A stretch of 64,000 bases of DNA from an uncultured Poribacteria bacterium (GTDB taxonomy: Bacteria > Poribacteria > WGA-4E > PCPOR2b): contig OY282444.1 in NCBI GenBank assembly GCA_958296125.1, forward strand, positions 4,435,623 to 4,499,622, written 5' to 3'. Below, piece after piece: positions 1 through 64,000 of this stretch (the stretch's first letter is position 1; each line of letters opens with the position of its first letter). Below the pieces are notes generated by a model that saw only the letters and a list, made by a program, of their open reading frames with translations, made no database searches and was not told the origin of the DNA. A program made the position numbers and the translations under genes.

Positions 1-806
1 CTCGATCCGTGGTGCGGAACCTGAAATTTATCAATACCTGGGAGAGTAAGTCCGACTGATGGCGCATAATCAGCTGCCTCGGTAAGTGCCCCGCGTCCTG
101 CATCGCCAGTTAGCAATATCTTTTCCCCACACAAATTGGCGTATTGAACCACACTCATCTCATTCTCAGAACTAGTTTCCTCTGGCGAAAATGTCTCTTC
201 ACCCCAAGCGGACTTTATGAACGAGACCATTTTTTCAACGAAAGTGCGTCCCCGGTCCAACAATGATTGAGCACTCTCTTTAGTTGCTTCCGGAGTCTTA
301 TCGGATTCAACTACGAGATCAAGATACCTCTCCTTTGTGGGTGCAAGGACGGTGAACTCACCTATTTTTCCCCCCTGAAAAGGTGCTAAAATAGGAATCC
401 CCTCTGCCTCAGCGATTTTTTCCAGTTTTGCGATATTTGGGAAAACCTCTTTTAATCGACGAATCAGATTCTCCACATTTGTAAAACGAGCAAACCGATC
501 GATCAATTCGTCTGCATAAAGCCATGGTCGTAACATCCAAAGCTCTGAAACATCACAATCTTCGAGAACTTTGCGGAGCCCCCCCGTATGGTCGCCATCA
601 GAATGACTGACTATCACGGCATCGATCGTGCTAGGATCATCATAATACTTCTTGATGTGTTTAATAATTTTGTCACTAGTGTTCTGAAATCCTCCATCAG
701 TGACGTGGACTCGCTCAACATCACCAATGGAATATCGAAGCGGTATGGCATCTCCACTTCTGCTTGATTCTACGTCAAGGAAATCAATCTCAAAAAAATC
801 TGACAT
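1..806 (-). CDS. ComEC-like metallo-beta-lactamase-fold hydrolase (3' end cut by window edge)
   Basis: The reading frame runs from the ATG at 806 off the left edge with no stop, so the C-terminus is missing. The N-terminus (MSDFFEIDFLDVESSRSGDA) resembles the first strand of ComEC/Rec2-type MBL proteins. Residues near 66-73 carry the metal-binding SHSDGDHTGG motif, and close to the edge the frame reads QVPHHGS, a second family hallmark. A zinc-dependent hydrolase, probably cytosolic as no signal peptide is seen, is therefore likely; the substrate is unknown. The start has an AAGGAG site about 10 bases upstream, and only 3 bases separate it from the stop of the membrane-protein gene before it, so the two are probably co-transcribed. 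Stand-alone MBL proteins paired with small membrane proteins occur in accessory and defence regions; that role is inference. Confidence 0.8.
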   Translation of the reverse strand, partial: MSDFFEIDFLDVESSRSGDAIPLRYSIGDVERVHVTDGGFQNTSDKIIKHIKKYYDDPSTIDAVIVSHSDGDHTGGLRKVLEDCDVSELWMLRPWLYADELIDRFARFTNVENLIRRLKEVFPNIAKLEKIAEAEGIPILAPFQGGKIGEFTVLAPTKERYLDLVVESDKTPEATKESAQSLLDRGRTFVEKMVSFIKSAWGEETFSPEETSSENEMSVVQYANLCGEKILLTGDAGRGALTEAADYAPSVGLTLPGIDKFQVPHHGS

Positions 807-809
807 AGT

Positions 810-1310
810 CTACTCTTGCTCCTTCTTTTGCACGCTCCTTACGCGTTGGACGACGTATTGGGTCTGTTTTCTATAAGAGAACAAAAACAGGCCCAAAAGT
901 CCCACTAAAAAGATGAAACCGTTTACATCAGTCCCCCATGGCAGGATAGCTTTTATCTCGTCATAGATTTTGAGGAGAATCAGCATTATGGACAGCGAAC
1001 AAAGCGTACGATACATGTTGTTCTGTTCTGATGAGATCCCAATCCTTGAATCCGATTTTGAAGCCTCCACATAATCCTTGTAGTCTGCATACTGAACAAA
1101 CTTGATCCATTTCAGACCAGGCTCCACAAACAGCGATCCGATTCTGCTAATGATCAATCCAATAAAGTAATAAAAAAAGACTTCAACGATCCAATTCCTT
1201 TGGATAAGTGAAAGTGAAGTTAGTTTTTCGCCCAGACCCACGAATAAGAAGCCGGGCAAGAGATAGTTAAAAATGTTATAAGAAGATAATTTTTCAAGAA
1301 TAGCTTGCAT
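810..1310 (-). CDS. small membrane protein of unknown function, paired with the MBL gene
   Basis: 166 residues. I do not recognise the family. The N-terminus has an aromatic YNIFNYLLPGF segment that enters the first hydrophobic stretch (about residues 12-27). Further hydrophobic segments are at about 43-57, 105-117 and 129-144, giving roughly four membrane spans, and the tail is basic and polar (VQRVRSVQKKEQE). The soluble loop between spans two and three (about 60-100) is charged. The gene ends 3 bases before the MBL-fold gene, and its end contains the ribosome-binding site of that gene, so translation is likely coupled. A membrane partner or sensor for the hydrolase is plausible but unproven. 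Confidence 0.6.
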   Translation of the reverse strand: MQAILEKLSSYNIFNYLLPGFLFVGLGEKLTSLSLIQRNWIVEVFFYYFIGLIISRIGSLFVEPGLKWIKFVQYADYKDYVEASKSDSRIGISSEQNNMYRTLCSLSIMLILLKIYDEIKAILPWGTDVNGFIFLVGLLGLFLFSYRKQTQYVVQRVRSVQKKEQE

Positions 1311-1428
1311 CAGATTTGTCCTTTTATCGGATTTGTCGTAGAGGCCTTTTGCCTAACAGCTAGACTGGGCTTGTGATGCTATTTTCGGCAAGGCGGTTGG
1401 ATTTTCGACTCAAATTATCATAAAACCC

Positions 1429-1896
1429 TTATGCTTGCCAGCCCTCCACCAAGTTCCGATCGATCTTTATCACCCGTCCAAGGATGATCATCTCCTCCGT
1501 GACGATAATCGGCGAATAGTTCGGGTTCGCGGATACCAGTGCCGCGCTGTGGTGGTAGGGGTAGAGCCGTTTGCAGGTCACGTGCCCGCCCATGTAGACT
1601 GCAACGACGGTTTTGTTGTTCCACTGCGGTCCCGGCTCGATGAGGAGCAAATCGCCGTCAAGGATAAGGGGGGCCATGGAGTCGCCTCTGGCACGCAAAA
1701 AGAATCGCCCCTTGCCAATTTTGGCCTTGTATACATGCTGATAGCCCACGATGTTTCCTTGACCTACCTGATCCAAGTCGCCGCCGGGGATGTCTCCCAA
1801 GATGGGGACTACGATAAAGTCCCCATCGGTCACCGGTTCTACCTCATCCAGCCGCGTCCAGTTGGAGATTTTGATCGGATTCTGAGGCTTTGCCAA
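1429..1896 (-). CDS. S24-family (LexA/UmuD-like) peptidase without a DNA-binding domain
   Basis: 155 residues. The catalytic Ser lies in GDSMAPLILDGD (Ser73) and the general-base Lys in HVTCKRLY (Lys109), the Ser-Lys dyad of LexA, UmuD and CI self-cleaving proteins. The cleavage-loop equivalent, VPILGDIPGG (about 30-39), has Gly-Gly where LexA has Ala-Gly. No helix-turn-helix precedes it, so it is UmuD-like in size or a truncated repressor. The start is TTG: the frame has a stop 10 codons upstream and no ATG or GTG between. The nearest AAAGGAG is about 24 bases before the TTG, an unusually long gap. A promoter and an inverted repeat lie upstream. Whether it still cleaves itself or acts on a partner cannot be read from sequence. 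Confidence 0.75.
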   Translation of the reverse strand: MAKPQNPIKISNWTRLDEVEPVTDGDFIVVPILGDIPGGDLDQVGQGNIVGYQHVYKAKIGKGRFFLRARGDSMAPLILDGDLLLIEPGPQWNNKTVVAVYMGGHVTCKRLYPYHHSAALVSANPNYSPIIVTEEMIILGRVIKIDRNLVEGWQA

Positions 1897-2008
1897 CGTT
1901 GGCCGTGGCCGGGGCGAATTCTCCTTTTACTAATATAATTCTCTAATAAGGAAGTGTATAGTAAATTTTACGCCCACAAAGCGCAATAGTTTTCACAATC
2001 ACTATATT

Positions 2009-2035
2009 ATTATACACCTTCCGCAAATTTTTCAA
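2009..2035 (-). promoter_or_regulatory. putative sigma70-type promoter of the S24 peptidase gene
   Basis: Read on the minus strand, TTGAAA (2030-2035) is followed after 15 bases by a perfect TATAAT (2009-2014). The spacer is short for sigma70. The site overlaps one arm of an inverted repeat (GGAAGTGTATA at 1950-1960 against TATACACCTTCC at 2011-2022) that could be an operator. It lies about 110 bases before the TTG start. Confidence 0.4.
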
Positions 2036-2053
2036 GGGGTATTTGAAAATTGC

Positions 2054-2090
2054 TAGGGCTATTTAGTTTTCGGTTTTTCGACCGATTTTG
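2054..2090 (+). repeat. one-ended copy of the TAGGGCTATTTAG element
   Basis: TAGGGCTATTTAG, then a CGGTTTTTCGACCG hairpin, matches the left end of the complete element at 57117. No AATTAAATGACCC right end follows, so this is a decayed or truncated copy. The rest of the gap to about 2270 holds only GC-rich fragments seen elsewhere in the window (for example TGGTCTC and a CCCGATNNNATCGGG-type palindrome) and no gene that I can support. Confidence 0.6.
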
Positions 2091-2273
2091 GTAGAATGCC
2101 CCCTCTCCCCTGGTCTCCTCAATAGATCGTCTCCCGTTCCAGTCCCGATTGTATCGGGACAGGCCTGTCCCCCTGGTCTCGAAACGGACTCCCGATCTAT
2201 CGGGGAATGTTTAGGCTTTAAACCTAAAGGATTTTAGGTGAAATTTTTCAATCCATGCCAGTGATACTCAATA

Positions 2274-2696
2274 ATGCCAAAGCCGAAAGCCTCACCTCAA
2301 ATCACATTCCATTCCAAGGGAAACTGCAGCACGAGGAAGAATCGATGGCGGGTAGCAAACGCACTCCCGGGTCAAGCATCTGATGACGATCAACTTGTCG
2401 TTATAGACAACGATACCAACTGCTACCGGCTCTGCACGTATATCTTGGGTAATTGGCGTTATCAACGGCTCAACGATGCACCTGAAAAAGCAGACGGGAC
2501 GGTGTCATAGGGAACCCCCGGCCCACAAGGCCCCGCCGGTGATGTCAGTTCAGGGATTTGGGATCTCCAACTTTTGTCCAAATCCGGACCACACCGAATC
2601 CAGGGCGTTCTAGAATCTATCCCCCCAAACCGACGATTATTCAGAAGAGGTCTACAAGAACGCGGAAGCACTTATACCGTGTCATCGAGACGATGA
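2274..2696 (+). pseudogene. broken collagen-like / tail-fibre-like fragment with in-frame amber stop
   Basis: A 78-codon frame from the ATG at 2274 ends in TAG at 2508-2510. The same frame continues immediately with GTPGPQGPAGD, a collagen-like Gly-X-Y run, and stays open to TGA at 2694. The part before the stop includes a stretch (VVIDNDTNCYRL..YILGNWRYQRL) reminiscent of the short domains that precede Gly-X-Y repeats in phage tail and bacterial surface proteins. The simplest reading is a degraded remnant of a longer collagen-like gene with a premature stop. No good ribosome-binding site is visible. It could instead be two chance frames. Confidence 0.4.
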
Positions 2697-2743
2697 AACG
2701 TAGGGGCAACCTGAGGTGCCAACGGTAACTTAGCCATAAAAGT

Positions 2744-3802
2744 TCAAGAGTGCCAAATATCGGTAACTGCTAATTCGTGGTAGCCTCGATCCGTAAAAAA
2801 CTTGTCAAACTCAGTAGTTGAAGGGAATTCAACTTTGATTTCGTTCTCCAGTCTTTGCATCACTTTGTCACCTATCAGTTCCGCTGATTGTCCTCTTAAG
2901 GCTTTTTCATACCATGTCTCAAGTTCGTTTTCCGTTATCACACTTTGAATTCTGCCAGCACTGCCAAATTGCTGTAACACCGAAACCAGAATGTCTTTCT
3001 CGCATTCCTTGCAAACAATGATAATTCTATCTGCTGTTATATCGCTCGCAATACCTTCCACTATTGTGGGTGTCAAGGACAAATGCTTTATCTGAATAGC
3101 AACGCCAAAATTTGCCCAGATGTCAAGACCGCTATCAGCCGCGTTTGTCACGCCAGCTCGATAGACCTTGGCTGTATGATAAGCCTCTAGTGTGTGTTCA
3201 TCTAAACCAAGCACTTTTTCCGTGAAGTCCGGAAACTCTCGAAAAATCGTATCTTCGATATTTCCAATAATCACACCGATTTTTACATCAAGAGTTTCCA
3301 AAAGCGTTGAAAATAAAGCATAAACCACAATCTCAAAGATTTTATCAACACTCCGTGACAACCCAGGGGCACGACTGAAAAATGCGATAAAATCCTTCAA
3401 AACAAACTTGGTTTTGTCCGACTGGTTTACTAAAGCTAACCCATTCGACATTTGAGAGTGTCGCTGCTTAAAAGCCTCATAAATGTAGGCTTCTACCGCG
3501 CCGTGATGTCTATGATTTATCTCTCCTAATGTCCTTAGAACAGGCGGGGGTGTCGCGTTTTCATCAAAAAGATTGTCTTGGAATCGTGAACTTGAAGTTG
3601 AGGTTCTTCCCAGAAATTTCATACAAACCTTGTCTCGCCATTTTCTTGAGAGCGTTCGGTAAGTCTCCAAATCATCAAGGTCTATGTCACCTACGGTTCT
3701 ATCTCTGCAAAGTATTTCTGCAATCTGTATCGGTTTGTAAAGGTGAACGCGGGCTTTTTTGATAATAGTGTCCAAGTGTTTTTTAGCAGTTCGGTTATCC
3801 AT
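2744..3802 (-). CDS. HaeII-like type II restriction endonuclease
   Basis: 352 residues from the ATG at 3802 (MDNRTAKKHLDTIIKKARVH...). From memory, the segments RVHLYKPIQIAEIL, DIDLDDLETYR, KWRD and TSTSSSRFQDNLFD closely match the HaeII/NgoBI endonuclease family, and the length equals the family's usual size of about 350. The later segment SGLDIWANFGVAIQIKHLSL looks like the nuclease core (acidic residue followed by Q-x-K). HaeII cuts RGCGCY; the same specificity here is inferred. A longer frame extends upstream into the methylase gene, but the ATG chosen fits the family start and overlaps the methylase stop by 8 bases, so translation is coupled. Intact, with no frameshift seen. Confidence 0.75.
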   Translation of the reverse strand: MDNRTAKKHLDTIIKKARVHLYKPIQIAEILCRDRTVGDIDLDDLETYRTLSRKWRDKVCMKFLGRTSTSSSRFQDNLFDENATPPPVLRTLGEINHRHHGAVEAYIYEAFKQRHSQMSNGLALVNQSDKTKFVLKDFIAFFSRAPGLSRSVDKIFEIVVYALFSTLLETLDVKIGVIIGNIEDTIFREFPDFTEKVLGLDEHTLEAYHTAKVYRAGVTNAADSGLDIWANFGVAIQIKHLSLTPTIVEGIASDITADRIIIVCKECEKDILVSVLQQFGSAGRIQSVITENELETWYEKALRGQSAELIGDKVMQRLENEIKVEFPSTTEFDKFFTDRGYHELAVTDIWHS

Positions 3803-4787
3803 TGAGTATAAGTCCTTGCTTTTCTTCAAACAGGGTAAGTTGCTCGGTCGCCTGCCACACCTGTTCTCGTTCATGGAGGGCTGCCAGCATTTTTCCCGCA
3901 ATTGCCGTAACAACAGGGACAGCGACGCTGTTCCCAGTCTGTTTCCGAAGTTGAGTAATGTTTACAACAATCTTAAAATCTTCCGGAAACCCCTGTAAAC
4001 GCAATAGCTCTCGCCCTGAGGGGCGTCTGATACCGTTTACTAAAAGATAGTTATAAGATGCCGCCGCCCGTAAAGCGCACGAAAAAGGCAACACCGATAT
4101 ATTGCCTCCTTTATTCTCATGCCAAATAGAGGGATAAAACGGGTTGGCCTTGCATTTTTCCAGACGGGATTTTCGGATTTTCTCCGATGCAAATAAGCGA
4201 GGGTCGACTCTGTCATCCGGCTCAAGAATCGCTGAAAGAGGCTTATAATTCCCATTTCCTTTGGGAAAAGCGAAAGCTATCGGTTCACGAAATCCAACGA
4301 TAAATACCCGCTCTCGTTTTTGAGGCAATCCAAAGTCGAGAGCATTTAGAATTTCGTAGTAAACGGTGTAACCAAGATTCAGAAGGCGGGATTGAATCAC
4401 GGTGAAGGTTCTGCCTCTGTCGTGAGATGTAAGTTGCTTCACATTTTCAAGAAGGAACGCCCTTGGTTTTTTTTCTTCAAGAATCCGTTCTATGTCAAAA
4501 AACAACGTCCCCCGTGTATCTGCAAAGCCTTGTTTCTCACCTATGATGCTAAACGGTTGACAAGGAAAACCTGCAAGCAAAATGTCGTGGTCTGGAATCT
4601 CTCGTGCATCAATTTTGGTGATGTCTCCTTTTGGCATTTCCCCAAAGTTGTGATAATAGGTCCGCTGGGCATGTTCGTCCCACTCTGAACTGAAGACACA
4701 CTTTCCGCCCAACTTTTCAAATGGGATACCCATGCCGCCAATTCCAGCAAATAAATCGATAAATCTAAAATTTTTCATGTTGTTCAT
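3795..4787 (-). CDS. DNA (cytosine-5) methyltransferase, partner of the HaeII-like nuclease
   Basis: 330 residues with the ordered C5-methylase motifs: motif I DLFAGIGG (SAM binding, about 11-18), motif IV GFPCQPFS with the catalytic Cys (about 73-80), motif VI LLENVK (about 117), motif VIII QKRERVFIVGF (about 176-186) and motif X GNSVAVPV near 292-299. The target-recognition region lies between VIII and X. It would methylate the site cut by the adjacent nuclease to protect host DNA. It is upstream of the nuclease gene and its TAA lies inside the nuclease start region, so the methylase is made first. A second in-frame ATG lies three codons downstream; neither has a strong ribosome-binding site. 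Confidence 0.92.
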   Translation of the reverse strand: MNNMKNFRFIDLFAGIGGMGIPFEKLGGKCVFSSEWDEHAQRTYYHNFGEMPKGDITKIDAREIPDHDILLAGFPCQPFSIIGEKQGFADTRGTLFFDIERILEEKKPRAFLLENVKQLTSHDRGRTFTVIQSRLLNLGYTVYYEILNALDFGLPQKRERVFIVGFREPIAFAFPKGNGNYKPLSAILEPDDRVDPRLFASEKIRKSRLEKCKANPFYPSIWHENKGGNISVLPFSCALRAAASYNYLLVNGIRRPSGRELLRLQGFPEDFKIVVNITQLRKQTGNSVAVPVVTAIAGKMLAALHEREQVWQATEQLTLFEEKQGLILNG

Positions 4788-4866
4788 GCCCCACTAATTA
4801 GTAACCTGTAGGTCAGGCATCTTGCCCGGCCCGACACCCAACGGCATAACCGCTGTGTAGGTTGGA

Positions 4867-4958
4867 TTGAACCGTTCAAATCCTCTAAAAAATTCGCGGG
4901 GTTTCGCGGATTCTTTTTCACGTTTCACCCTAGCCCTAGGTTAGATTGAACCGTTCAA
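4867..4958. promoter_or_regulatory. paired TTGAACCGTTCAA palindromes upstream of the methylase
   Basis: A 13-base palindrome, TTGAAC-C-GTTCAA, occurs at 4867-4879 and again at 4946-4958, 79 bases apart, with the flanking TNGATTGAACCGTTCAAAT also shared. Both lie in the 260 bases before the methylase start. They could be operator sites for the restriction-modification operon, but a related TTGAACGTTCAA lies before pepA (11856-11867), so they may be part of a dispersed repeat. Confidence 0.35.
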
Positions 4959-5043
4959 ATTTCCGATAACAGTATATTCCTTGGATGTGATACTTTTTTA
5001 CTATACCATCAAAAATTTGTCAACTAAAAATATCATGGCTTTC

Positions 5044-5312
5044 GGGTCATTTAATTCTTCGGCCCGTGCCGTCCCCCGATAAGATCGGGACAGGCGTGCC
5101 GAGACCAGGGGCGCGGCAAGACACCCCCCTCCCCCTGCCTGCGGTACCCCCCTTAATTCCCCCGCAAACGGTACCCCCCTTAATCCCCCCGCAAGCGGTA
5201 CCCCCCTTAATCCCCCCGCAAGCGGTACCCCCCTTAATCCCCCCGCAAGCGGGGGGAGGGGGGCATTCTACCTGTCAAAATCGATCAAAAAAAACCGAAA
5301 ACTAAATAGCCC
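5044..5312 (-). repeat. full-length MITE-like element, inverted orientation, with internal tandem repeat
   Basis: The left end GGGTCATTTAATTCTTCGG and the right end CCGAAAACTAAATAGCCC are imperfect inverted repeats of each other and match the ends of the element at 57117-57246. The interior has about four tandem 27-base units (GGTACCCCCC at 5143, 5170, 5197, 5224) followed by a CCCCCCGCAAGCGGGGGG hairpin. The open frame that runs through it is low-complexity (PLIPPQAVP repeats) and not a gene. Together with the flanks this accounts for the gene-free stretch 4788-5518. Confidence 0.7.
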
Positions 5313-5333
5313 TCGTGGTCTGGGCTTAACTTC

Positions 5334-5363
5334 TTGACAATTTTCGGGCGTATCCACTATAAT
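5334..5363 (+). promoter_or_regulatory. strong sigma70-like promoter for the RraA-like gene
   Basis: Consensus TTGACA (5334-5339), an 18-base spacer and consensus TATAAT (5358-5363). It lies about 155 bases before the chosen start at 5519, just outside the right end of the MITE-like element, leaving a leader of roughly 150 bases. Confidence 0.6.
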
Positions 5364-5518
5364 AGCAAACATGCCGAAGATGCGATTGCTGCAGCGCGAG
5401 GGTGGGACGAACTGAAGGGTGAATCGGAGCAAGGCTGTTTTCCGCAACTCCCGCAGAATTTATCGTGATGTCCGGGCACCGGCAGGACCTAACCTCAACC
5501 AAGGAAAGTGTATCCGTA

Positions 5519-6214
5519 ATGAACCCAGTAGTATCACCCCAATTCATCGAAGCATTGCGACAGTTTGATAGCGCGACAGTTGCCAATGCAATTGAACACT
5601 TTGAAGTGCGCGACCCGACTATGGGCTATGCCAACAATGAATTGATCTGTCAGATACCTGAAATCGCCACGCCGATGGTCGGCTATGCCATCACGGTGAC
5701 AGCGGATACCACCACGCCCGGCGACACCCGAACCTCGCGAGTTGATGATCTGGTAGCGGCGATTGATGCCGCACCTAAGCCATCGGTCCTTGTCGTTCAA
5801 CACGTCGGACATGACCGCAAGCGGTGCTGCCTGTTCGGCGATATGTTCTGCACGATTGCAGATAAGCTGGGCTGCGTGGGGGTTGTCACTGATGCCAACG
5901 GTCGGGACCGAAGTGCTATCCGTCAACGCACGCCGGAGTTTCATGTTTTTTCGACTGGGTGGGTGGTCTCACACGGTTACGGCGTGTATATCGACTTCAA
6001 TGTGACGGTGTCGGTCTGTGGTCTGACTATTTCGCCGGGCGACCTGTTACATGGCGATGAAAGTGGTCTGGTCTCCGTTCCAATTGACATCGCCGCGGAT
6101 GTGGTGAAACGGGCGGAAGCGATTCGTGAGGAGGAGGCGGAGTATTTCGAGTTCCTAGAGAGCGATCGTTTCAACATGGAAGAACTGAAGCGACGCATTA
6201 TCCCTCATGAATAA
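5519..6214 (+). CDS. RraA-like / HMG-aldolase family protein
   Basis: 231 residues from ATG 5519, chosen because AAGGAAAG lies about 10 bases upstream; GTG 5465 and ATG 5468 have no such site. The fold family includes RraA (RNase E inhibitor) and divalent-metal class II aldolases acting on 4-hydroxy-4-methyl-2-oxoglutarate or related oxo-acids. Supporting motifs are GVVTDANGRD (metal and substrate binding, about 122-131) and the C-terminal GDLLHGDESGLVSVP. In this setting, directly before an enolase-superfamily sugar-acid dehydratase, a catabolic aldolase or decarboxylase role is more likely than RNase regulation. The ending is charged and helical (REEEAEYFEFLESDRF). Confidence 0.8.
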   Translation: MNPVVSPQFIEALRQFDSATVANAIEHFEVRDPTMGYANNELICQIPEIATPMVGYAITVTADTTTPGDTRTSRVDDLVAAIDAAPKPSVLVVQHVGHDRKRCCLFGDMFCTIADKLGCVGVVTDANGRDRSAIRQRTPEFHVFSTGWVVSHGYGVYIDFNVTVSVCGLTISPGDLLHGDESGLVSVPIDIAADVVKRAEAIREEEAEYFEFLESDRFNMEELKRRIIPHE

Positions 6215-6400
6215 TACCCAAGTTGCTAGTAGTAGGCCTATTGCTTTGAATTCTCGGTCTCCCCGTGCCGAGGGCAAGCAGTCCGCGCCCTGACCAGGGG
6301 CGGCACGGACCCAATCTTATCGGGGCTCCGTATGCCGTCACCTCATAGTATCATCGGTTGAGTTGAACGGGAACCGTGAAACCCAACACCCTAGCCGTGG

Positions 6401-6456
6401 GTTGGGCTTCCTAGCCCAACTGTCAACAATTTGTGGGTTGAGCTTCCTAGCTCAAC
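6401..6456. repeat. two tandem REP-like hairpins with a compensatory base change
   Basis: GTTGGGCT-TCCT-AGCCCAAC at 6401-6420 and GTTGAGCT-TCCT-AGCTCAAC at 6437-6456 form perfect 8-bp stems with the same loop. They differ by a G-C to A-T pair change that keeps the stem. Degenerate relatives occur near 4809, 43890 and 60264. The motif TGTCAAATGTCAACAGAACCTA following them (6457-6478) recurs before rplM (about 57834-57855). Confidence 0.65.
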
Positions 6457-6491
6457 TGTCAAATGTCAACAGAACCTAAGGAGACGCAACA

Positions 6492-7637
6492 TTGAAAATT
6501 ACCGATGTCAAGACATTAGTCATGGGCACCAGTTGGCGCAACCTGACTTTTGTCAAAGTGGAAACTGATGAAGGATTGACCGGTGTCAGTGAGGTGCGGA
6601 TGAATAACCGCACGGACGCGCTGGTCGCATACCTCAGCGGTGCGAAGAATCGCCACGTTATTGGTAGCGATCCGTTCAATACCGAAGATCTCTATCTGCG
6701 GATGTTTCGTAACGATTATGGACGTGCCGGGGAGATCGCCGCAACAGGGATTAGCGTGGTCGAAATCGCGTGTTGGGACCTCATCGGAAAGGCACTCAAC
6801 CAGCCGGTTTATCGACTGCTTGGGGGGGCATGTCGTGATCAGATGAAGGCATACGCCAACGGTTGGTATAAGGTTGAACGCACCCCGGCGGAATTTCACA
6901 CCGCTGCCAAACAGGTACTTGAAAAAGGTTACAAGGCACTCAAATTTGACCCCTTCGGTGCAGGTTTTTATGAGCTCTCTTACGAAGAGAGGCTGAAATC
7001 TGTCTCGCTGGTTGAAGCGGTTCGCGATTCAGTGGGGCCGGAGGTAGAGATCTTGATTGAGATGCACGGACGCTTCAGCCCGGCAACCGCTATCCAGATA
7101 GCCCGCGAATTGGAACCGTTCCAGCCAAGCTGGGTCGAGGAACCAGTCCCACCTGACAATCTCGCGGCATTAGCAAAGGCGGCGGAAAGCATTAATATTC
7201 CCGTTGCCACCGGTGAGCGGCTCCACAATAAATTTGAATACCGTGAGCTGATCAATCTCCAAGCGGCAGACATCCTCCAACCTGACATTACACAAACGGG
7301 CGGTTTTCTGGAGACGAAGAAAATCGCAGCAATTGGGGATATGTGTTATATGTTGGTGGCACCGCACAATGTAGGCGGCCCCGTGTCTACCGCGACCGCG
7401 TTGCACTTTTCCGCCTGCACGCCTAACTTCAAGATTCAGGAGCATTTCAATGACTTTTCAGAGGCGTGGGTCAAGGAAGCAGCAACCGGCTGCCCCGAAG
7501 TGATTGATGGCTATTTCAGTTTGCCGAATGGGCCCGGAATCGGCATGACATTGAACGAAGACCTGATCGCCGAGCACCCTTATCGTGAAGGGGCATTTAA
7601 TCTGTGGGAGGACGATTGGCATCGGCGGCAGTATTGA
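6492..7637 (+). CDS. enolase-superfamily sugar-acid dehydratase (mandelate racemase type) 1
   Basis: 381 residues. The start is TTG, supported by AAGGAG eight bases upstream and by the conserved beginning MKITDVKTLVMG. The N-terminal capping domain runs to about 120. The barrel domain carries KFDPFGAG (about 156), IEMHGRFSP (metal ligand and active-site His, about 189-197), VEEPVPP (second ligand), TGERLHNKFEYR (third ligand, about 239) and APHNVGGPV (about 294). This arrangement matches the D-galactonate/gluconate dehydratase branch, which abstracts a proton next to a carboxylate and eliminates water. The exact substrate cannot be assigned. It follows the RraA-like gene by 277 bases of repeats and may share its pathway. 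Confidence 0.85.
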   Translation: MKITDVKTLVMGTSWRNLTFVKVETDEGLTGVSEVRMNNRTDALVAYLSGAKNRHVIGSDPFNTEDLYLRMFRNDYGRAGEIAATGISVVEIACWDLIGKALNQPVYRLLGGACRDQMKAYANGWYKVERTPAEFHTAAKQVLEKGYKALKFDPFGAGFYELSYEERLKSVSLVEAVRDSVGPEVEILIEMHGRFSPATAIQIARELEPFQPSWVEEPVPPDNLAALAKAAESINIPVATGERLHNKFEYRELINLQAADILQPDITQTGGFLETKKIAAIGDMCYMLVAPHNVGGPVSTATALHFSACTPNFKIQEHFNDFSEAWVKEAATGCPEVIDGYFSLPNGPGIGMTLNEDLIAEHPYREGAFNLWEDDWHRRQY

Positions 7638-7808
7638 TGTCTATCGGGGGAGTGCCCTCAAACATGACCCAACCGCATGACCCAACCGTGAATCCACAAT
7701 TTCGTAGGGAACGCAGATCTGCGTTCTCTACCTCCCCTGGGCTGATTGCGAATTTGTATATACCCGATTCCTACGCCATCTCCTTCTCAATTCCCTTGCC
7801 CGGACCTA

Positions 7809-8723
7809 ATGCCTTCTAAAACACTTTACCAAACTAGCGAAAGTTTTATTCCACCTAGGGTTATCTGCTTTGTCCTTTTTCTAGCGGTGCTTTGGGGAGG
7901 CAACGTTGTTTCCCTCAAAATTGGGCTCGAAGCACTTTCCCCATTTGCCTCGGCGGGGTTCCGATTTTCGATTGGGCTTATCCTTATCGCGAGTTGGGCG
8001 TTGGCTAACGGCATATCGATTAAGCCGCAGCGGCACGAGTACCTGCCGCTCGGTTTGAGTGCCATTCTATTTGTAACGCAAATCGTTGCTCTCAATTGGG
8101 GGACGAACTTGACGCGCGCGGGCAGAGCCGCTGTAATGACGAATACCTACCCGCTCTTTGTTGCACTCATTGCACATTTCGTCGTTCCGGGCGATCACAT
8201 GACACGCCGGAAGGGGCTTGGATTAGCCTTCGCCTTCGGTGGGATCTGTTTTGTGTTTCGAGACAACTTCATCGGCGGTGAACAGGGACATTTGACCGGC
8301 GACCTGCTGACGCTAATCGGCGGATTCCTGCTCGGACTTCTGATCGTCGTCACCAATCGCCTCATCCAGCGTATCAATACCTACTGTGTATTGACATCAC
8401 AAATGGTCATCGGTGTCCCAATCTTTTTTACCCTCAGTGCGATTTTTGAGGGAAAGGCGGGGTACGGCTTCTCCTATCCCGCGTTATTTGCGATTCTCTA
8501 CCAAGGTGCTGGAATCGCGGGGTTCTGTTTCGTCGCATGGACGCTCCTTCTCAAGGATTATCTACCCAGCCGACTCTCTGTATTCTTTTTTACAACGCCG
8601 CTCTGGGGAATCTTATTGAGCAACCTCCTCATCGGTGAGCCGATTACCGTTGGGCTCACCATCGGGGCAGCACTGGTTGCACTTGGTATCTATACCATTA
8701 ACCGTTCCCCAAGCGTCAAATAG
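7809..8723 (+). CDS. EamA/DMT-family transporter
   Basis: 304 residues from the ATG at 7809 (MPSKTLYQTSES). A longer frame starts earlier, but the extra N-terminus is not hydrophobic and looks non-coding. About ten hydrophobic segments in two five-helix halves (EamA repeats), with typical motifs LAVLWGGNVVSLKIGLEALSP in the first and GILLSNLLIGEPIT in the last third. The family exports amino acids, nucleotides and other small metabolites across the inner membrane. No clear ribosome-binding site. The gene follows the dehydratase in the same direction after 171 bases, so it could export or import a related metabolite, but this is only context. Confidence 0.85.
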   Translation: MPSKTLYQTSESFIPPRVICFVLFLAVLWGGNVVSLKIGLEALSPFASAGFRFSIGLILIASWALANGISIKPQRHEYLPLGLSAILFVTQIVALNWGTNLTRAGRAAVMTNTYPLFVALIAHFVVPGDHMTRRKGLGLAFAFGGICFVFRDNFIGGEQGHLTGDLLTLIGGFLLGLLIVVTNRLIQRINTYCVLTSQMVIGVPIFFTLSAIFEGKAGYGFSYPALFAILYQGAGIAGFCFVAWTLLLKDYLPSRLSVFFFTTPLWGILLSNLLIGEPITVGLTIGAALVALGIYTINRSPSVK

Positions 8724-8778
8724 CATTCCTAACGCGGGGCACTTGGGGTTCAGGTCATTCATATCTGGATTGGTTTGG

Positions 8779-9318
8779 CTAGTTAGACTCTGAGAAATAG
8801 AATGATGGATATGGAAAAGGTGTGATTTGCAGGTTGAAATGTTTTTTTACATCTTCTGTATTAGAGAAGATGCGGACAAATGTCCAGCCTGAATGGTAGG
8901 TTACAATAAAAATGCGTTTGCCGTTGTGCGTGTCAAGCTGATATATGGGTCTACCATCAATCCAGCGATAATTGGGTGATTCCCGATAGCCTAACGCATA
9001 GATAGCCTCGTGTGGAGTTAGCGATCTATCAGCATAGAATGAAAGCATTACCACTTTGTCCTTCAGCAGCGCTGCAGTTAGACCTCTGAATCGATATTTA
9101 TCTCCAAAGTCGTAAGTAGGTGTATCGTTTTCTATCGTTTTACGCGCTTCTCCCAATATGGGCTCGATATTGGCATGAAAGGTTAAGAAATCTACCCCAA
9201 TCAAGCAATCAATCCCGTTCATCTGTTCGGGTGTCAGGTCAAGTTGAGATATGGAAGCAGTACACCCGGATAGCAGAAATGACAGACACACAATATAGAC
9301 AAAGCGCAGCGGTATCAT
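8779..9318 (-). CDS. small lipoprotein of unknown function
   Basis: 179 residues from the ATG at 9318, preceded by AAGGAG five bases away. A longer frame adds 26 residues but would bury the signal peptide. The N-terminus MIPLRFVYIVCLSFLLSGC is a classic lipoprotein signal with lipobox LSGC (Cys about 19). The mature part has no motif that I recognise. It has a pattern of short beta-like segments (VVMLSFYADRSL, KRIFIVTYHSGWTFVRIF) and ends in aromatic FPYPSFYFSESN. Expected in the cell envelope. Confidence 0.65.
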   Translation of the reverse strand: MIPLRFVYIVCLSFLLSGCTASISQLDLTPEQMNGIDCLIGVDFLTFHANIEPILGEARKTIENDTPTYDFGDKYRFRGLTAALLKDKVVMLSFYADRSLTPHEAIYALGYRESPNYRWIDGRPIYQLDTHNGKRIFIVTYHSGWTFVRIFSNTEDVKKHFNLQITPFPYPSFYFSESN

Positions 9319-9485
9319 CAATTCTCCTTGACTGCTCCCCATTGCTTCAGTAGTGGAACAGTCCAAGAACTCAACATCATAAAATCGTGCTTTCATTCAT
9401 GGGAGCCTCCCTGTGAGGGTTCCCGCTTTATCAAGAGCTTCTATCTGTTCCCTGTGTTCATCGGTAGACAGGATAACGCCGCGTT

Positions 9486-10127
9486 TTACTCGTGATGCGT
9501 CAAATGCTCAATATGGTTCTGATTGAGCTTGCTGATTTCGGTTCGGACCTCACCGATTTCCGCACGAACCAAGTCGATTCGTTGATTCATCTCAGTCCGC
9601 ACCGAACCGATTTCTGCACGCACCGAATCAAGTTGTTGATTCAGATCGGATCGGACTTCACCGATTTCTGCACGAACTAAGTCGATTCGTTGATTCATTT
9701 CAGTCCGCACCGAACCGATTTCTGCACGCACCGAATCAAGTTGTTGATTCAGATCGGTTCGGACTTCACCGATTTCCGCACGAACTAAGTCGATTCGTTG
9801 ATTCATCTCAGTCCGCACCGAACCGATTTCTGCACGCACCGAATCAAGTTGTTGATGCAGATCGGTTTGGACTTCGCCGATTTGTTGATTCAGATCGGAT
9901 CGGACTTCACCGATTTGTTGGCGCAGATCGGATCGCACCGAATCAATTCGTTGATTTACTTCATCAATACGCTTGTTCAAAGTGTGAAAAAAGAACTCAC
10001 CTTGCTTTTCTAACCGCTCGGTTGTCGTTTTCAGGCGAGTCAGGATAGCGATGGTTTGCCCGATAATCGTTGCAATGGCAAGCCCCGCTATGACTAGATG
10101 TGATGGGGACCATTCAGAAAAGTCCAT
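9486..10127 (-). CDS. membrane-anchored coiled-coil protein with 18-residue tandem repeats
   Basis: 213 residues from the ATG at 10127, with GGAG about nine bases upstream. One hydrophobic segment (HLVIAGLAIATIIGQTIAIL, about 10-29) is followed by a long heptad-rich helix. From about residue 65 to 200 the sequence is built from 18-residue units alternating QQLDSVRAEIGSVRTEMN and QRIDLVRAEIGEVRTDLN, so a 36-residue (108-base) double unit is repeated about three times, nearly identically at DNA level. This resembles DUF1640-like or apolipoprotein-like coiled coils. Function unknown; a structural tether or oligomerising membrane protein is likely. The near-identical repeats suggest recent slippage expansion. 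Confidence 0.7.
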   Translation of the reverse strand: MDFSEWSPSHLVIAGLAIATIIGQTIAILTRLKTTTERLEKQGEFFFHTLNKRIDEVNQRIDSVRSDLRQQIGEVRSDLNQQIGEVQTDLHQQLDSVRAEIGSVRTEMNQRIDLVRAEIGEVRTDLNQQLDSVRAEIGSVRTEMNQRIDLVRAEIGEVRSDLNQQLDSVRAEIGSVRTEMNQRIDLVRAEIGEVRTEISKLNQNHIEHLTHHE

Positions 10128-10316
10128 AGCCTTTGTCTCCTCGTTGATTTCGTCTTGATTTTTCGTGTGATGTCTATTTGAGGAATCTATTTCATCATTT
10201 TCTGCCCATGCGATTGGGGGTAAGCGGCTTGGGCCCGATCTATCGGGGGCGAGGATTGCTATCAAGAGCATTCCTGTCCAACCCCCAACCCTCTTATCAG
10301 GGAGCTTTCTCTTATA

Positions 10317-11804
10317 TCACGAAACCCAGTCGTGCACGAGCTGTATCAAGAGCCGCACGCCGTAACCGGTCCCGCCCTTACTGGGAATGTAAGATGAACC
10401 TTTGACATCCCACGCTGTGCCGGCGATGTCCAGATGAACCCAAGGATAGCCCTCTGCAAAGTGCTTCAAGACCGCTGCGCCGACGATGGTCCCCGCTGTT
10501 CCGTCGCCGATATTTTTCACGTCAGCCACATCGCTTTTGATTAACTCATCATAATCGTCCCACAACGGCAGTTCCCACACCCGTTCATGCGTTTTCTCCG
10601 CAGCGGATTTGACTTTATCCATCAGAATGTCATCCGTCCCCAGCATCCCACAGGCAACGTTTCCCAAAGCGGTGATGACAGCCCCGGTCAGCGTTGCCAG
10701 ATCTATCGTCGCCTTTGGATTATAATGGGCGGCATAGCCCAATGCATCCGCCAACACCAGCCGCCCTTCCGCGTCCGTATTGAGGATCTCGATTGTTTTG
10801 CCGCCGTAGGTTTCGACAACATCTCCCGGCCGCTGGGCGGTGGCACTCGGCATGTTTTCGCTCGCCGCGATCAGCCCAACAACATGGAGGTCCGGCTTCA
10901 GATGGCCGACCACCTGCATCGCGCCAAGCACCGCCGCCGCACCGGACATATCGTGCTTCATGTCCATCATACCGGAGCCAGACTTGAGCGACAACCCACC
11001 GCTATCGAAGGTGATGCCCTTCCCAACAAACGCGACGGTGTCCTTCCCCTCACCGTCGGGGATATGCTCTAAGATAATAAATCGCGGTTCTTCAACGCTC
11101 CCTTGAGACACGCCGAGCAGTGTGCGAAAGCCTCTCTCCTCGAGTTGCGCTTGGTCAAAAACTTCACATTTCAACCCTACCTCATTTGCGACCTCAACTG
11201 CCTTTTCAGCGAGCATTGTTGGTGTCAAGTGGTTCGGCGGTTGGTTGCTCAGATCGCGTGCGAGGTTTGTCCCGTTCGCAATCGCGTCGCCGATGGCAAC
11301 GCCTCCCTCGACCATCGACTTGGTCGCTTCGTCCGCTACGAGGAAGGTGATAGAGTCAAGCTCCTTGATCTTGTCGAGGCCCTGCGTCTTGTGCTGATTG
11401 AATTGATAGAGCGCGAGCCGACTGGCTTCGGCGATTGCCTGTGCTATCTCTTGTGGGGTTTCAGATGGCAATGAGATCGCGAGGGTTTTGATCCCCAGAT
11501 CCCGAAGTTCTTGAACAACTTTGCCCACCGCCTGACGCACTTTCTCTGTGTCAAAATTCTCGTTTTTTCCCAGACCGATCAGTGCAATCCGTGGGGCGGT
11601 GATTGCCCCTCTGGAGTAGAGTAGAGCGGTCTGTTTGTGTTCGCCTGTGAAATCGCCGCTGTCAATCAGTTCACTAATTGCGCCATCGGTCACCGCATCG
11701 GCAGCTTGCGCCACGCTGACGAGGGGTTCTCCTTCAAATACGCCGAATACAACGGCATCGGCGGTTTCTGTTCTGAAATCTCCAACTTTGACGTTAATTT
11801 GCAT
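10317..11804 (-). CDS. pepA: leucyl aminopeptidase (M17 family)
   Basis: 495 residues from ATG 11804, with GAAAGGA nine bases upstream. The N-terminal macro-like domain reaches about residue 160; the catalytic domain carries VGKGITFDSGGLSLKSG (metal-binding Lys and Asp, about 255-271), DMSGAAAVLG and the signature NTDAEGRL near 340. These bind the two metal ions of cytosolic PepA, which removes N-terminal residues, preferably Leu, from peptides. Full family length, with no missing key residue seen. The promoter-like TTGAAC-18-TATAAC lies just upstream. It could finish degradation of peptides released by the proteasome encoded later in the window, though that link is only functional. Confidence 0.93.
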   Translation of the reverse strand: MQINVKVGDFRTETADAVVFGVFEGEPLVSVAQAADAVTDGAISELIDSGDFTGEHKQTALLYSRGAITAPRIALIGLGKNENFDTEKVRQAVGKVVQELRDLGIKTLAISLPSETPQEIAQAIAEASRLALYQFNQHKTQGLDKIKELDSITFLVADEATKSMVEGGVAIGDAIANGTNLARDLSNQPPNHLTPTMLAEKAVEVANEVGLKCEVFDQAQLEERGFRTLLGVSQGSVEEPRFIILEHIPDGEGKDTVAFVGKGITFDSGGLSLKSGSGMMDMKHDMSGAAAVLGAMQVVGHLKPDLHVVGLIAASENMPSATAQRPGDVVETYGGKTIEILNTDAEGRLVLADALGYAAHYNPKATIDLATLTGAVITALGNVACGMLGTDDILMDKVKSAAEKTHERVWELPLWDDYDELIKSDVADVKNIGDGTAGTIVGAAVLKHFAEGYPWVHLDIAGTAWDVKGSSYIPSKGGTGYGVRLLIQLVHDWVS

Positions 11805-11837
11805 TCTATGATTTCCTTTCAATTAGTTGGTTCATGA

Positions 11838-11867
11838 GTTATAGGACTTACACAGTTGAACGTTCAA
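11838..11867 (-). promoter_or_regulatory. putative pepA promoter overlapping a TTGAACGTTCAA palindrome
   Basis: On the minus strand TTGAAC (11862-11867), 18 bases, TATAAC (11838-11843), 34 bases before the pepA start. The -35 is half of the 12-base palindrome TTGAACGTTCAA (11856-11867), resembling the palindromes before the methylase gene. Confidence 0.4.
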
Positions 11868-11961
11868 AGCCGCGTAGGGGCACCCTCAAGTTTTTTTGAA
11901 TCCCTGGTCTCCCCGTTCCGCCTGGCCTGCCCTCGGCACGGGGTCTCGGCACGGACGCTCC

Positions 11962-12456
11962 CTAAATTGCGCTACTGCTATATCTTTCGCGGATTGTTTC
12001 GATGAGATCGGTGGTCGATTTACCGGGCACGTTCAACCCGACAATCACCGTCCCCCCGTTCGATTCGACAGCCTCCCGTTCGATGACCCGATCGATTGTG
12101 TAATCGCCGCCTTTGACATGGATATTCGGCTTGATGGAAGATAGCAGGTCAATCGGATCGAGTTCTGGGAAAACCGTAACGTAATCTACGCATGCAAGCC
12201 CGGCGAGCATTTCGGCGCGTTCATCCGCGGGAACGAGGGGACGGTTTTCCCCTTTGAGTGCGCGAACCGAGTCATCGCTGTTGATACCGACAACGAGGAG
12301 GTCGCCGAGCGACTGCGCGGCTTGCAGGTAACGCAGATGACCGACGTGTAACACATCGAAGCAGCCGTTGGTCGTCACGACAATTTTGCCGTCTGCTTGC
12401 GCTTGATGGACAATTTCGACCAGTTGGTTCCGAGGATAGATCTTTTTGTTTGACAT
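11962..12456 (-). CDS. rfaE2: RfaE2-like ADP-heptose-type nucleotidyltransferase
   Basis: 164 residues. The nucleotidyltransferase signature TNGCFDVLHVGHLRYLQ (about 29-45) contains the HxGH ATP-binding motif, followed by GINSDDSVRALKG and PADERAEMLAGL, all typical of the C-terminal half of HldE (RfaE domain II), which makes ADP-D-glycero-beta-D-manno-heptose for LPS or S-layer glycans. The ending VPGKSTTDLIETIRERY also matches. It occurs here as a single-domain protein with no kinase domain or other heptose gene nearby, so another cytidylyl/adenylyl substrate is possible. No strong ribosome-binding site. Confidence 0.8.
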   Translation of the reverse strand: MSNKKIYPRNQLVEIVHQAQADGKIVVTTNGCFDVLHVGHLRYLQAAQSLGDLLVVGINSDDSVRALKGENRPLVPADERAEMLAGLACVDYVTVFPELDPIDLLSSIKPNIHVKGGDYTIDRVIEREAVESNGGTVIVGLNVPGKSTTDLIETIRERYSSSAI

Positions 12457-12528
12457 GGTTGGTAATGCGTAAAAAGAAAGGGTTTCGACTATTTCTTCGG
12501 GGTGAAAAGTATTAAGGGGTGAAAAGTA

Positions 12529-13317
12529 TTAAAAATCTGGCACCGGGGTGTAGGTGTTGAAACCGTCCGTTAGATCTTCACCGCGCAGGAGATAGATGTC
12601 ATGGTCGGGTCTCAACGACGGGTCGTGGCAGCGGACAGCCGCTGGCATATAGCGCATCGTATAGCCGCATCGACGCTTTTGCGAGGTGTTTGGGGCGGAG
12701 CCGTGGATGGTAAACGCATCGTGGAAATGGCATTCGCCGACCGACAGCTCCAGATCGATAATCTTTGACGCATCCACATCCTTGGCGATGACTTCTCTGC
12801 CGAATAGGTGCTTTTCCCGATCTACCTGCTCGTATCGTCGATCCCTGAGTTTATGGCTGCCGGCGATCACGCGCATACAACCATTTTCGACCGTCGATTC
12901 GTCTACCGCCAGCCACATCGTGATGACGTGCATCGGTTGCAATCGCTCGCCCCAGTAGACACCGTCCTGATGCCACGGCACCGCTAGACCGTCGCTCGTC
13001 CGCTTGCTGATAAAGTGGCTTGACCAGAGGAGAATATCGGGGCCGATGAAGCTTTCAATGACATCGAGCACCCGCGGATCCGCGAGGTATTTGAACAGAT
13101 AGGGATGCTCGACGTGTGGCACGTCCATCTGTTCCGGGCGTTTGCCTTCGGGGAGCGATGCGATCATGGCATCGACGTAATCGCGCAGTTCGTCTAATTC
13201 TCCTTGGGTAAAGATTCTGCCAAATTTGAGGTAACCGTTCTCATTGTAGGAAGCCACCTGCTCATCGGTGACCGTCGTTTCGGTTTTCCAATTTTTATCT
13301 GTGTTGATTAGGTTCAT
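12529..13317 (-). CDS. phytanoyl-CoA dioxygenase family (PhyH) protein 1
   Basis: 262 residues from ATG 13317, with GGAG upstream (GGAGAAACAGA-ATG). Fe(II)/2-oxoglutarate-dependent oxygenase fold: the metal-binding His-X-Asp is WHQDG (His116, Asp118), the distal His is in TIHGSAPN (His205), and the 2-oxoglutarate Arg is probably in TMRYMP (Arg222). All ligands are present, so it should be active. The substrate is unknown; PhyH-like proteins hydroxylate lipids, ectoine, or sugar- and amine-containing small molecules. The gene start overlaps the preceding small methylase fragment by 23 bases. Confidence 0.88.
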   Translation of the reverse strand: MNLINTDKNWKTETTVTDEQVASYNENGYLKFGRIFTQGELDELRDYVDAMIASLPEGKRPEQMDVPHVEHPYLFKYLADPRVLDVIESFIGPDILLWSSHFISKRTSDGLAVPWHQDGVYWGERLQPMHVITMWLAVDESTVENGCMRVIAGSHKLRDRRYEQVDREKHLFGREVIAKDVDASKIIDLELSVGECHFHDAFTIHGSAPNTSQKRRCGYTMRYMPAAVRCHDPSLRPDHDIYLLRGEDLTDGFNTYTPVPDF

Positions 13318-13534
13318 TCTGTTTCTCCAATGCCGCCCCTTCCACAATAGCGATTTCTTCAGGAGTTAAATCGTATAACAAGTATACTATATCGTCAATC
13401 TCATTTTCAAGTGCGGATACATCGGCATCCAGGTCGGTGCGTTTGGCGGCGATGATCTTGTCAACCCGCTTTTCCATCTGTGTGGCGAGGTGTCGGTTTG
13501 CTGCTGTAATAGGAGGATCAGGGAAGCGTTTCAT
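13295..13534 (-). pseudogene. C-terminal fragment of an N6-adenine DNA methyltransferase / type IIG enzyme
   Basis: 79 residues from the ATG at 13534 (MKRFPDPPITAANRHLATQM...). The segment LATQMEKRVDKIIAAKR, then LENEIDDIVYLLYDLTPEEIAIVEG, is the helical tail found at the end of TaqI/Eco57I-like methylase specificity domains. No methylase catalytic domain (NPPY motif) is present upstream; the DNA before it is repeat-like. It is therefore best read as a remnant of a lost restriction-modification gene, now overlapping the dioxygenase start. It could still be expressed as a small helical protein. Confidence 0.55.
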
Positions 13535-13695
13535 GAACTCACTCTGAAATCTGATCCCTGACCCCGTGCCGAGGGCCCCGCGAACGGGGCAGGCAGGCCG
13601 GGGATTCAAAGAAATTTGTGGTTGCCCTGACTTTGTCTGCTTATCCGCGCAATCTGCGGCATCCGTTTAATCCGTGATTCAGACAATAGACAGCA

Positions 13696-14898
13696 TCAAT
13701 CGGGGCGGATTCGCTCGGTCAACTCATCGTCAACAGTGATTGCCAAATGCCCAGCGGGGCCGATCATCCTGTTCACCATAAGTGCCTCAAGCTCCCTTTT
13801 CTCAAGATCGGTCAGTGCCTCAACAAAGGGACCGTTGATGAATTCCTTGTATACGCGACTGGTGTCCTTGAACGGCATCATGAACATCGGGATGACCGCC
13901 TGCAACATAGCGGCGCGCTTATGCGGCGTGCGGTTTACACCTGCGCGATGCCACGTCCGAGAATCGTAGACGATATAACTCCCCGGCGGTGCCTCAACGA
14001 CATCAGCCTCCGGTCCAGTATACGGCAATCCTTTGGCTTCCCGATGCCCCGGCTCCTTGTTTGCGTTTCCGGTTCCCCACTCCACTGGAGGTCCCTCGCC
14101 GCGGGCGTGTGAGCCGAGCTTAAAACAGGTCGCCCCATTCTCCTTGCGAAATTCCGATACGCATAGGTTGCGCTGGACACCCATGACCAATCCATCAACC
14201 TTATGCACAGGTATCCGATGAGTTGCCCTGCCGGCGATGCCCCAAAGGTAAGGAAAATCGGAATGCCAACCTTGGACGTTCCGTTTGCCATCGTCTTTGG
14301 GGAGTATGGCAAAGCCGGGCGAATGTCCGAGCCGAATCTCATCAATTCCCATGTATTGGCGCATCAGCCACAAGGAGACAGGTTCAGTCGCTATTTTTGC
14401 GACCGCCGCACTCTGGAGCAGCGGCGCAACGCTCTGATCAAACGCTCCGCTTTCCCAACGCCCGGTGCAGCTAATCCGCTCCAACTCCTCAAGGACATCG
14501 AGCGCGATGATCGACGGGACGCAGACCCAGCCGTTCTCCCTGATCGATTTCAGATATTCTGATGGCAGGTGTGCGGGCCCGTGTCCGGAGGAGAACAGCG
14601 CGGCGACATCGCCAACCGTGCCGTTACTGGCGAGCCACTTCCCTTGATGACGGAGATAGCCTCCATCTTTAGAACGAGGGGATTCCACCTCAACGACGAG
14701 ACCGGTTGCTACATGGCGATAGGTGTCAGTCCCTTCGACGGTGTCCCATATCGCCTTATCGTCCACATAGTCAAAGGTCGCAAATCCATCATCGGACGCG
14801 CCGAGGAAATCTCCATTGGGCGCACGAAGTAAGATAAAGTGTGATGATGGCTTTTCAACACGAGTGACGGTTTCCTGAAAAATTTTATCTTTTGGCAT
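13696..14898 (-). CDS. PhyH-like dioxygenase 2 with an extra N-terminal domain
   Basis: 400 residues, start preceded by GGAGGG. Residues about 18-105 (HFILLRAPNGDFLGASDDG..., YRHVATGLVVEVE) look like a fascin/beta-trefoil-type module and are not part of the usual PhyH fold. The catalytic domain follows: metal His-X-Asp in GWHSDFPY (His212, Asp214), distal His in TWHRAGVNRTPHKRA (His317) and a candidate 2-oxoglutarate Arg at 328. Insertions rich in Gly and charged residues (about 262-300) surround the active site. The substrate is unknown. A sugar- or protein-binding role for the N-terminal module is a guess. Confidence 0.78.
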   Translation of the reverse strand: MPKDKIFQETVTRVEKPSSHFILLRAPNGDFLGASDDGFATFDYVDDKAIWDTVEGTDTYRHVATGLVVEVESPRSKDGGYLRHQGKWLASNGTVGDVAALFSSGHGPAHLPSEYLKSIRENGWVCVPSIIALDVLEELERISCTGRWESGAFDQSVAPLLQSAAVAKIATEPVSLWLMRQYMGIDEIRLGHSPGFAILPKDDGKRNVQGWHSDFPYLWGIAGRATHRIPVHKVDGLVMGVQRNLCVSEFRKENGATCFKLGSHARGEGPPVEWGTGNANKEPGHREAKGLPYTGPEADVVEAPPGSYIVYDSRTWHRAGVNRTPHKRAAMLQAVIPMFMMPFKDTSRVYKEFINGPFVEALTDLEKRELEALMVNRMIGPAGHLAITVDDELTERIRPD

Positions 14899-15138
14899 CG
14901 GTATTCCCTCCCCAAATAGCAGATTCGTATCGATTGTTCAAAAACACCTTGATAACCCTCTCAATATGCGATATGATAGGCATTAGAATTAGCGGTTAAA
15001 TAACATTTTAATTAGAAATTACGCTAATCGCGCGCAAGCAAGAGATCATGGAGGCAATTAGGGCAATCGGGGGCACCCAAGTTTCTGATTGGTCAACTGC
15101 CTAATTCCTAAACGGATGTGGTTGCCCTACTCACGACG

Positions 15139-15158
15139 TAGGGCTATTTAGTATCGGG
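15139..15158 (+). repeat. left-end fragment of the TAGGGCTATTTAG element
   Basis: TAGGGCTATTTAGTATCGGG matches the element terminus, but the rest is absent. The following GGGA-TTGGGAAATCCCTCC stretch (about 15155-15176) recurs in modified form at about 27263-27285. The remaining gap 14899-15138 is AT-rich with nothing recognisable. Confidence 0.45.
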
Positions 15159-15173
15159 ATTGGGAAATCCCTC

Positions 15174-16394
15174 CTACGGGGAAACTAGATTGTGGCCAAA
15201 CACTTGATGAAAGTCAGCGTGGACCATGTCCTCGTAATTGGTGATTTCTGTTATTGGGAGTTCGACGGGTGTCATCCCCGAAAGCGAAGATTCATATAGC
15301 GCGATGCACATCTCCACATCTTTCCGTCCGCCAACGCCGTATTCTGGCTCGCGGTCAAATAGTGCGGCGTTGGCGATGCTCATAATCTCCTCAGCGGTCC
15401 CGACGTTCCAATCATCTATTGCATATTCTCTGAACGGATTTTCATAGACAATCTGCGGCTCGGTATGGACAACTATCCGTGACAGGACATCGACCCCATC
15501 GACGGTATGGCGTTCCTTTTCGATGGGGATATCCTGCATCTCGCCGTCCACCATCATACGCAGTGGGAAATCTGAGGTCCAGGAATCGGTGTGCGTGACC
15601 ACCCCTTTTGTCCCCATAATCTGCCTGTATCGAATCGTTTCCTCACCGACCTGTGAGGCCTCATAGACTCCGACGGCACCGCTTTCAAAATCGATCAGCG
15701 CATGTCCCCAATCTTCGTAGACCCTGTCGGGTATGGGGGCGAACTGCTTGGTAATCCCCGCTATCCGTTTCGGTTCGCTCTGGGCATAAAACCGGATTTG
15801 AGACATCCGATGCACCCCCATGTCGATACAGACACCGGAGTGGGAGCCGAATGTCGAGACCGGGCGAGAGATCCCGCGCGGCTTTCCCGAACCGTGCACA
15901 AACGGTCTCCTTCGCGCAGACGGTTCGATGAAGTGCACTCGCATGATATCCCCAAGTATGCCTTCCGTAATCAGCTTGATGAGGATTCGATCGCCCGGCA
16001 TCCGGAAGTAGTTCTCGGCGACCTCAAAGTGGACCCCGTTTTTCTTGCAGGCGTTGATGATTACATCGCAGCAGGGAAGGGTAGGTGCCATCGGTTTTTC
16101 GACGATTGGGTGCATTTTATGTTCTGCCACAATCTTCGCCACCGTGTGGTGTTCATAATCGCCGGTGCCGATGTCTACAACATCGATATCCCTATGTTTC
16201 CCCAGCATCTCCTCGACATTGGTATAATACGGCAAGCCGTATTGTTTCCCAACCTCACTCGCTGTGGCTTCATCGGTATCGCACACAGCGATGAAATTCA
16301 GCTCTCCTTTTTTTGTCAACTCAGCGATGGTCGGCAGATGCCAGCGTTTCGCCACCGTGCCACAACCGACCGATGCAATGTTGGCTTTTCGCAT
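15174..16394 (-). CDS. Gfo/Idh/MocA-family oxidoreductase 1
   Basis: 406 residues, start with AAGGAG eight bases upstream. The N-terminal Rossmann domain begins ASVGCGTVAKRWHLPTI with the NAD(P)-binding Gly pattern. VEKPMAPTL (about 98-106) contains the conserved EKP Lys of the family. The C-terminal alpha/beta domain carries GVHRMSQIRFYAQSEPKRI with the conserved Asp/His region (DMGVHRM). These enzymes oxidise or reduce sugars, inositols and related hydroxyl compounds with NAD(P). The precise substrate cannot be assigned. It is followed in the same direction by a second family member 104 bases upstream of its start, suggesting a shared pathway. Confidence 0.88.
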   Translation of the reverse strand: MRKANIASVGCGTVAKRWHLPTIAELTKKGELNFIAVCDTDEATASEVGKQYGLPYYTNVEEMLGKHRDIDVVDIGTGDYEHHTVAKIVAEHKMHPIVEKPMAPTLPCCDVIINACKKNGVHFEVAENYFRMPGDRILIKLITEGILGDIMRVHFIEPSARRRPFVHGSGKPRGISRPVSTFGSHSGVCIDMGVHRMSQIRFYAQSEPKRIAGITKQFAPIPDRVYEDWGHALIDFESGAVGVYEASQVGEETIRYRQIMGTKGVVTHTDSWTSDFPLRMMVDGEMQDIPIEKERHTVDGVDVLSRIVVHTEPQIVYENPFREYAIDDWNVGTAEEIMSIANAALFDREPEYGVGGRKDVEMCIALYESSLSGMTPVELPITEITNYEDMVHADFHQVFGHNLVSP

Positions 16395-16498
16395 GGATTC
16401 ATCTCCTTACATGAAGAATAATAGGTAGGGGAGTGAATGAGGGAGCGTGTATTTTTCCCGTTTCCTCGCTCCGACGCATGACTTGATACATATCATTG

Positions 16499-17539
16499 TT
16501 AATGCACCACTCCGACCTCTTCGCGCCAAGTGTCCAACAACCGCATGTTTGAAAGGGTGTCGTCCCAAGACATCGCGGGGGCTTGGCGTGCGTCAATATA
16601 ATTGGCTACCGTGTCCGCTTCGTAGGTGAAGAGGTCGCGGTCAACAGGGACCTCAATCTCAGAGGACTCACCGCTCCCATGGGATTGGACGATGATCGTT
16701 GATGATGGGAAGACGGTATCAAGGGGCAGGGGTTCTTTTGCGCCACGACATGGCGACGAGGGCAGCCACGGATTTGGGATACTGATCACCCCCTCCGATC
16801 CGTAGATAGAGACCCCCCTCCCAACGTTGCCTTCAACCGCAGCAACTATATCTGCGATGACCTCATTTTCAAATTTGAGCGTGGCAACAGCGACGTGGTC
16901 TACCCCTGTGGGCCCTACTTTCCCAGTAGCTTTTATTACGGTCGGGTGTAAAAACAGTTTCCCTTCCGCGGCACCGGCGATGAGGCGAACGACTGAGGCG
17001 GTATAGCACCCAAGATCCAGGATACCGCCACCGCCCATTTCATGGTTGTAGATCCGGCTTTGCGGGTTGAAGCCGACCCGTGTGCCGAATGTCGCTCGGA
17101 CCACCTGTATATCGCCAATCGCACCCTCTTGTATGAGTTGAACGACTCGCTGGACTTGTGGGTGGCAACGATACATAAAGGCTTCCATCAGGAACACATC
17201 GTTTTCGCGTGCCGCTTCAACCATCGCGGCGGCTTCGGCGTAATTCATGCTAATCGGTTTCTCAACGAGGATGTGTTTGCCAGCTTCGGCACCTTTAATC
17301 GCCCACTCGGCGTGGAGGGGGTGGATTGTCGCTATGTAGATAGCATCGATCTCCTCGTCCTCCAATAGTGCCTCGTAGCTGGTATATCGTCGGGGGATAC
17401 CAAAATCGTTGACCAACCTCTCCATACGGGATGGCGTGCGGCTCGCCACCGCCAGGATTTGTCCGGAGTCTGTGAAACGCATCGCATTGCAGAAGACGTA
17501 GGCGATGCCACCGGCACTCATGATGCCCCAGTTTAACAT
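16499..17539 (-). CDS. Gfo/Idh/MocA-family oxidoreductase 2
   Basis: 346 residues from ATG 17539, placed seven bases after AGGAGG; the longer frame is not supported. Begins MLNWGIMSAGGIAYVFCNAM (NAD(P)-binding loop); VEKPISMNY holds the family Lys (about 93); YNHEMGGGGILDLGCYTAS holds the conserved Asp/Tyr region near 176. Most similar in architecture to trans-dihydrobenzenediol dehydrogenase / glucose-fructose oxidoreductase-like members. It shows no twin-Arg signal, so it is cytosolic. Probably oxidises a sugar or sugar derivative. Confidence 0.87.
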   Translation of the reverse strand: MLNWGIMSAGGIAYVFCNAMRFTDSGQILAVASRTPSRMERLVNDFGIPRRYTSYEALLEDEEIDAIYIATIHPLHAEWAIKGAEAGKHILVEKPISMNYAEAAAMVEAARENDVFLMEAFMYRCHPQVQRVVQLIQEGAIGDIQVVRATFGTRVGFNPQSRIYNHEMGGGGILDLGCYTASVVRLIAGAAEGKLFLHPTVIKATGKVGPTGVDHVAVATLKFENEVIADIVAAVEGNVGRGVSIYGSEGVISIPNPWLPSSPCRGAKEPLPLDTVFPSSTIIVQSHGSGESSEIEVPVDRDLFTYEADTVANYIDARQAPAMSWDDTLSNMRLLDTWREEVGVVH

Positions 17540-17730
17540 GGGTTGCCTCCTAAGTAGGTTCATTAGTTCATTGGTTGTGAGTATTGGGTTTCATTTTCAT
17601 TATTCATAAGAGCGCGGTGTTGAAGGGCAAAAACTCCAATGTCCTTGATAGCGAGAAATTTTCAACCGTTCAACCCAACCTACGTATGCCCTCGGAACAG
17701 GGAGACTAGGTATTCAAAGCAACATGCCTA

Positions 17731-18927
17731 CTACTTTGCTGCTTCGTCACGCTTACCTGCAAGCGGGTGCATGATACCGGCACCGGGGGGCCAAACCCCC
17801 GGCTCTGCCTTGATCCAGTCGCATAACTGCTGGGCATGTGGTGTCAGGGTTTCCCATATTTCATGGGGCATGACCACCTTAAATCCGTCCCGCGTGCGCC
17901 AAGGGGCGGCATACTCAACGTTTGGCAGTGCCCTGACCTCTTTGGAAAGATTGGGGGTCGCGCCGTGCCACGCTCGGTTATCGCGGAAAACACCGGCACC
18001 GGCGGGGGCACCAACGAGCGTCGAATGCCGCATCCAATCGGGTTCATCGTCGGTTATCGGTGGGGGCTGCTGCGCGGTGTGCGTGCCCGGAATCTGACGG
18101 ATGGGACCGTTCTCCCACGTGAGGTCTGCCATCAGGAAGTTGATGGTCACTGTTGGCGGTGTCATCTCCATAATCAGTTTTAGTGTCGGCACGTCGAAGT
18201 TTCCCGAACTGTCGGTATTGAACGCAACACCGACTCGCCTCGCCGCCTCAAGCCGCGCGGCCGAGGGGTGTTGCCCATCCCTGCCATCGGAGTGCAGGTG
18301 TTGATACTCAATGGCACCCGGCAGACAGAGATCCCCACCCGATCCCCAAACACGGTAATCAGAAGAACCGAAGATCTCTGTGACGATGGGGGTTGTTGTC
18401 GGTAGGTCAATCATGCTCGCCCAGGCGGGATGGTGTAGCATCTGCCTCGAAGCGGAAGAGGTGCCGTAGCTATATCGGTGCGGCAGCCTTCCGGTTTCGG
18501 TCATATATTTTCTGCGCCCTGGGCCGGGGGTCTCCAAGATTTGCCTTAGTGCCTCGGCGCAGCCCGCTCGCCACCGTTCCAGTTGCTCCGCGTTGAGTAG
18601 GTCGCGCACCACAACGAAACCGTCTCGACGGAAAATCCGAGCGGCGCGTTTCACCTCGCTCGGATTGCAGATTTCGAGGCCGCGAATACCGTTGTGTTGT
18701 CGTAGGTGCGCTCGTAGGGCTTCGACACTGGGGTCATCATATACCCGACGACTGGGGGATCGGCTGTCCGGCACGGGCACCACTCCCCGATTGCTTGAAG
18801 GGAGGTTGCCATGCTGGTCCAAGGTTTCATTGGGCGGGGTATTTTCATCCCACCCAACTCGCGTCTCGCGATGGACCGTCATTTCGTCTAGTTCTGCTTG
18901 TAGCTGTAGCTCTCTTGTTTCGGTCAT
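17731..18927 (-). CDS. PhyH-like dioxygenase 3
   Basis: 398 residues from ATG 18927 (AGGAG eight bases upstream; the GTG three codons earlier sits on the ribosome-binding site). The first 85 residues are polar and not conserved-looking. The catalytic core has HLHSDG (His212, Asp214), distal His in AWHGATPN (His321) and ENGPIRQIPGTH, a segment typical of PhyH-like oxygenases. Fe(II)/2-oxoglutarate hydroxylation of an unknown small molecule is expected. It is the third such gene within 6.5 kb, all on the minus strand, interleaved with two Gfo/Idh/MocA genes. Confidence 0.82.
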   Translation of the reverse strand: MTETRELQLQAELDEMTVHRETRVGWDENTPPNETLDQHGNLPSSNRGVVPVPDSRSPSRRVYDDPSVEALRAHLRQHNGIRGLEICNPSEVKRAARIFRRDGFVVVRDLLNAEQLERWRAGCAEALRQILETPGPGRRKYMTETGRLPHRYSYGTSSASRQMLHHPAWASMIDLPTTTPIVTEIFGSSDYRVWGSGGDLCLPGAIEYQHLHSDGRDGQHPSAARLEAARRVGVAFNTDSSGNFDVPTLKLIMEMTPPTVTINFLMADLTWENGPIRQIPGTHTAQQPPPITDDEPDWMRHSTLVGAPAGAGVFRDNRAWHGATPNLSKEVRALPNVEYAAPWRTRDGFKVVMPHEIWETLTPHAQQLCDWIKAEPGVWPPGAGIMHPLAGKRDEAAK

Positions 18928-19011
18928 TGCTAACACTCCTTTTGTGATATTATATCCGATTGTGGAGAAGCGTTCAATCGAAAATTGGGAACCGTTGCAC
19001 CTTGGGTTTTG

Positions 19012-19294
19012 GGGCTATTTGGTTTTCGGTTTTTTGATTGATTTTGGTGGGTCGTTCGTGTCAAGACTGGGGAATGACTCCCCTTGAAGCCCTCCGCAAG
19101 CACCCTGAAAGCACCCCGCAAGTACCCCCTCCCCCGCAGGTACCCCCCGAAAGCACCCCCCTTAATCCCCCCGCAAGCGGGGGGAGGGGGGGCCTACGGC
19201 CTGATCGCCCCTAGTCCGCCGAGAAGCGGGGGGAGGGGGGGCCTATATTGTGGGCGGGGCATCTTGCCCCGCAGGCCGAGGAATTAAATGAGCC
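19012..19294 (+). repeat. full-length MITE-like element (283 bases)
   Basis: The left end GGGCTATTTGGTTTTCGG and the right end CCGAGGAATTAAATGAGCC are inverted repeats of the same type as the element at 57117. The interior holds C-rich direct repeats, a CCCCCCGCAAGCGGGGGG hairpin and a GGCGGGGCATCTTGCCCCGC hairpin. No matching target-site duplication is visible, so this copy is older or rearranged. It fills most of the gap 18928-19393. Confidence 0.6.
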
Positions 19295-19315
19295 TAAATT
19301 TTATACTTTCCACCA

Positions 19316-19344
19316 TTGACACCGCATCCCCGATGTATTATCAT
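19316..19344 (+). promoter_or_regulatory. sigma70-like promoter for dehydratase 2 and rsmI
   Basis: TTGACA (19316-19321), 17 bases, TATCAT (19339-19344), 50 bases before the start codon at 19394 and just outside the MITE-like element. Confidence 0.55.
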
Positions 19345-19393
19345 TTAGGCAAAGTTTTTTCCGTTCAATTTCGGGGATACACAGGAGAACGCT

Positions 19394-20518
19394 ATGAAGA
19401 TAACAGGGTTTGAAACGATTCCGATACGGGGCCGCGCGATGGTCTTGAAGATGTTCACCGATGAGGGGTTGGTCGGCTATGGCGAACCGATGAATTACGC
19501 GCATTGGCGGCCGGTCGCTCAGGCGGTGGATGATATGGCGGAATATTTGGTGGGCAGAGACCCCTTGCAGATCGAAGACCACTGGCAGGCGATGTTCCGA
19601 TCCAGTTACAGCCGAAGTATGCCGGTGCTGGTCGGTGCGTTGAGTGGAATCGAGATGGCGATGTGGGATGTGTTCGGTAAAGTGGTGGGGATGCCGGTGT
19701 GGAAGCTGCTCGGCGGCTCGGTGCGTCGGCGGGTCCGCGTGTATACCGGCACGGGCGGCACGACACCGCAGGAGTGCGCGGAGAATGCGAGGGCCGCTGT
19801 CGAAGCGGGGTTCAGCGCGGTGAAGATGGGAGGGTCGCAGGGCCCGGTCCGCTTTGTGGATACGCCGAAAGCGATTGATACGATGGTGGCACGGGTGGCA
19901 GCAGTGCGCGAAGCTGTTGGCGATGCGGTCGATATCGGTGTTGACCTTCATCGACGGTTCAGTCCCACAATGGCGACAATCTTCGTGAGGGAGTTAGAAC
20001 CGTTACGTCCGCTGTTTGCCGAAGAGCCGTGTCATCCGGAGAACAACGAGCCGCTATTGGCGTTGTCGCGGTCAACGACGGTGCCAATTGCGACGGGGGA
20101 ACGCCATTTGACACGGTGGAGTTTCCGGGAGGTGATTGAGCGCGAGATGTGTGCGATTTTGCAGCCCGATATTCGACACTCCGGCGGAATAATGGAACTG
20201 AAAAAAATTGCGACGATGGCGGAGATCCATAATATGGCGATTGCCCCGCACAACGCAGCGGGCCCCATCGGGGTGGCAGCGTCGGTGCATGTAATGGCGA
20301 CCATACCTAACCTGCTGATTTGCGAGGGTGGACATAATCGTGGGCAAGGGTTGTTCAATACGCCGCTGACCCTGAAGGACGGGTTTATCGAGCTGCCGAC
20401 AGCACCGGGGCTGGGTGTGGATATGGAGGATGAAGCCATTGAAGCATTTCGGGATGATACCTTCCAGTTGCGAGGGATGTTCTGGCATGAGGACGATGGT
20501 TCGTTTGCGGATTATTAA
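19394..20518 (+). CDS. enolase-superfamily sugar-acid dehydratase 2
   Basis: 374 residues, start with CAGGAG seven bases upstream. The N-terminal cap is followed by a barrel carrying VKMGGSQGP, GVDLHRRFSP (ligand and active-site His, about 177-186), FAEEPCHPEN (second ligand), ATGERHLTRWSFR (third ligand), LQPDIRHSGG and APHNAAGPIGVAAS. The His after the first ligand and the APH/GP segment match D-galactonate dehydratase-like enzymes. It differs from dehydratase 1 in the lid regions, so it probably acts on a different acid sugar. Its TAA abuts the ATG of rsmI, an unexpected pairing of catabolism and rRNA modification. Confidence 0.85.
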   Translation: MKITGFETIPIRGRAMVLKMFTDEGLVGYGEPMNYAHWRPVAQAVDDMAEYLVGRDPLQIEDHWQAMFRSSYSRSMPVLVGALSGIEMAMWDVFGKVVGMPVWKLLGGSVRRRVRVYTGTGGTTPQECAENARAAVEAGFSAVKMGGSQGPVRFVDTPKAIDTMVARVAAVREAVGDAVDIGVDLHRRFSPTMATIFVRELEPLRPLFAEEPCHPENNEPLLALSRSTTVPIATGERHLTRWSFREVIEREMCAILQPDIRHSGGIMELKKIATMAEIHNMAIAPHNAAGPIGVAASVHVMATIPNLLICEGGHNRGQGLFNTPLTLKDGFIELPTAPGLGVDMEDEAIEAFRDDTFQLRGMFWHEDDGSFADY

Positions 20519-21232
20519 ATGAAAACGTCACAACCCACCGATGTCAATCCAACAGAGGGTGCCCTATACATTGTGAGCACACCGATCGGCAATCTGGAAG
20601 ATATAACGCTTCGGGCGTTGCGGGTGCTCAAAACGGTCGATCTCATCGCTGCGGAGGACACCCGCCACACGCGCCGATTGCTTGCTCATTATGAGATTTA
20701 TACGCCGATCACCAGCTACTTTGAGGGGAACCAAATCCGAAAGGGTGAACAGCTGGTCGCACGACTGGAAGCGGGAGAGGCAGTTGCACTGGTATCCGAT
20801 GCTGGCACACCGACAATATCGGATCCCGGGTATCGGCTGCTGGTCCAGTGTATTGAGGTAGATATACCTATCATGCCGATTCCCGGTCCGTCAGCTTGCA
20901 TCGCAGCAGCATCCGTTGCAGGGTTGCCGCTGCACAATTTCGTCTTTGAAGGCTTCCTTTCACCGAAGTCGGGGCGACGGAAACGCCAACTGACAGATTT
21001 GTGTGAGGAACGGCGAACCCTCATTTTCTACGAATCTCCGCATCGGTTGGTCGCGTTCCTGCGGGATGTGCTGGAGGTGTTTGGTGATCGGCGGGTTTCT
21101 GTTGCGCGTGAGTTGACGAAAAGGTTTGAGGAAATCTTTCGGGGCACGATGACGGAAGCGATCGAGAAATTCCGATCAACGCCGCCACGGGGGGAGTTTA
21201 CCCTTGTGATTGCGGGAAAAGCATCTGATTAA
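20519..21232 (+). CDS. rsmI: 16S rRNA (cytidine-1402-2'-O)-methyltransferase RsmI
   Basis: 237 residues, starting directly after the TAA of the previous gene, so translation is coupled. Family hallmarks: LYIVSTPIGNLEDITLRAL (about 16-34), LIAAEDTRHTRRLL, ALVSDAGTPTISDPGY (SAM-binding, about 89-104), PIPGPSACIAA and FEGFLSPKSGRRKRQL. RsmI methylates the ribose of C1402 in the ribosomal P site. The protein ends at ...GEFTLVIAGK, about 40-50 residues shorter than the E. coli enzyme, lacking the C-terminal tail; several phyla have such short forms. Confidence 0.93.
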   Translation: MKTSQPTDVNPTEGALYIVSTPIGNLEDITLRALRVLKTVDLIAAEDTRHTRRLLAHYEIYTPITSYFEGNQIRKGEQLVARLEAGEAVALVSDAGTPTISDPGYRLLVQCIEVDIPIMPIPGPSACIAAASVAGLPLHNFVFEGFLSPKSGRRKRQLTDLCEERRTLIFYESPHRLVAFLRDVLEVFGDRRVSVARELTKRFEEIFRGTMTEAIEKFRSTPPRGEFTLVIAGKASD

Positions 21233-21760
21233 AAGGGGGGGGGGTTTATCAAAAGCTTTCGATTTGAAACTCTACCCTCCTTAATCTCCTTTGACTCCTT
21301 TGACCCCCCTTGACCCCCTTTGACCCCCTTTGACCCCCCTTGACCCCCCTTAATCCCCCCGCAAGCGGGGGGAGGGGCCTATATCGGTGGGGGGAGGGGG
21401 CCTCATTGTGGGCGGGGCATCCTTGCCCCGCAGGTGCAGTTGATGGGGGAGGGGCCCTCATTGTAGGCGGGGCATCCTTGCCCCGCGGATGTAGTTGATG
21501 GGTGTTGATATGGGAGGGGGCCTATGCCATGATCGCGCCCAGGTCGCCGAGAAACTGCGTTTAACCCTCCTTAATCTCCTTTGACCCCCCTTAATCCCCC
21601 CGCAAGCGGGGGGAGGGGCCTATATCGGTGGGGGGAGGGGGCCTCATTGTGGGCGGGGCATCCTTGCCCCGCAGGCGCAGTTGATGGGAGAGGGGGCCTC
21701 ATCGTAGGCGGGGCATCCTTGCCCCGCGGATGGAAGAATTAAATGACCCGATTAACAGTA
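21233..21760. repeat. intergenic repeat cluster with a ~153-base direct duplication
   Basis: After rsmI comes a run of about six TTGACCCCC-type 10-11-base repeats (21288-21350). The block at about 21339-21491 is then repeated at about 21580-21732 (offset 241) with few differences. Each copy holds a CCCCCCGCAAGCGGGGGG hairpin and two GGCGGGGCATCCTTGCCCCGC hairpins. The cluster ends in the MITE-like right terminus GGAAGAATTAAATGACCC (21732-21749) without its left end. No gene is supported here. Confidence 0.7.
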
Positions 21761-21770
21761 GTATTTTCTC

Positions 21771-21799
21771 TGGATATTTTCATATATTTGTGCTATAAT
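21771..21799 (+). promoter_or_regulatory. possible promoter of the VWA gene
   Basis: A perfect TATAAT at 21794-21799; the -35 position (TGGATA, 21771-21776) is poor. The transcript would have a leader of about 170 bases containing a CTGTTA-9-TAACAG hairpin (about 21867-21887). I could not match the leader to a known riboswitch. Confidence 0.35.
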
Positions 21800-21978
21800 T
21801 TCGAGGGTTTACATATCAGTGAGAAAAGCAGGCGAGATCAGGGGGAGATAACCCCAAACTATAGAAGTGCCTGTTAAGTATGGCCTAACAGACTCGTAGT
21901 TTTGCAAACCGTGCATAGCCAGATTTGTGCACACTTATTTGGGTATGTAGGAGCTAAATCTATCGGAGGCTATTCCAA

Positions 21979-23556
21979 ATGAAAGCGAAATTCAGGATTC
22001 TTTGTCAAGGGCTGATTGTCTTTATAACATGTGGGCTTACGGTCCTTATCTACATGGGATGTGGCGGCGTGATTGATGACGGTGACGATGGTGATTTCTA
22101 CGTAGCGACTGGTAGATCGGACCCTAGTTATGGAGCAGTTGACGCTCCCCCTTCGAGGTTGAACCCTCCCAACGGGGCAGCCTTTGACGATGTATTCTTT
22201 AAGAACTATGGCACCCATCCGTTTATTGATACAGAGGACGAGCATCTTTCGACGTTTGGTATGGATGTAGATACCGCTTCCTATTCTGTCACGCGACGCT
22301 ATCTCCGAGATGGGCACCTGCCCCCGCCGGAAGCTGTGCGGGTCGAGGAATTTATCAATGCCTTTGATTACAATTATGAGCCGCCGCCGCATGAGGCATT
22401 TGCTGTCTATATGGAGGGGGCACCATCCAGATTTGGTGAGGGCAAGCGGCTTCAACTGTTGCGAATCGGGGTCCAAGGGCGGGTTATCCCAGCCGAGAAC
22501 CGGAAGGACGCGGTATTGACTTTCGTGATCGATGTCTCCGGATCGATGTCAATGGAAAATCGGTTGGGATTGGTGAAACGGGCGTTGACACTCCTTGTTG
22601 AGCAGCTTCGGCCCGGTGACGAGGTCGGTATCGTGGTTTACGGCTCTCGTGCAAAGGTTTTACTGCCGCACACGGGGATTGCGGAACGCGAGGAGATCTT
22701 GACGGCAATCAATTCCCTCGCACCGGAGGGGTCAACGAATGCCGAAGAGGGGCTTCGTATGGGATATGATCTCGCCCTACGGAATGCACGGTTTGGTAGT
22801 ATCAACCGCGTCATCCTTTGTTCGGATGGCGTTGCCAATGTTGGGCAAACCGGCCCCGATGCCATTCTCAGAGAGGTTCGCGCCCACGTCGAGGAAGGGA
22901 TAACGTTAACGGCAATCGGTTTCGGGATGGGCAATTTCAACGATATCCTCATGGAACAACTCGCCAACAAGGGAAATGGCAGCTACGCTTATGTCGATAC
23001 CCTCTACGAGGCAAAGCGGATCTTTGTGGAGAACCTGACAGGCACGTTGCAGATTATCGCCAGAGATGCCAAGGTTCAGGTCGATTTCAATCCCCAGGTT
23101 GTCAGTCGTTTTCGTCTGCTCGGCTATGAAAACCGTCGGCTTGCACATGAAGCCTTCCGCGACGACGATGCAGATGGCGGGGAAATCGGTTCAGGACACA
23201 GCGTGACGGTGCTCTATGAGATTAAACTTCATGAGGGCGCGGTGGGTCAACTGGCAACGGTCTTTATACGGCACGAAGATCCGGACACCCGTCAGGTTAC
23301 AGAAACCAGCGTGGATATCTTCGCCGCAGAGCTTGAAGCCGCGTTTGAAGATGCGTCCCCCGAATTTCAGTTAGCCGCTGCCATTGCGGAATTTGCCGAA
23401 ATCTTACGGGACAGCTTCTGGGCGCAGGAGGGCAGTTTAGATACGGTTCACCATGTCATCGAAGGCATCTTACCTCAACTTCAAGGCGATCGGAGCGCTG
23501 AGCTGATGCGTCTCGTGAGGCAAGCAGCGCGTTTTAAGGCTCAGAATCGGGAGTAG
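21979..23556 (+). CDS. YfbK-like VWA-domain lipoprotein
   Basis: 525 residues, start with GGAGG about 12 bases upstream. The signal segment ends in a lipobox YMGC (Cys about 28). Residues about 75-165 match the N-terminal domain of YfbK-like proteins (DVDTASYSVTRRYLRDGHLPPPEAVRVEE pattern). The VWA domain (about 177-350) has an intact metal-ion-dependent adhesion site DVSGSMS with downstream Thr and Asp positions (GSTNAEEG, CSDGVAN). The C-terminal part (about 360-525) matches the associated DUF3520-type domain. Envelope-anchored, probably a protein-interaction or surface-assembly factor. Function in this family is not established. Confidence 0.85.
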   Translation: MKAKFRILCQGLIVFITCGLTVLIYMGCGGVIDDGDDGDFYVATGRSDPSYGAVDAPPSRLNPPNGAAFDDVFFKNYGTHPFIDTEDEHLSTFGMDVDTASYSVTRRYLRDGHLPPPEAVRVEEFINAFDYNYEPPPHEAFAVYMEGAPSRFGEGKRLQLLRIGVQGRVIPAENRKDAVLTFVIDVSGSMSMENRLGLVKRALTLLVEQLRPGDEVGIVVYGSRAKVLLPHTGIAEREEILTAINSLAPEGSTNAEEGLRMGYDLALRNARFGSINRVILCSDGVANVGQTGPDAILREVRAHVEEGITLTAIGFGMGNFNDILMEQLANKGNGSYAYVDTLYEAKRIFVENLTGTLQIIARDAKVQVDFNPQVVSRFRLLGYENRRLAHEAFRDDDADGGEIGSGHSVTVLYEIKLHEGAVGQLATVFIRHEDPDTRQVTETSVDIFAAELEAAFEDASPEFQLAAAIAEFAEILRDSFWAQEGSLDTVHHVIEGILPQLQGDRSAELMRLVRQAARFKAQNRE

Positions 23557-23577
23557 ACAGATTAAAGGAGGCAAATC

Positions 23578-24225
23578 ATGGCAACCGATGCAAAAATCCA
23601 CGCTTTAGTGATTACCGGCGGACACGGTTTCGAGCCAGAACCGTTTTGGGAGATGTTCAATAGTTTCGAGAATTTCAGTTACGACACCGTTGTCTTCCCA
23701 GATGCGTTCAAACAGTTGAACGTTGAAGCGGCAAAGGGTTATGATGCACTCGTCTTCTACGATATGTGGCAGGAGATTACCGCTGACCAGCAGGCGGCAT
23801 ACCTTGAACTGCTGAATCAAGGCAAACCGATTGTGTATTTACATCACGCGCTGATTTCATTCCCGGGGTGGGATGAGTTCAACCGAATCGTGGGCGGGGT
23901 TTGGGAGCAAGGCAAAGGCACGGTGAAACATGATGTCCAATACACCATCCAGATCGCTGACCCCGATCATCCGGCGACGGAAGGGATGCAGGATTTCGAG
24001 ATTGAAGATGAGACATACGGCAATTTCGATGCCAATCCTGATGTGCATGTCCTTCTCAGGGCAGACCATCCGGAGAGCGCGCCGGTGATTGGTTGGACGC
24101 ATCGATATGGTAATTCCCAAATCGTATACATCCAACTTGGACACGACGGGCTCGCTTACGGCAATCCGGGGTATCGCACGCTAATCGATCGGGGGATTCG
24201 CTGGGTCGTGGCTGCGGGAAAATAG
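23578..24225 (+). CDS. ThuA-like protein
   Basis: 215 residues; start preceded by AAAGGAGG. The glutamine-amidotransferase-like fold of ThuA is indicated by ALVITGGHGFEPEPF (about 9-23), YDALVFYDMW, KPIVYLHHAL (about 82-91) and the C-terminal VIGWTHRYGNSQIVYIQLGHD. ThuA-like proteins take part in sugar (trehalose, palatinose) metabolism in rhizobia, with unclear enzymatic activity. In Poribacteria and Planctomycetes-like genomes they are numerous beside Gfo/Idh/MocA enzymes. It follows the VWA gene by 21 bases and may be in its operon. Confidence 0.82.
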   Translation: MATDAKIHALVITGGHGFEPEPFWEMFNSFENFSYDTVVFPDAFKQLNVEAAKGYDALVFYDMWQEITADQQAAYLELLNQGKPIVYLHHALISFPGWDEFNRIVGGVWEQGKGTVKHDVQYTIQIADPDHPATEGMQDFEIEDETYGNFDANPDVHVLLRADHPESAPVIGWTHRYGNSQIVYIQLGHDGLAYGNPGYRTLIDRGIRWVVAAGK

Positions 24226-24288
24226 TAGTGGAGAACGCGGATGTGTGTTCCCCCCGCGAAAGCTGCCTTTTTGCGTTTGGAACAGTTT

Positions 24289-25488
24289 ATGAACATCGAA
24301 TATCGTGCCCCGCGTAACGAAACTGAACTTGACGACACAATCGCATGCAGTCTTCGGGCTTTCGGGGGATTAGCAGATAGAAAACAACGCTTTGTAAACA
24401 TTGTCAAACAGGATCCACGCTTTGACCTGCATAACACGCGCGCCTGCTTTGTGGATGGGAAAGCTACCAGCGTTGTGCAAATCTTTGACCGCCCCATGCA
24501 CATTGGGAATTGCGTCGTGCGAATGGGGGGAGTCGGCAGCGTTGGCACAGACCCACCGCATCGTCGCGCTGGCTATTCATCGGGCGTGCTGCGAGATAGT
24601 GTCCGGTATCTGCAAACGGCCGGCTACGACCTCTCGATTCTGTCTACAGGGATTCATTCGCATTATGCCAGAGCGGGTTGGGTCATGTCTCCGACCTACA
24701 GCATGGATGTAACCCTGCCCGCAACGCTTAGGGAAGTGCCTGCTGATCTAACTATCGAGCCGTGTGAGCCGAATCGAGATTTGCCCGCGTTGCGAGCGAT
24801 TTACGACCAGTTTAACGCCAATCGAACAGGAACATTTGCCAAAAATGGTGAATACTGGGTGAACCGCCCCAAGTGGCGGGCATACGATCCCGCGCTTTAC
24901 TGGATTGCGAAACGGGGCGGAACAACGATTGCTTATCTGCAAACTGAACGGTGGGCGGTGGGGGAATTTGGCTATCTCCGAGATGCGGAGGAGGCGATGA
25001 TTGCACTGTTCTGTCACTTCTTCCATCGTGCGAAAGCGGAGCGGGTTCAGGAAATCAACGGGCCAGTGCCATCGGTGACCCGAAAGATGTTCGAGGCAAT
25101 GGGCTGCTCCGTTCGGGGACGCGAGCGGAGCAACATTATGGTGCTGATTACCAACTTTGAATCGCTGTTGACCAAAATTAAGCCGTTGTTGGAAGCGAGG
25201 CTCAGGGGTTCAGCGTTTTCAGCGTGGACCGGTGCGATTCGCATCCGCTACGAAGCTGACGAACGGACGTTGATTATCCGGGATGGGGACATCCGTATCG
25301 CACGCGACCGCGAGTCGCCGATGATAAACCTCCTCGTCAGTCAAACGCAGCTGCTGAAACTACTATTCGGAAATATGAGTGCCGAGCAGGTTGTTTTTTC
25401 CAACGGTTTGAAGATCCACGAAATCGGCCTCCTTGATGCGCTTTTTCCAGCAGGCGAACTGTTTATGTGGCGGACAGACCGATTTTAA
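24289..25488 (+). CDS. Eis-like GNAT acetyltransferase
   Basis: 399 residues from ATG 24289 (MNIEYRAPRNETELDD); a longer frame begins at 24241 but is less family-like. The N-terminal GNAT domain has the acetyl-CoA loop GSVGTDPPHRRAGYSSGVLRD (key Arg-Arg-Ala-Gly at about 101-104), followed by a second GNAT-like region and a C-terminal SCP2-like sterol-carrier domain (about 290-399, LIIRDGDIRIAR), the layout of Eis/enhanced-intracellular-survival proteins that acetylate amines. It follows the ThuA-like gene by about 60 bases in the same direction. Substrate unknown. Confidence 0.72.
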   Translation: MNIEYRAPRNETELDDTIACSLRAFGGLADRKQRFVNIVKQDPRFDLHNTRACFVDGKATSVVQIFDRPMHIGNCVVRMGGVGSVGTDPPHRRAGYSSGVLRDSVRYLQTAGYDLSILSTGIHSHYARAGWVMSPTYSMDVTLPATLREVPADLTIEPCEPNRDLPALRAIYDQFNANRTGTFAKNGEYWVNRPKWRAYDPALYWIAKRGGTTIAYLQTERWAVGEFGYLRDAEEAMIALFCHFFHRAKAERVQEINGPVPSVTRKMFEAMGCSVRGRERSNIMVLITNFESLLTKIKPLLEARLRGSAFSAWTGAIRIRYEADERTLIIRDGDIRIARDRESPMINLLVSQTQLLKLLFGNMSAEQVVFSNGLKIHEIGLLDALFPAGELFMWRTDRF

Positions 25489-25523
25489 TCAGTGTATATC
25501 ATATCAGTGTATAGAGGCAATGG

Positions 25524-26687
25524 CTAAAACCGTGTCATCATCTGATGATAGATATCAACAGCTTTCAAGACCTGTTCGCACTCAACCCACTCAACTGCAG
25601 CGTGTGCCTGATCAATACTGCCGGGCCCGAAGACGATGGCGGGAATACCGACGGAGGTGAACTTACTGGCATCGGTGCCGTAGGGAACGCCTGTTATCTC
25701 TGCTGCCCCGATCACGGATTCACACGCGCTGACAGCAACCTGCACGACGCGCTCAGCTTCAGGGGTCTCCATCGGGTTATCCATGAGGTAGGGTGTCTCC
25801 ATCGTAACATCTAAATCTGGATCGGCGGCTTGGGCACGCGCTAACCGTTCTTGAAATGGGACGAGGGTCTCCTCCGGTGTTTCGCCCGGAATAACGCGGC
25901 GATCAATCTCAATAACACATTGGTCTGGGACGAAGTTGACCTGCACGCCCCCGGAAATGACACCGATATTGAGCGTTGGGCTACCGGTGAGTGGATGGGT
26001 CTGGGCGGCATAGTTCGGTGCGATTTCGTCTTCAATCGCACGGATCAGTCGGGTCATTTTTGAAATGGCGTTTATACCGAGATACGGCTTGGCACTATGG
26101 GCAGCGACCCCTTTCACAATGAGTTGGAAACGTGCCAACCCCTTGTGTGCACGGATAACCGCTAACTCGGTTGGCTCGGAGATGACCGCTGCCTCGGCTC
26201 GGATAGTTTCCGCCAATCGCAGCGCGCCCCGAAAGCGATACTCTTCATCCACCGCGCCGGCGTATTTGATGGTGCACGGAGGTTTGACTCCGGACTCCTT
26301 GAGACGCTTCATCGCGTGTATCATTGCGACCCCCCCGGCTTTGGTGTCGCACGCGCCTCGCCCGTAGAGCAGCCCGTCCCGGATGTGCGGTTCATAGGGT
26401 GGAATGGTCATGACGCTGACGGAAGCGGTGTCCATGTGACATTCAAACAGCAACACGCGGTCCAGGTTTTCACCTTCTAATGTGGCGATGATATTGCTGC
26501 GCCCCGGTAGCACTTCGTCTGTTTCGTAGAGGATACCCACGGCATCGAAGAAATCGGCAAGATACTTGACCATCCCAATTTCACCGCGTGCTCCGCCGGG
26601 TAGATCGGCGTTTATGCTCTCTATCGCCACGACATCTTGCAGCGTGGCGAGGACTTCGTTATCGCTACGTATCCACGATTGGCTCAT
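25524..26687 (-). CDS. M20-family metallopeptidase / deacylase (ArgE/DapE type)
   Basis: 387 residues, start with GAGGAG upstream. Zinc-binding and catalytic motifs in order: FECHMDTAS (His-Met-Asp, about 82-90), LYGRGACDTKAG (bridging Asp, about 107-118), AVDEEYRFRG (catalytic Glu and ligand, about 144-153), SEPTEL and near the end FGPGSIDQAH (final His). The inserted dimerisation domain lies at about 175-290. The family hydrolyses N-acyl amino acids or dipeptides (ArgE, DapE, carboxypeptidase). Which one cannot be decided here. It is convergent with the acetyltransferase gene. Confidence 0.87.
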   Translation of the reverse strand: MSQSWIRSDNEVLATLQDVVAIESINADLPGGARGEIGMVKYLADFFDAVGILYETDEVLPGRSNIIATLEGENLDRVLLFECHMDTASVSVMTIPPYEPHIRDGLLYGRGACDTKAGGVAMIHAMKRLKESGVKPPCTIKYAGAVDEEYRFRGALRLAETIRAEAAVISEPTELAVIRAHKGLARFQLIVKGVAAHSAKPYLGINAISKMTRLIRAIEDEIAPNYAAQTHPLTGSPTLNIGVISGGVQVNFVPDQCVIEIDRRVIPGETPEETLVPFQERLARAQAADPDLDVTMETPYLMDNPMETPEAERVVQVAVSACESVIGAAEITGVPYGTDASKFTSVGIPAIVFGPGSIDQAHAAVEWVECEQVLKAVDIYHQMMTRF

Positions 26688-26985
26688 TGATTTTCTCCTC
26701 TCGATTGTGGAATGACTTTCCTTTGATTTTTTCTGACCCCCCTGACCCCTTCTGCCCCCGTCTACCCCCCCTTAATCCCCCCCGCAAGCGGGGGGGAGGG
26801 GGCCTATGCTATAATCCCCTCGCAAGTTGGGGGAGGGGCCCCTGAAGTATTGAGGGACCCTACTCGCTGCGTTTTCAAACGAGCCTTGTTGGTTATTATG
26901 CCATAATTTCGCAAATTGCGTAAGTCCTAATTGATTTAATTTTTAAGCGGGCTGCCCCTCCTCCAGTTTCTCGGCGGCCTGGGGG

Positions 26986-27160
26986 CGATCATGACATAAG
27001 TCCCTCCCCCCGCTTGCAGCGCGATCATGACCTAAGCCCCTCTCCCCCCCGCTTGCAGCGCGATTGTGACATAGGCCCCTCCCCCCCTCGCTTGCAGCGC
27101 GATTGTGACATAGGCCGCCTCCCCCCCTCGCTTGCAGCGCGATTGCCGCCTCCCCCCCGC
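26986..27160. repeat. 39-40-base tandem repeat, about four units
   Basis: GCTTGCAGCGCGAT recurs at 27012, 27051, 27090 and 27130, each followed by a CATGACNTANGCC-like segment and a C-run. The array ends in a CCCCCCCGCTTGCGGGGGGG hairpin (about 27143-27172). With a related CCCCCCCGCAAGCGGGGGGG hairpin at about 26777-26796 it fills most of the gene-free gap 26688-27413. The frames through it are low-complexity. Confidence 0.65.
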
Positions 27161-27307
27161 TTGCGGGGGGGATTAAGGGGGGGTCAAAGGGGATTTTGGG
27201 AAACCATCGCGCTCCGACAAGCGTTATGTCCCGTGGTGGATCTTGGCTGAATACTGAATTTCGGGCTTGAGAAATCCCTCCCACAAAACAGAATCGATCG
27301 AAACGAC

Positions 27308-27336
27308 TTGACAAAATTTGCGATCGGATGTATTAT
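27308..27336 (+). promoter_or_regulatory. strong sigma70-like promoter for the giant secreted protein
   Basis: TTGACA (27308-27313), 17-base spacer, TATTAT (27331-27336), 78 bases before the start at 27414. Confidence 0.6.
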
Positions 27337-27413
27337 GTAAATAGGACTTTATTATGTTGGGAATTGAGTTGTTCTAAAATAAAATTGACATTTTACACAA
27401 AAAGAAAGGTTTT

Positions 27414-30400
27414 ATGATGATTGAACGAGAAAGGATGAACCTTCAGAAGTTAAGCGTGTTTTTAGTTATCAGTTTGATGTTGGTTGCGGGCCTGTTCGTT
27501 AACGAGGCCGCGCCGCAGGGCAAGATATTGTCAGATGTAATAAGTTTCTGGGTTAATGAGGCGGGCGAGCGGCCAAACAGAGGTATTGTTCCGATGGAGG
27601 ATATTCGACCCGGCGAGACTTATAACCTGGGAATTGCGTATACATCGCACAACGACGACAATAAGCAGGGGATTCGAGTGTGGATTCCAGACGGTGTTCG
27701 ATTGGTTCCGGGTTCCCTAGGGGTCCGGGTGCGTGCTCCCATCACAGGAGCACCGGCTATAATTGTAGGACGATGGTTGGTAGTTAAAAATGCTGATGGG
27801 GACATAGTGTCAGGACAGCCCCCTTACAATGCAGGAGACTTCAGGACGGATGGGCTGGCTTACGGTAATCTTCACTCTGATATTGGCTATAGTTTGCATG
27901 GGGGGGCTGTGCAGGCGGGGGAAGGAAATTTTGGTGACGAGGGTTTATTCCTTGACGGGAATCAGATAACAGTCAGATCATCAATTGACGATTTGGAAGC
28001 TAAAACCACTAGACTTGCCAGGGATTCAATAACGACCTATCCTGCCATAAGAATTCACTACCTAATTTACTGTAAAATCCGTTTCCCTTCCATTACCAGC
28101 GACACTACCTATGCATTCAGGTATCAGGTCAACACACCAGGTAGCGGCGGCACAAGCGACAGTTGGAGAGAGCTAAACACGACCTCCATAAGCCTCACCG
28201 GTCTCCCGACCCGTTACCATAATGTCCAGGGTTCGCGTCCGAAAGCGACAGCGATCACTGATCCACCCACTTGGCTCGATTACCCCCCCGGTGTTTCACT
28301 ACGGGGGCCGACGCTGATATATGACCCTCAGGACCGTGCACCCGTATATGGAACGCTTCAAGGAGGAAATTTGGGCGGGTTCGGCGGATCGGACGAACAA
28401 TTAAATCGAGTACTTTACGGAACCAGGAGGAAAAAGGAGGAAACTCCTGATGCAAGTATGAAAAGAAGAAGACAAACAGGCACCCCCTCCGATGCCAACT
28501 TTTATTTAACCGTCAGAGCCGGCCTGTCAGGCCGAGTAAGTGTAGGTTGGGGCCACCGAGCTGATGCCGGGCCCACCACGACACCCGACCCGATTGCCAT
28601 TCATAGTGTTACTGCACCTACTCTCCCTCTTGCTGCGGGCAGTGTTCGCAATGTTCTGGAATTTTCCTACACACCACGGATTGCCAACATGGTTGGCGGT
28701 CGGTTTCGGATTGAGATACCAAGGGGTTGGAAGGTTTCTAACAAGTTCCTAAAAATCTCAGTCAAGGAGGTTACTTTTGATGATAGGCGAAGGCAGGTTA
28801 CTGCTCCTGATAGATTGGTATACGAAACGGATAAAGATGGCAACGTCACCGAAGGCACTAACCTCACAGACAATCCCGACCTGACAAATGTAGAATTTAC
28901 AGCGGACCAGCGGATAACCGTCACCCTCGGTTCAGCTTGGATTCCGAGGGCTAGCATTCATGAAACAACCCTCATCATCCGATTGGGTGATGTGACTGCC
29001 GCTATCCCTAGGAGTCTGCCTAGCACGGACGATCGGGGGACTATCCTTGCGACTGAGACGGACGATGATGTCATGTATTTTGGCTATCCATTCCAATGCA
29101 GTGAGGCTCCCAGGACCCGTGTGCTGAGTCTGTTATCGGGTCAACCCGTGGTCAGGGTTGGCAATATCATAGGAGATACGACTGACGATCGAGACCCCCT
29201 CGAAAGAAAAGTTGTGATTAAACCGGGGCGAGTCTTCCCGGGCGAGTCAAAGATTTCCTTTGACATTACCTTTACGGCCCCTGGGCCGATGTATGGTCGG
29301 GATTTAAAAATATCGATACCGGACACGCTCCAACCGGATGATGATGGCATTGTATTAGCGGATATTGGTAAGACCTCGTCATCGCAAGTTTATGTGAGAC
29401 AAAGGGGCGGGGCACATGGTGATATTGGTGTAATTGCGGTAGCCCCTGAGACTGATATACACAAAGCCGGTAATGATGGGGACACCATAACTATCCCCAT
29501 GACTAAGATGAATATAGGTCAGCAAGTTATCGTCTCCTATACTCGCGACACCGCGATTCCCAGTAATGCTTTTACTGTTTCTGTCGATCCTGATAAGATT
29601 AATCAGAGTGCTTTCTTGGCATTAACCGCAGTCACCGGATCAACCGGGGAGGATAAAGCGGTAGAGAAGATCGAGGGCGGGGTGATAATTAACAGTGCCG
29701 GTTCTGGTAAGGTGGATCTGTCGCCGGTTTCGGTGGAGGCGGGTTCGCAGCGTCGCGATATTACCGTGACGTATACCGCGTATACCGACCTTACCAACAC
29801 AACAATAGAGATAGAGCCGAAGGGGCTTGTCATAGATACCGATGCCAATAGCACGCAGAAACTCCAAGACGATGACTCTGCTGCCTACGGGTATGTTACG
29901 GGTTCGGAGTCTGATAGTTTAACGGTAGATGCGGATAAGCTGACTTGGACAGGTATCAGCGTTAAGAAAGGGAAAACGGTAACGGCGAGAATCCGCCGAG
30001 TCAACATCGTAGCCGAAGCGAACGAGTATCCCTGGGATGTGGAGGTTGGAGATGCGCCCCTTGTGGACGATCCGACCACCACAGATGTGAATGAGATCCC
30101 GATCCTCTCCGTTGTGCAGACCTCAGCGGATGCGATAAAATTTGCAATCGATGGGGCCGACACGTTCGATGCCGGTAGTGAGTCCACCATCAATTTCAAG
30201 TTTACAGCGGAGTTGACCCCGATACGGGGTGGCTTGGTTCGGTTGACCATCCCGTCCGGGTTGGGCAGTGCGCCGACGAAGTCCAAAAAGACAGCGGGAC
30301 GGGTGGCAGTCAGTGGCGATGCGAAAAAGAGCGGGGGGATCGCTGCTATTGGTAACGATGAGATCACCGTTTCCGGTCGGACGGTCAGCGTTGCGGTTGG

Positions 30401-33400
30401 GAAGTTGGGTGTCGGTGGTTCCGTCATAATTACGTATGGTAGCACGGCTGATGATGGGAAGGCGGCGGTGTTACATCATGTCGCCAGTGCTGTCAAAGTG
30501 ATTGGTAGTTTTAGAACCTCCTCAGGTGCGAGCACCCGGACGGCCGGGACAGTTACGGTCACGCTGGGCAATATCATTGACGGGCAGGGTGTTGCGGTGC
30601 TATCGCCGGCCTCGATAGAGGCGGGCAGTAGTCATCGGGCACTAGAGGTGACGTTCACAGCGGCGGGCACGATGGACGGGGGCGCGGTAAGTCTCCAGCT
30701 TCCATCGGGTTGGGGTTCAATGCAGAATGACCCTCAAAAGCGGAATTACATAACGACACGCGGTTCGGGGGTCTCCTCATTGGAAATCAACAGTAACCTC
30801 GTGATCGCGACGATCGACAAGCTCGCCAAAGGTGGAAGTTTCCGATTTATCTACGGCGGTGGGACCGGTGCCGATGTTGGTGCGGAGGTTCAGGACGTTG
30901 TTGGGATCGCCGACTTCACGATTAAATCCGATGGGGATGGGGACAGCGTTTTTGCCCTCATTACCAGTGATTTGGAGCACAAGGACCGGGAGAAGATAAG
31001 AAACCCTGACAAGACGGGGAAGATTTATAAAGATAAGCCCGGTATCTTACAAATCAAAGTAACCAGTGCATTGGACGGCACCGGGACCGTGACGGTTGAT
31101 ACGGAAACGGTCCGTGCGGCTGCGGACGATGTGAAATTGGAGTTTACCTACACCCCGAGCCAGACTATTGAAGATGGGGCGTTGAAAATTACCGTGCCGT
31201 CGAGCTGGAGTAAACCGCAGGTTGAAGAGGTGGGCGAGCCAGGATATACCGAAGTGGAAGGCGTTGGGCTTGGCTCCGCCGCGGACGATGATAAGTTCTC
31301 TGTGACGGTGCCTATCTTCTCGCTTGACAAAACTAATAGTATTAGGATCACCTACGGTGCTGCCGGCACCGGGCGTGCGGTAGCCTCTGCTACGACGGGC
31401 ACCGATGCGTTTCGGGTTGCGATTCGGGGGCATGAAGGGGGCAACTTTGCGCCGATCCGCACGCAACCGACGATAACGGTCAACTCACAAGCGAGTGGGA
31501 AAGGCAAAGCAGTCCTTGCCGTAACCGATGGCGATGCGGCACTCCATACCGGGGATACTGACCGCGAGCTGACTGTCACCTACACCGCGGCGGGTCAAAT
31601 GATTGGGGGCAAGGTTCGGTTGACCATCCCCGCTGGTTGGTCAGCACCGAGTGCGGAGACGGTAACGGTGACACCTGCGTTTTCGCCCACCTTTGGTGGT
31701 CAAATGATCATCGTTGAGGGTGTGAATTTGAGTGCCAACGGGACCGTGACGTTTGTCTATACCGGTGATGTGCAGCCGACTGCGGCGACGGGTGTTACCT
31801 TTGCCGTTGCGGTTCATGGCGGTGAGACAACTGATTCGTTTGTTGATGTCTCAGGCGAGGCGACGATGCTCACCGTTGATGTTGGAGAGTCGAGACCGGG
31901 CTCCGGTTCGGGGACCGTCACCCCGCGGATTGTCCAAGCGGGTGCAACGGGGGTGGACCTGACCTTTACCTACACCGCTGTCGGCATCATTGACGCTCCC
32001 CGTGAGTTCCGAGTTCAAGTCCCCGCGCCGTGGACGGCACCCAACAATGCTGCCACTTCAGAGGAGGACAAGGGAACCTACACCGTGGTGCACAGGCACA
32101 GGGGTGCCTCGACGACGGTGAGTGTGGAGAAACTGGACCCCGTCGGCCGGGACATGGTTGCCCGCGTGAAGTTGGGCGGGCTTGAGGTGGAAGCGGGTGA
32201 TGAGATCATCTTCACCTATGAGAATGCCGATGCCCCGACTGCCCGTGAAGTCACGCCGTTCAAGATTCTGTTTGATGGTAGGCCGATTGCAGTTGACGCT
32301 CAGGTCCGAGTCCAAGACTCCACACCGAGCCAGCTTTCGCTGAGCAGTGCCGGTGCCGTTTCCGCTGATGCCGGGGCGATGCCGCTAGCTATCACGGTTG
32401 GGCTGCGAGATGCCGATGGTAATGAGACCGCGCTGGGAACCGATGTCGATGTTACCCTCACCTCAACCTCAGCCGGCATCTTCTCTGAGACCGTTGAGGG
32501 GACGGGGACCGGAACCATCACCGTGACTATCCCTACAGGTGATGTTGCAGCACTGGTCTACTACCGGGATTCGACGGTTGGGACAGCGACGGTCACCGCG
32601 ATCGCGCCGAACCTGACACCGGCAGCGCATGAGGTAACGGTCGCGACCGATATGATAACCCTGCTGACCGCTTCGGTTGATACAACTATGGCGAAGACGG
32701 GGGATACCGTAACGGTCACCGCCACCGGCACCGCGAATCAGATGCTAACCTTCTCGATCGGTTCGATTGTTACTGGAGCCGCAATGACCGAGGGGCCTGA
32801 AGGGACCTATACCGGCAGCTATACAGCCGTTGCGGACCTGCATGATGGAGTCCATGAGGTCACGGTTACGCTCAACGCTTCGAGCTTGTCTGCGGGGATG
32901 TTGACCGTTGACACGATGGCACCGGCGGTAACAGTGACCGCATCGCCTGATACCGTTTCAAACGGGGAGATGGTGATGATTACGGCTACGGTTACAGATG
33001 CCGGAGCGATTGCTTCGGTGATGGCGGATGTCTCGATGCTGGATTCGACGCAAACGACGGTCGCACTGACCATGGCAGATGATACTTACAGTGCTGAAGT
33101 GACTATCAGTGCGGATAATGAAGCGATGAACGGCATGCAAACCATCACGGTGACAGCGATGGATGCCGCCGGCAATAGTGGCATGGCCGCTGCAACGGTT
33201 ATGTTACAAAATAGCCTCGAATACACTTCGATGATACCGGCAGGGGTTAGCTTGTTCCACGTGCCACTTAGGGTCGAAGGCCTTGACACTGTGGGTGATC
33301 TCCGCGAGATGATTGGCGAGACCACCGCCACGCTCGCCATCACCTATGATGGCAGTTCGTGGAATAGCCGCAGTGGGGACGTGCCGATAACCGCGGACCT

Positions 33401-34412
33401 GGGGATCCTCCTTTCGATGACCGCTGACACAACGGTCACCTTCACCGGTGAGGCGTGGGACGATGGCACCATTAACCTCAATGCGGGCCAGAACCTCGTC
33501 GGGCTGCCCCTCAACGATGCGGGCGTGACCAATATCAGCGACATCATAACGCTGTTCGGGGGAAGTGTCGTAAACATCATTGTTTCGATCGACGGCAATT
33601 TCCAAGCCATCAGCCGAGCCGGGGACCCCGGAGACGGGCCCGTCATGGGAGACGCAGCATATCTCATAACGGCGACCGCTGATGCTTCTGCAACGGTCAC
33701 CGGGGACGGGTGGGCTACCAACACGATGGCGGGGGCTGCACCCATTGCGCTCGCTGGATACAAGGTTGACGGTCAAACTCCTGTCCTTGATGTCCACGGG
33801 GCTGTCGTTGACGAAGTTACCGGCCTCGCAAAGGAAGGCTTCCGCGTCAAGGTGAAGAACCTATCAACCAAAACTTCACTCAGCCGGGTTACCTCCGATG
33901 AAACGGCAGCAGTCCGTGCCGAGACCAGGACTGGATACAATATGACCTTTGTTGACCTCAATGACGCTCACGCCGCACGAATCGGTGATGTCATTGAGAT
34001 TTCCGTTGATTCACCTGACCCGTTGATTGGGGTCAAGCCGGTGCGCCACATCGTTACAACAGATGATGTGAAGAGCGGTATCCTTGAGATAGAAGACCTC
34101 ATCGCTTATGAGATTCCGGCAGAGACCGAACTGCTTCGGAACTATCCAAATCCGTTCAACCCAGAAACGTGGATTCCGTATCGTCTGGCAGAAGATGCCA
34201 ACGTTACGTTGACCCTCTACGATTCCACCGGGCGGGTGGTGCGAACCCTTGATCTCGGCCATCAAACCGCAGCGGTTTATGAGTCGAGAAGCAAAGCTAT
34301 TTACTGGGATGGCAGAAACCGATTCGGGGAACAGGTTGCCAGCGGCATTTATTTCTATAGCCTCAGTGCCGATGACTTCTCTGCCACCCGTAAGATGCTG
34401 ATTCTAAAGTAA
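27414..34412 (+). CDS. giant secreted repeat protein with C-terminal PNPFNP/FlgD-like sorting domain
   Basis: 2332 residues. AAAGAAAGG precedes the ATG at 27414; an ATG at 27435 would also give the signal peptide (NLQKLSVFLVISLMLVAGLF). Residues about 25-570 form a unique region. About 580-1640 contains roughly seven repeats of about 140 residues, each with an (A)EAGS..R.(I/L)(T/E)VT(Y/F)TA core and an (L/V)(T/S)IPSGW-like strand. About 1640-1950 has invasin/Ig-like modules (for example APAVTVTASPDTVSNGEMV), about 1950-2130 a LVGLPLNDAG-type domain, and the end (about 2240-2332, YPNPFNPETWIPYRL ... GIYFYSL ... KMLILK) is a FlgD/T9SS-like sorting domain. Probably a cell-surface or matrix protein. 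No adhesive ligand can be named. Confidence 0.85.
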   Translation: MMIERERMNLQKLSVFLVISLMLVAGLFVNEAAPQGKILSDVISFWVNEAGERPNRGIVPMEDIRPGETYNLGIAYTSHNDDNKQGIRVWIPDGVRLVPGSLGVRVRAPITGAPAIIVGRWLVVKNADGDIVSGQPPYNAGDFRTDGLAYGNLHSDIGYSLHGGAVQAGEGNFGDEGLFLDGNQITVRSSIDDLEAKTTRLARDSITTYPAIRIHYLIYCKIRFPSITSDTTYAFRYQVNTPGSGGTSDSWRELNTTSISLTGLPTRYHNVQGSRPKATAITDPPTWLDYPPGVSLRGPTLIYDPQDRAPVYGTLQGGNLGGFGGSDEQLNRVLYGTRRKKEETPDASMKRRRQTGTPSDANFYLTVRAGLSGRVSVGWGHRADAGPTTTPDPIAIHSVTAPTLPLAAGSVRNVLEFSYTPRIANMVGGRFRIEIPRGWKVSNKFLKISVKEVTFDDRRRQVTAPDRLVYETDKDGNVTEGTNLTDNPDLTNVEFTADQRITVTLGSAWIPRASIHETTLIIRLGDVTAAIPRSLPSTDDRGTILATETDDDVMYFGYPFQCSEAPRTRVLSLLSGQPVVRVGNIIGDTTDDRDPLERKVVIKPGRVFPGESKISFDITFTAPGPMYGRDLKISIPDTLQPDDDGIVLADIGKTSSSQVYVRQRGGAHGDIGVIAVAPETDIHKAGNDGDTITIPMTKMNIGQQVIVSYTRDTAIPSNAFTVSVDPDKINQSAFLALTAVTGSTGEDKAVEKIEGGVIINSAGSGKVDLSPVSVEAGSQRRDITVTYTAYTDLTNTTIEIEPKGLVIDTDANSTQKLQDDDSAAYGYVTGSESDSLTVDADKLTWTGISVKKGKTVTARIRRVNIVAEANEYPWDVEVGDAPLVDDPTTTDVNEIPILSVVQTSADAIKFAIDGADTFDAGSESTINFKFTAELTPIRGGLVRLTIPSGLGSAPTKSKKTAGRVAVSGDAKKSGGIAAIGNDEITVSGRTVSVAVGKLGVGGSVIITYGSTADDGKAAVLHHVASAVKVIGSFRTSSGASTRTAGTVTVTLGNIIDGQGVAVLSPASIEAGSSHRALEVTFTAAGTMDGGAVSLQLPSGWGSMQNDPQKRNYITTRGSGVSSLEINSNLVIATIDKLAKGGSFRFIYGGGTGADVGAEVQDVVGIADFTIKSDGDGDSVFALITSDLEHKDREKIRNPDKTGKIYKDKPGILQIKVTSALDGTGTVTVDTETVRAAADDVKLEFTYTPSQTIEDGALKITVPSSWSKPQVEEVGEPGYTEVEGVGLGSAADDDKFSVTVPIFSLDKTNSIRITYGAAGTGRAVASATTGTDAFRVAIRGHEGGNFAPIRTQPTITVNSQASGKGKAVLAVTDGDAALHTGDTDRELTVTYTAAGQMIGGKVRLTIPAGWSAPSAETVTVTPAFSPTFGGQMIIVEGVNLSANGTVTFVYTGDVQPTAATGVTFAVAVHGGETTDSFVDVSGEATMLTVDVGESRPGSGSGTVTPRIVQAGATGVDLTFTYTAVGIIDAPREFRVQVPAPWTAPNNAATSEEDKGTYTVVHRHRGASTTVSVEKLDPVGRDMVARVKLGGLEVEAGDEIIFTYENADAPTAREVTPFKILFDGRPIAVDAQVRVQDSTPSQLSLSSAGAVSADAGAMPLAITVGLRDADGNETALGTDVDVTLTSTSAGIFSETVEGTGTGTITVTIPTGDVAALVYYRDSTVGTATVTAIAPNLTPAAHEVTVATDMITLLTASVDTTMAKTGDTVTVTATGTANQMLTFSIGSIVTGAAMTEGPEGTYTGSYTAVADLHDGVHEVTVTLNASSLSAGMLTVDTMAPAVTVTASPDTVSNGEMVMITATVTDAGAIASVMADVSMLDSTQTTVALTMADDTYSAEVTISADNEAMNGMQTITVTAMDAAGNSGMAAATVMLQNSLEYTSMIPAGVSLFHVPLRVEGLDTVGDLREMIGETTATLAITYDGSSWNSRSGDVPITADLGILLSMTADTTVTFTGEAWDDGTINLNAGQNLVGLPLNDAGVTNISDIITLFGGSVVNIIVSIDGNFQAISRAGDPGDGPVMGDAAYLITATADASATVTGDGWATNTMAGAAPIALAGYKVDGQTPVLDVHGAVVDEVTGLAKEGFRVKVKNLSTKTSLSRVTSDETAAVRAETRTGYNMTFVDLNDAHAARIGDVIEISVDSPDPLIGVKPVRHIVTTDDVKSGILEIEDLIAYEIPAETELLRNYPNPFNPETWIPYRLAEDANVTLTLYDSTGRVVRTLDLGHQTAAVYESRSKAIYWDGRNRFGEQVASGIYFYSLSADDFSATRKMLILK

Positions 34413-34472
34413 ATTAACCTCAGCGGGTAGGCGAGGCGAGCTGCCTGATGCCTCCCTACCCAACCTTAACCT

Positions 34473-34516
34473 AGCTGTTAAATGCTTCACACTGAGGCAT
34501 TTAGCAGCTTTTTTTT
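34473..34516 (+). terminator. intrinsic terminator after the giant protein gene
   Basis: A 13-bp stem with one mismatch or wobble (AGCTGTTAAATGC paired with GCATTTAGCAGCT) is followed by an eight-T run. It lies 60 bases after the stop codon. Confidence 0.8.
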
Positions 34517-34611
34517 GTGCAAATGATGAACCCCATTGATGGACATTCATGCTGCTTTGTCTGTGGGAGGGAATTCCAATTCCCGACGCAACCGTAGGGA
34601 ATAAATTCCTT

Positions 34612-35559
34612 TCATTCCAGCGCGATAACTCCCTTTCGCCTTTCTAAAACCGCTTCATACAGTCGCATCGATTTCAAACAATCGTTGATGCTCGCTATCG
34701 GCTCACGGTTTTCACGGATAGCCTTGACAAACTCTGTCAAGCTATGACCGTCACCGGTCAGTTCGCCGTTGCGTTGGTCACTGAAGTTATCCGTAAAGAC
34801 ATTCTGGGATTCGGCGTAGTGAGCAATCTCCCACAACCCGTCAAGGACAATATACTCCCCCTGCCCCGTGATTTCAATCCGATCATAGTTGCGTCGCCAG
34901 AGGCGTTGGCTATTCAGTTGAAGGTTTCCGACCGCGCCGTTCTCAAATTCCACCGCGACTGCGAAAGCCCCTTGCCCGCTCACCTCGTTATGGAACACAG
35001 CAACCTCTTTCGCCGGACCCGCGATGTATTGTGCGAGGTCGAAATGGTGGATAGCAAAATCCAAAAGATACCATTGCACCGTCTGATAGGGGCCGCTACA
35101 GAAAGAGCAGAAGAGCTGCGTCAACTGACCAAAGGACTCCTGCGCCATGATCTCTTTAGCACGGCTTACGCCCAAGCTAAACCGCCGCTGGAAATTGATC
35201 ATCAACGTTTTGCCAGTTTGGTCAACGGTCTCCGCGAGCTCGGTGGCATCCGCCAAAGATGGGGCAGGCGGCTTGGGCACAAAGACATGATAGCCCGCTT
35301 CCAAGGCTTCACGAACGAGCGGTTGACGTAGGTCGGGGCTCATACAGATGATGAGTGCTTCAAGGTCTTCCTGTTCCCACATTTTATGGCGATCTGTATA
35401 CCAACGTCCTGTGCCAAATTTCCCCGCGGCATCCTTCGCTTTCGATTCATCCACATCACAGACCGCTTGCAGCGCGACGGGGGCAAGGTGCAACGCCGGA
35501 TAAATAGTATGTCTGGCAAAGCCACCAGCACCGATAAATCCAATACGAAGTGGTTCCAT
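34612..35559 (-). CDS. Gfo/Idh/MocA-family oxidoreductase 3
   Basis: 315 residues, start with GGAGAAG upstream. Begins LRIGFIGAGGFARHTIYPAL, a clear NAD(P)-binding loop. The usual EKP motif reads PKPPAPSL (about 92-100): the catalytic-region Lys is kept but the preceding Glu is Pro. The C-terminal domain has YLLDFAIHHFDLAQYI with the conserved Asp and His (about 163-176). A sugar dehydrogenase role is likely. It is on the minus strand, heading a catabolic stretch with the Ldh2-type and UxuA-like genes. Confidence 0.85.
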   Translation of the reverse strand: MEPLRIGFIGAGGFARHTIYPALHLAPVALQAVCDVDESKAKDAAGKFGTGRWYTDRHKMWEQEDLEALIICMSPDLRQPLVREALEAGYHVFVPKPPAPSLADATELAETVDQTGKTLMINFQRRFSLGVSRAKEIMAQESFGQLTQLFCSFCSGPYQTVQWYLLDFAIHHFDLAQYIAGPAKEVAVFHNEVSGQGAFAVAVEFENGAVGNLQLNSQRLWRRNYDRIEITGQGEYIVLDGLWEIAHYAESQNVFTDNFSDQRNGELTGDGHSLTEFVKAIRENREPIASINDCLKSMRLYEAVLERRKGVIALE

Positions 35560-35600
35560 AGCTTCTTCTCCTGATAAAATGACGATTTGTTAATTTACTT

Positions 35601-35670
35601 GGCTCATGTCAAAAGAAAGTGCTCATGTTAAAAGAAAGTGCAAAGCGCGTGAAACGTGATGCGCGAAATG
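35601..35670 (-). repeat. dispersed repeat, copy 1 (TTTGCACTTTCTTTTGACATGA type)
   Basis: Minus strand reads CACGTTTCACGCGCTTTGCA then CTTTCTTTTAACATGAG and again CTTTCTTTTGACATGAG. Related copies are at 38671-38712 and 43931-43980. No function is apparent. Confidence 0.5.
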
Positions 35671-35688
35671 CCGATTCACTTATTGAGA

Positions 35689-36696
35689 TTAATCCCACGG
35701 CAGTGAAACACCAAGCCGCTCACTTACTTCACGGGCTGACTCCTGCTCCATCTCTCCGTAGTGAATGCCATGACGACGGTGCATCTCAAACCGTTCTTCC
35801 TCAATCCCGCCGGGCAGCAGGGCTCGATCATAGCCGGGCATCGGTTCGTATGTCTCCCGCACATCCCGAACCATCCGGTCGGTCTCAGCACGGAAGGAAG
35901 CTTCGGGCACAACAGCGTCCACATGGATGGCGAGCACCATACCTCCCAACCGTGCCCCACCGGGCCAACGTTCCTTAATAGCCTCATCACTAGGAAGCGT
36001 ATATCCCGTTAATCCACCGCCTAAGAGCCCTGCGACCGCAGTATAGCCCATGCTTTTGAAAAAGGCAGCCGGGATGAGGGAAAGGAGTGCGTCAAATTCA
36101 TCCCCGCGCTGATAATCTGCCATGATACAAGTCGCCGCGTCAAGCACCACAGATGGTTCATCTCCGCCGGGGATAGCGAAGCAGATGGGAGGATTGCCGA
36201 AATAGCCGAGTTGCGGTTTGGGATCGCTGCTACTAGCATTGCCCAGATCCTGATAGCCCTGAACAGAGAAGCCGATACAGCCCGCCTCCATACACATCCG
36301 TGAGTAATGTCCTGCCGAGCCGTAGTGTCCGATATGGCGCACAAGCCCCATGCCCAACCCAACCTCTTTCGCTTTGGCGATTGCCCCCTCGGTTGCCCTG
36401 ACCATCGGAAGATAGCCGAGTGTGCCATCCCCATCCAAAACAACAGCCGTCGGAGTTTCGTGGACAAGGCGGATATTGGGTTGGGGATTCATATCTCCGT
36501 TTTCAAAGCCGCTACAGTAACCATTGACCGTTCGCGTGCCGTGACTCCGCACCCCGCGAAGGTCTGAGTTGACGAGCAGGCGGCTGATCACCGCCGCGTG
36601 GTCATGTGACACCCCTGCTTTCTCAAAACAGGCGGTGCTAAAAGCGAGGAGGCGGTCCTCCTGCACATTCACAAAAGTTTCTGGGGGTCGATTCAT
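35689..36696 (-). CDS. Ldh2/malate-type NAD(P)-dependent dehydrogenase
   Basis: 335 residues, start with AAAGGA upstream. Matches the malate/L-lactate dehydrogenase (Ldh2) family, which is unrelated to classical LDH: DLRGVRSHG (active-site Arg-Ser-His-Gly, about 46-54), DGDGTLGYLPM, VRHIGHYGSAGHYS (about 119-132) and the nicotinamide-binding ICFAIPGG. Members reduce or oxidise 2-oxo acids such as malate, lactate, ureidoglycolate and 2,3-diketogulonate. The substrate is unknown; its neighbours suggest a sugar-acid pathway. It is 112 bases downstream of the UxuA-like gene, same strand. Confidence 0.85.
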   Translation of the reverse strand: MNRPPETFVNVQEDRLLAFSTACFEKAGVSHDHAAVISRLLVNSDLRGVRSHGTRTVNGYCSGFENGDMNPQPNIRLVHETPTAVVLDGDGTLGYLPMVRATEGAIAKAKEVGLGMGLVRHIGHYGSAGHYSRMCMEAGCIGFSVQGYQDLGNASSSDPKPQLGYFGNPPICFAIPGGDEPSVVLDAATCIMADYQRGDEFDALLSLIPAAFFKSMGYTAVAGLLGGGLTGYTLPSDEAIKERWPGGARLGGMVLAIHVDAVVPEASFRAETDRMVRDVRETYEPMPGYDRALLPGGIEEERFEMHRRHGIHYGEMEQESAREVSERLGVSLPWD

Positions 36697-36808
36697 TAGC
36701 TATCCTTTCTTACAATTATCAGCAAACATAATGCCATAGCATCCGTTTACAGGGACGTGATGCGTGTTATTCTTAATCTCTGCGTCAATCCGTGATCATG
36801 TTTCAGCG

Positions 36809-37774
36809 TCAAGCCTCAAGTGCTCTCAACATGGCTCTCACATAAGCCACCGCATAGGCTGAAGCTGCCCGCTGCTCCGCATCACCAATATAGTTCGGCA
36901 GATGATCAATCTGTAAACCGCCCTCAAACCCAATCTCCTTTAGGGTCTGAAGCACCTTGAACATGTTCATGTCTCCATCGTCGAGGGCAACCTCCATATA
37001 TCCGCCCGTCGGGATCGTTCCTTGCACGTTGCGGAAATGGGTGTGGAAGATTTTTCCCGCTTTTCCAAAATAACGAATATTCTCGAAGATGTCTACACCC
37101 GATTCATAGCAGGTGCCGATGCAATAGAGCAGGCCGCTGTGGTCGCTTGGCACGGCATCGAGGATGGCAGCCCACCGTTTCGGTGAAAATTCAGTCTCCG
37201 GCAGCGGCGGATCCGATGGGTGGATAATGAGTTTTACACCGAACTTTTCAGCGAGTGGAACAAGCCGTTGATACATCTGTATACAACGTTCCCAATGCTG
37301 CTCAACAGAGAACGGTTCGAGCGGTTTCTCGGCGATACTCCGTTTCATCAACTCGATATCAAATCCACCGAACGTATAATCGCCCCGGAGGGGTTTGCTA
37401 TATCCGCCCCGGTATCCCGGATTCGCATCTCGGTGTTCCGGCGTTTGTGCCAGATGCACAGGCATTGACATAAAGGGGATTCCGACTTGACCAAAAATCT
37501 CCAGTGATTTACATAGATTGTTCAGTTCCACCTCGCCGCCCGGTTTGCCCGTCAGAAATTTCTGCGGCTCGGCGGGTGCAACACGATAGATGTCAAGTCC
37601 AGCGGCATTAACCCTCTCTTTTAACTGCGTCAGTTTTTCCAAATCTGGATAGCCCTGTTCTACCAATCCAGGGATGCTCTCGGCGTTATGAATGTCAAAT
37701 CCGTCGGCACCAATCTGTGCGGCAAACTGGATATAATCGTCCGAAAGGTCACGTTGTCTCATTAAGACTTTCAT
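36809..37774 (-). CDS. UxuA-like mannonate dehydratase / sugar isomerase TIM-barrel protein
   Basis: 321 residues, start with AGGAGG upstream. A xylose-isomerase-like barrel. The segments LIIHPSDPPLPE (about 178-189), YCIGTCYESGVDIF (about 217-230), IFHTHFRNVQG (His and Arg ligands, about 241-251) and LDDGDMNMFKVLQTLKEIGFEG closely resemble mannonate dehydratase (UxuA), which converts D-mannonate to 2-keto-3-deoxygluconate using a metal ion. It is slightly short for UxuA (usually 350-400), so a related epimerase is possible. With the Ldh2 and Gfo/Idh/MocA genes it would fit uronate breakdown. Confidence 0.75.
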   Translation of the reverse strand: MKVLMRQRDLSDDYIQFAAQIGADGFDIHNAESIPGLVEQGYPDLEKLTQLKERVNAAGLDIYRVAPAEPQKFLTGKPGGEVELNNLCKSLEIFGQVGIPFMSMPVHLAQTPEHRDANPGYRGGYSKPLRGDYTFGGFDIELMKRSIAEKPLEPFSVEQHWERCIQMYQRLVPLAEKFGVKLIIHPSDPPLPETEFSPKRWAAILDAVPSDHSGLLYCIGTCYESGVDIFENIRYFGKAGKIFHTHFRNVQGTIPTGGYMEVALDDGDMNMFKVLQTLKEIGFEGGLQIDHLPNYIGDAEQRAASAYAVAYVRAMLRALEA

Positions 37775-37851
37775 AGATCTCGCCTCCTCCTAAGAGAGAA
37801 TAGCAGAATTCGTTAGGGAGAACAATTCAAAAGCATCTCGCTAATTAATGG

Positions 37852-37880
37852 TTGATTTTTCTTTTCATATCAAATATACT
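37852..37880 (+). promoter_or_regulatory. promoter of the secreted 204-residue protein
   Basis: TTGATT (37852-37857), 17-base spacer, TATACT (37875-37880), 74 bases before the start codon at 37954, in the divergent gap after the UxuA-like gene. Confidence 0.5.
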
Positions 37881-37953
37881 GTTTATCAGAAACAGAAGGG
37901 CAGCCGGTCGCAGCGTAGAAGAGTCCGCCTGCCCAAATCCTAAGGAGGATAGA

Positions 37954-38568
37954 ATGAAACTGAAGATGTCGTTCCAACTGGCACTTGCTGCTGGAATATG
38001 CTGCTTGGCATGGGCAGTTCAGAGCCAAGAAAGCAAAGATCAGCAAGTCCAACCGATGTATGGTGGGTTCCTTATAGACGGTTACGATTTTAAGAACGGT
38101 CAGAGCCCCAAGGGGACTATCGTATATGATGGAGCAGCAAACGAATTTCGGGGCACCTATAAAGGGTTAAAGATGCCCAGGGGCCGCCGTGCAATTTTCG
38201 CGTGGCTGCACGATACAGTGAATCAGAAAACCGAATATCTGGGCCCAGTCGGTTGGCTAAAAGTGGATACCGGTGGAAAAAAGAAGGGGACATTCCAAAT
38301 CAAGGTTCCCGATAAGTTCAAAGGTGGGAACTTTGGTAGTTATGAAATCATCGGGTTTACTGCGGAGAAAACATCATCCTTGAAAAATGGAACGCAGGTC
38401 GTGGAGATCCCAAAAGAGCCTTCCGGCAGCGATATTCTTGCCAAACTAAAACCCGCCTTTTATCTATATGCTGCGCTTCCTGGAGCAGACACAGAATTGG
38501 GCTATTGTGGTCATGGACTCGATTTCTTTTTTGCTAAAGACCTAGAGAAGCAACTTTGCTACGATTGA
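37954..38568 (+). CDS. secreted protein of unknown function
   Basis: 204 residues from ATG 37954 with a strong AAGGAGG eight bases upstream; an in-frame extension upstream lacks such a site. Signal peptide KMSFQLALAAGICCLAWAVQS (cleavage near residue 26). The mature part has alternating beta-like segments with many Gly and Lys (GTYKGLKMPRGRRAIFAWLHD, KKKGTFQIKVPDKFKGGNF), consistent with a small extracytoplasmic beta-sandwich. I recognise no motif. Four Cys in total, two in the signal, two near the C-terminus (GYCGHG, QLCYD) that could form a disulfide. Confidence 0.7.
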   Translation: MKLKMSFQLALAAGICCLAWAVQSQESKDQQVQPMYGGFLIDGYDFKNGQSPKGTIVYDGAANEFRGTYKGLKMPRGRRAIFAWLHDTVNQKTEYLGPVGWLKVDTGGKKKGTFQIKVPDKFKGGNFGSYEIIGFTAEKTSSLKNGTQVVEIPKEPSGSDILAKLKPAFYLYAALPGADTELGYCGHGLDFFFAKDLEKQLCYD

Positions 38569-38670
38569 CTGTGCGGTCAAAAATATTCGGCCTGTAAGGC
38601 CGCTGGAATGAATGCCCACTAGTGAATCGCAGCAAAAATTTTTCGCTCATGTTAAGAAATCGTGTAGTGG

Positions 38671-38712
38671 TTTTCACGTTTTTTGCGTTTCGCACTCTCT
38701 TTTGACATGAGC
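38671..38712 (+). repeat. dispersed repeat, copy 2
   Basis: TTCACGTTTTTTGCGTTTCGCA then CTCTCTTTTGACATGAG, related to the copies at 35601-35670 and 43931-43980. Confidence 0.5.
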
Positions 38713-38741
38713 TAAGTTTTTAATCCCTAGTCTAAAGTTAT

Positions 38742-39362
38742 CTACTGCATCGGCGAAAAAGGTGCGGGCAGCAGGATCTTGCTCTCCTGTGTAACAGGCC
38801 TAACAGAACCTTTGGGGGGCCAAACGCCCTGCTCCCGCGTCTCCGCCCGTATCCGCAAACGCTCCTCAAAACTCTTATACGCCCATAGATGGATAAAGTT
38901 GTTGAGCCCACCGAATTCTGAGTACCAGCAGCCCACCATCGGTGAGAACTTTTGGCGATCGGCAATGGCCGCCCCCCACGCCTCTAGTACCTGTGGCATC
39001 CCCTCCGCAGGATAGGTGTATATCCGCATCTCATATATGGGACCAATGTCTCTTTCGATCAAGGGTGTCATAAATGGGGCTGGCAGAAAAATCTCAGATA
39101 CCATTGACACAATGAGATCGCTTGTATCGGGGGGCCATATCGGATTCGGGCCCGCTTCTGCAGCGCGCCGGATTTCAACCCGCTGTTCGAGACTTTCATA
39201 GGGCCAAATAGCAACCATCTGATTCAACGGGCCCGCTTCAGTGTACCAGTGCCCACCGAGTTTCGATAATTCTCGGCGCGCCGGCAGCTTCTCACCCAAG
39301 CGTTCCCAGTATTCCTGAAGTTGGCCTACTTTCAGGTTGTAGGTTCGTATTTCATAGATCAT
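38742..39362 (-). CDS. double NIPSNAP-domain protein
   Basis: 206 residues from ATG 39362, GAGGAG eight bases upstream. Two tandem NIPSNAP/Dabb-like ferredoxin-fold repeats: the first begins MIYEIRTYNLKVGQ, the second at about residue 108 with IYEMRIYTYPAEG, each followed by GxWYxExGxLNxxxxxWxYxSxExR. The family is common in environmental bacteria; its biochemical role is unknown, though related ferredoxin-like folds include monooxygenases. It faces the AttH-like gene divergently. Confidence 0.85.
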   Translation of the reverse strand: MIYEIRTYNLKVGQLQEYWERLGEKLPARRELSKLGGHWYTEAGPLNQMVAIWPYESLEQRVEIRRAAEAGPNPIWPPDTSDLIVSMVSEIFLPAPFMTPLIERDIGPIYEMRIYTYPAEGMPQVLEAWGAAIADRQKFSPMVGCWYSEFGGLNNFIHLWAYKSFEERLRIRAETREQGVWPPKGSVRPVTQESKILLPAPFSPMQ

Positions 39363-39575
39363 GATTTTACTCCTCACTAGTCGAGTGGCGATGTATCGAG
39401 CATTCTCGGCGTTTCTCCCCGATTCGATTGGGTGAAACGTCGGAATTTGTTTGTGGATGAAGGCTTCCGAAAGTTTAGAATCTGAGGAAGACCGATAATG
39501 TATCTAACATGCGTATATTACATCAGTTGAGCAGTTTTTGTAAACACAAAAATCTCTGAGGGTTCGCGAGAATTG

Positions 39576-40760
39576 ATGACACGACCGACTCAATTTACGT
39601 CCGTCATACCGCGCTTCATTTTTCATATATGGACTGTAATTCTGGGGGTGATTGGAAGTGCTGATTTTGCGGAGGCACAGCGAAATTCTGCCGGTGTCAG
39701 TGATATGTTGAGCAGCGAAACCGATGCAGGATTTGCTCGCGCGCTTGAGCCAATGGCACTTCAGTTCCCACGCGATCATGGGGCGCACCCGGACTATCAA
39801 ATCGAGTGGTGGTATTATACCGGCAACTTGCATACCGATGATGGGAAGGCTTTCGGTTATCAGTTAACCTTCTTCCGCTTTGCGCTGACACCTCAAATGC
39901 CAGAGCGGGCTTCACATTTCACCACGAACCAGGTTTACATGGGACATTTTGCCGTTACGGACGCAGCAAACGGCGAGTATTTCTGCTTTGAGCGCAGGAG
40001 TCGGGGGGCAGGTGGATTGGCAGGGGCAACAGGGCATCCAATCTACCAAGTCTGGTTGGAGGATTGGTCCGCCACCGAAGCAGTGCCGGGCGTGATACGT
40101 CTGCATGTTGCCTCAACTTCCGATCTTATTGAGGCAGAACCGCAGATTAGGTTATCACTCAACTTGCGACAGACGCGTCCACCGATACTGCACGGAGACC
40201 GCGGTTTGAGTCAAAAGGGACCCGAATCGGGCAATGCGACCTATTACTATAGTCTTGTTGGGTTGGAAACCACCGGCGAGGTCACAATCAACGGCAAAAC
40301 GACAACTGTTAGTGGGATCAGTTGGATGGACCATGAGTTCGGCACCAGTTTCCTCGGCGAGGGATTCGTAGGTTGGGATTGGTTCAGCTTACAGTTGGAA
40401 AATGGCACGACACTGATGTTATACTGCCTGCGCCGATCAGATCAGGCATGCGACCCGCAAACGTTTGAAGGCACTTTGGTATATCCCGATGGGCGGCAGC
40501 TGCGTGTTAGGAAGACAGATTTCACATTAACCCCTACCCGTCAGTGGACAAGTCAGGAAAGCGGTGCCACCTATCCCTCCGGCTGGCAAATAACCTTTTC
40601 AGAATTAAAGATTGCTCTTCAGATCGAACCGCTCATCCCAAACCAAGAGTTCCGCGCGAGTTTCACCTATTGGGAAGGTGCCGTGCGGGTGCGTGGGCAG
40701 ATGGACGGGGCAGCAGTCAGCGGTCGCGGGTATGTTGAATTGACCGGCTATGAGATTTAG
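39576..40760 (+). CDS. AttH/CrtC-like lipocalin-family protein
   Basis: 394 residues from ATG 39576 (a TTG lies one codon earlier). Signal peptide or anchor [21 protein letters not shown]. The core starts [23 protein letters not shown], the hallmark of the AttH / carotenoid 1,2-hydratase-like family, with [21 protein letters not shown] (about 251-260) and [22 protein letters not shown]. These are tandem lipocalin-like beta-barrels, periplasmic or secreted, linked in some bacteria to lipid or carotenoid hydration. The substrate here is unknown. Confidence 0.85.
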
Positions 40761-40778
40761 ATGGTAACTTGCATTATT

Positions 40779-41876
40779 CTAGAGCTGATAGAATGCACGC
40801 GCGTTCTCTGCCATGATTTTCCGCTTCAAACCCGGAGCGAGATTTGTCGGAAGGGTATGATCCGGAGAATCAAAGTCCCAATGGGGATAGTCCGTGGCAA
40901 ACATCAGCTTTTCATCCGCGTTGATATGCTCAAGCAACTGTTGAAAATATTCCGGCTTGGGCGGTTCCTCGATCGGCTGTGTAGTCATCCAGAAATGCTC
41001 ACGGATGTACTCAGAAGGTAACCGTTTGAGGTAAGGCACTTCAGCGCGCAGCTTCTTCCACGCACGGTCGAGCCGCCACATCAGCGGCGGGAGCCACGCA
41101 AAGCCGCCCTCAATTAAACCCACCTTGAGCGTGGGAAAGTGCTCAAAAACACCCTCACACACTAGACTGGTCACCTGTGTCTGAAACGCCTGCGTCATGC
41201 CAGCGTGGTCCTCGATGTAGTGAGAGGGCCTGCCAACAGCGGTAATTGGGCCCACGCCAACGCCGGTGAAATGAATCCCAATCGGCAGGTCATGACGCAC
41301 CGCAGCCTCATACATCTGCCAGTATTTACGTCGTCCCAACGGTTCCATTGTGCGGGCGAGAAGTAACACTTGGACAAATCTCGGATCTTTGGCAAGTCGA
41401 TCAATCTCCTGTGATGCCAACGCGCCATCATCACAGGCGACTATCATCGATGCCCGCAGTCTGGGTTCTGGATCAAGCCACTCATCGATCTGCCAATCGT
41501 TGACCGCCCGTGCGAATGCCGCAGCATACTCCAGATTGGGCATCTCGCAGACGGGTGTCAAACAGTTCAGGATGCCATATTCAATGTCCCACAAATCAAG
41601 CAACTGTTCCCGCAGGAAGTTTAGATCTGAGCCCGGCCGCTGACCGGAGGGGGTCCAAGCGTCGTAACGCGCACCGTAGGGCATACCGCGCGGGATATAC
41701 GCCCCGATGCGATCAGGGGCTCCCAACATCTGATGGTGCCGTCGCCAACGCTCAGAGAGATACGGATACAACACCGTCTCTGAAGACAGGGTGTTATGCA
41801 CATCACAGTCGATAACCGGCAATTTCCGCCGTTTTCGTTTCTTCTCGTCACGCTTAAATGTTTTCGTTTCTTCCAT
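40779..41876 (-). CDS. amidohydrolase 2 family protein (metal-dependent)
   Basis: 365 residues, start with AAAGGAG upstream. After a basic head (KRDEKKRKRRK) comes PVIDCDVHNTL with the metal-binding Asp-X-His. IGIHFTGVG (about 200) carries a further His ligand, and LMFATDYPHWDFDSPD (about 320-335) the final Asp. This is the ACMS-decarboxylase-like amidohydrolase 2 group, TIM-barrel enzymes that hydrolyse lactones or amides or decarboxylate aromatic and sugar acids. It begins 15 bases after the end of Gfo/Idh/MocA gene 4, so the two form an operon. Confidence 0.85.
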   Translation of the reverse strand: MEETKTFKRDEKKRKRRKLPVIDCDVHNTLSSETVLYPYLSERWRRHHQMLGAPDRIGAYIPRGMPYGARYDAWTPSGQRPGSDLNFLREQLLDLWDIEYGILNCLTPVCEMPNLEYAAAFARAVNDWQIDEWLDPEPRLRASMIVACDDGALASQEIDRLAKDPRFVQVLLLARTMEPLGRRKYWQMYEAAVRHDLPIGIHFTGVGVGPITAVGRPSHYIEDHAGMTQAFQTQVTSLVCEGVFEHFPTLKVGLIEGGFAWLPPLMWRLDRAWKKLRAEVPYLKRLPSEYIREHFWMTTQPIEEPPKPEYFQQLLEHINADEKLMFATDYPHWDFDSPDHTLPTNLAPGLKRKIMAENARAFYQL

Positions 41877-41891
41877 CTTTATGCACTCCTT

Positions 41892-42911
41892 TTACATCTC
41901 AACGGCTTTTCCCGTCGCCGCTGATTCAAAAACGGCATCAATAGTTCGCATTTGGTTGATGCTGTTCTCCGGCGGTATCCGATGCGGTTGCCCCGTTTCG
42001 AGGCAGTCGCATAGGTGAGCGAGTTGATTCGTGAATTGATGGAGCGGTTCAAAGTTGATAAGCTCTGTTCCATCAGGGGTCCGGTGTTCTAAATCCACAG
42101 ACCGATTTTCATTGTTCCAAGCGATTTCTATTCGGAGCATTCCCGCACTTCCACAGATTTCAACGTATTGCGCGCTCGCTGTATTGAATCCAACAGAAAT
42201 CTGTGCCGTAGGGCCGCCCGGAAAGACGAGCAGTATGTACATAGCATCATCAACCTCTAAGCCCGGCTGTGAGGACGCAAAAACCCGCACCGGATCCGCG
42301 CCAAAGATAAAACGCGCATGATGGATGCAGTAACAGGCGAGGTCATAGACGCTACCGCCGCCTTTTGCTTTGTTGAATCGCCAGTTGTCCTCCGGTTTCC
42401 GCGTTTCAGGACCGGCACCGCTACCGCCCGAACAGAAGGTGCTGCGAAGTGTCAGCACATCGCCGATTGCACCCGAATCCGCCAATTCCTTCGCTTTGAG
42501 GTGCATCGGATGATGGCGGAATTTGAAGGCTTCCGCGAGCAGGATACCGTTCTCTTTCGCCGCAGCGACCAGCTGCTCTGCTTCGGCCGCGTTATTGGTG
42601 AACGGTTTTTCGCACAGGATGGCTCGCACTTTTCGTGACTTGGCAATCTGCATCCCTGTCTCGGCGTGGTATGCCCCCCAGTTACAGATGATGGCGATAT
42701 CCAAGTTTTCAGCTTCGAGCATCTCGTCCAGCTTGAGGTATCGGTTAGGCACGCCAAACTGGTCACCATAACGATCGAGTGCCTCTTGCGAAACGTCGCA
42801 GATGGCAGAAAGGTCGGCACCGTCAAGGGCTTGGCAAGCAGTGCCGTGCGCCCGTGCAATGCCGCCGCTCCCAACGAGCCCCACGCGGTAAGTCTTTGAA
42901 TAATCTGACAT
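41892..42911 (-). CDS. Gfo/Idh/MocA-family oxidoreductase 4
   Basis: 339 residues, start with GAGG upstream. RVGLVGSGGIARAHGTAC forms the dinucleotide-binding loop; CEKPFTNNA (about 100-108) holds the family Lys; GGSVYDLACYCIHHARFIFG (about 185-204) is the conserved Asp/His region. NAD(P)-dependent oxidation of a polyol or sugar is expected. Followed after 15 bases by the amidohydrolase gene, suggesting a short pathway such as oxidation to a lactone and its hydrolysis (inference). Confidence 0.87.
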   Translation of the reverse strand: MSDYSKTYRVGLVGSGGIARAHGTACQALDGADLSAICDVSQEALDRYGDQFGVPNRYLKLDEMLEAENLDIAIICNWGAYHAETGMQIAKSRKVRAILCEKPFTNNAAEAEQLVAAAKENGILLAEAFKFRHHPMHLKAKELADSGAIGDVLTLRSTFCSGGSGAGPETRKPEDNWRFNKAKGGGSVYDLACYCIHHARFIFGADPVRVFASSQPGLEVDDAMYILLVFPGGPTAQISVGFNTASAQYVEICGSAGMLRIEIAWNNENRSVDLEHRTPDGTELINFEPLHQFTNQLAHLCDCLETGQPHRIPPENSINQMRTIDAVFESAATGKAVEM

Positions 42912-42975
42912 AATTACACCTCAGTATGTTATTTCTGTATGTATGCAAGTAATGGCACAATGTTGGAGTGAGCGG

Positions 42976-43851
42976 TCATTTGGAATCATGTGCTTCCACC
43001 TTTTCAAACTTTTCCTCCATCGATTTCCGAGTCAAAATGATCATATCGTAGGAGCGGTATGAGCCCTGTGTGACAGAGGTTGTCTCAGAGAGCAGGATAT
43101 CTTCAATACCATCGTCATTAAAGTCAGCGCGTGCCATCTCTGTCAAACGTTGTATCAGCCCATCTTGTTCGCACCTTAACCAGTTTTGACCCCTGCCTAT
43201 TACCTTGAGCAGGCCCTTCTCCACCTGATTTTGATACGTTACGTTCTCAATGTTATACCCATACGTCTGCTCATAGTCGCTCAGCACAGGAAACACCGAA
43301 AGCGGAAGCAATTCTAGATCGAATATTCCCTCTTTGTGGGTTGGGATGAAGCTTTGTTGTGGAATCATTGCTATCTCAAGTAAGTTGAGGGTTCCACATG
43401 GATACTTGAACCATGATGCCATTGCGATGTCGTAACCTGAGTAGGGGGAGTAGCCACCCTCAAGTGCAGCATCATACTCTTTGCACGTACGCACATGAAC
43501 TTTTTCGTTTTTGTCGTTCGTTAGTGTTACTCCATCAGCTACGTTGCCCCCCGTATGAATCGGTCGATCTCGAAGAGCTTCAATATCAGCTTTGGTGATG
43601 GACCTCACTTCAGTGCCATCAGCGAACTCTATACCCTCAACCAGTTCAAAGGTAAGGTCTCTCGACTTCACGGAGGTCGCCCTTACGGGTGCCGGAGGCT
43701 TTTCGGTTACAACTTCCTTACTGTTCGGAGTCGTTGCAGTTTCCTGCGATGACGACTTACTAGGTTTCTCACAAGCTAGAGCAAAAAACATACAAAACAC
43801 TATGAACAAGCAACCAATTCCCATACATAAGCATTTCTGTTTAAATCCCAT
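42976..43851 (-). CDS. lipoprotein of unknown function with an FG-GAP-like C-terminus
   Basis: 291 residues. Signal with lipobox FALAC (Cys about 27), then a Ser/Thr/Pro-rich linker (about 30-58). The mature domain includes CKEYDAALEGGYSPYSGYDIAMASWFKYPCGTLN with two Cys, and near the end ADFNDDGIEDILLSETT, an FG-GAP/calcium-loop-like segment. No enzymatic motif is recognised. No clear ribosome-binding site at the chosen ATG. Probably located in the envelope. Confidence 0.68.
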   Translation of the reverse strand: MGFKQKCLCMGIGCLFIVFCMFFALACEKPSKSSSQETATTPNSKEVVTEKPPAPVRATSVKSRDLTFELVEGIEFADGTEVRSITKADIEALRDRPIHTGGNVADGVTLTNDKNEKVHVRTCKEYDAALEGGYSPYSGYDIAMASWFKYPCGTLNLLEIAMIPQQSFIPTHKEGIFDLELLPLSVFPVLSDYEQTYGYNIENVTYQNQVEKGLLKVIGRGQNWLRCEQDGLIQRLTEMARADFNDDGIEDILLSETTSVTQGSYRSYDMIILTRKSMEEKFEKVEAHDSK

Positions 43852-43930
43852 GATATGACTACTTTTTCGTCTACGGTTTATGAGCCCCGTAGGTCAGGCT
43901 TCCTAGCTCGACTGCACCAATGAACAAATT

Positions 43931-43980
43931 GTTTTCATGTTTCACGCACTTCGCATTTTGCACTTTCTTTTGACATGAAA
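43931..43980 (+). repeat. dispersed repeat, copy 3
   Basis: TTTCACGCACTTCGCATT then TTGCACTTTCTTTTGACATGA, the best-conserved copy of the family found also at 35601-35670 (opposite strand) and 38671-38712. Confidence 0.5.
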
Positions 43981-44053
43981 GAATGGTTTTCCAGTATGAG
44001 TCTGCACAAATAATGTTTTTTTCCAGTTTAGGCGATAACTAGGGTTAAGCGCG

Positions 44054-45265
44054 TTACGCCGCCAAAATCCGATCGTATACGCGCATCCGTTCGCCTTCTG
44101 TCTCTTCTGGATCGACCAGCTTGAGCCACACTGCCTGATCTTTTCGCTCGCCGCTGAGTTGGTGAACGGCACCTGCCTGATCCGGATGCGGACCGTTCCA
44201 GATAACTTCCCCATCTTGCAGATAGATAAACGAACCGGCGTGACGGCTTACTAACCGCTCTTGATTATCCCGATAAAACAACGCCTGCTGGCACGCGGTT
44301 TGACGCAGCCTAGCGATTTTTTCACTGGGATCCATCTCTTCTGAGTCAAACTCGGCGAGAGGCGGCTGTAGCCCTCCCATGTCAAAGTCAATATCTTCCA
44401 GATTCACGGTCCCAAAGCCGTGTTCCGCAGCCACTGCGATCGGGCTTCGATCGCGACGGTAAGGCGGAAAGGGCCAATCAAGGCGGGGGTCGGTGCCCAT
44501 CAGGTACGTACCACAGGCATCCGTAGCAATCACATGGTCACCGGCAATCAGTGCATCGCAGATACGCCCTTCTCCCCCCCACTCCCGTCTCGCTTGTCCT
44601 GTCAAACCGTCGATGATGTTGAGACAAGGCTGGGTGATTAGACCAAGATCGGGCAAGACGTACGAAAGCCGAATAACATGGTGAAAGTAGGTTCTCACGC
44701 GACCGTGAGGCGGTATCGGCGGTAAACCAAAAAGGTTTTTGAGACACAGCGTGATGCCCATAAAGGCGTGGTTTTTCATCTTAGCAATGGAGACAAAAGC
44801 ATCCGCTTCACCAATGGAGGCAGAGAGTTGGTATTCAGAGAACATCACACCGCCCCCCGGAACCTTATACTGCACAAAAGGTGGATCACCCGCTTCAATA
44901 TAAGAGATGTCGAACTCCTCAAAGATTGGGCGCATATTAAAATCGTCGCCGGGACGCTGACCCGCTGGTGCGGTGCTGGTATCAAGCGCGAAGATATGTG
45001 CGTCGCTGCGCTCGCGCAACAAACGGAGCGATGCACGGAGAACATCGTCGTCAACCAACTCCTGCCGTCGTCCTCCAATACGACGGATATTATCCGTACG
45101 CATCTGCATGTTCACCTTGATACCAATTTTGCGGGCGTTTTCAATTTTCTCCCATGAACGCGTTAGAGGAGCAGTAATTGCCTTGAGTCTTTCGTAAATC
45201 TCCTCCTGAGAGGCTTTGTGACTACAGTGGATCGCACGGACTTTGTAGGCTTTTTCTTGGGACAT
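44054..45265 (-). CDS. DUF362-domain protein
   Basis: 403 residues, start with AAAGGAG upstream. The DUF362 core is visible as IGIKVNMQM, FVSIAKMKNHAFMGITLCLKNLFGLPP (about 160-185) and LNIIDGLTGQ..GGEGRICDALIAGDHVIATDACGTYLMG. DUF362 proteins often carry iron-sulfur ferredoxin domains; none is evident here. The function of the domain is not established. It stands alone between the lipoprotein and radC genes, both on the same strand. Confidence 0.82.
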   Translation of the reverse strand: MSQEKAYKVRAIHCSHKASQEEIYERLKAITAPLTRSWEKIENARKIGIKVNMQMRTDNIRRIGGRRQELVDDDVLRASLRLLRERSDAHIFALDTSTAPAGQRPGDDFNMRPIFEEFDISYIEAGDPPFVQYKVPGGGVMFSEYQLSASIGEADAFVSIAKMKNHAFMGITLCLKNLFGLPPIPPHGRVRTYFHHVIRLSYVLPDLGLITQPCLNIIDGLTGQARREWGGEGRICDALIAGDHVIATDACGTYLMGTDPRLDWPFPPYRRDRSPIAVAAEHGFGTVNLEDIDFDMGGLQPPLAEFDSEEMDPSEKIARLRQTACQQALFYRDNQERLVSRHAGSFIYLQDGEVIWNGPHPDQAGAVHQLSGERKDQAVWLKLVDPEETEGERMRVYDRILAA

Positions 45266-45305
45266 ATTGAAATTACTCCTTTTCGGTTGTGAATTACAGA
45301 GTCAC

Positions 45306-46013
45306 TTAAATTATACCTTCTTCCTTCATACTAATATAGCACGCGTCCCCGATAATAACGTGATCTGTCACTGGGATATTGAGCAACTTCCCTGCCTCAA
45401 TCAACTGCCGCGTCGCATGAATATCCTCCGGGCTCGGTGCGGGATCGCCGGATGGATGGTTATGCACAAGAATGATTGATGCTGCCGCTTGCTCTATTGC
45501 GAACCGAAAAACTTCGCGGGGGTGAATGATGCTCGCATTTAAGCTGCCTTCAAAGATACGGCGCTGCTTAGTCACATTGTTTTTTGTGTCGAGGCAGAGG
45601 ACATGGAGCTCCTCTTTTTGCAGATCTCGCATCGAAGGCATCATAAGTCGCGCAACACGCACAACATCGCTGGGGGAACTAATCTGTGGCTTTACTTCAA
45701 GAAACGCTGCCATCCGTCGTCCCAACTCAAAAGCTGCCCTGATTTGACCCACCTTCACCGGGCCCATTCCTTTGACACCTTCTGCAATCTGTATCTCGCT
45801 GTTATCTGCCAACCGCTTCAGGTTACCGTCGTACTTCTGAAGCAGCTGTTCTCCAACCTGAACGGCTGTTGCGGTTCCCGTTCCGGTACGAATAATAATT
45901 GCAATCAGTTCTGATGTTTTGAGTGCCGGCGGCCCATATTTATAAAGCCTTTCGAGCGGCCGCTCATCTTCGGGAAGGTCTTTCAACCGAGGCCGATATT
46001 CTGCTGTTTCCAT
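45306..46013 (-). CDS. radC: RadC family protein (JAMM/MPN-domain)
   Basis: 235 residues from ATG 46013, chosen because AAGGA lies seven bases before it and the family begins near RPRLKDLPEDERPLERL; an ATG seven codons earlier is possible. The N-terminal helix-hairpin-helix-like region (IQIAEGVKGMGPVKVGQIRAA) precedes the JAMM metal-binding motif VHNHPSGDPAPSPED (about 173-186). RadC is linked historically to DNA repair, but its biochemical role is unsettled. JAMM proteins elsewhere are isopeptidases for ubiquitin-like tags, so its position, divergent from a tagging-proteasome operon, is noted, though radC is widespread without such operons. Confidence 0.9.
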   Translation of the reverse strand: METAEYRPRLKDLPEDERPLERLYKYGPPALKTSELIAIIIRTGTGTATAVQVGEQLLQKYDGNLKRLADNSEIQIAEGVKGMGPVKVGQIRAAFELGRRMAAFLEVKPQISSPSDVVRVARLMMPSMRDLQKEELHVLCLDTKNNVTKQRRIFEGSLNASIIHPREVFRFAIEQAAASIILVHNHPSGDPAPSPEDIHATRQLIEAGKLLNIPVTDHVIIGDACYISMKEEGII

Positions 46014-46077
46014 TGTTATATCCTTAGTAGCCATCCATTGTGTCCTATACTCATTAAAATAGAAAATTGTAAGGCAG

Positions 46078-46106
46078 ATTATAACAAAATCAGGACAGAA
46101 AGGCAA
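46078..46106 (-). promoter_or_regulatory. radC promoter
   Basis: On the minus strand TTGCCT (46101-46106), 17 bases, perfect TATAAT (46078-46083), 64 bases before the radC start. It is divergent from the proteasome-operon promoter 85 bases away. Confidence 0.55.
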
Positions 46107-46190
46107 TAATTATAAGCAGTTGATTGAGTTTTTTGTTAGAAATTTCCCACGTGAAAGCAATAGCTTCATAAGGAATCTCTACTTTTTGTG

Positions 46191-46219
46191 TTGATGTTTG
46201 CCTATTGATGTGATAGAAT
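46191..46219 (+). promoter_or_regulatory. promoter of the proteasome/UBact operon
   Basis: TTGATG (46191-46196), 17-base spacer, TAGAAT (46214-46219), 58 bases before the ATPase start at 46278. No other convincing promoter lies between the six genes, whose gaps are small or negative. Confidence 0.55.
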
Positions 46220-46277
46220 ACAAATGCACTTATATGATGAGTTATGTGACTGACCATCTTGTTTGAGGAGGGGCTCA

Positions 46278-48032
46278 ATGCGTAATCAGAACGATAGAAA
46301 GCGACCTGAGACCATACCAGAAGAAAATTTTCGACTATTTGACGACGACCTCGAGGACGAAGTTGAGGACGATGATAATCAGGTGGGCACCCCTCGTTCC
46401 CTGATGTTAGTGGATCGGCTCATTTATGCGACCCATGAGAACGATCGGCGGCGACCGCTACTGTTTCAACTTCGGCGTGCAATTGTGGAAGATGAAATGA
46501 CCTTTCAGGAGGCGAGGGAAGCCATAGTTGAAATGCAGGAGACAATCGAAAAGTTGACTTCTCCTGCAAACCGGATCGGAACGCTGCTTGGCATGCCGAA
46601 AAAGGAGGTCGCTCATGTCATTATCGGCGGATCCGAATATTATGCGAATATTGACCCGCAGCTGGATGCCGCAGCCCTCAAGATCGGTTTTAGTGTCCTC
46701 CTTAATGATGCTTACGTCATTGTCGGTGAATTGGGATATAACACCTCTGGTTCAATTGCAAAAATCATTGATTTGATGCCTGACGGGCGGCTGCGCGTCG
46801 GCGGTGAACCTACTGGATTGCAATCGATCACGTTGCAACGTTCGACCGATTTAGCCAATGCGAAACTTAAAGTCGGCGACGAAATCCGCATGGACCCGAA
46901 CTCCAAAGTAGCCCTAGAACGTTTAGAAGCACAAGAAGCACAGGATTACTACCTCGAAGCCGTGCCGGACCTTCCTTGGTCGAAAGTGGGCGGCTTGGAC
47001 GAGACCATCCAACTCATCAAAGATACCATCGAACTGCCGATTTTACACCCGGACCTCTTCGATACGTTTCAATACGCGCCCCCGAAAGGCTTCCTCTTGC
47101 ACGGGCCGCCGGGGTGTGGGAAAACACTCATCGGGAAGGCGACGGCGCATAACCTGACGCAACGATTGAGCGAAGAAGAAAAGGTTGATGTGGAAGGATG
47201 CTTCCTGCACATCAAAGGGCCCGAAATCTTGAATATGTGGCTTGGCGAGTCGGAGCGCAAAGTCCGTGAAATCTTCCAGATAGCGCGTGAGAAGAGTAAA
47301 GAGGGCTATCTCCCCTTTGTATTCATTGATGAAGCGGAATCGATTTTAGGAACGCGCCGTTCATTCCGTTCCCATAACATTTCCAACACGGTAGTCCCAA
47401 TGTTCTGTGCCGAAATGGATGGAATTGAATCCTTGCAGGATGTTGTAATTATCCTTGCAACGAACCGCCCCGATCTGATTGATCCTGCGATTTTACGCCC
47501 CGGCAGAATCGATCGAAAAATTAAAGTCACCCGTCCCGACAAAGAGGCATCAAAGGCGATTTTCCGTGTTTATCTCACGCCAGATTTACCACTTCACCCC
47601 GAAATTCTTGATGCCCACAACGGCGATGCAGAGGTGGCGATTTCTCACCTCATTGGTCAGGTCTGCGATGAACTGTTCCAGCGAGATGAAGGTAACAAGT
47701 TCTTAGAGGTTGTCCTGCGAAGCGGTCGCCGTGATGTTATGTATCGGGGCGATCTATGTAGCGGTGCCATTGTTGACTCCATCGTTCAACGCGCCAAAGA
47801 GTCCGCAATTAAACGGGCGATAGAGGGTAGCGAAGGCGAGGTCGGGATTCGGACTGAAGACCTGTTAGAAGGTGCATTGGCGGAATATCGTGAGAACGAC
47901 ATCTTCCCGCCGACAGATAGTATTGAGGACTGGCTCAAGCTGCTCGATTATGATCCGGAGAACGTTGTCAAAGTTACGCCAATCCGTCCGGAGAAATCAA
48001 CCCGTAGAATAGCTGCGAGTCGTGTGATTTAG
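46278..48032 (+). CDS. arc: proteasome-activating AAA ATPase (ARC/Mpa type)
   Basis: 584 residues from ATG 46278, GAGGAG eight to nine bases upstream. An acidic disordered head (about 15-37) and a coiled-coil segment (about 63-95, LRRAIVEDEMTFQEAREAIVEM) would bind the modifier. OB-fold region about 100-220. AAA domain: Walker A GPPGCGKT near 276, Walker B FVFIDEAES near 346, sensor/Arg-finger region ATNRPDLIDPAILRPGRIDRKI near 395. The hexameric ring unfolds tagged proteins and feeds the 20S core. The C-terminus is ...RRIAASRVI, without the penultimate Tyr (HbYX-like QYL in mycobacterial Mpa) used for docking on the core. First gene of the operon. Confidence 0.93.
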   Translation: MRNQNDRKRPETIPEENFRLFDDDLEDEVEDDDNQVGTPRSLMLVDRLIYATHENDRRRPLLFQLRRAIVEDEMTFQEAREAIVEMQETIEKLTSPANRIGTLLGMPKKEVAHVIIGGSEYYANIDPQLDAAALKIGFSVLLNDAYVIVGELGYNTSGSIAKIIDLMPDGRLRVGGEPTGLQSITLQRSTDLANAKLKVGDEIRMDPNSKVALERLEAQEAQDYYLEAVPDLPWSKVGGLDETIQLIKDTIELPILHPDLFDTFQYAPPKGFLLHGPPGCGKTLIGKATAHNLTQRLSEEEKVDVEGCFLHIKGPEILNMWLGESERKVREIFQIAREKSKEGYLPFVFIDEAESILGTRRSFRSHNISNTVVPMFCAEMDGIESLQDVVIILATNRPDLIDPAILRPGRIDRKIKVTRPDKEASKAIFRVYLTPDLPLHPEILDAHNGDAEVAISHLIGQVCDELFQRDEGNKFLEVVLRSGRRDVMYRGDLCSGAIVDSIVQRAKESAIKRAIEGSEGEVGIRTEDLLEGALAEYRENDIFPPTDSIEDWLKLLDYDPENVVKVTPIRPEKSTRRIAASRVI

Positions 48033-48044
48033 GATGAGGCGTTT

Positions 48045-49565
48045 ATGCAAAGACTTTTTGGAATCGAAACTGAATATGGAATTACGCTGGAGTCAGAGAA
48101 GAATGTCGATCCTGTTAATCAATCCGTTGAGTTGATTAAGAGTTATCGACAGGATGATTTCCGACCGATGTGGGATTATAGTGGCGAAGATCCGTTCCAA
48201 GACGAGCGCGGCTTCCGGGCAAAAACCTTACAGGAACACCCCGACGAGCAGGAACATCAGGAAGCCGACCGCCAGCGAAATCTGTCTTTCGTCGAAATTA
48301 AAAGCGATCTGATTTTGACCAATGGGGCCCGTTTATACAACGATCATGCCCATCCCGAATACTCCACCCCAGAATGTCGCAGCCTTTTTCAATTGGTCGC
48401 TCACGATAAAGCAGGAGAACAGATACTTCAGCAATGCGCCATCAGGCGAAGCGAAAAATTGGGCAAGCGCGTCCTGCTGTATAAAAATAACACCGACTTT
48501 CATGGACACAGTTACGGTTGCCACGACAATTACCTGATGTCGCGGGATATACCCTTCGATGACCTCAAAGCGAGTATCCTGCCATTTTTTGTGACACGAC
48601 AGATTTTTGCCGGGGCGGGGAAGGTCGGAATCGAAACGGAGTCGGGATTGACCTCCGCCGGTGTCTTCCAGCTGGCACAACGGTCCGATTTTTTCCACGT
48701 CGAAGTCAGCGTAGATACCATGCACAACCGCCCGATCGTGAATACGCGCGATGAACCCCACGCCGATCCGGCAAAATACCGTAGGCTGCACGGCATTGTC
48801 GGCGATGCCAATATGTCAGAGTATACGACAGCAATCAAGATCGGTACAACTGCACTCGTCATCGATCTCATTGAGCAGAAACGCATCCCCAATTGGTTTA
48901 CGTTGCAAAACCCACTCCATACGATTAAAGAAATCTCCCGCGACCAGACCTATCAATGGCGATTTAAATTAGCCAACGGCAAGAGTATCTCCGCAATCGA
49001 TTTGCAGCGCGAATATCTCGCGCTAGCCCAAAAGCATCTCAACGCTGAAAGTGAGGATACCGACTGGGTCCTCGTCGAATGGGAATCTATTCTCGATGCG
49101 CTCGAAAAAGATCCGATGGATCTCACGGATCGATTGGATTGGGTTGCCAAGAAGTGGCTGCTAGAAACCTTCATCGATGAGGAAGGACTCACTTGGGATG
49201 ACCCGTGGCTACAGAGCCTTGACCTCGAATATCACAACATTGATCAGGAGGCGGGATTATATTATGAGCTTGAAGCGAGTGGATTGGTGCGGCGGCTTGT
49301 CACCGATCAGCAGGTTGACAGTGCCATCCACAATCCACCCGCTGATACTCGTGCATATTTTCGGGGCAAATCATTAGACAAATTCCGTCCACAGGTCAAA
49401 TCGATCCAATGGGATAACGTTACCTTTAATATAAAGGGCAAAAGTCCTGTCTCAGTAAGTATGAACCAACTCGCGGATGCAGAGATGGCAGAGAAGTACA
49501 ATCGCATCCTTGACCAAGCGCAGACGGTTGAAGCGTTAGTTAAAAATTTAGAACTTAGTAGCTGA
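48045..49565 (+). CDS. dop: Dop: depupylase/deamidase-like enzyme
   Basis: 506 residues; ATG follows GATGAGG, 12 bases after the ATPase stop. Carboxylate-amine-ligase fold like glutamine synthetase: the ATP/Mg Glu lies in FGIETEYG (about 5-12) and the catalytic Asp in YNDHAHPEYSTPEC (Asp100). The Dop-specific variant DHAHPEYS, rather than the PafA form, and a long charged loop at about 45-80 before it (the Dop loop) mark it as Dop. It would cleave the isopeptide bond between modifier and substrate. Because the modifier gene already encodes a terminal Glu, a deamidase role seems unnecessary here. Paralogue of the last gene in the operon. Confidence 0.92.
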   Translation: MQRLFGIETEYGITLESEKNVDPVNQSVELIKSYRQDDFRPMWDYSGEDPFQDERGFRAKTLQEHPDEQEHQEADRQRNLSFVEIKSDLILTNGARLYNDHAHPEYSTPECRSLFQLVAHDKAGEQILQQCAIRRSEKLGKRVLLYKNNTDFHGHSYGCHDNYLMSRDIPFDDLKASILPFFVTRQIFAGAGKVGIETESGLTSAGVFQLAQRSDFFHVEVSVDTMHNRPIVNTRDEPHADPAKYRRLHGIVGDANMSEYTTAIKIGTTALVIDLIEQKRIPNWFTLQNPLHTIKEISRDQTYQWRFKLANGKSISAIDLQREYLALAQKHLNAESEDTDWVLVEWESILDALEKDPMDLTDRLDWVAKKWLLETFIDEEGLTWDDPWLQSLDLEYHNIDQEAGLYYELEASGLVRRLVTDQQVDSAIHNPPADTRAYFRGKSLDKFRPQVKSIQWDNVTFNIKGKSPVSVSMNQLADAEMAEKYNRILDQAQTVEALVKNLELSS

Positions 49566-49600
49566 ACCCCTAAATCTATTCTCTTACAGGAGGCACTACC

Positions 49601-49798
49601 ATGACAGCACAGCATTTGATTTATCTACGCGATCGGATTCAGCGACCGGTGAAACCGGCGGGCCCAGGTGACGGTGGGGACGATGATGGTCCCAAACGTC
49701 CAGATGTTACGAGACCCGATACAAGAAATCTGGTTAGGCGGATGCGGCGCGTTGATAAAGACCAATCCAGGCGTTATCGCCAACGAACAGGTGAATAG
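49601..49798 (+). CDS. ubact: UBact, Pup-like protein modifier ending Thr-Gly-Glu
   Basis: 65 residues, AGGAGG eight bases upstream. A small, charged, probably disordered protein: basic head (LIYLRDRIQRPVKP), Gly/Asp-rich middle (AGPGDGGDDDGP) and a conserved-looking tail KRPDVTRPDTRNLVRRMRRV, then DKDQSRRYRQRTGE. The tail and its ending match, from memory, the UBact family described in several Gram-negative phyla, where the end is R-(T/S)-G-(E/Q) instead of the Gly-Gly-(E/Q) of actinobacterial Pup. The final Glu side chain would be ligated to substrate Lys by PafA. Its position between dop and prcB is the same as that of pup in actinobacteria. PrcB begins 3 bases after its stop. Confidence 0.9.
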   Translation: MTAQHLIYLRDRIQRPVKPAGPGDGGDDDGPKRPDVTRPDTRNLVRRMRRVDKDQSRRYRQRTGE

Positions 49799-49801
49799 CC
49801 C

Positions 49802-50611
49802 ATGACAAATTACAAGGGGGATTTCCTCGACCTCTTGAAGGCGCACGATTGCCAGATTCAACTAGATCTGCCCGTTACACCGACAAGTGGGGCTTCGTCT
49901 CCTCTTCAAGAAACAGAAGGGACAACTGTCCTCGCTGTACGCTATAAGGATGGCATCCTCATCGGTGGAGACCGGCGGGCAACGGCGGGCAATGTTGTCA
50001 TGTACGATCGCGCGGAAAAGCTGTTGCAGATTGACGAATACTCTGTCCTTGCGATCGCGGGTTCCCCTGCGATGGCTTATGAAATGGCGCGAGTCCTCGA
50101 ACATTCGTTCCAATATTTCCGCCGAAGCCAACTTCAGGAGTTGAGCATCGAAGGCAAACTGCGTATGCTCTCCCGCCTGATTCGCGACAATTTGCCCATG
50201 ACGTTGCAGGGCATCGGAGGTGTGATACCAATCTTTGCCATCTACGATCTGCTGACTGAGGATGAAAACGGTGGTAAGATTTTCTTTTACGACGCACTCG
50301 GCGCACATTTCGAGAGTGCTGACTTTGCGACATCTGGATCCGGCTCTGTGTGGATTCGTGGGGTTTTGTTCTATCAGAACCGTTGGGGCGACACGCCACT
50401 TGCCGATATGGATGAGCAGGAAGCAACTGTTACTGTTTTGCGTCTGCTTGATGCAGCTGCGGAATACGATTCGGCGACAAGCGGCTATAACCCCAAATCA
50501 AATATTTATCCAACAGTAAAAACGATTACGAAGGACGGAATTCAAGATCTCTCTGCCGAAAGGCTCCGAGAGATTTATGCTGAATCTGTAGAAACAACTC
50601 ATGCTAGATGA
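49802..50611 (+). CDS. prcB: proteasome beta subunit
   Basis: 269 residues. A 40-residue propeptide ends ...ETEG before the catalytic Thr41 (TTVLAVRYKDG), then GILIGGDRRATAGN with the conserved Asp and Arg and AEKLLQI with the active-site Lys region, as in PrcB. The propeptide should be removed autocatalytically to expose the N-terminal Thr nucleophile. Ser-Gly-Ser-Gly (ATSGSGS, about 179-185) corresponds to the conserved SGS motif. Forms the two inner heptameric rings. Its end overlaps the prcA start by 11 bases, ensuring balanced production of the two subunits. Confidence 0.95.
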   Translation: MTNYKGDFLDLLKAHDCQIQLDLPVTPTSGASSPLQETEGTTVLAVRYKDGILIGGDRRATAGNVVMYDRAEKLLQIDEYSVLAIAGSPAMAYEMARVLEHSFQYFRRSQLQELSIEGKLRMLSRLIRDNLPMTLQGIGGVIPIFAIYDLLTEDENGGKIFFYDALGAHFESADFATSGSGSVWIRGVLFYQNRWGDTPLADMDEQEATVTVLRLLDAAAEYDSATSGYNPKSNIYPTVKTITKDGIQDLSAERLREIYAESVETTHAR

Positions 50612-51395
50612 ACCTTATCGGTGGCTCGAAGCCGTTAATAACCGACGCGACTATATCGAAGACCAACTTCGCGGCGGAAGCCCCGTCGTCGGACTGAAAT
50701 ATGATGATGGGCTTTTACTTGTGACCATTGGACGCGGACAGCGTAAAATCTTTGAGGTACATGACCGGATCGCACTCTCAGCTATCGGGCATAGTGCCGA
50801 CATTGAACGGTTGCGCATGATGGCAACTGACACCGCCTCCGTGCAAGGTTTCCAAAGTTCAGTTGATGATTTAACCCTCCATCGCCTGACAAACTTTGTG
50901 CTTGGACCAACTATCAAACAATCCTTTGAAGCTATCTTTGGCTCTGCCTATATCATCAAAATGCTGTTGGTGGAACTGGGTGTACGCGGTGCGGCAGAGG
51001 GGTTTATCTCCCTGAACTACGATGGCACCGTGCAAGCGAATCAACACCGGGAAGTTATCGGTGGAACCCACGAAGCTGAAACAGCGATGCAGAATTACCT
51101 ATCCGCCGCTGATACCTCCGAATTTTCGCTCACCTCCGCCTTACAGTTCGCTCTAGAAACCTGGGTGGTTGGTTGGGAGCTGGGAGTGCAACAAGCGGAG
51201 GACGATTCAGAGGAGAACGCAAACGAGAGGTCGGAATCAACGATGGACAAAGAGCGACTGCACGAAGTTCTGCGAGATGAATTGAAGGCAGGAGAGATTG
51301 AAGGGGCAGTATTGGAGGCTTCGCGTCGAAGCAATAGCAAGTTTCGTCTTTTGACTTCGGATGAAATTAATGCAGCAATTTCAGACTGGCTTTAA
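50601..51395 (+). CDS. prcA: proteasome alpha subunit
   Basis: 264 residues; start inside the end of prcB. Begins MLDEPYRWLEAVNNRRDYIEDQL, corresponding to the gating N-terminus and helix H0 of PrcA, then SPVVGLKYDDGLLLVTIGR and FEVHDRIALSAIGHSADIERLR. It lacks a processed Thr, so it is the structural outer ring. After the core fold (about residue 200) it has a long acidic extension (QQAEDDSEENANERSESTMDKE) and a second helical segment ending AAISDWL, perhaps a flexible tail on the ring surface where the ATPase docks. Forty-two bases precede pafA. Confidence 0.93.
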   Translation: MLDEPYRWLEAVNNRRDYIEDQLRGGSPVVGLKYDDGLLLVTIGRGQRKIFEVHDRIALSAIGHSADIERLRMMATDTASVQGFQSSVDDLTLHRLTNFVLGPTIKQSFEAIFGSAYIIKMLLVELGVRGAAEGFISLNYDGTVQANQHREVIGGTHEAETAMQNYLSAADTSEFSLTSALQFALETWVVGWELGVQQAEDDSEENANERSESTMDKERLHEVLRDELKAGEIEGAVLEASRRSNSKFRLLTSDEINAAISDWL

Positions 51396-51437
51396 TACAG
51401 GTACGGACAAACCCGCATTTGTCCTTGAGGCAAAATA

Positions 51438-52898
51438 GTGAGCAGACGGATTTTCGGTATCGAAACTGAATTTGGATGCATGGCAGACTCGGATAGCTCG
51501 TTAGGCTCTTCGGAAGGGACCGCCGCACTCGTGAGGGATTATATTTTTCACGAGCTGAAACTCGGAATGTCGGATATGCACTACCGAGATTGGGGAGAAC
51601 CGCCCGGCAATGGCGGCTTTCTGTTCAACGGTGGACGGCTCTACATCGATATGGGACATCTTGAGTATGCGACACCGGAGTGTATCAACCTTTTCGATCT
51701 AATCGCTTACGACAGAGCCATCGAGCAGTTGGTTATCACCATTCTCGACGATGTTGGGTTGAAAGACGATATCTCCTTCTTCAAAAACAACATCGATCAT
51801 TTCACAGGGGCAACTTTCGGCTGTCACGAAAACTATCAACTCCGGCGCGATATCCCCTTCTACAAAGTCGTCATTCCCACGCTGCTGCCATTCTTTGTCA
51901 CGCGGCAGATTTACGCAGGGGCTGGTCGCGTTGGCGGGCATGAAGAGATCCTCGAATTCGGAGATGCCCACCATCGGCGCGACGCTTTCGTCGGCTTCCA
52001 AATCTCCCAACGTGCCGATCATATCGTCACGGAGATTTATGAGTGGATACAATTCAGCCGTGCAATAATTAACACACGGGATGAGCCGCTCGGTGACTAT
52101 ACTAAATATCGACGACTTCACCTGCTCGTCGGCGATTCAAACATGTCCGAATTTGCATCGGCTTTGAAGGTTGGAACAACTTCTCTGATACTCGATCTTC
52201 TTGAGGCAGGGCATCGTCCCCGCGATTTAAGCTTAATCAATCCGGTGCACGCTATCAAAGAGGTCTCGCGGGATCAGACCTTCCAGTGGATTGTCGAACT
52301 AGAATCCGGCGGCACCATCTCAGCGATAGACCTGCAACGTGAATACCTCAATCTCGCACAGAAAGTCCTAGCAGGCAGAGATGCAGATACAGATTGGGTT
52401 TTGACCGAATGGGAATCGGTTTTGGACGACTTGGAAGCAGATTCAGGGCGTTTAATCGATCGCGTCGATTGGGTGACGAAGAAATGGCTGCTTGAGGCTT
52501 TTATGGAGGAGGAGGGGTTAGAGTGGGACGATCCGTGGATCGAGAGTCTTGATCTGGAGTATCATCACCTCAACCGAGAGAAGGGGTTATATTACGAACT
52601 TGAGCGCGCAGGGCACGTGAAACGGGTCACGACGGATGAACAGATTGAAGCGGCGATCCAGAATGCCCCCGAAAATACAAGGGCAAAAGCTCGATCCCAT
52701 GTAATGCGTTATCTGGCTCGACACCGCCTGCCGTGTATCATCGATTGGAACCAAATCTACTTTTCGCACGAAGAACCTTTTGAGATGAAAGATCCCTTCG
52801 AGACCTACGATGTGGAAGTCGAAGACCTGTTGAAGCGGTTAAGCCAACAACCCCGCCCGGTTTCAAGGCAGAAGCGCATCCGGTTAAGGCGAGAGTGA
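51438..52898 (+). CDS. pafA: PafA: ligase joining the modifier to substrate lysines
   Basis: 486 residues; GTG start, with TTGAGG about 9 bases upstream. Same fold as Dop, but without the Dop loop. ATP/Mg Glu in FGIETEFG (about 6-13); catalytic Asp in GGRLYIDMGHLEYATPEC (Asp71), the PafA-type variant. It would activate the terminal Glu of UBact with ATP as a gamma-glutamyl phosphate and transfer it to substrate Lys. The sequence reads DMG-HLEYA where most PafA have D-x-G-S-HPEYA, a one-residue shortening next to the catalytic Asp. The C-terminal domain (about 430-486) is helical and basic at the end. Last gene before the terminator. Confidence 0.92.
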   Translation: MSRRIFGIETEFGCMADSDSSLGSSEGTAALVRDYIFHELKLGMSDMHYRDWGEPPGNGGFLFNGGRLYIDMGHLEYATPECINLFDLIAYDRAIEQLVITILDDVGLKDDISFFKNNIDHFTGATFGCHENYQLRRDIPFYKVVIPTLLPFFVTRQIYAGAGRVGGHEEILEFGDAHHRRDAFVGFQISQRADHIVTEIYEWIQFSRAIINTRDEPLGDYTKYRRLHLLVGDSNMSEFASALKVGTTSLILDLLEAGHRPRDLSLINPVHAIKEVSRDQTFQWIVELESGGTISAIDLQREYLNLAQKVLAGRDADTDWVLTEWESVLDDLEADSGRLIDRVDWVTKKWLLEAFMEEEGLEWDDPWIESLDLEYHHLNREKGLYYELERAGHVKRVTTDEQIEAAIQNAPENTRAKARSHVMRYLARHRLPCIIDWNQIYFSHEEPFEMKDPFETYDVEVEDLLKRLSQQPRPVSRQKRIRLRRE

Positions 52899-52941
52899 GC
52901 TCCTTCGTGGCACATCGAAATTCATCTGAATCAACCAAATG

Positions 52942-52966
52942 GCGATGTCAACACATCGCTTTTTTT
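52942..52966 (+). terminator. intrinsic terminator of the proteasome operon
   Basis: Perfect 7-bp stem GCGATGT-CAAC-ACATCGC followed by a seven-T run, 44 bases after the pafA stop. This closes the operon before era. Confidence 0.85.
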
Positions 52967-53014
52967 ATGCTATTAAATCAAGCCTCTTCGCCTAAGTAGG
53001 CACGGAATCCTCAA

Positions 53015-53911
53015 ATGCAAGAACAGAACCCATTCAAATCTGGCTACGTTAGCATCATCGGTGAGCCAAACGTCGGCAAATCAACGCTGCTGAATGCAGT
53101 GATGGGGGAGAAACTCGCAATCGTCACTCCGAAGCCGCAGACAACACGCAACCGGATCACAGGGATTCTCACAACCGATTCGTATCAAATTATCTTCCTA
53201 GACACGCCCGGTGTGCTTACCCCCAAATATCGCTTGCACAACCAGATGGTCAAAGCCGCATATAGCGCGATTACAGACGCAGACCTTGTGCTTTACATGA
53301 TCGATGTGAATCGGCTAAATTCCGGCATTGAGGAAAAAATTCTTGACGAACTTAAAAAGGCAGCGCAGCAAGTCATACTAGTAATTAACAAAATTGATCT
53401 GATACCTTCCCCCGCACTGTTGCCAATTATTGCCGACTATCAGGAAAAGTTTCCCTTCCTCGAAATCATTCCAATCTCGGCAACACTGGATAACGGCGTA
53501 TCTCAACTTCACGAATCCATCGTCAAGCACCTTCCCAAAGGTCCCCCCTACTTTCCCCCCGACCAACTCAGCGACCTACCGGAGCGTTTCTTTGTCTCTG
53601 AAACGATACGGGAGCAGATTTTCCTCAGAACTAATCAAGAGATTCCCTACGCCTCCAGCGTCGTGATTGAAGAGTTCAAAGAACGTCCAAACGGAAAAAT
53701 CTATATCAGTGCGCTGCTGTATGTCGAACGACAATCGCAAAAAGGCATCCTAGTTGGGAAAGGTGGTAGAACAATCAAAAGGATTGGTCAACTCGCCCGC
53801 GCAGAGATTGAGCAGTTCTTGAAGACAACCGTATTTCTGGATTTGCGTGTGTCTGTCAAAGCCGATTGGCGACGCAATGAACGAAAATTGAAGGATCTGG
53901 GGTATCTCTAA
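53015..53911 (+). CDS. era: GTPase Era
   Basis: 298 residues. G-domain motifs in order: G1 GEPNVGKST (about 16-24), G2 TTRNRITG, G3 DTPG (about 63-66), G4 NKID (about 128-131), G5 SAT. The C-terminal KH domain has the GKGGRTIKRIG loop (about 249-259) that binds the 3' end of 16S rRNA. Era is needed for 30S ribosome assembly and is membrane-associated. Full length. Weak ribosome-binding site. It is not part of the proteasome operon, being separated by the terminator. Confidence 0.96.
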   Translation: MQEQNPFKSGYVSIIGEPNVGKSTLLNAVMGEKLAIVTPKPQTTRNRITGILTTDSYQIIFLDTPGVLTPKYRLHNQMVKAAYSAITDADLVLYMIDVNRLNSGIEEKILDELKKAAQQVILVINKIDLIPSPALLPIIADYQEKFPFLEIIPISATLDNGVSQLHESIVKHLPKGPPYFPPDQLSDLPERFFVSETIREQIFLRTNQEIPYASSVVIEEFKERPNGKIYISALLYVERQSQKGILVGKGGRTIKRIGQLARAEIEQFLKTTVFLDLRVSVKADWRRNERKLKDLGYL

Positions 53912-54104
53912 AAAGCAAAATGGCAGTGAAAACTTCGCCAGACTCTGATGCCTTGCACTGAATCTACTGAAGGCGGAAAAATCTACCAAGTTGGGAGTTG
54001 CCAACAAGCGGTTGAAATCCCCATGGGACACCGAGTACTTGATTACTCTCCTACCTACGCTCTGCTAACATTTACAGAGGCAATTCCCCTATTTTAATTG
54101 ATGT

Positions 54105-54133
54105 TTGCCGTTGTATCGTGTGGGAAATATGAT
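54105..54133 (+). promoter_or_regulatory. promoter of the aldo/keto reductase gene
   Basis: TTGCCG (54105-54110), 17 bases, TATGAT (54128-54133), 45 bases before the ATG at 54179. Confidence 0.5.
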
Positions 54134-54178
54134 AAAATGACAAGTAAAATCAGATCGGGCTATAAGAAGGAGAAAAAC

Positions 54179-55210
54179 ATGCACTATAGACGTTTAGGAA
54201 GAACTGGACTCAAAGTTTCAGAGGTCTGTCTTGGAACGATGACCTTTGGAGCAGCCGATTGGGGCAACGATGAAGCCGAATCGGATGCGATCTTCAACTT
54301 CGCGTTGGAGGCCGGCATTAACTTTTATGATGTCGCCAATTCCTATGCTGATGGCCAGTCAGAGACAATTTTGGGGCGTATCATGAAAGGGAAGCGGGAT
54401 AAGCTTATTATCGCTACGAAAGTGTTCAACCCGATGGGAACGGATATCAACGATTCCGGGACTTCGCGGGCACATATCATGAGATCAGTTGAGGATAGCC
54501 TGAGCCGCCTGCAAATTGACCATATTGATCTCTACCTCATCCATCATGTCGATAGGGAGACACCAACTGAGGAACGCTTGCGGGCCCTCGATGATCTCGT
54601 GCATCAAGGCAAGGTTCGCTACATCGGTTGCAGCAACGAGTACGCTTGGCGGTTGTGTGATGCCCTGTGGATTAGCGAGGTAAAGAATTTGGCGCGCTAT
54701 GAAGCCCTCCAACCCCAGTACAATTTACTGACACGAGACATTGAAGAAGAAATCTTACCAGTCTGCCGTGAAAAAGGGGTCGGCGTGTATGTCTGGGGGC
54801 CATTGGCATCGGGATACCTAACAGGGAAGTATAAGCTGGACGAGCCGCCCCCCGAAGATTCGCGTTTTGCTCGAAGAGCGGAGTCTTCAATGGATCGGTA
54901 TCTTGACCCGCAAATACAGAAAATCCTAGAAACGCTCCAAGATGTAGCACAAGGATTGGGAAAGAGCATGGCACAGGTGGCTTTGCGGTGGATTTTAGAA
55001 CAGGGGGGAATAACTTCAGTCATCGTTGGATCAACGAAAGTGGAACAACTCCGGGATAATATCGGGTGTTCAGGTTGGAATCTGCCTGCCGATGCGTTAG
55101 CGAGGTTGAACGAAGTTTCCGCCCCTCCAGTGCGTTACCCTGATTCGATGGAGCTAAATATCCATGAGCGTCGAGCGAGTGCCGTGGATATGCCGACACT
55201 AGAGGCGTAA
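54179..55210 (+). CDS. aldo/keto reductase
   Basis: 343 residues from ATG 54179, AAGGAG seven bases upstream. The barrel starts MHYRRLGRTGLKVSEVCLG. Catalytic residues are in FYDVANSYADGQSE (Asp and Tyr, about 49-62), LIIATKVFNP (Lys about 79) and DLYLIHHVD (His about 118); NADPH-binding elements VIVGSTKVEQLRDN lie near the C-terminus. The subgroup resembles YajO/AKR-type oxidoreductases that act on sugar aldehydes and other carbonyls. Followed 22 bases later by the ceramidase-like gene, so they are likely co-transcribed. Confidence 0.9.
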   Translation: MHYRRLGRTGLKVSEVCLGTMTFGAADWGNDEAESDAIFNFALEAGINFYDVANSYADGQSETILGRIMKGKRDKLIIATKVFNPMGTDINDSGTSRAHIMRSVEDSLSRLQIDHIDLYLIHHVDRETPTEERLRALDDLVHQGKVRYIGCSNEYAWRLCDALWISEVKNLARYEALQPQYNLLTRDIEEEILPVCREKGVGVYVWGPLASGYLTGKYKLDEPPPEDSRFARRAESSMDRYLDPQIQKILETLQDVAQGLGKSMAQVALRWILEQGGITSVIVGSTKVEQLRDNIGCSGWNLPADALARLNEVSAPPVRYPDSMELNIHERRASAVDMPTLEA

Positions 55211-55232
55211 TGCGTGATGAAGGAGTGAAATC

Positions 55233-56516
55233 GTGAGTGAGACAAATTATCAAGTTGGTGCCGCCAAAATTGATATCACACCTGATTTTCCGGTTCGCCT
55301 CAGCGGCTATGGGGGGCGACGAGATGAGTCTGATAGCGTTGAACAACGTATCTGGGCGAGGGCGTTAGCAATTCGCAGCGAAGCCGAAAGTCCTTCGGTA
55401 TTAATGACGGTGGATAACTGTGGTGTGCCAGATTACATCACCGAGGCGGTCGCGGCGAAACTAAAGCGGGACGCGGGTATTCCGCGCGAACAATTTGTGA
55501 TCTGCTCGACGCATACCCACAGTGCACCGTACCTTGCAGGGGTGCTGCGGACGCTGTTTGGGGTGCCGATTCCTGAAGCGCATCAGGAGAACATCAACCG
55601 CTACACCCGCGAATTGACGGAAAAGTTGAAACGGGTCGCAAAGACAGCACTCGCCGATCTCTGCCCCGCTTCGCTTTCTTGGGGGGAAGGAAGGGTTGGA
55701 TTTGCCGATAATCGTCGGACGAAGGGAGGACCCGTTGACCACGCCCTACCGATGCTTCGCGCCACGGGAACCAACGGTGAATTGCGGGCGGTTCTTATCA
55801 GCTACGCCTGCCATTGCACCACCTTAGGCGGTGATTTCAACGCTGTCTGCGGAGACTGGGCGGGCTACGCGAGTGCCTATATCGAAACAGATTATCCCGA
55901 TGCGATTGCGCTGGTGGCAATCGGGTGTGCAGGAGACGCAAACCCTGCACCACGGACCGGGGTGAACTTCGCACGACAACATGGTCACGCGATTGCCGGC
56001 GAAGTGAATCGCCTCCTCGGTAGTGACCTTGCCGCAATACAAGGGGAACTCAGAGGGCAGGTCAGACGCATTGACTTGCCCTTTGACCAATTACCCACCC
56101 GTCAGGAATGGGAACGACGTGTGGAGCAGGGCGGGGCAATCGGCTACCATGCTCAAGTGCAACTTGACCGACTAGAGCGGGGTGAAGCCCTTCAAACAAC
56201 GCTTTCTTACCCTATCCAGATCTGGAATTTTGCGGATGAACTCGCAGTCGTTTTTCTCCCCGGCGAAGTGGTAGTTGACTACTCAATTCGCCTCAAACGT
56301 GAGTGCAATGGATCACGTCTGTGGGTTAATGCTTACTGCAACGACGTGCCGTGTTACATCCCTTCGAGACGCATTCTGAGGGAAGGTGGCTACGAAGGCG
56401 AAGGAGCGATGATCTACTATGATCGCCCAACGCGCTTCGCACCGGCGGTGGAGGATATGATTATCCGCACCGTCCATGAACTGCTACCGGAGACGTTTCG
56501 TGTGGACGACCCTTGA
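55233..56516 (+). CDS. neutral/alkaline ceramidase-like protein
   Basis: 427 residues; GTG start with AAGGAG eight bases upstream. Begins YQVGAAKIDITPD, typical of the family. Metal-binding motif STHTHSAPYLAG (about 90-101) and SYACHCTTLGGDFNAVCGDWAGYAS (about 190-214) correspond to the zinc site and the conserved loop of neutral ceramidases. No signal peptide is seen, and the C-terminal Ig-like domain of true ceramidases seems absent, so it may hydrolyse another N-acyl compound. Such proteins are numerous in Planctomycetes- and Poribacteria-type genomes. Confidence 0.83.
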   Translation: MSETNYQVGAAKIDITPDFPVRLSGYGGRRDESDSVEQRIWARALAIRSEAESPSVLMTVDNCGVPDYITEAVAAKLKRDAGIPREQFVICSTHTHSAPYLAGVLRTLFGVPIPEAHQENINRYTRELTEKLKRVAKTALADLCPASLSWGEGRVGFADNRRTKGGPVDHALPMLRATGTNGELRAVLISYACHCTTLGGDFNAVCGDWAGYASAYIETDYPDAIALVAIGCAGDANPAPRTGVNFARQHGHAIAGEVNRLLGSDLAAIQGELRGQVRRIDLPFDQLPTRQEWERRVEQGGAIGYHAQVQLDRLERGEALQTTLSYPIQIWNFADELAVVFLPGEVVVDYSIRLKRECNGSRLWVNAYCNDVPCYIPSRRILREGGYEGEGAMIYYDRPTRFAPAVEDMIIRTVHELLPETFRVDDP

Positions 56517-56637
56517 TAGGTAGGGATTCGGATAGTTTACGCCCTTAGTTGGAGCAACCTTAATTCTATTTTTGTTCCCCGGACTGCGGAATTTTACACC
56601 ATACACAATCTACAGGCTTATTGTGCAATGGCAGTGC

Positions 56638-56985
56638 TCAATATCCTTGTAGCGAAGCGATGGCTTCATCTTCGCTGTCGAAATGTTCAAAGATGGTAAT
56701 TAGCCTTCCTATCACAAGGAGATTGTTGATACTGTTACTAACGTTAATTACACCAATCCGCCCGCCTTTGCGTGCAACGGATACGTGCAATCCTATCAGT
56801 GTTCCAAGTCCGGAACTATCCATCCGGGATACATCGGAAAAATCAAACAGAAATTTGGGAGATTCGGAGGCATCTGCCAGTTGTTCTTCAATCACCTGTC
56901 TGAGCTCACCACCCGCAATCCCCACAATTTTTCCGCCGAGTTTCAAGATGACAACGCCATCTCTGCGTCCAATATTAATATCCAT
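56638..56985 (-). CDS. STAS-domain anti-sigma-factor antagonist
   Basis: 115 residues from ATG 56985, GGAG upstream. SpoIIAA/RsbV-like: VVILKLGGKIVGIAGGELRQVIEEQL, then VSRMDSSGLGTLIGLH with the Ser that is phosphorylated by the partner kinase (about 57-58). Dephosphorylated protein would bind an anti-sigma kinase and release its sigma factor. No kinase or phosphatase gene is adjacent, so the partner is elsewhere. Convergent with the ceramidase-like gene. Confidence 0.9.
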   Translation of the reverse strand: MDINIGRRDGVVILKLGGKIVGIAGGELRQVIEEQLADASESPKFLFDFSDVSRMDSSGLGTLIGLHVSVARKGGRIGVINVSNSINNLLVIGRLITIFEHFDSEDEAIASLQGY

Positions 56986-57116
56986 CAATTCTTCTTCTCC
57001 TGAAATGTTATTCGGCAAAAAGCCTGTTATTTTGAAAAGTACAGATTCGCTATTTTGTATCTGCGTTCATTCTAAACGATATACCACTTTTTGTCAAGCC
57101 TACTTTTCTGAATTTC

Positions 57117-57246
57117 TAGGGCTATTTAGTTTTCCGTTTTTTGACCGATTTTGACGGGGCATCTTGGCCCCCTCCCCCCGCTTGCGGGGGGATAAAGGGG
57201 GGTCAGGCCCTGGTCTCGGCACGGACCGAAGAATTAAATGACCCTA
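57117..57246 (+). mobile_element. MITE-like element with 10-bp target-site duplication
   Basis: 130 bases bounded by TAGGGCTATTTAG at the left and AATTAAATGACCCTA at the right; the ends are imperfect inverted repeats starting TAGGG. The flanks carry a perfect direct repeat TCTGAATTTC (57107-57116 and 57247-57256), the footprint expected of transposition. The interior has a CGTTTTTTGACCG hairpin-like stretch and a CCCCCCGCTTGCGGGGGG hairpin and no open frame, so it would be mobilised in trans. Related copies are at 5044-5312 and 19012-19294, with fragments elsewhere. Confidence 0.75.
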
Positions 57247-57429
57247 TCTGAATTTCTGGGGATACTTGACAAGATCAGGATTGAGCGTAGCAAGAATCTC
57301 GCGCAGTAGGGGAAAGGAAGCAAAAAACGCGAGAATTCGTTGATCTATCCAAATTTGTCGGGAATCAAACCTTGACACTAAAAAAACAAGCCGAATGCTT
57401 TAGCATTGGGTCAAACCATGTGTTTTTCT

Positions 57430-57459
57430 TTGGATATATCCATACAAATATGATACAAT
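57430..57459 (+). promoter_or_regulatory. candidate promoter of rplM-rpsI with a long leader
   Basis: TTGGAT (57430-57435), 18 bases, TACAAT (57454-57459). The next gene starts at 57952, so the leader would be about 490 bases. It contains no supportable gene. Near its end an ACCTA-TCG-CCCC / GGGG-TAGGT hairpin (about 57853-57880) lies 70 bases before rplM. I could not identify a known non-coding RNA in it. Confidence 0.4.
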
Positions 57460-57951
57460 AACATCATACTCTCCCGAAGCGTTTAGTAGATACAACGAAG
57501 TGGACGGGTGAGCGACCGTCGCGGTAGGACATACCGAGACGTAAAACGCTGTCCGTGCCGAGACCAGGTGCGGACAACATTGGGAGCAGTCAAAAATCCA
57601 ACCCTTTGATGATACTATTTCAAGTTGTTGTGCCTAGCGTTTAAAATATAACAACGCAAGTTACTAGGGCAGGTTGGCATTTTGCTGCCTCGAATTCGGG
57701 AAACGCTGTAATCATCGTGCCACCCGCCAAAAACCGAGGTGATTGTCCGAAATCGTCTCAAGTCGCTTTGAATCTTGATCCTATCGGGGGCGCATCAGGT
57801 TGAAGACTCTCGGAACGGAGATTGGTTCAATCTGTCAAATGTCAACAGAACCTACCTATCGCCCCACTGAGGGGTAGGTGGCAAATCGAGTTAAGGTAGT
57901 GGTCGAAAATCTCCTGCTGCGATGCGGGAGGAAGTTGTTGAAGGTAAAATC

Positions 57952-58386
57952 ATGCTTGCAATGAAAACATCTTTTGTTGGATCTGATACGGATATCAAAT
58001 GGTGTGTTGTGGATGCGAATGGGAAGGTCCTCGGACGTTTAGCCACTCAAATTGCGATGACGCTTCGAGGGAAACATCATCCCACTTTCACCCCACATGC
58101 CGATATGGGTTATCGTGTTGCTGTGATTAATGCTGAAAAAATCGTTGTTACGGGAAACAAAGTGACAGACAAAACGTACTTTCGTTATAGCGGCTACCCC
58201 GGTGGCGGGAAAGTGAGAACGTTTGAAGAGCAGATGCAGATAAAACCGGAAGAAATCCTACGGCACGCTGTCAAAGGGATGCTCCCCAAAAATCGCCTAG
58301 GCCGCAAACTGATTAAAAAACTGAAAATCTATGCGGGTCCAAACCACCCTCACCAAGCACAGCATCCGGAAGTATTAGAGGTGTAA
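57952..58386 (+). CDS. rplM: 50S ribosomal protein L13
   Basis: 144 residues from ATG 57952 (GAAGG about seven bases upstream); ATG 57961 is the other reasonable start. Clear L13: [50 protein letters not shown] and [34 protein letters not shown]13 is an early-assembly 23S rRNA-binding protein. Followed after 19 bases by rpsI, the usual pair. Confidence 0.96.
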
Positions 58387-58405
58387 TTTTTTCAGAGGAG
58401 GAAGT

Positions 58406-58801
58406 ATGGCTGTAGAACAGTATTGGGGAACGGGACGACGCAAAACATCCGTTGCGCGGGTGCGCTTGATTCCAGGAGGCTCCGGCCAATTTGTCGTCAA
58501 TAAGAAGCCGATTGAGGTGTATTTTGATCGAGAGGATCTAATCCAGTTGGCTACACAACCGACGGAATTAACAAATAAAAGTAGCGCGTATGATGTATTC
58601 GTTAATGCACGCGGTGGCGGCATTTCAGGGCAAGCCGGTGCTATTTTGCATGGTCTCGCACGCGCGCTTGTTAAGGCGGACGAATCTTTGAAACCGACTT
58701 TGAAGAAAGCCGGATTTCTGACCCGTGACTCCCGCATGGTCGAGCGTAAAAAATATGGACAAAAAGGCGCACGGGCACGGTTCCAATTTTCCAAGCGTTA
58801 A
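58406..58801 (+). CDS. rpsI: 30S ribosomal protein S9
   Basis: 131 residues; AGAGGAGG just upstream. [20 protein letters not shown] at the start, [26 protein letters not shown] in the middle and the tail [17 protein letters not shown], whose last Lys-Arg contacts P-site tRNA. Full family length. Confidence 0.97.
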
Positions 58802-58858
58802 GAATCAGAATCATCCCGATTACAGATTGGGTTTTGATCGATTTTGAGGATACAAATT

Positions 58859-60151
58859 ATGGCGAACACGGTCATATTAGGTGCACAGTGGGGAGATGAG
58901 AGCAAGGGCGGAACAATCGATTTCCTTGCTGACAACGCCGATATTGTCGCGAGATATCAGGGAGGCGACAATGCGGGTCATACGATCGTTGTCGGCGAAG
59001 AGAAGTTCGTCTTCCATCTGCTCCCTTCTGGTCTACTTCATCCTCATACGACGAATGTGATTGGCAACGGTGTCGTCATCAATTTAGAGACACTTTTCGA
59101 CGAAATCGATGATTTACAGGCGCGTGGCATCGAAATCGGAGACCGTCTCAAGGTTAGCTCACGTGCACACTTAATCTTGCCTTATCACAAAGTGATGGAG
59201 TCATGGGACGACCTTGGCAGTTCACTGAAACTCGGCACAACCGCGCGGGGCATCGGTCCCACATACTCCGATAAGATGAACCGCCATGCGGGGATACGGG
59301 TCGCTGACCTGCTTGAGTTCGAGCTCTTTCAGAAAAAGCTGGACTTCAATTTGAGCGCAAAAGGTTCTATCCTCGATCAGATTGGCGGCGAAATCGATAG
59401 AACCGCTTTGTTGGAGGAATATCATGCTTACTCTCAGCGGCTTGCACCGTATGTGGTTGATACATCTGAATTTATGAATAATGCCCTCAAGGCTGGGAAG
59501 CGAGTATTTTACGAGGGAGCGCAGGGAACGATGCTGGACATCGATTTCGGGACATATCCTTATGTCACCTCGTCCAATACCACCGTTGGCGCGGTTTACA
59601 CAGGGTTGGGCGTTGGCCCTCAGGCAATAGATCGGGTGCTAGGTGTTTCAAAGGCTTATGTGACTCGCGTCGGGACGGGCCCATTCCCAACGGAGATGCC
59701 GCCGGATCTGGACGAAGAGATTCGCCATATCGGTCAGGAATACGGCGCAACCACACAACGCGCTCGACGGTGCGGCTGGATCGACCTCGTCGCTTTACGC
59801 TATGCCGCCCAGATCAACGGCTTCACTGATCTGGTTTTGACAAAATTTGATGTCTTAGACCACCTTGATGAGATTCAGGTTTGCGTTGCCTATCAGCGGC
59901 GTAGCGAAGTTGTAACGACATTTCCAACGAGCCTGTATGTGCTTGAGGAGTGCGAGCCGGTCTACAAAACGCTACCCGGTTGGAAAGAGTCAACAGTAGA
60001 TGTGCGGCGATATGAAGACCTGCCAGCGAATGCAAAACGATATGCCGCTTACATCTCCGAATTTCTCGATACACCGGTTACAATTGTTTCTGTTGGACCA
60101 GAGAGAACACAAACAATAGTCTGTGATGAGACCATTTTTTGTGCTACCTAA
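58859..60151 (+). CDS. purA: adenylosuccinate synthetase with an altered P-loop
   Basis: 430 residues from ATG 58859 (GAGG nine bases upstream). It joins IMP and aspartate using GTP, the first committed step to AMP. The GTP/IMP loop reads GAQWGDESKGG (8-18) where most PurA have GDEGKGK; Asp13, Glu14, Lys16 and catalytic His41 are kept in E. coli numbering, but Gly15 is Ser and Lys18 is Gly. GTTARGIGPTYSDK, VTRVGTGPFPTE and QRARRCGWIDLVALRYA (purine and ribose contacts) are intact, so it is probably active. Confidence 0.95.
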   Translation: MANTVILGAQWGDESKGGTIDFLADNADIVARYQGGDNAGHTIVVGEEKFVFHLLPSGLLHPHTTNVIGNGVVINLETLFDEIDDLQARGIEIGDRLKVSSRAHLILPYHKVMESWDDLGSSLKLGTTARGIGPTYSDKMNRHAGIRVADLLEFELFQKKLDFNLSAKGSILDQIGGEIDRTALLEEYHAYSQRLAPYVVDTSEFMNNALKAGKRVFYEGAQGTMLDIDFGTYPYVTSSNTTVGAVYTGLGVGPQAIDRVLGVSKAYVTRVGTGPFPTEMPPDLDEEIRHIGQEYGATTQRARRCGWIDLVALRYAAQINGFTDLVLTKFDVLDHLDEIQVCVAYQRRSEVVTTFPTSLYVLEECEPVYKTLPGWKESTVDVRRYEDLPANAKRYAAYISEFLDTPVTIVSVGPERTQTIVCDETIFCAT

Positions 60152-60186
60152 TTGTTCAATGGACAGACAATAGTTTCACTTTAAGG

Positions 60187-60215
60187 TTGACAATCTCTAA
60201 GGCATTAGGTATTAT
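60187..60215 (+). promoter_or_regulatory. tRNA operon promoter
   Basis: Consensus TTGACA (60187-60192), 17 bases, TATTAT (60210-60215), about 89 bases before tRNA-Lys. A truncated GTAGGTTGGGCTTCCTAGC repeat lies between them (about 60261-60280). Confidence 0.55.
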
Positions 60216-60303
60216 TTCTACTCGTTTTTGCTAATATATCCTAAGTTGTTACCTATTCTAGTAGGTTGGGCTTCCTAGCAACTTGGGTTAGTCTATCCAT
60301 TGA

Positions 60304-60376
60304 GGGCCGTTAGCTCAGTAGGTAGAGCATCTGACTTTTAATCAGGTGGTCACAGGTTCGATTCCTGTACGGCTCA
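60304..60376 (+). tRNA. tRNA-Lys (anticodon TTT)
   Basis: 73 bases with a full cloverleaf: acceptor GGGCCGT / ACGGCTC (one G-T pair), D-arm GCTC...GAGC, anticodon stem TCTGA/TCAGG with loop CTTTTAA giving TTT, T-arm ACAGG-TTCGATT-CCTGT, discriminator A. CCA is not encoded. Confidence 0.96.
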
Positions 60377-60382
60377 CTTGTT

Positions 60383-60457
<75 letters not shown>

Positions 60458-60465
60458 TCTTTTAG

Positions 60466-60498
60466 CCCTTTCCATATTGAATGGGGAAGGGTTTTTTT
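60466..60498 (+). terminator. intrinsic terminator of the tRNA operon
   Basis: CCCTTTCCAT / ATGGGGAAGGG hairpin with small mismatches, followed by seven T. Directly after tRNA-Glu. The rest of the gap to 60682 has only a CATTCAACT / AGTTGAATG inverted repeat (60628-60660) without a T-run. Confidence 0.75.
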
Positions 60499-60682
60499 GT
60501 CACAGATATTCAGAAGGTTGATTAACAGTAACTTGTCTGTCAACTGCCATCCAGCGAGTTGAGCCGCGAGTTTCTTTGAAGCGTCTCGACAAGTCCGGCG
60601 GGAATTTAATGGAATTCTCGACTTGAACATTCAACTGTTGCGGTGCTGATAAGTTGAATGTCTGAAGTCACCATACCTAGTA

Positions 60683-61894
60683 TTACGGTGAAATAGCTTG
60701 ATGAAATTGTATCTTTCCATCTTTAACGGTGTTAATGACCAAACTTTTGATTGCATACCGATTTTCATCAAAATGTGATAACATTATAGGCCCGTTGTAG
60801 TTCTGAGTCGCTTCAATTTGCTCGCGAATTGCCGCAGGAGTCATGTCAACTGATCGTCGCATCGCTTCAATCACAAGGGTAGTAGAATCATAGCCGAGTG
60901 CCGCAGGCCCGTCGGGTGCAATACCAAATCGTGCGATATAGGCGGTAATAAATTGACGCGCTGCTTCACTTAACCGCTCCGGGGGGCCACCGGGCGAAAA
61001 GTGATTTGCAAAGAAGCTTCCCTCAACCGCCGTCCCCCCGATCTCAACTAAGTCCGGTCGATCCCAACCATCACCACCGAGGAAGGTGGCAGTGATGCCA
61101 ATGGCAGATGCTTTTGCCTGTTTAACTGCCACCGGAAACTCGGAGCCCAAGCCAGCCAGAAAGATAACATCAACGGCAGGTTCCACCGCAATAATTGCCA
61201 TCAATTGCTCGGTAAAGTCTGTGGCACCTGTCTCGTAAAATTGATGAACTGCAATTGTGCCGCCGAGCGCGGTAAAGTGTTCAATGAAAGCATTCGATAA
61301 CCCCTCCGAGTAGCTGTCGCCTGTTTCTGTGAGGACCGCGGTTGTCATTGCGCCCAATTCTTGCATAGCAAAATTCGCCATCACTTGCGCTTGATATGGA
61401 TCTGTGTAAGCACCCATGAAAGAAAAATTCCCATTTCTAGTAACCTTCGGGTTCGTCGGATAGGTTGTCACCATCGGTATTCCGTGTTGTTGGGCGACTG
61501 CCCCAACCTCCACAGCCTCCTCATCGTAATCGGGGCCCACGATTGCCGATACACTCGCATTAATTAGTTCCTTTGCGTGTTGGGCACTGAGTAAAGGGTC
61601 TCTTTGATCCGCTCTAATGAGAAGTTCTATTGGTTGTCCGTTGATCCCCCCTGCCTTGTTTGCGAGGGAGACCGCTAACTCAGCACCGTTCCGAGTCGTC
61701 CCCGGGTCAGGTGGGCTATAAATAAAACCGATTTTAACTGGAACCGCGCTATCAGGGGTTTCCGTAACCGCAGGTGCAACGAATTGTTGAATTAGATCGC
61801 AACCTAAAAAGAGAAGGGTGAATAAGAAAAATAGTACCAAACCTCCGTAAACCAAGATACATCTGGGCATTGTGCTCTTCTGTTTGAATATCAT
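60683..61894 (-). CDS. ABC-transporter substrate-binding lipoprotein (branched-chain amino acid type)
   Basis: 403 residues from ATG 61894, with AAGGA nine bases upstream; a longer frame would place the signal internally. Signal and lipobox: LVLFFLFTLLFLGC (Cys about 28). Mature part: VKIGFIYSPPDPGTTRNGAELAVSLANKAGGINGQPIELLIRADQ, INASVSAIVGPDYDEEAVEV, the LivJ/Peripla_BP_6 pattern for amino acids and related ligands. No permease or ATPase gene lies in the window, so it may also act as a sensor protein for the neighbouring kinase (inference). Confidence 0.85.
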   Translation of the reverse strand: MIFKQKSTMPRCILVYGGLVLFFLFTLLFLGCDLIQQFVAPAVTETPDSAVPVKIGFIYSPPDPGTTRNGAELAVSLANKAGGINGQPIELLIRADQRDPLLSAQHAKELINASVSAIVGPDYDEEAVEVGAVAQQHGIPMVTTYPTNPKVTRNGNFSFMGAYTDPYQAQVMANFAMQELGAMTTAVLTETGDSYSEGLSNAFIEHFTALGGTIAVHQFYETGATDFTEQLMAIIAVEPAVDVIFLAGLGSEFPVAVKQAKASAIGITATFLGGDGWDRPDLVEIGGTAVEGSFFANHFSPGGPPERLSEAARQFITAYIARFGIAPDGPAALGYDSTTLVIEAMRRSVDMTPAAIREQIEATQNYNGPIMLSHFDENRYAIKSLVINTVKDGKIQFHQAISP

Positions 61895-62020
61895 AAGGAT
61901 TTTCCTTTCTGTTAGAGATACGGGTGATATTACTGTTAATAACCTTGAAGCCATCTTCACACGCGAAGGGCGTGCGACATACATTTATCAAGCATAGCAA
62001 GCGGATCTCACGCCTGCCAA

Positions 62021-64000
62021 TTAAACTAACTCCTCAAAACCCAACTCATGGGGGGATTCGTAGAAGATGGGACGCATCTGCAGATTCGTCTGAATAGGCA
62101 TTGCTTCCAGATTGACCGGCAAATAAATCGAGAAGGTCGTCCCGTGCCCTTCCTCGCTATGGAGTTCTGTTCTACCCCGATGGTCGCGGACCGTTCGCTG
62201 GACGATGTTCAAACCGAAGCCGCTCCCATGTTGTTTGAGAGTATATCCGGGTTGGTAGAGCTGATCTCGGGCTTCGTAGGGGATGCCGACTCCTGTATCG
62301 ATAAAGGAGATTTGGATATGGGAGGTTTCTGGCAGATAGGCAGTTTTGATCTGAAGAAAGCCGCCGCCTTCCATCGCATCAACAGCGTTGATAATCAGAT
62401 TGTTAAATGCTTCTTTCAACTGGCTTGAGTCGCCTTTGACCGGGGGCAAGTGTGGATCGAAAATTTGCTGGCACTCAATGGCTTTGGCTTCCAGAATAGG
62501 CATCAAGTTTCGCAACAGCGTATCAAGGATTCTGTTAATGTTAATGAGACCCAAGACCGGCTCTTCCGTACGCAACTGCTGCAAAAGTGCAACCATTTCG
62601 TTATAGCATTCCTTATGTTGCGTAAAGATTTGATTGAGGGTGGTGTGTAGTTTGGAGTCCGGTTCCGCTTGACGAGATGCGGATCGAAGTTGTCCGCCGG
62701 TCGCGCTGACCAAGTTTTTCACACGGTGCAGGTGGGAATAAAGGCTTTGATACGCTTCCGCTCGCGCAACATCCATCAATGAAAGGGTGAGGTGAAAAAT
62801 GATACGCGCAGCTGTCTGTGGTTCTGCTTCTAACCAAGCTTGTAAGTCTTTCAGGATTTCTTCATCTCGCTCGTAGAAGTAAAGTTTGGCAAGGTTATGA
62901 TAAGGTGATTCATAATCTGGGTAACGTTGGATAGCCTGCTTGAATTCCTCAGCAGCCTTATCAATCATATTCTTTTGGAGATAGAGGAGCCCGAGATTAT
63001 TTTGCACTTGTGGTGAAGGGGAATGTTCCAAGCCAATCTTGTAGGCATCGATGGCGAGGTCTGCATCTTCTGGACGGTCATCGTAGAGGCTTCCAAGCAC
63101 AAAGAACACCTGATCGAGCGGCTCAAAGGTCTGTAACTCGTCGTTACGCTTGATTAATTCGATGAACTGATCTATCGCTTGTTGACGAAATTCTGGGCGT
63201 GCATACCGGCGTTTCGCATAAAGCAGCCCGAGTTCAAAGCGAGCGTCGAAGTGATCTGGATCGCGTTCAATCGCGTACTGCAAACAATCAATTGAACGAT
63301 TCACATCACCATATCGATTTAGGTAAATTTCCGCGAGATGATAGTGGGCATCCGGTTCCCGTGGCTCGACCTCAAGTATTTCTTCAAAAACCCGCTCTGC
63401 GTCTTCCCACCTCTGTTGTTTAATGTACAAGACACCAAGATTATGGCGGGCGGCCTGAAACGTCGGCACACGACTGACAACCTGCTTGAAGTCATCGCAC
63501 GCCTTCTCAAGGTCTCCTAGTTTCTCGTAGAGTAAACCTCGATTGTACCACGCCTCAATGTATGAACGATCCAACTCGATTGTGCGGGTAAACTCGCGGA
63601 TTGCCTGCTCCCACGCTCCTTCAAGTTCCGTCCAATCTTCCAACAACTGTCCAAAAACATAGTGATAGTTCGCATTCTGTGGATTCAGTTCAATTGCTTT
63701 TTGGAGTGCAGCCCTTGCGAGATCGAACTCGCCTTCTTTATAGTAAGCAAAACCGAGACTGTGGTGGACTGCTGCACACTCTGGATTTAACTCGAGCGCA
63801 CGCTTATAAGCATTGATTGCGAGAGAGTACTGGCGCTGGACAGGCTCCAAGTACCAATTGCCAAGCGCGTACTGATCTCGCGCTTCCTTGGAGGTCGGCA
63901 GTGCGGACTCGGTAGCAGAAACATGTGTCTCCGTCTCTACGCTTGGATCGGGTGAAGTATCGTGAAGCTCATGTCCCTGGAAGTGTGATTTTACGGCGGG
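62021..64000 (-). CDS. TPR-containing sensor histidine kinase (5' end cut by window edge)
   Basis: The frame is open from the right edge; a TTG at 63850 is not a convincing start, because TPR sequence (ARDQYALGNWYLEPVQRQYSLAINAYKRAL) runs through it. At least ten TPR repeats (to about 62900) lead to a helical region with LHRVKNLVSATGGQL, a probable phospho-acceptor His. The ATPase domain has the N-box NNLIINAVDAM, G1 DTGVGI and G2 GSGFGLNIVQ. No transmembrane segment is in the visible part, so it is probably cytosolic, with the TPR region as protein-sensing input. No response regulator is adjacent in the window. It starts after the binding-protein gene on the same strand (126 bases). Confidence 0.85.
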   Translation of the reverse strand, partial: PAVKSHFQGHELHDTSPDPSVETETHVSATESALPTSKEARDQYALGNWYLEPVQRQYSLAINAYKRALELNPECAAVHHSLGFAYYKEGEFDLARAALQKAIELNPQNANYHYVFGQLLEDWTELEGAWEQAIREFTRTIELDRSYIEAWYNRGLLYEKLGDLEKACDDFKQVVSRVPTFQAARHNLGVLYIKQQRWEDAERVFEEILEVEPREPDAHYHLAEIYLNRYGDVNRSIDCLQYAIERDPDHFDARFELGLLYAKRRYARPEFRQQAIDQFIELIKRNDELQTFEPLDQVFFVLGSLYDDRPEDADLAIDAYKIGLEHSPSPQVQNNLGLLYLQKNMIDKAAEEFKQAIQRYPDYESPYHNLAKLYFYERDEEILKDLQAWLEAEPQTAARIIFHLTLSLMDVARAEAYQSLYSHLHRVKNLVSATGGQLRSASRQAEPDSKLHTTLNQIFTQHKECYNEMVALLQQLRTEEPVLGLININRILDTLLRNLMPILEAKAIECQQIFDPHLPPVKGDSSQLKEAFNNLIINAVDAMEGGGFLQIKTAYLPETSHIQISFIDTGVGIPYEARDQLYQPGYTLKQHGSGFGLNIVQRTVRDHRGRTELHSEEGHGTTFSIYLPVNLEAMPIQTNLQMRPIFYESPHELGFEELV

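Follow-up and report, generated by a model that had tools for sequence, protein, structure and literature searches.

A UBact tagging and proteasome operon shares its chromosome with a Pup operon in an uncultured Poribacteria bacterium

The locus considered here raises the question of which tag-dependent proteasome system its genes encode, and whether that system stands alone in its cell. The window (the whole stretch analysed, 64,000 nucleotides of contig OY282444.1) derives from a Candidatus Poribacteria genome. A preliminary description of the sequence had placed in it a UBact-type operon outside the Actinobacteria, and curated families and trees both agree. The six contiguous genes (46278-52898) lie where that description had put them, with intergenic gaps of 12, 35, 3, -11 and 42 bases, and all are intact. 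The features are as follows:

46191-46219, forward strand: possible promoter TTGATG-17-TAGAAT, with TG ahead of the second hexamer (9/12 consensus match; tentative)
46278-48032, forward strand: ARC/Mpa-type AAA ATPase, 584 aa, C-terminus ...ASRVI (PF00004, PF17758, PF16450)
48045-49565, forward strand: Dop, depupylase/deamidase type, 506 aa, Dop-loop motif WDYSGEDPFQDERG at 43, catalytic Asp100 (TIGR03688, PF03136)
49601-49798, forward strand: UBact tag, 65 aa, C-terminal YRQRTGE (PF20513, NF033388)
49802-50611, forward strand: PrcB, proteasome beta subunit, 269 aa, propeptide 1-40, catalytic Thr41 (PF00227)
50601-51395, forward strand: PrcA, proteasome alpha subunit, 264 aa, N-terminus MLDEPYRWLEAVNNRRDYIEDQL (PF00227, alignment, predicted fold)
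51438-52898, forward strand: PafA, tag ligase, 486 aa, catalytic Asp71, acidic C-terminal half (PF03136, clade, charge)
52941-52967, forward strand: intrinsic terminator-like hairpin GGCGATGT-CAAC-ACATCGCT followed by a T run (8-pair stem, T tail)

The UBact operon of the window

Profile searches assign the 65-residue protein to the UBact family by both PF20513 (67.5 bits, curated cut-off 27.8) and NF033388 (73.7 bits, curated cut-off 35), and it carries the R-T-G-[EQ] ending of that family; the possibility that it is unrelated to UBact can thus be set aside. The same protein gave no match to Pfam Pup or TIGR03687 in these profile searches. Dop scores 509.6 bits against TIGR03688 (cut-off 492.3) and 575.9 bits against PF03136, and PafA scores 469.2 bits against PF03136 and 371.2 bits against TIGR03686 (cut-off 551.3). 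In a tree both enzymes fall with Dop and PafA, rather than with ordinary glutamine-synthetase-like ligases. The ARC protein contains AAA and proteasomal-ATPase OB domains (Pfam), with Walker A GPPGCGKT at 276 and Walker B FIDEA, and scores 471 bits against TIGR03689 (cut-off 504.75). A proteasomal ATPase is thus accompanied by genes for the 20S alpha and beta subunits. PrcB was recognised by PF00227 (81.1 bits) and, below the cut-off of 191.9, by TIGR03690 (176.4 bits); a Gly precedes its catalytic Thr41. PrcA is the weakest family assignment by sequence (PF00227, 24.0 bits; TIGR03691, 71.5 bits, under cut-off). Its best predicted model (pLDDT 86.8, the other four models being poor at 61-68) matches the M. 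tuberculosis proteasome with an E value of 7.6e-16, and its candidate pocket lysine K49 is invariant in the alignment. Every catalytic residue named beforehand (the Walker motifs, Dop Asp100, PrcB Thr41 and PafA Asp71) is present. The evidence supports reading the operon as a complete UBact tagging and degradation gene set, with conjugation and degradation activities predicted by homology.

The operon had been described as lying between a good promoter and a strong terminator. The second part stands, in that the hairpin at 52941-52960 with its T run is the best terminator-like site of the region. The promoter is only tentative, because such sites are not enriched over shuffled sequence (11 versus 7.8 ± 2.8), and terminator-like sites are likewise not enriched (10 versus 8.4 ± 3.3).

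The gene order follows the actinobacterial mpa-dop-pup-prcB-prcA-pafA plan, as had been noted, and the window operon shares with the actinobacterial Pup-proteasome system its enzyme families, Dop-loop, and catalytic Thr and Asp residues. The tag, too, resembles actinobacterial Pup in its Glu/Gln ending and the Y-x-Q-x-x-G-[EQ] pattern. In contrast to actinobacterial Pup, which is acidic, the window tag is basic and has no detectable similarity upstream of the tag end; the ARC tail is VI rather than GQYL; and, in keeping with a sister lineage, four proteins (PafA, ARC, PrcB and PrcA) score too low to reach the equivalog cut-offs set for Pup-type models. By tag family and by ARC tail alike, the operon is therefore not a Pup system. 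UBact systems were reportedly described in Gram-negative bacteria by Lehmann et al. in 2017. With those systems the window operon has in common the tag family, ligase and Dop homologues, and a proteasome. UBact operons of this plan are thus already known, and the window operon is an ordinary example.

A scan of named genomes for UBact-side PafA returned many Candidatus Poribacteria, some of whose loci resemble the window almost as closely as those of its own genus. Further UBact loci came from Latescibacterota, a group in which some records bear the label Gemmatimonadota, and from Verrucomicrobiota, Nitrospirota and Armatimonadetes. In Latescibacterota, Nitrospirota and one Armatimonadetes genome the same gene order is found, with each component in its UBact-side clade. 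This bears out the earlier suggestion of inheritance as a block, although not as a recent copy of an actinobacterial operon. The neighbouring era (downstream) and radC (upstream) were found only in the closest loci (L080, L088, L105 and L114), and so add little information.

A second operon of Pup type and its distribution

The genome contains four Pup_ligase copies, two of them outside the window. These belong to a second complete operon (contig positions 474433-480940; 8434-14941 of locus L005) with the order ARC-Dop-Pup-PrcB-PrcA-PafA, identical to that of the window, and with the same predicted functions. Its tag is a canonical Pup (PF05639, 63.5 bits; TIGR03687 above cut-off) ending in GGE, and its ARC ends GGAYL, both unlike the window operon. 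Tag, ARC, Dop, PrcB and PrcA all exceed their NCBIfam cut-offs, with PafA slightly under (532.3 bits against 551.3), so that all the parts of a Pup system (Pup, Dop, PafA, a GxYL-tailed ARC, PrcB and PrcA) are present. This second operon is the more interesting fact than the UBact operon alone, and sharing a chromosome with a complete Pup system may set the window operon apart from the UBact systems of Lehmann et al. (2017). In the open-access literature searched, we found no report of Pup and UBact coexisting.

An artefact of binning or assembly might be suspected, as the organism is uncultured and contamination of its genome is estimated at 3.9%. However, a single contig of 5.16 Mb holds both operons, 4.0 Mb apart (approximately 1.14 Mb the other way if circular), and both tags were found in 71 of 85 Poribacteria genomes, several of them single-contig. 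An artefactual or contaminant origin is accordingly rejected, and we give it practically no weight. Recent duplication of one operon into two was also considered and is rejected: within this genome the two sets are only 41% (ARC), 41% (Dop), 37% (PrcB), 28% (PrcA) and 40% (PafA) identical, the tags are dissimilar, and the two sets occupy separate clades across phyla.

Across the 85 Poribacteria genomes, UBact was detected in 76 and Pup in 78; five have UBact only, seven Pup only and two neither. Some of these absences are probably assembly gaps, since one genome (G071) has four Pup_ligase copies yet no UBact match. It could be argued that only the Pup set is functional and that the UBact operon is in decay, given the seven Pup-bearing genomes without detectable UBact and a genome of the same class (G064) in which the UBact-side pafA is interrupted by stops. 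Against this, the six window genes are intact with their catalytic residues in place, and the same six genes, in the same arrangement and with open frames, are found again across the taxonomic order to which the window organism belongs, in addition to the prevalence of UBact in the phylum. We regard decay as very improbable.

Among 198 Nitrospirota genomes, Pup was found in 90, UBact in 70 and both in 63, a co-occurrence far above chance (Fisher p 5e-22, uncorrected for kinship of the genomes). No Pup was detected in 23 genomes from the remaining UBact-bearing groups, while each of the three Nitrospirota reached by the same route carried both tags. Where a Pup gene was found in Nitrospira-like genomes, it sits apart from the Pup-type Dop/PafA pair.

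Tag charge and the mosaic history of Dop and PafA

Apart from the ending Y-x-Q-[RK]-x-G-[EQ], which is nearly always common to UBact and Pup, pairwise comparison detected no similarity between the two tags of this genome. The last 36 residues have a mean net charge of +6.6 in UBact (range 4 to 8, 53 distinct tags) and -11.3 in Pup (-16 to -2, 34 distinct tags). The C-terminal halves of the enzymes (positions 246-420 of window PafA) mirror this: on the UBact side they average -14.9 for Dop and -14.3 for PafA, compared with -0.2 and -4.8 on the Pup side. As the window UBact ends in Glu, no prior deamidation should be needed. Both tags ending in Gln together was seen in none of the genomes examined, the cases being very few.

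Trees recover a UBact-PafA clade (100/100) and a UBact-Dop clade (97/91). The full-length Dop/PafA tree is indecisive, in that it leaves a Dop clade tenable (AU p 0.21), and the alignment therefore had to be split. The cut near position 245 was picked post hoc from sliding identities, which leaves the following tests partly dependent on the data. The N part (61-245) separates Dop from PafA (96/93), although it is also compatible with a split into UBact and Pup (AU p 0.11). The C part (246-420) supports the UBact and Pup split at 100/99.8 and rejects a division into Dop and PafA (log-likelihood difference 120, AU p 0.0017). Charge bias as the source of the C-part tree was considered and rejected, as the split persists once every D, E, K and R is masked (100/99.3; AU p 0.0001 against a division into Dop and PafA), and the C parts also group by system when identity is measured at uncharged positions. 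Dop and PafA are thus mosaics, in which the catalytic half tracks the enzyme and the C-terminal half tracks the system. The N-part tree agrees with the published picture of two clusters arising from an ancient duplication, drawn mainly from actinobacterial and Nitrospirae sequences (PMC7947786).

Repeated homogenisation of Dop and PafA within each operon fits this pattern best. The grouping could instead reflect convergence on one tag, w​ithout gene conversion: a tag common to both enzymes might by selection have made them alike, and the C-terminal half is compositionally biased. The masked tree and the uncharged-position identities speak against this, as does the grouping of Dop with PafA inside single phyla of the Pup set (Nitrospirota, 97/92; Poribacteria, 93/86), which is what repeated homogenisation would be expected to produce. 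Convergence is the less probable account, albeit one to be taken seriously. Under homogenisation, C-terminal halves that read the tag, as the charge pattern suggests they may, would let ligase and depupylase keep a common tag specificity. The Pup-holding groove does include N-terminal-half residues such as S119 of Mtb PafA (PMC11642889), so the acidic half may not itself touch the tag.

ATPase tails, proteasome cores and the case for two pathways

In the ARC, PrcB and PrcA trees, UBact and Pup sides separate with a support of 100 and not a single swapped member, and the window ARC lies in the UBact-side clade (support 100). These clades are separate although they are found in the same cells, and the gene order recurs on both sides alike. 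Judged from sequence, the UBact set is a deep lineage separate from the Pup set. A search for the Bpa/PafE activator gave no match in this genome, and equally none in the control genomes.

The window ARC (ending ASRVI) lacks the C-terminal G-x-[YF]-L of Pup-system ARC/Mpa. Two terminal aliphatic residues are found in 72 of 75 distinct UBact-side C-termini (58 VI, 6 II, 4 VV and 4 IV; the exceptions are IE, twice, and IG, once), and all 28 Pup-side tails read G-x-[YF]-[LF]. The GQYL tail of mycobacterial Mpa enters the pockets of the alpha-ring and is needed for proteasome opening (PMC8755798, PMC12288473). Given that the UBact-side tail differs, it is a candidate alternative docking element.

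By analogy with the Pup system, PafA would use ATP to activate the C-terminal Glu of UBact and link it to lysines of target proteins, and Dop would take the tag off again. The ARC ring would bind and unfold tagged proteins and feed them to a 20S core of the operon's own PrcA and PrcB for digestion. We infer that this pathway, if expressed and active, runs beside a complete Pup-type pathway in the same cell with little cross-talk, as the unmixed trees, tails, charges and Dop/PafA mosaic all point to separation. The two would be kept apart in part by oppositely charged tags with matching enzyme halves, and in part by different ATPase tails for different 20S cores. We consider this reading probable.

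The operons might alternatively be partly interchangeable, with cross-reacting tags and enzymes and both ATPases feeding both cores, the pair then serving redundancy or condition-specific expression. The shared tag ending makes some cross-reaction at the active sites plausible, the catalytic halves of the two Dops are still about 49% identical, and the candidate pocket lysine of PrcA is retained. On the other hand, the tag charges are opposite and the enzyme halves match them, the ATPase tails differ consistently between the systems, no tree contains a component swap, and PrcA identity is the lowest of the set. Interchangeability is therefore unlikely, if less so than decay of the UBact operon. 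Separate pathways remain our preferred reading, and one cell may run two distinct ubiquitin-like degradation systems. The wider proposal is more tentative, namely that Poribacteria and many Nitrospirota possess two insulated pathways, with di-aliphatic docking of the UBact ARC and tag-reading Dop/PafA halves repeatedly homogenised within each operon; we hold it to be quite possible, short of probable.

If insulated, the pair would constitute a natural experiment in how a ubiquitin-like tag stays specific, together with the ligase, remover and proteasome that serve it, and would offer two orthogonal degradation systems ready for use. The tags should leave distinct tryptic remnants on lysine (TGE for UBact, GGE for Pup), so metaproteomes that already exist could be screened for the two. 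The ATPase tail, the charge pattern and the mosaic Dop/PafA history of UBact systems are described in this analysis, and the open-access literature searched returned no report of them. The conserved di-aliphatic tail calls into question the rule that docking proceeds via a penultimate aromatic residue. A point against it is that Ca. Manganitrophus (SKIG) and a pair of deep Nitrospirae (RAIE) still have the operon, with an ARC that lacks this tail.

Pup-type operons beside UBact

The genome that holds the window was found to carry a second, complete proteasome operon of the canonical Pup type (locus L005, 8434-14941, corresponding to contig positions 474433-480940). In another genome (G084), a UBact operon is accompanied by two Pup-type operons (L085 and L086), and this double occurrence possibly reflects either a duplication or a mixture of strains. 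Four Nitrospira-like genomes (loci L187, L189, L191 and L193) present a different arrangement, with the Pup-type Dop/PafA pair located approximately 45-200 kb from the detected Pup gene and no ARC, Dop, proteasome or PafA genes within approximately 5 kb of the latter.

C-terminal residue of the tags

The UBact protein ends in Glu in most cases and in Gln in some, with tag-end variation seen for L051, L052 and L057, among others. Pup ends in Glu in the genus of the window, as opposed to Gln across much of the order. Because these termini vary between the two tags, the requirement for deamidation can differ between the UBact and Pup systems of one cell.

Flanking genes and incomplete UBact loci

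The window's UBact operon is bordered by two genes, named from their translations alone:

45306-46106, minus strand, RadC-like gene, upstream of the operon
53015-53911, plus strand, Era-like GTPase gene, downstream of the operon

This arrangement was detected only in the closest loci. At the UBact locus L050 (G064 C3:103300-113500), the downstream pafA is present in fragments with several stop codons, despite which the tag and other locus genes are retained. In Poribacteria family f7, loci L051-L054 comprise UBact-PrcB-PrcA-PafA without the upstream ARC and Dop. The operon seems to be split in this family, as a Dop-like gene of one member (G066) was found on a separate contig, C171.
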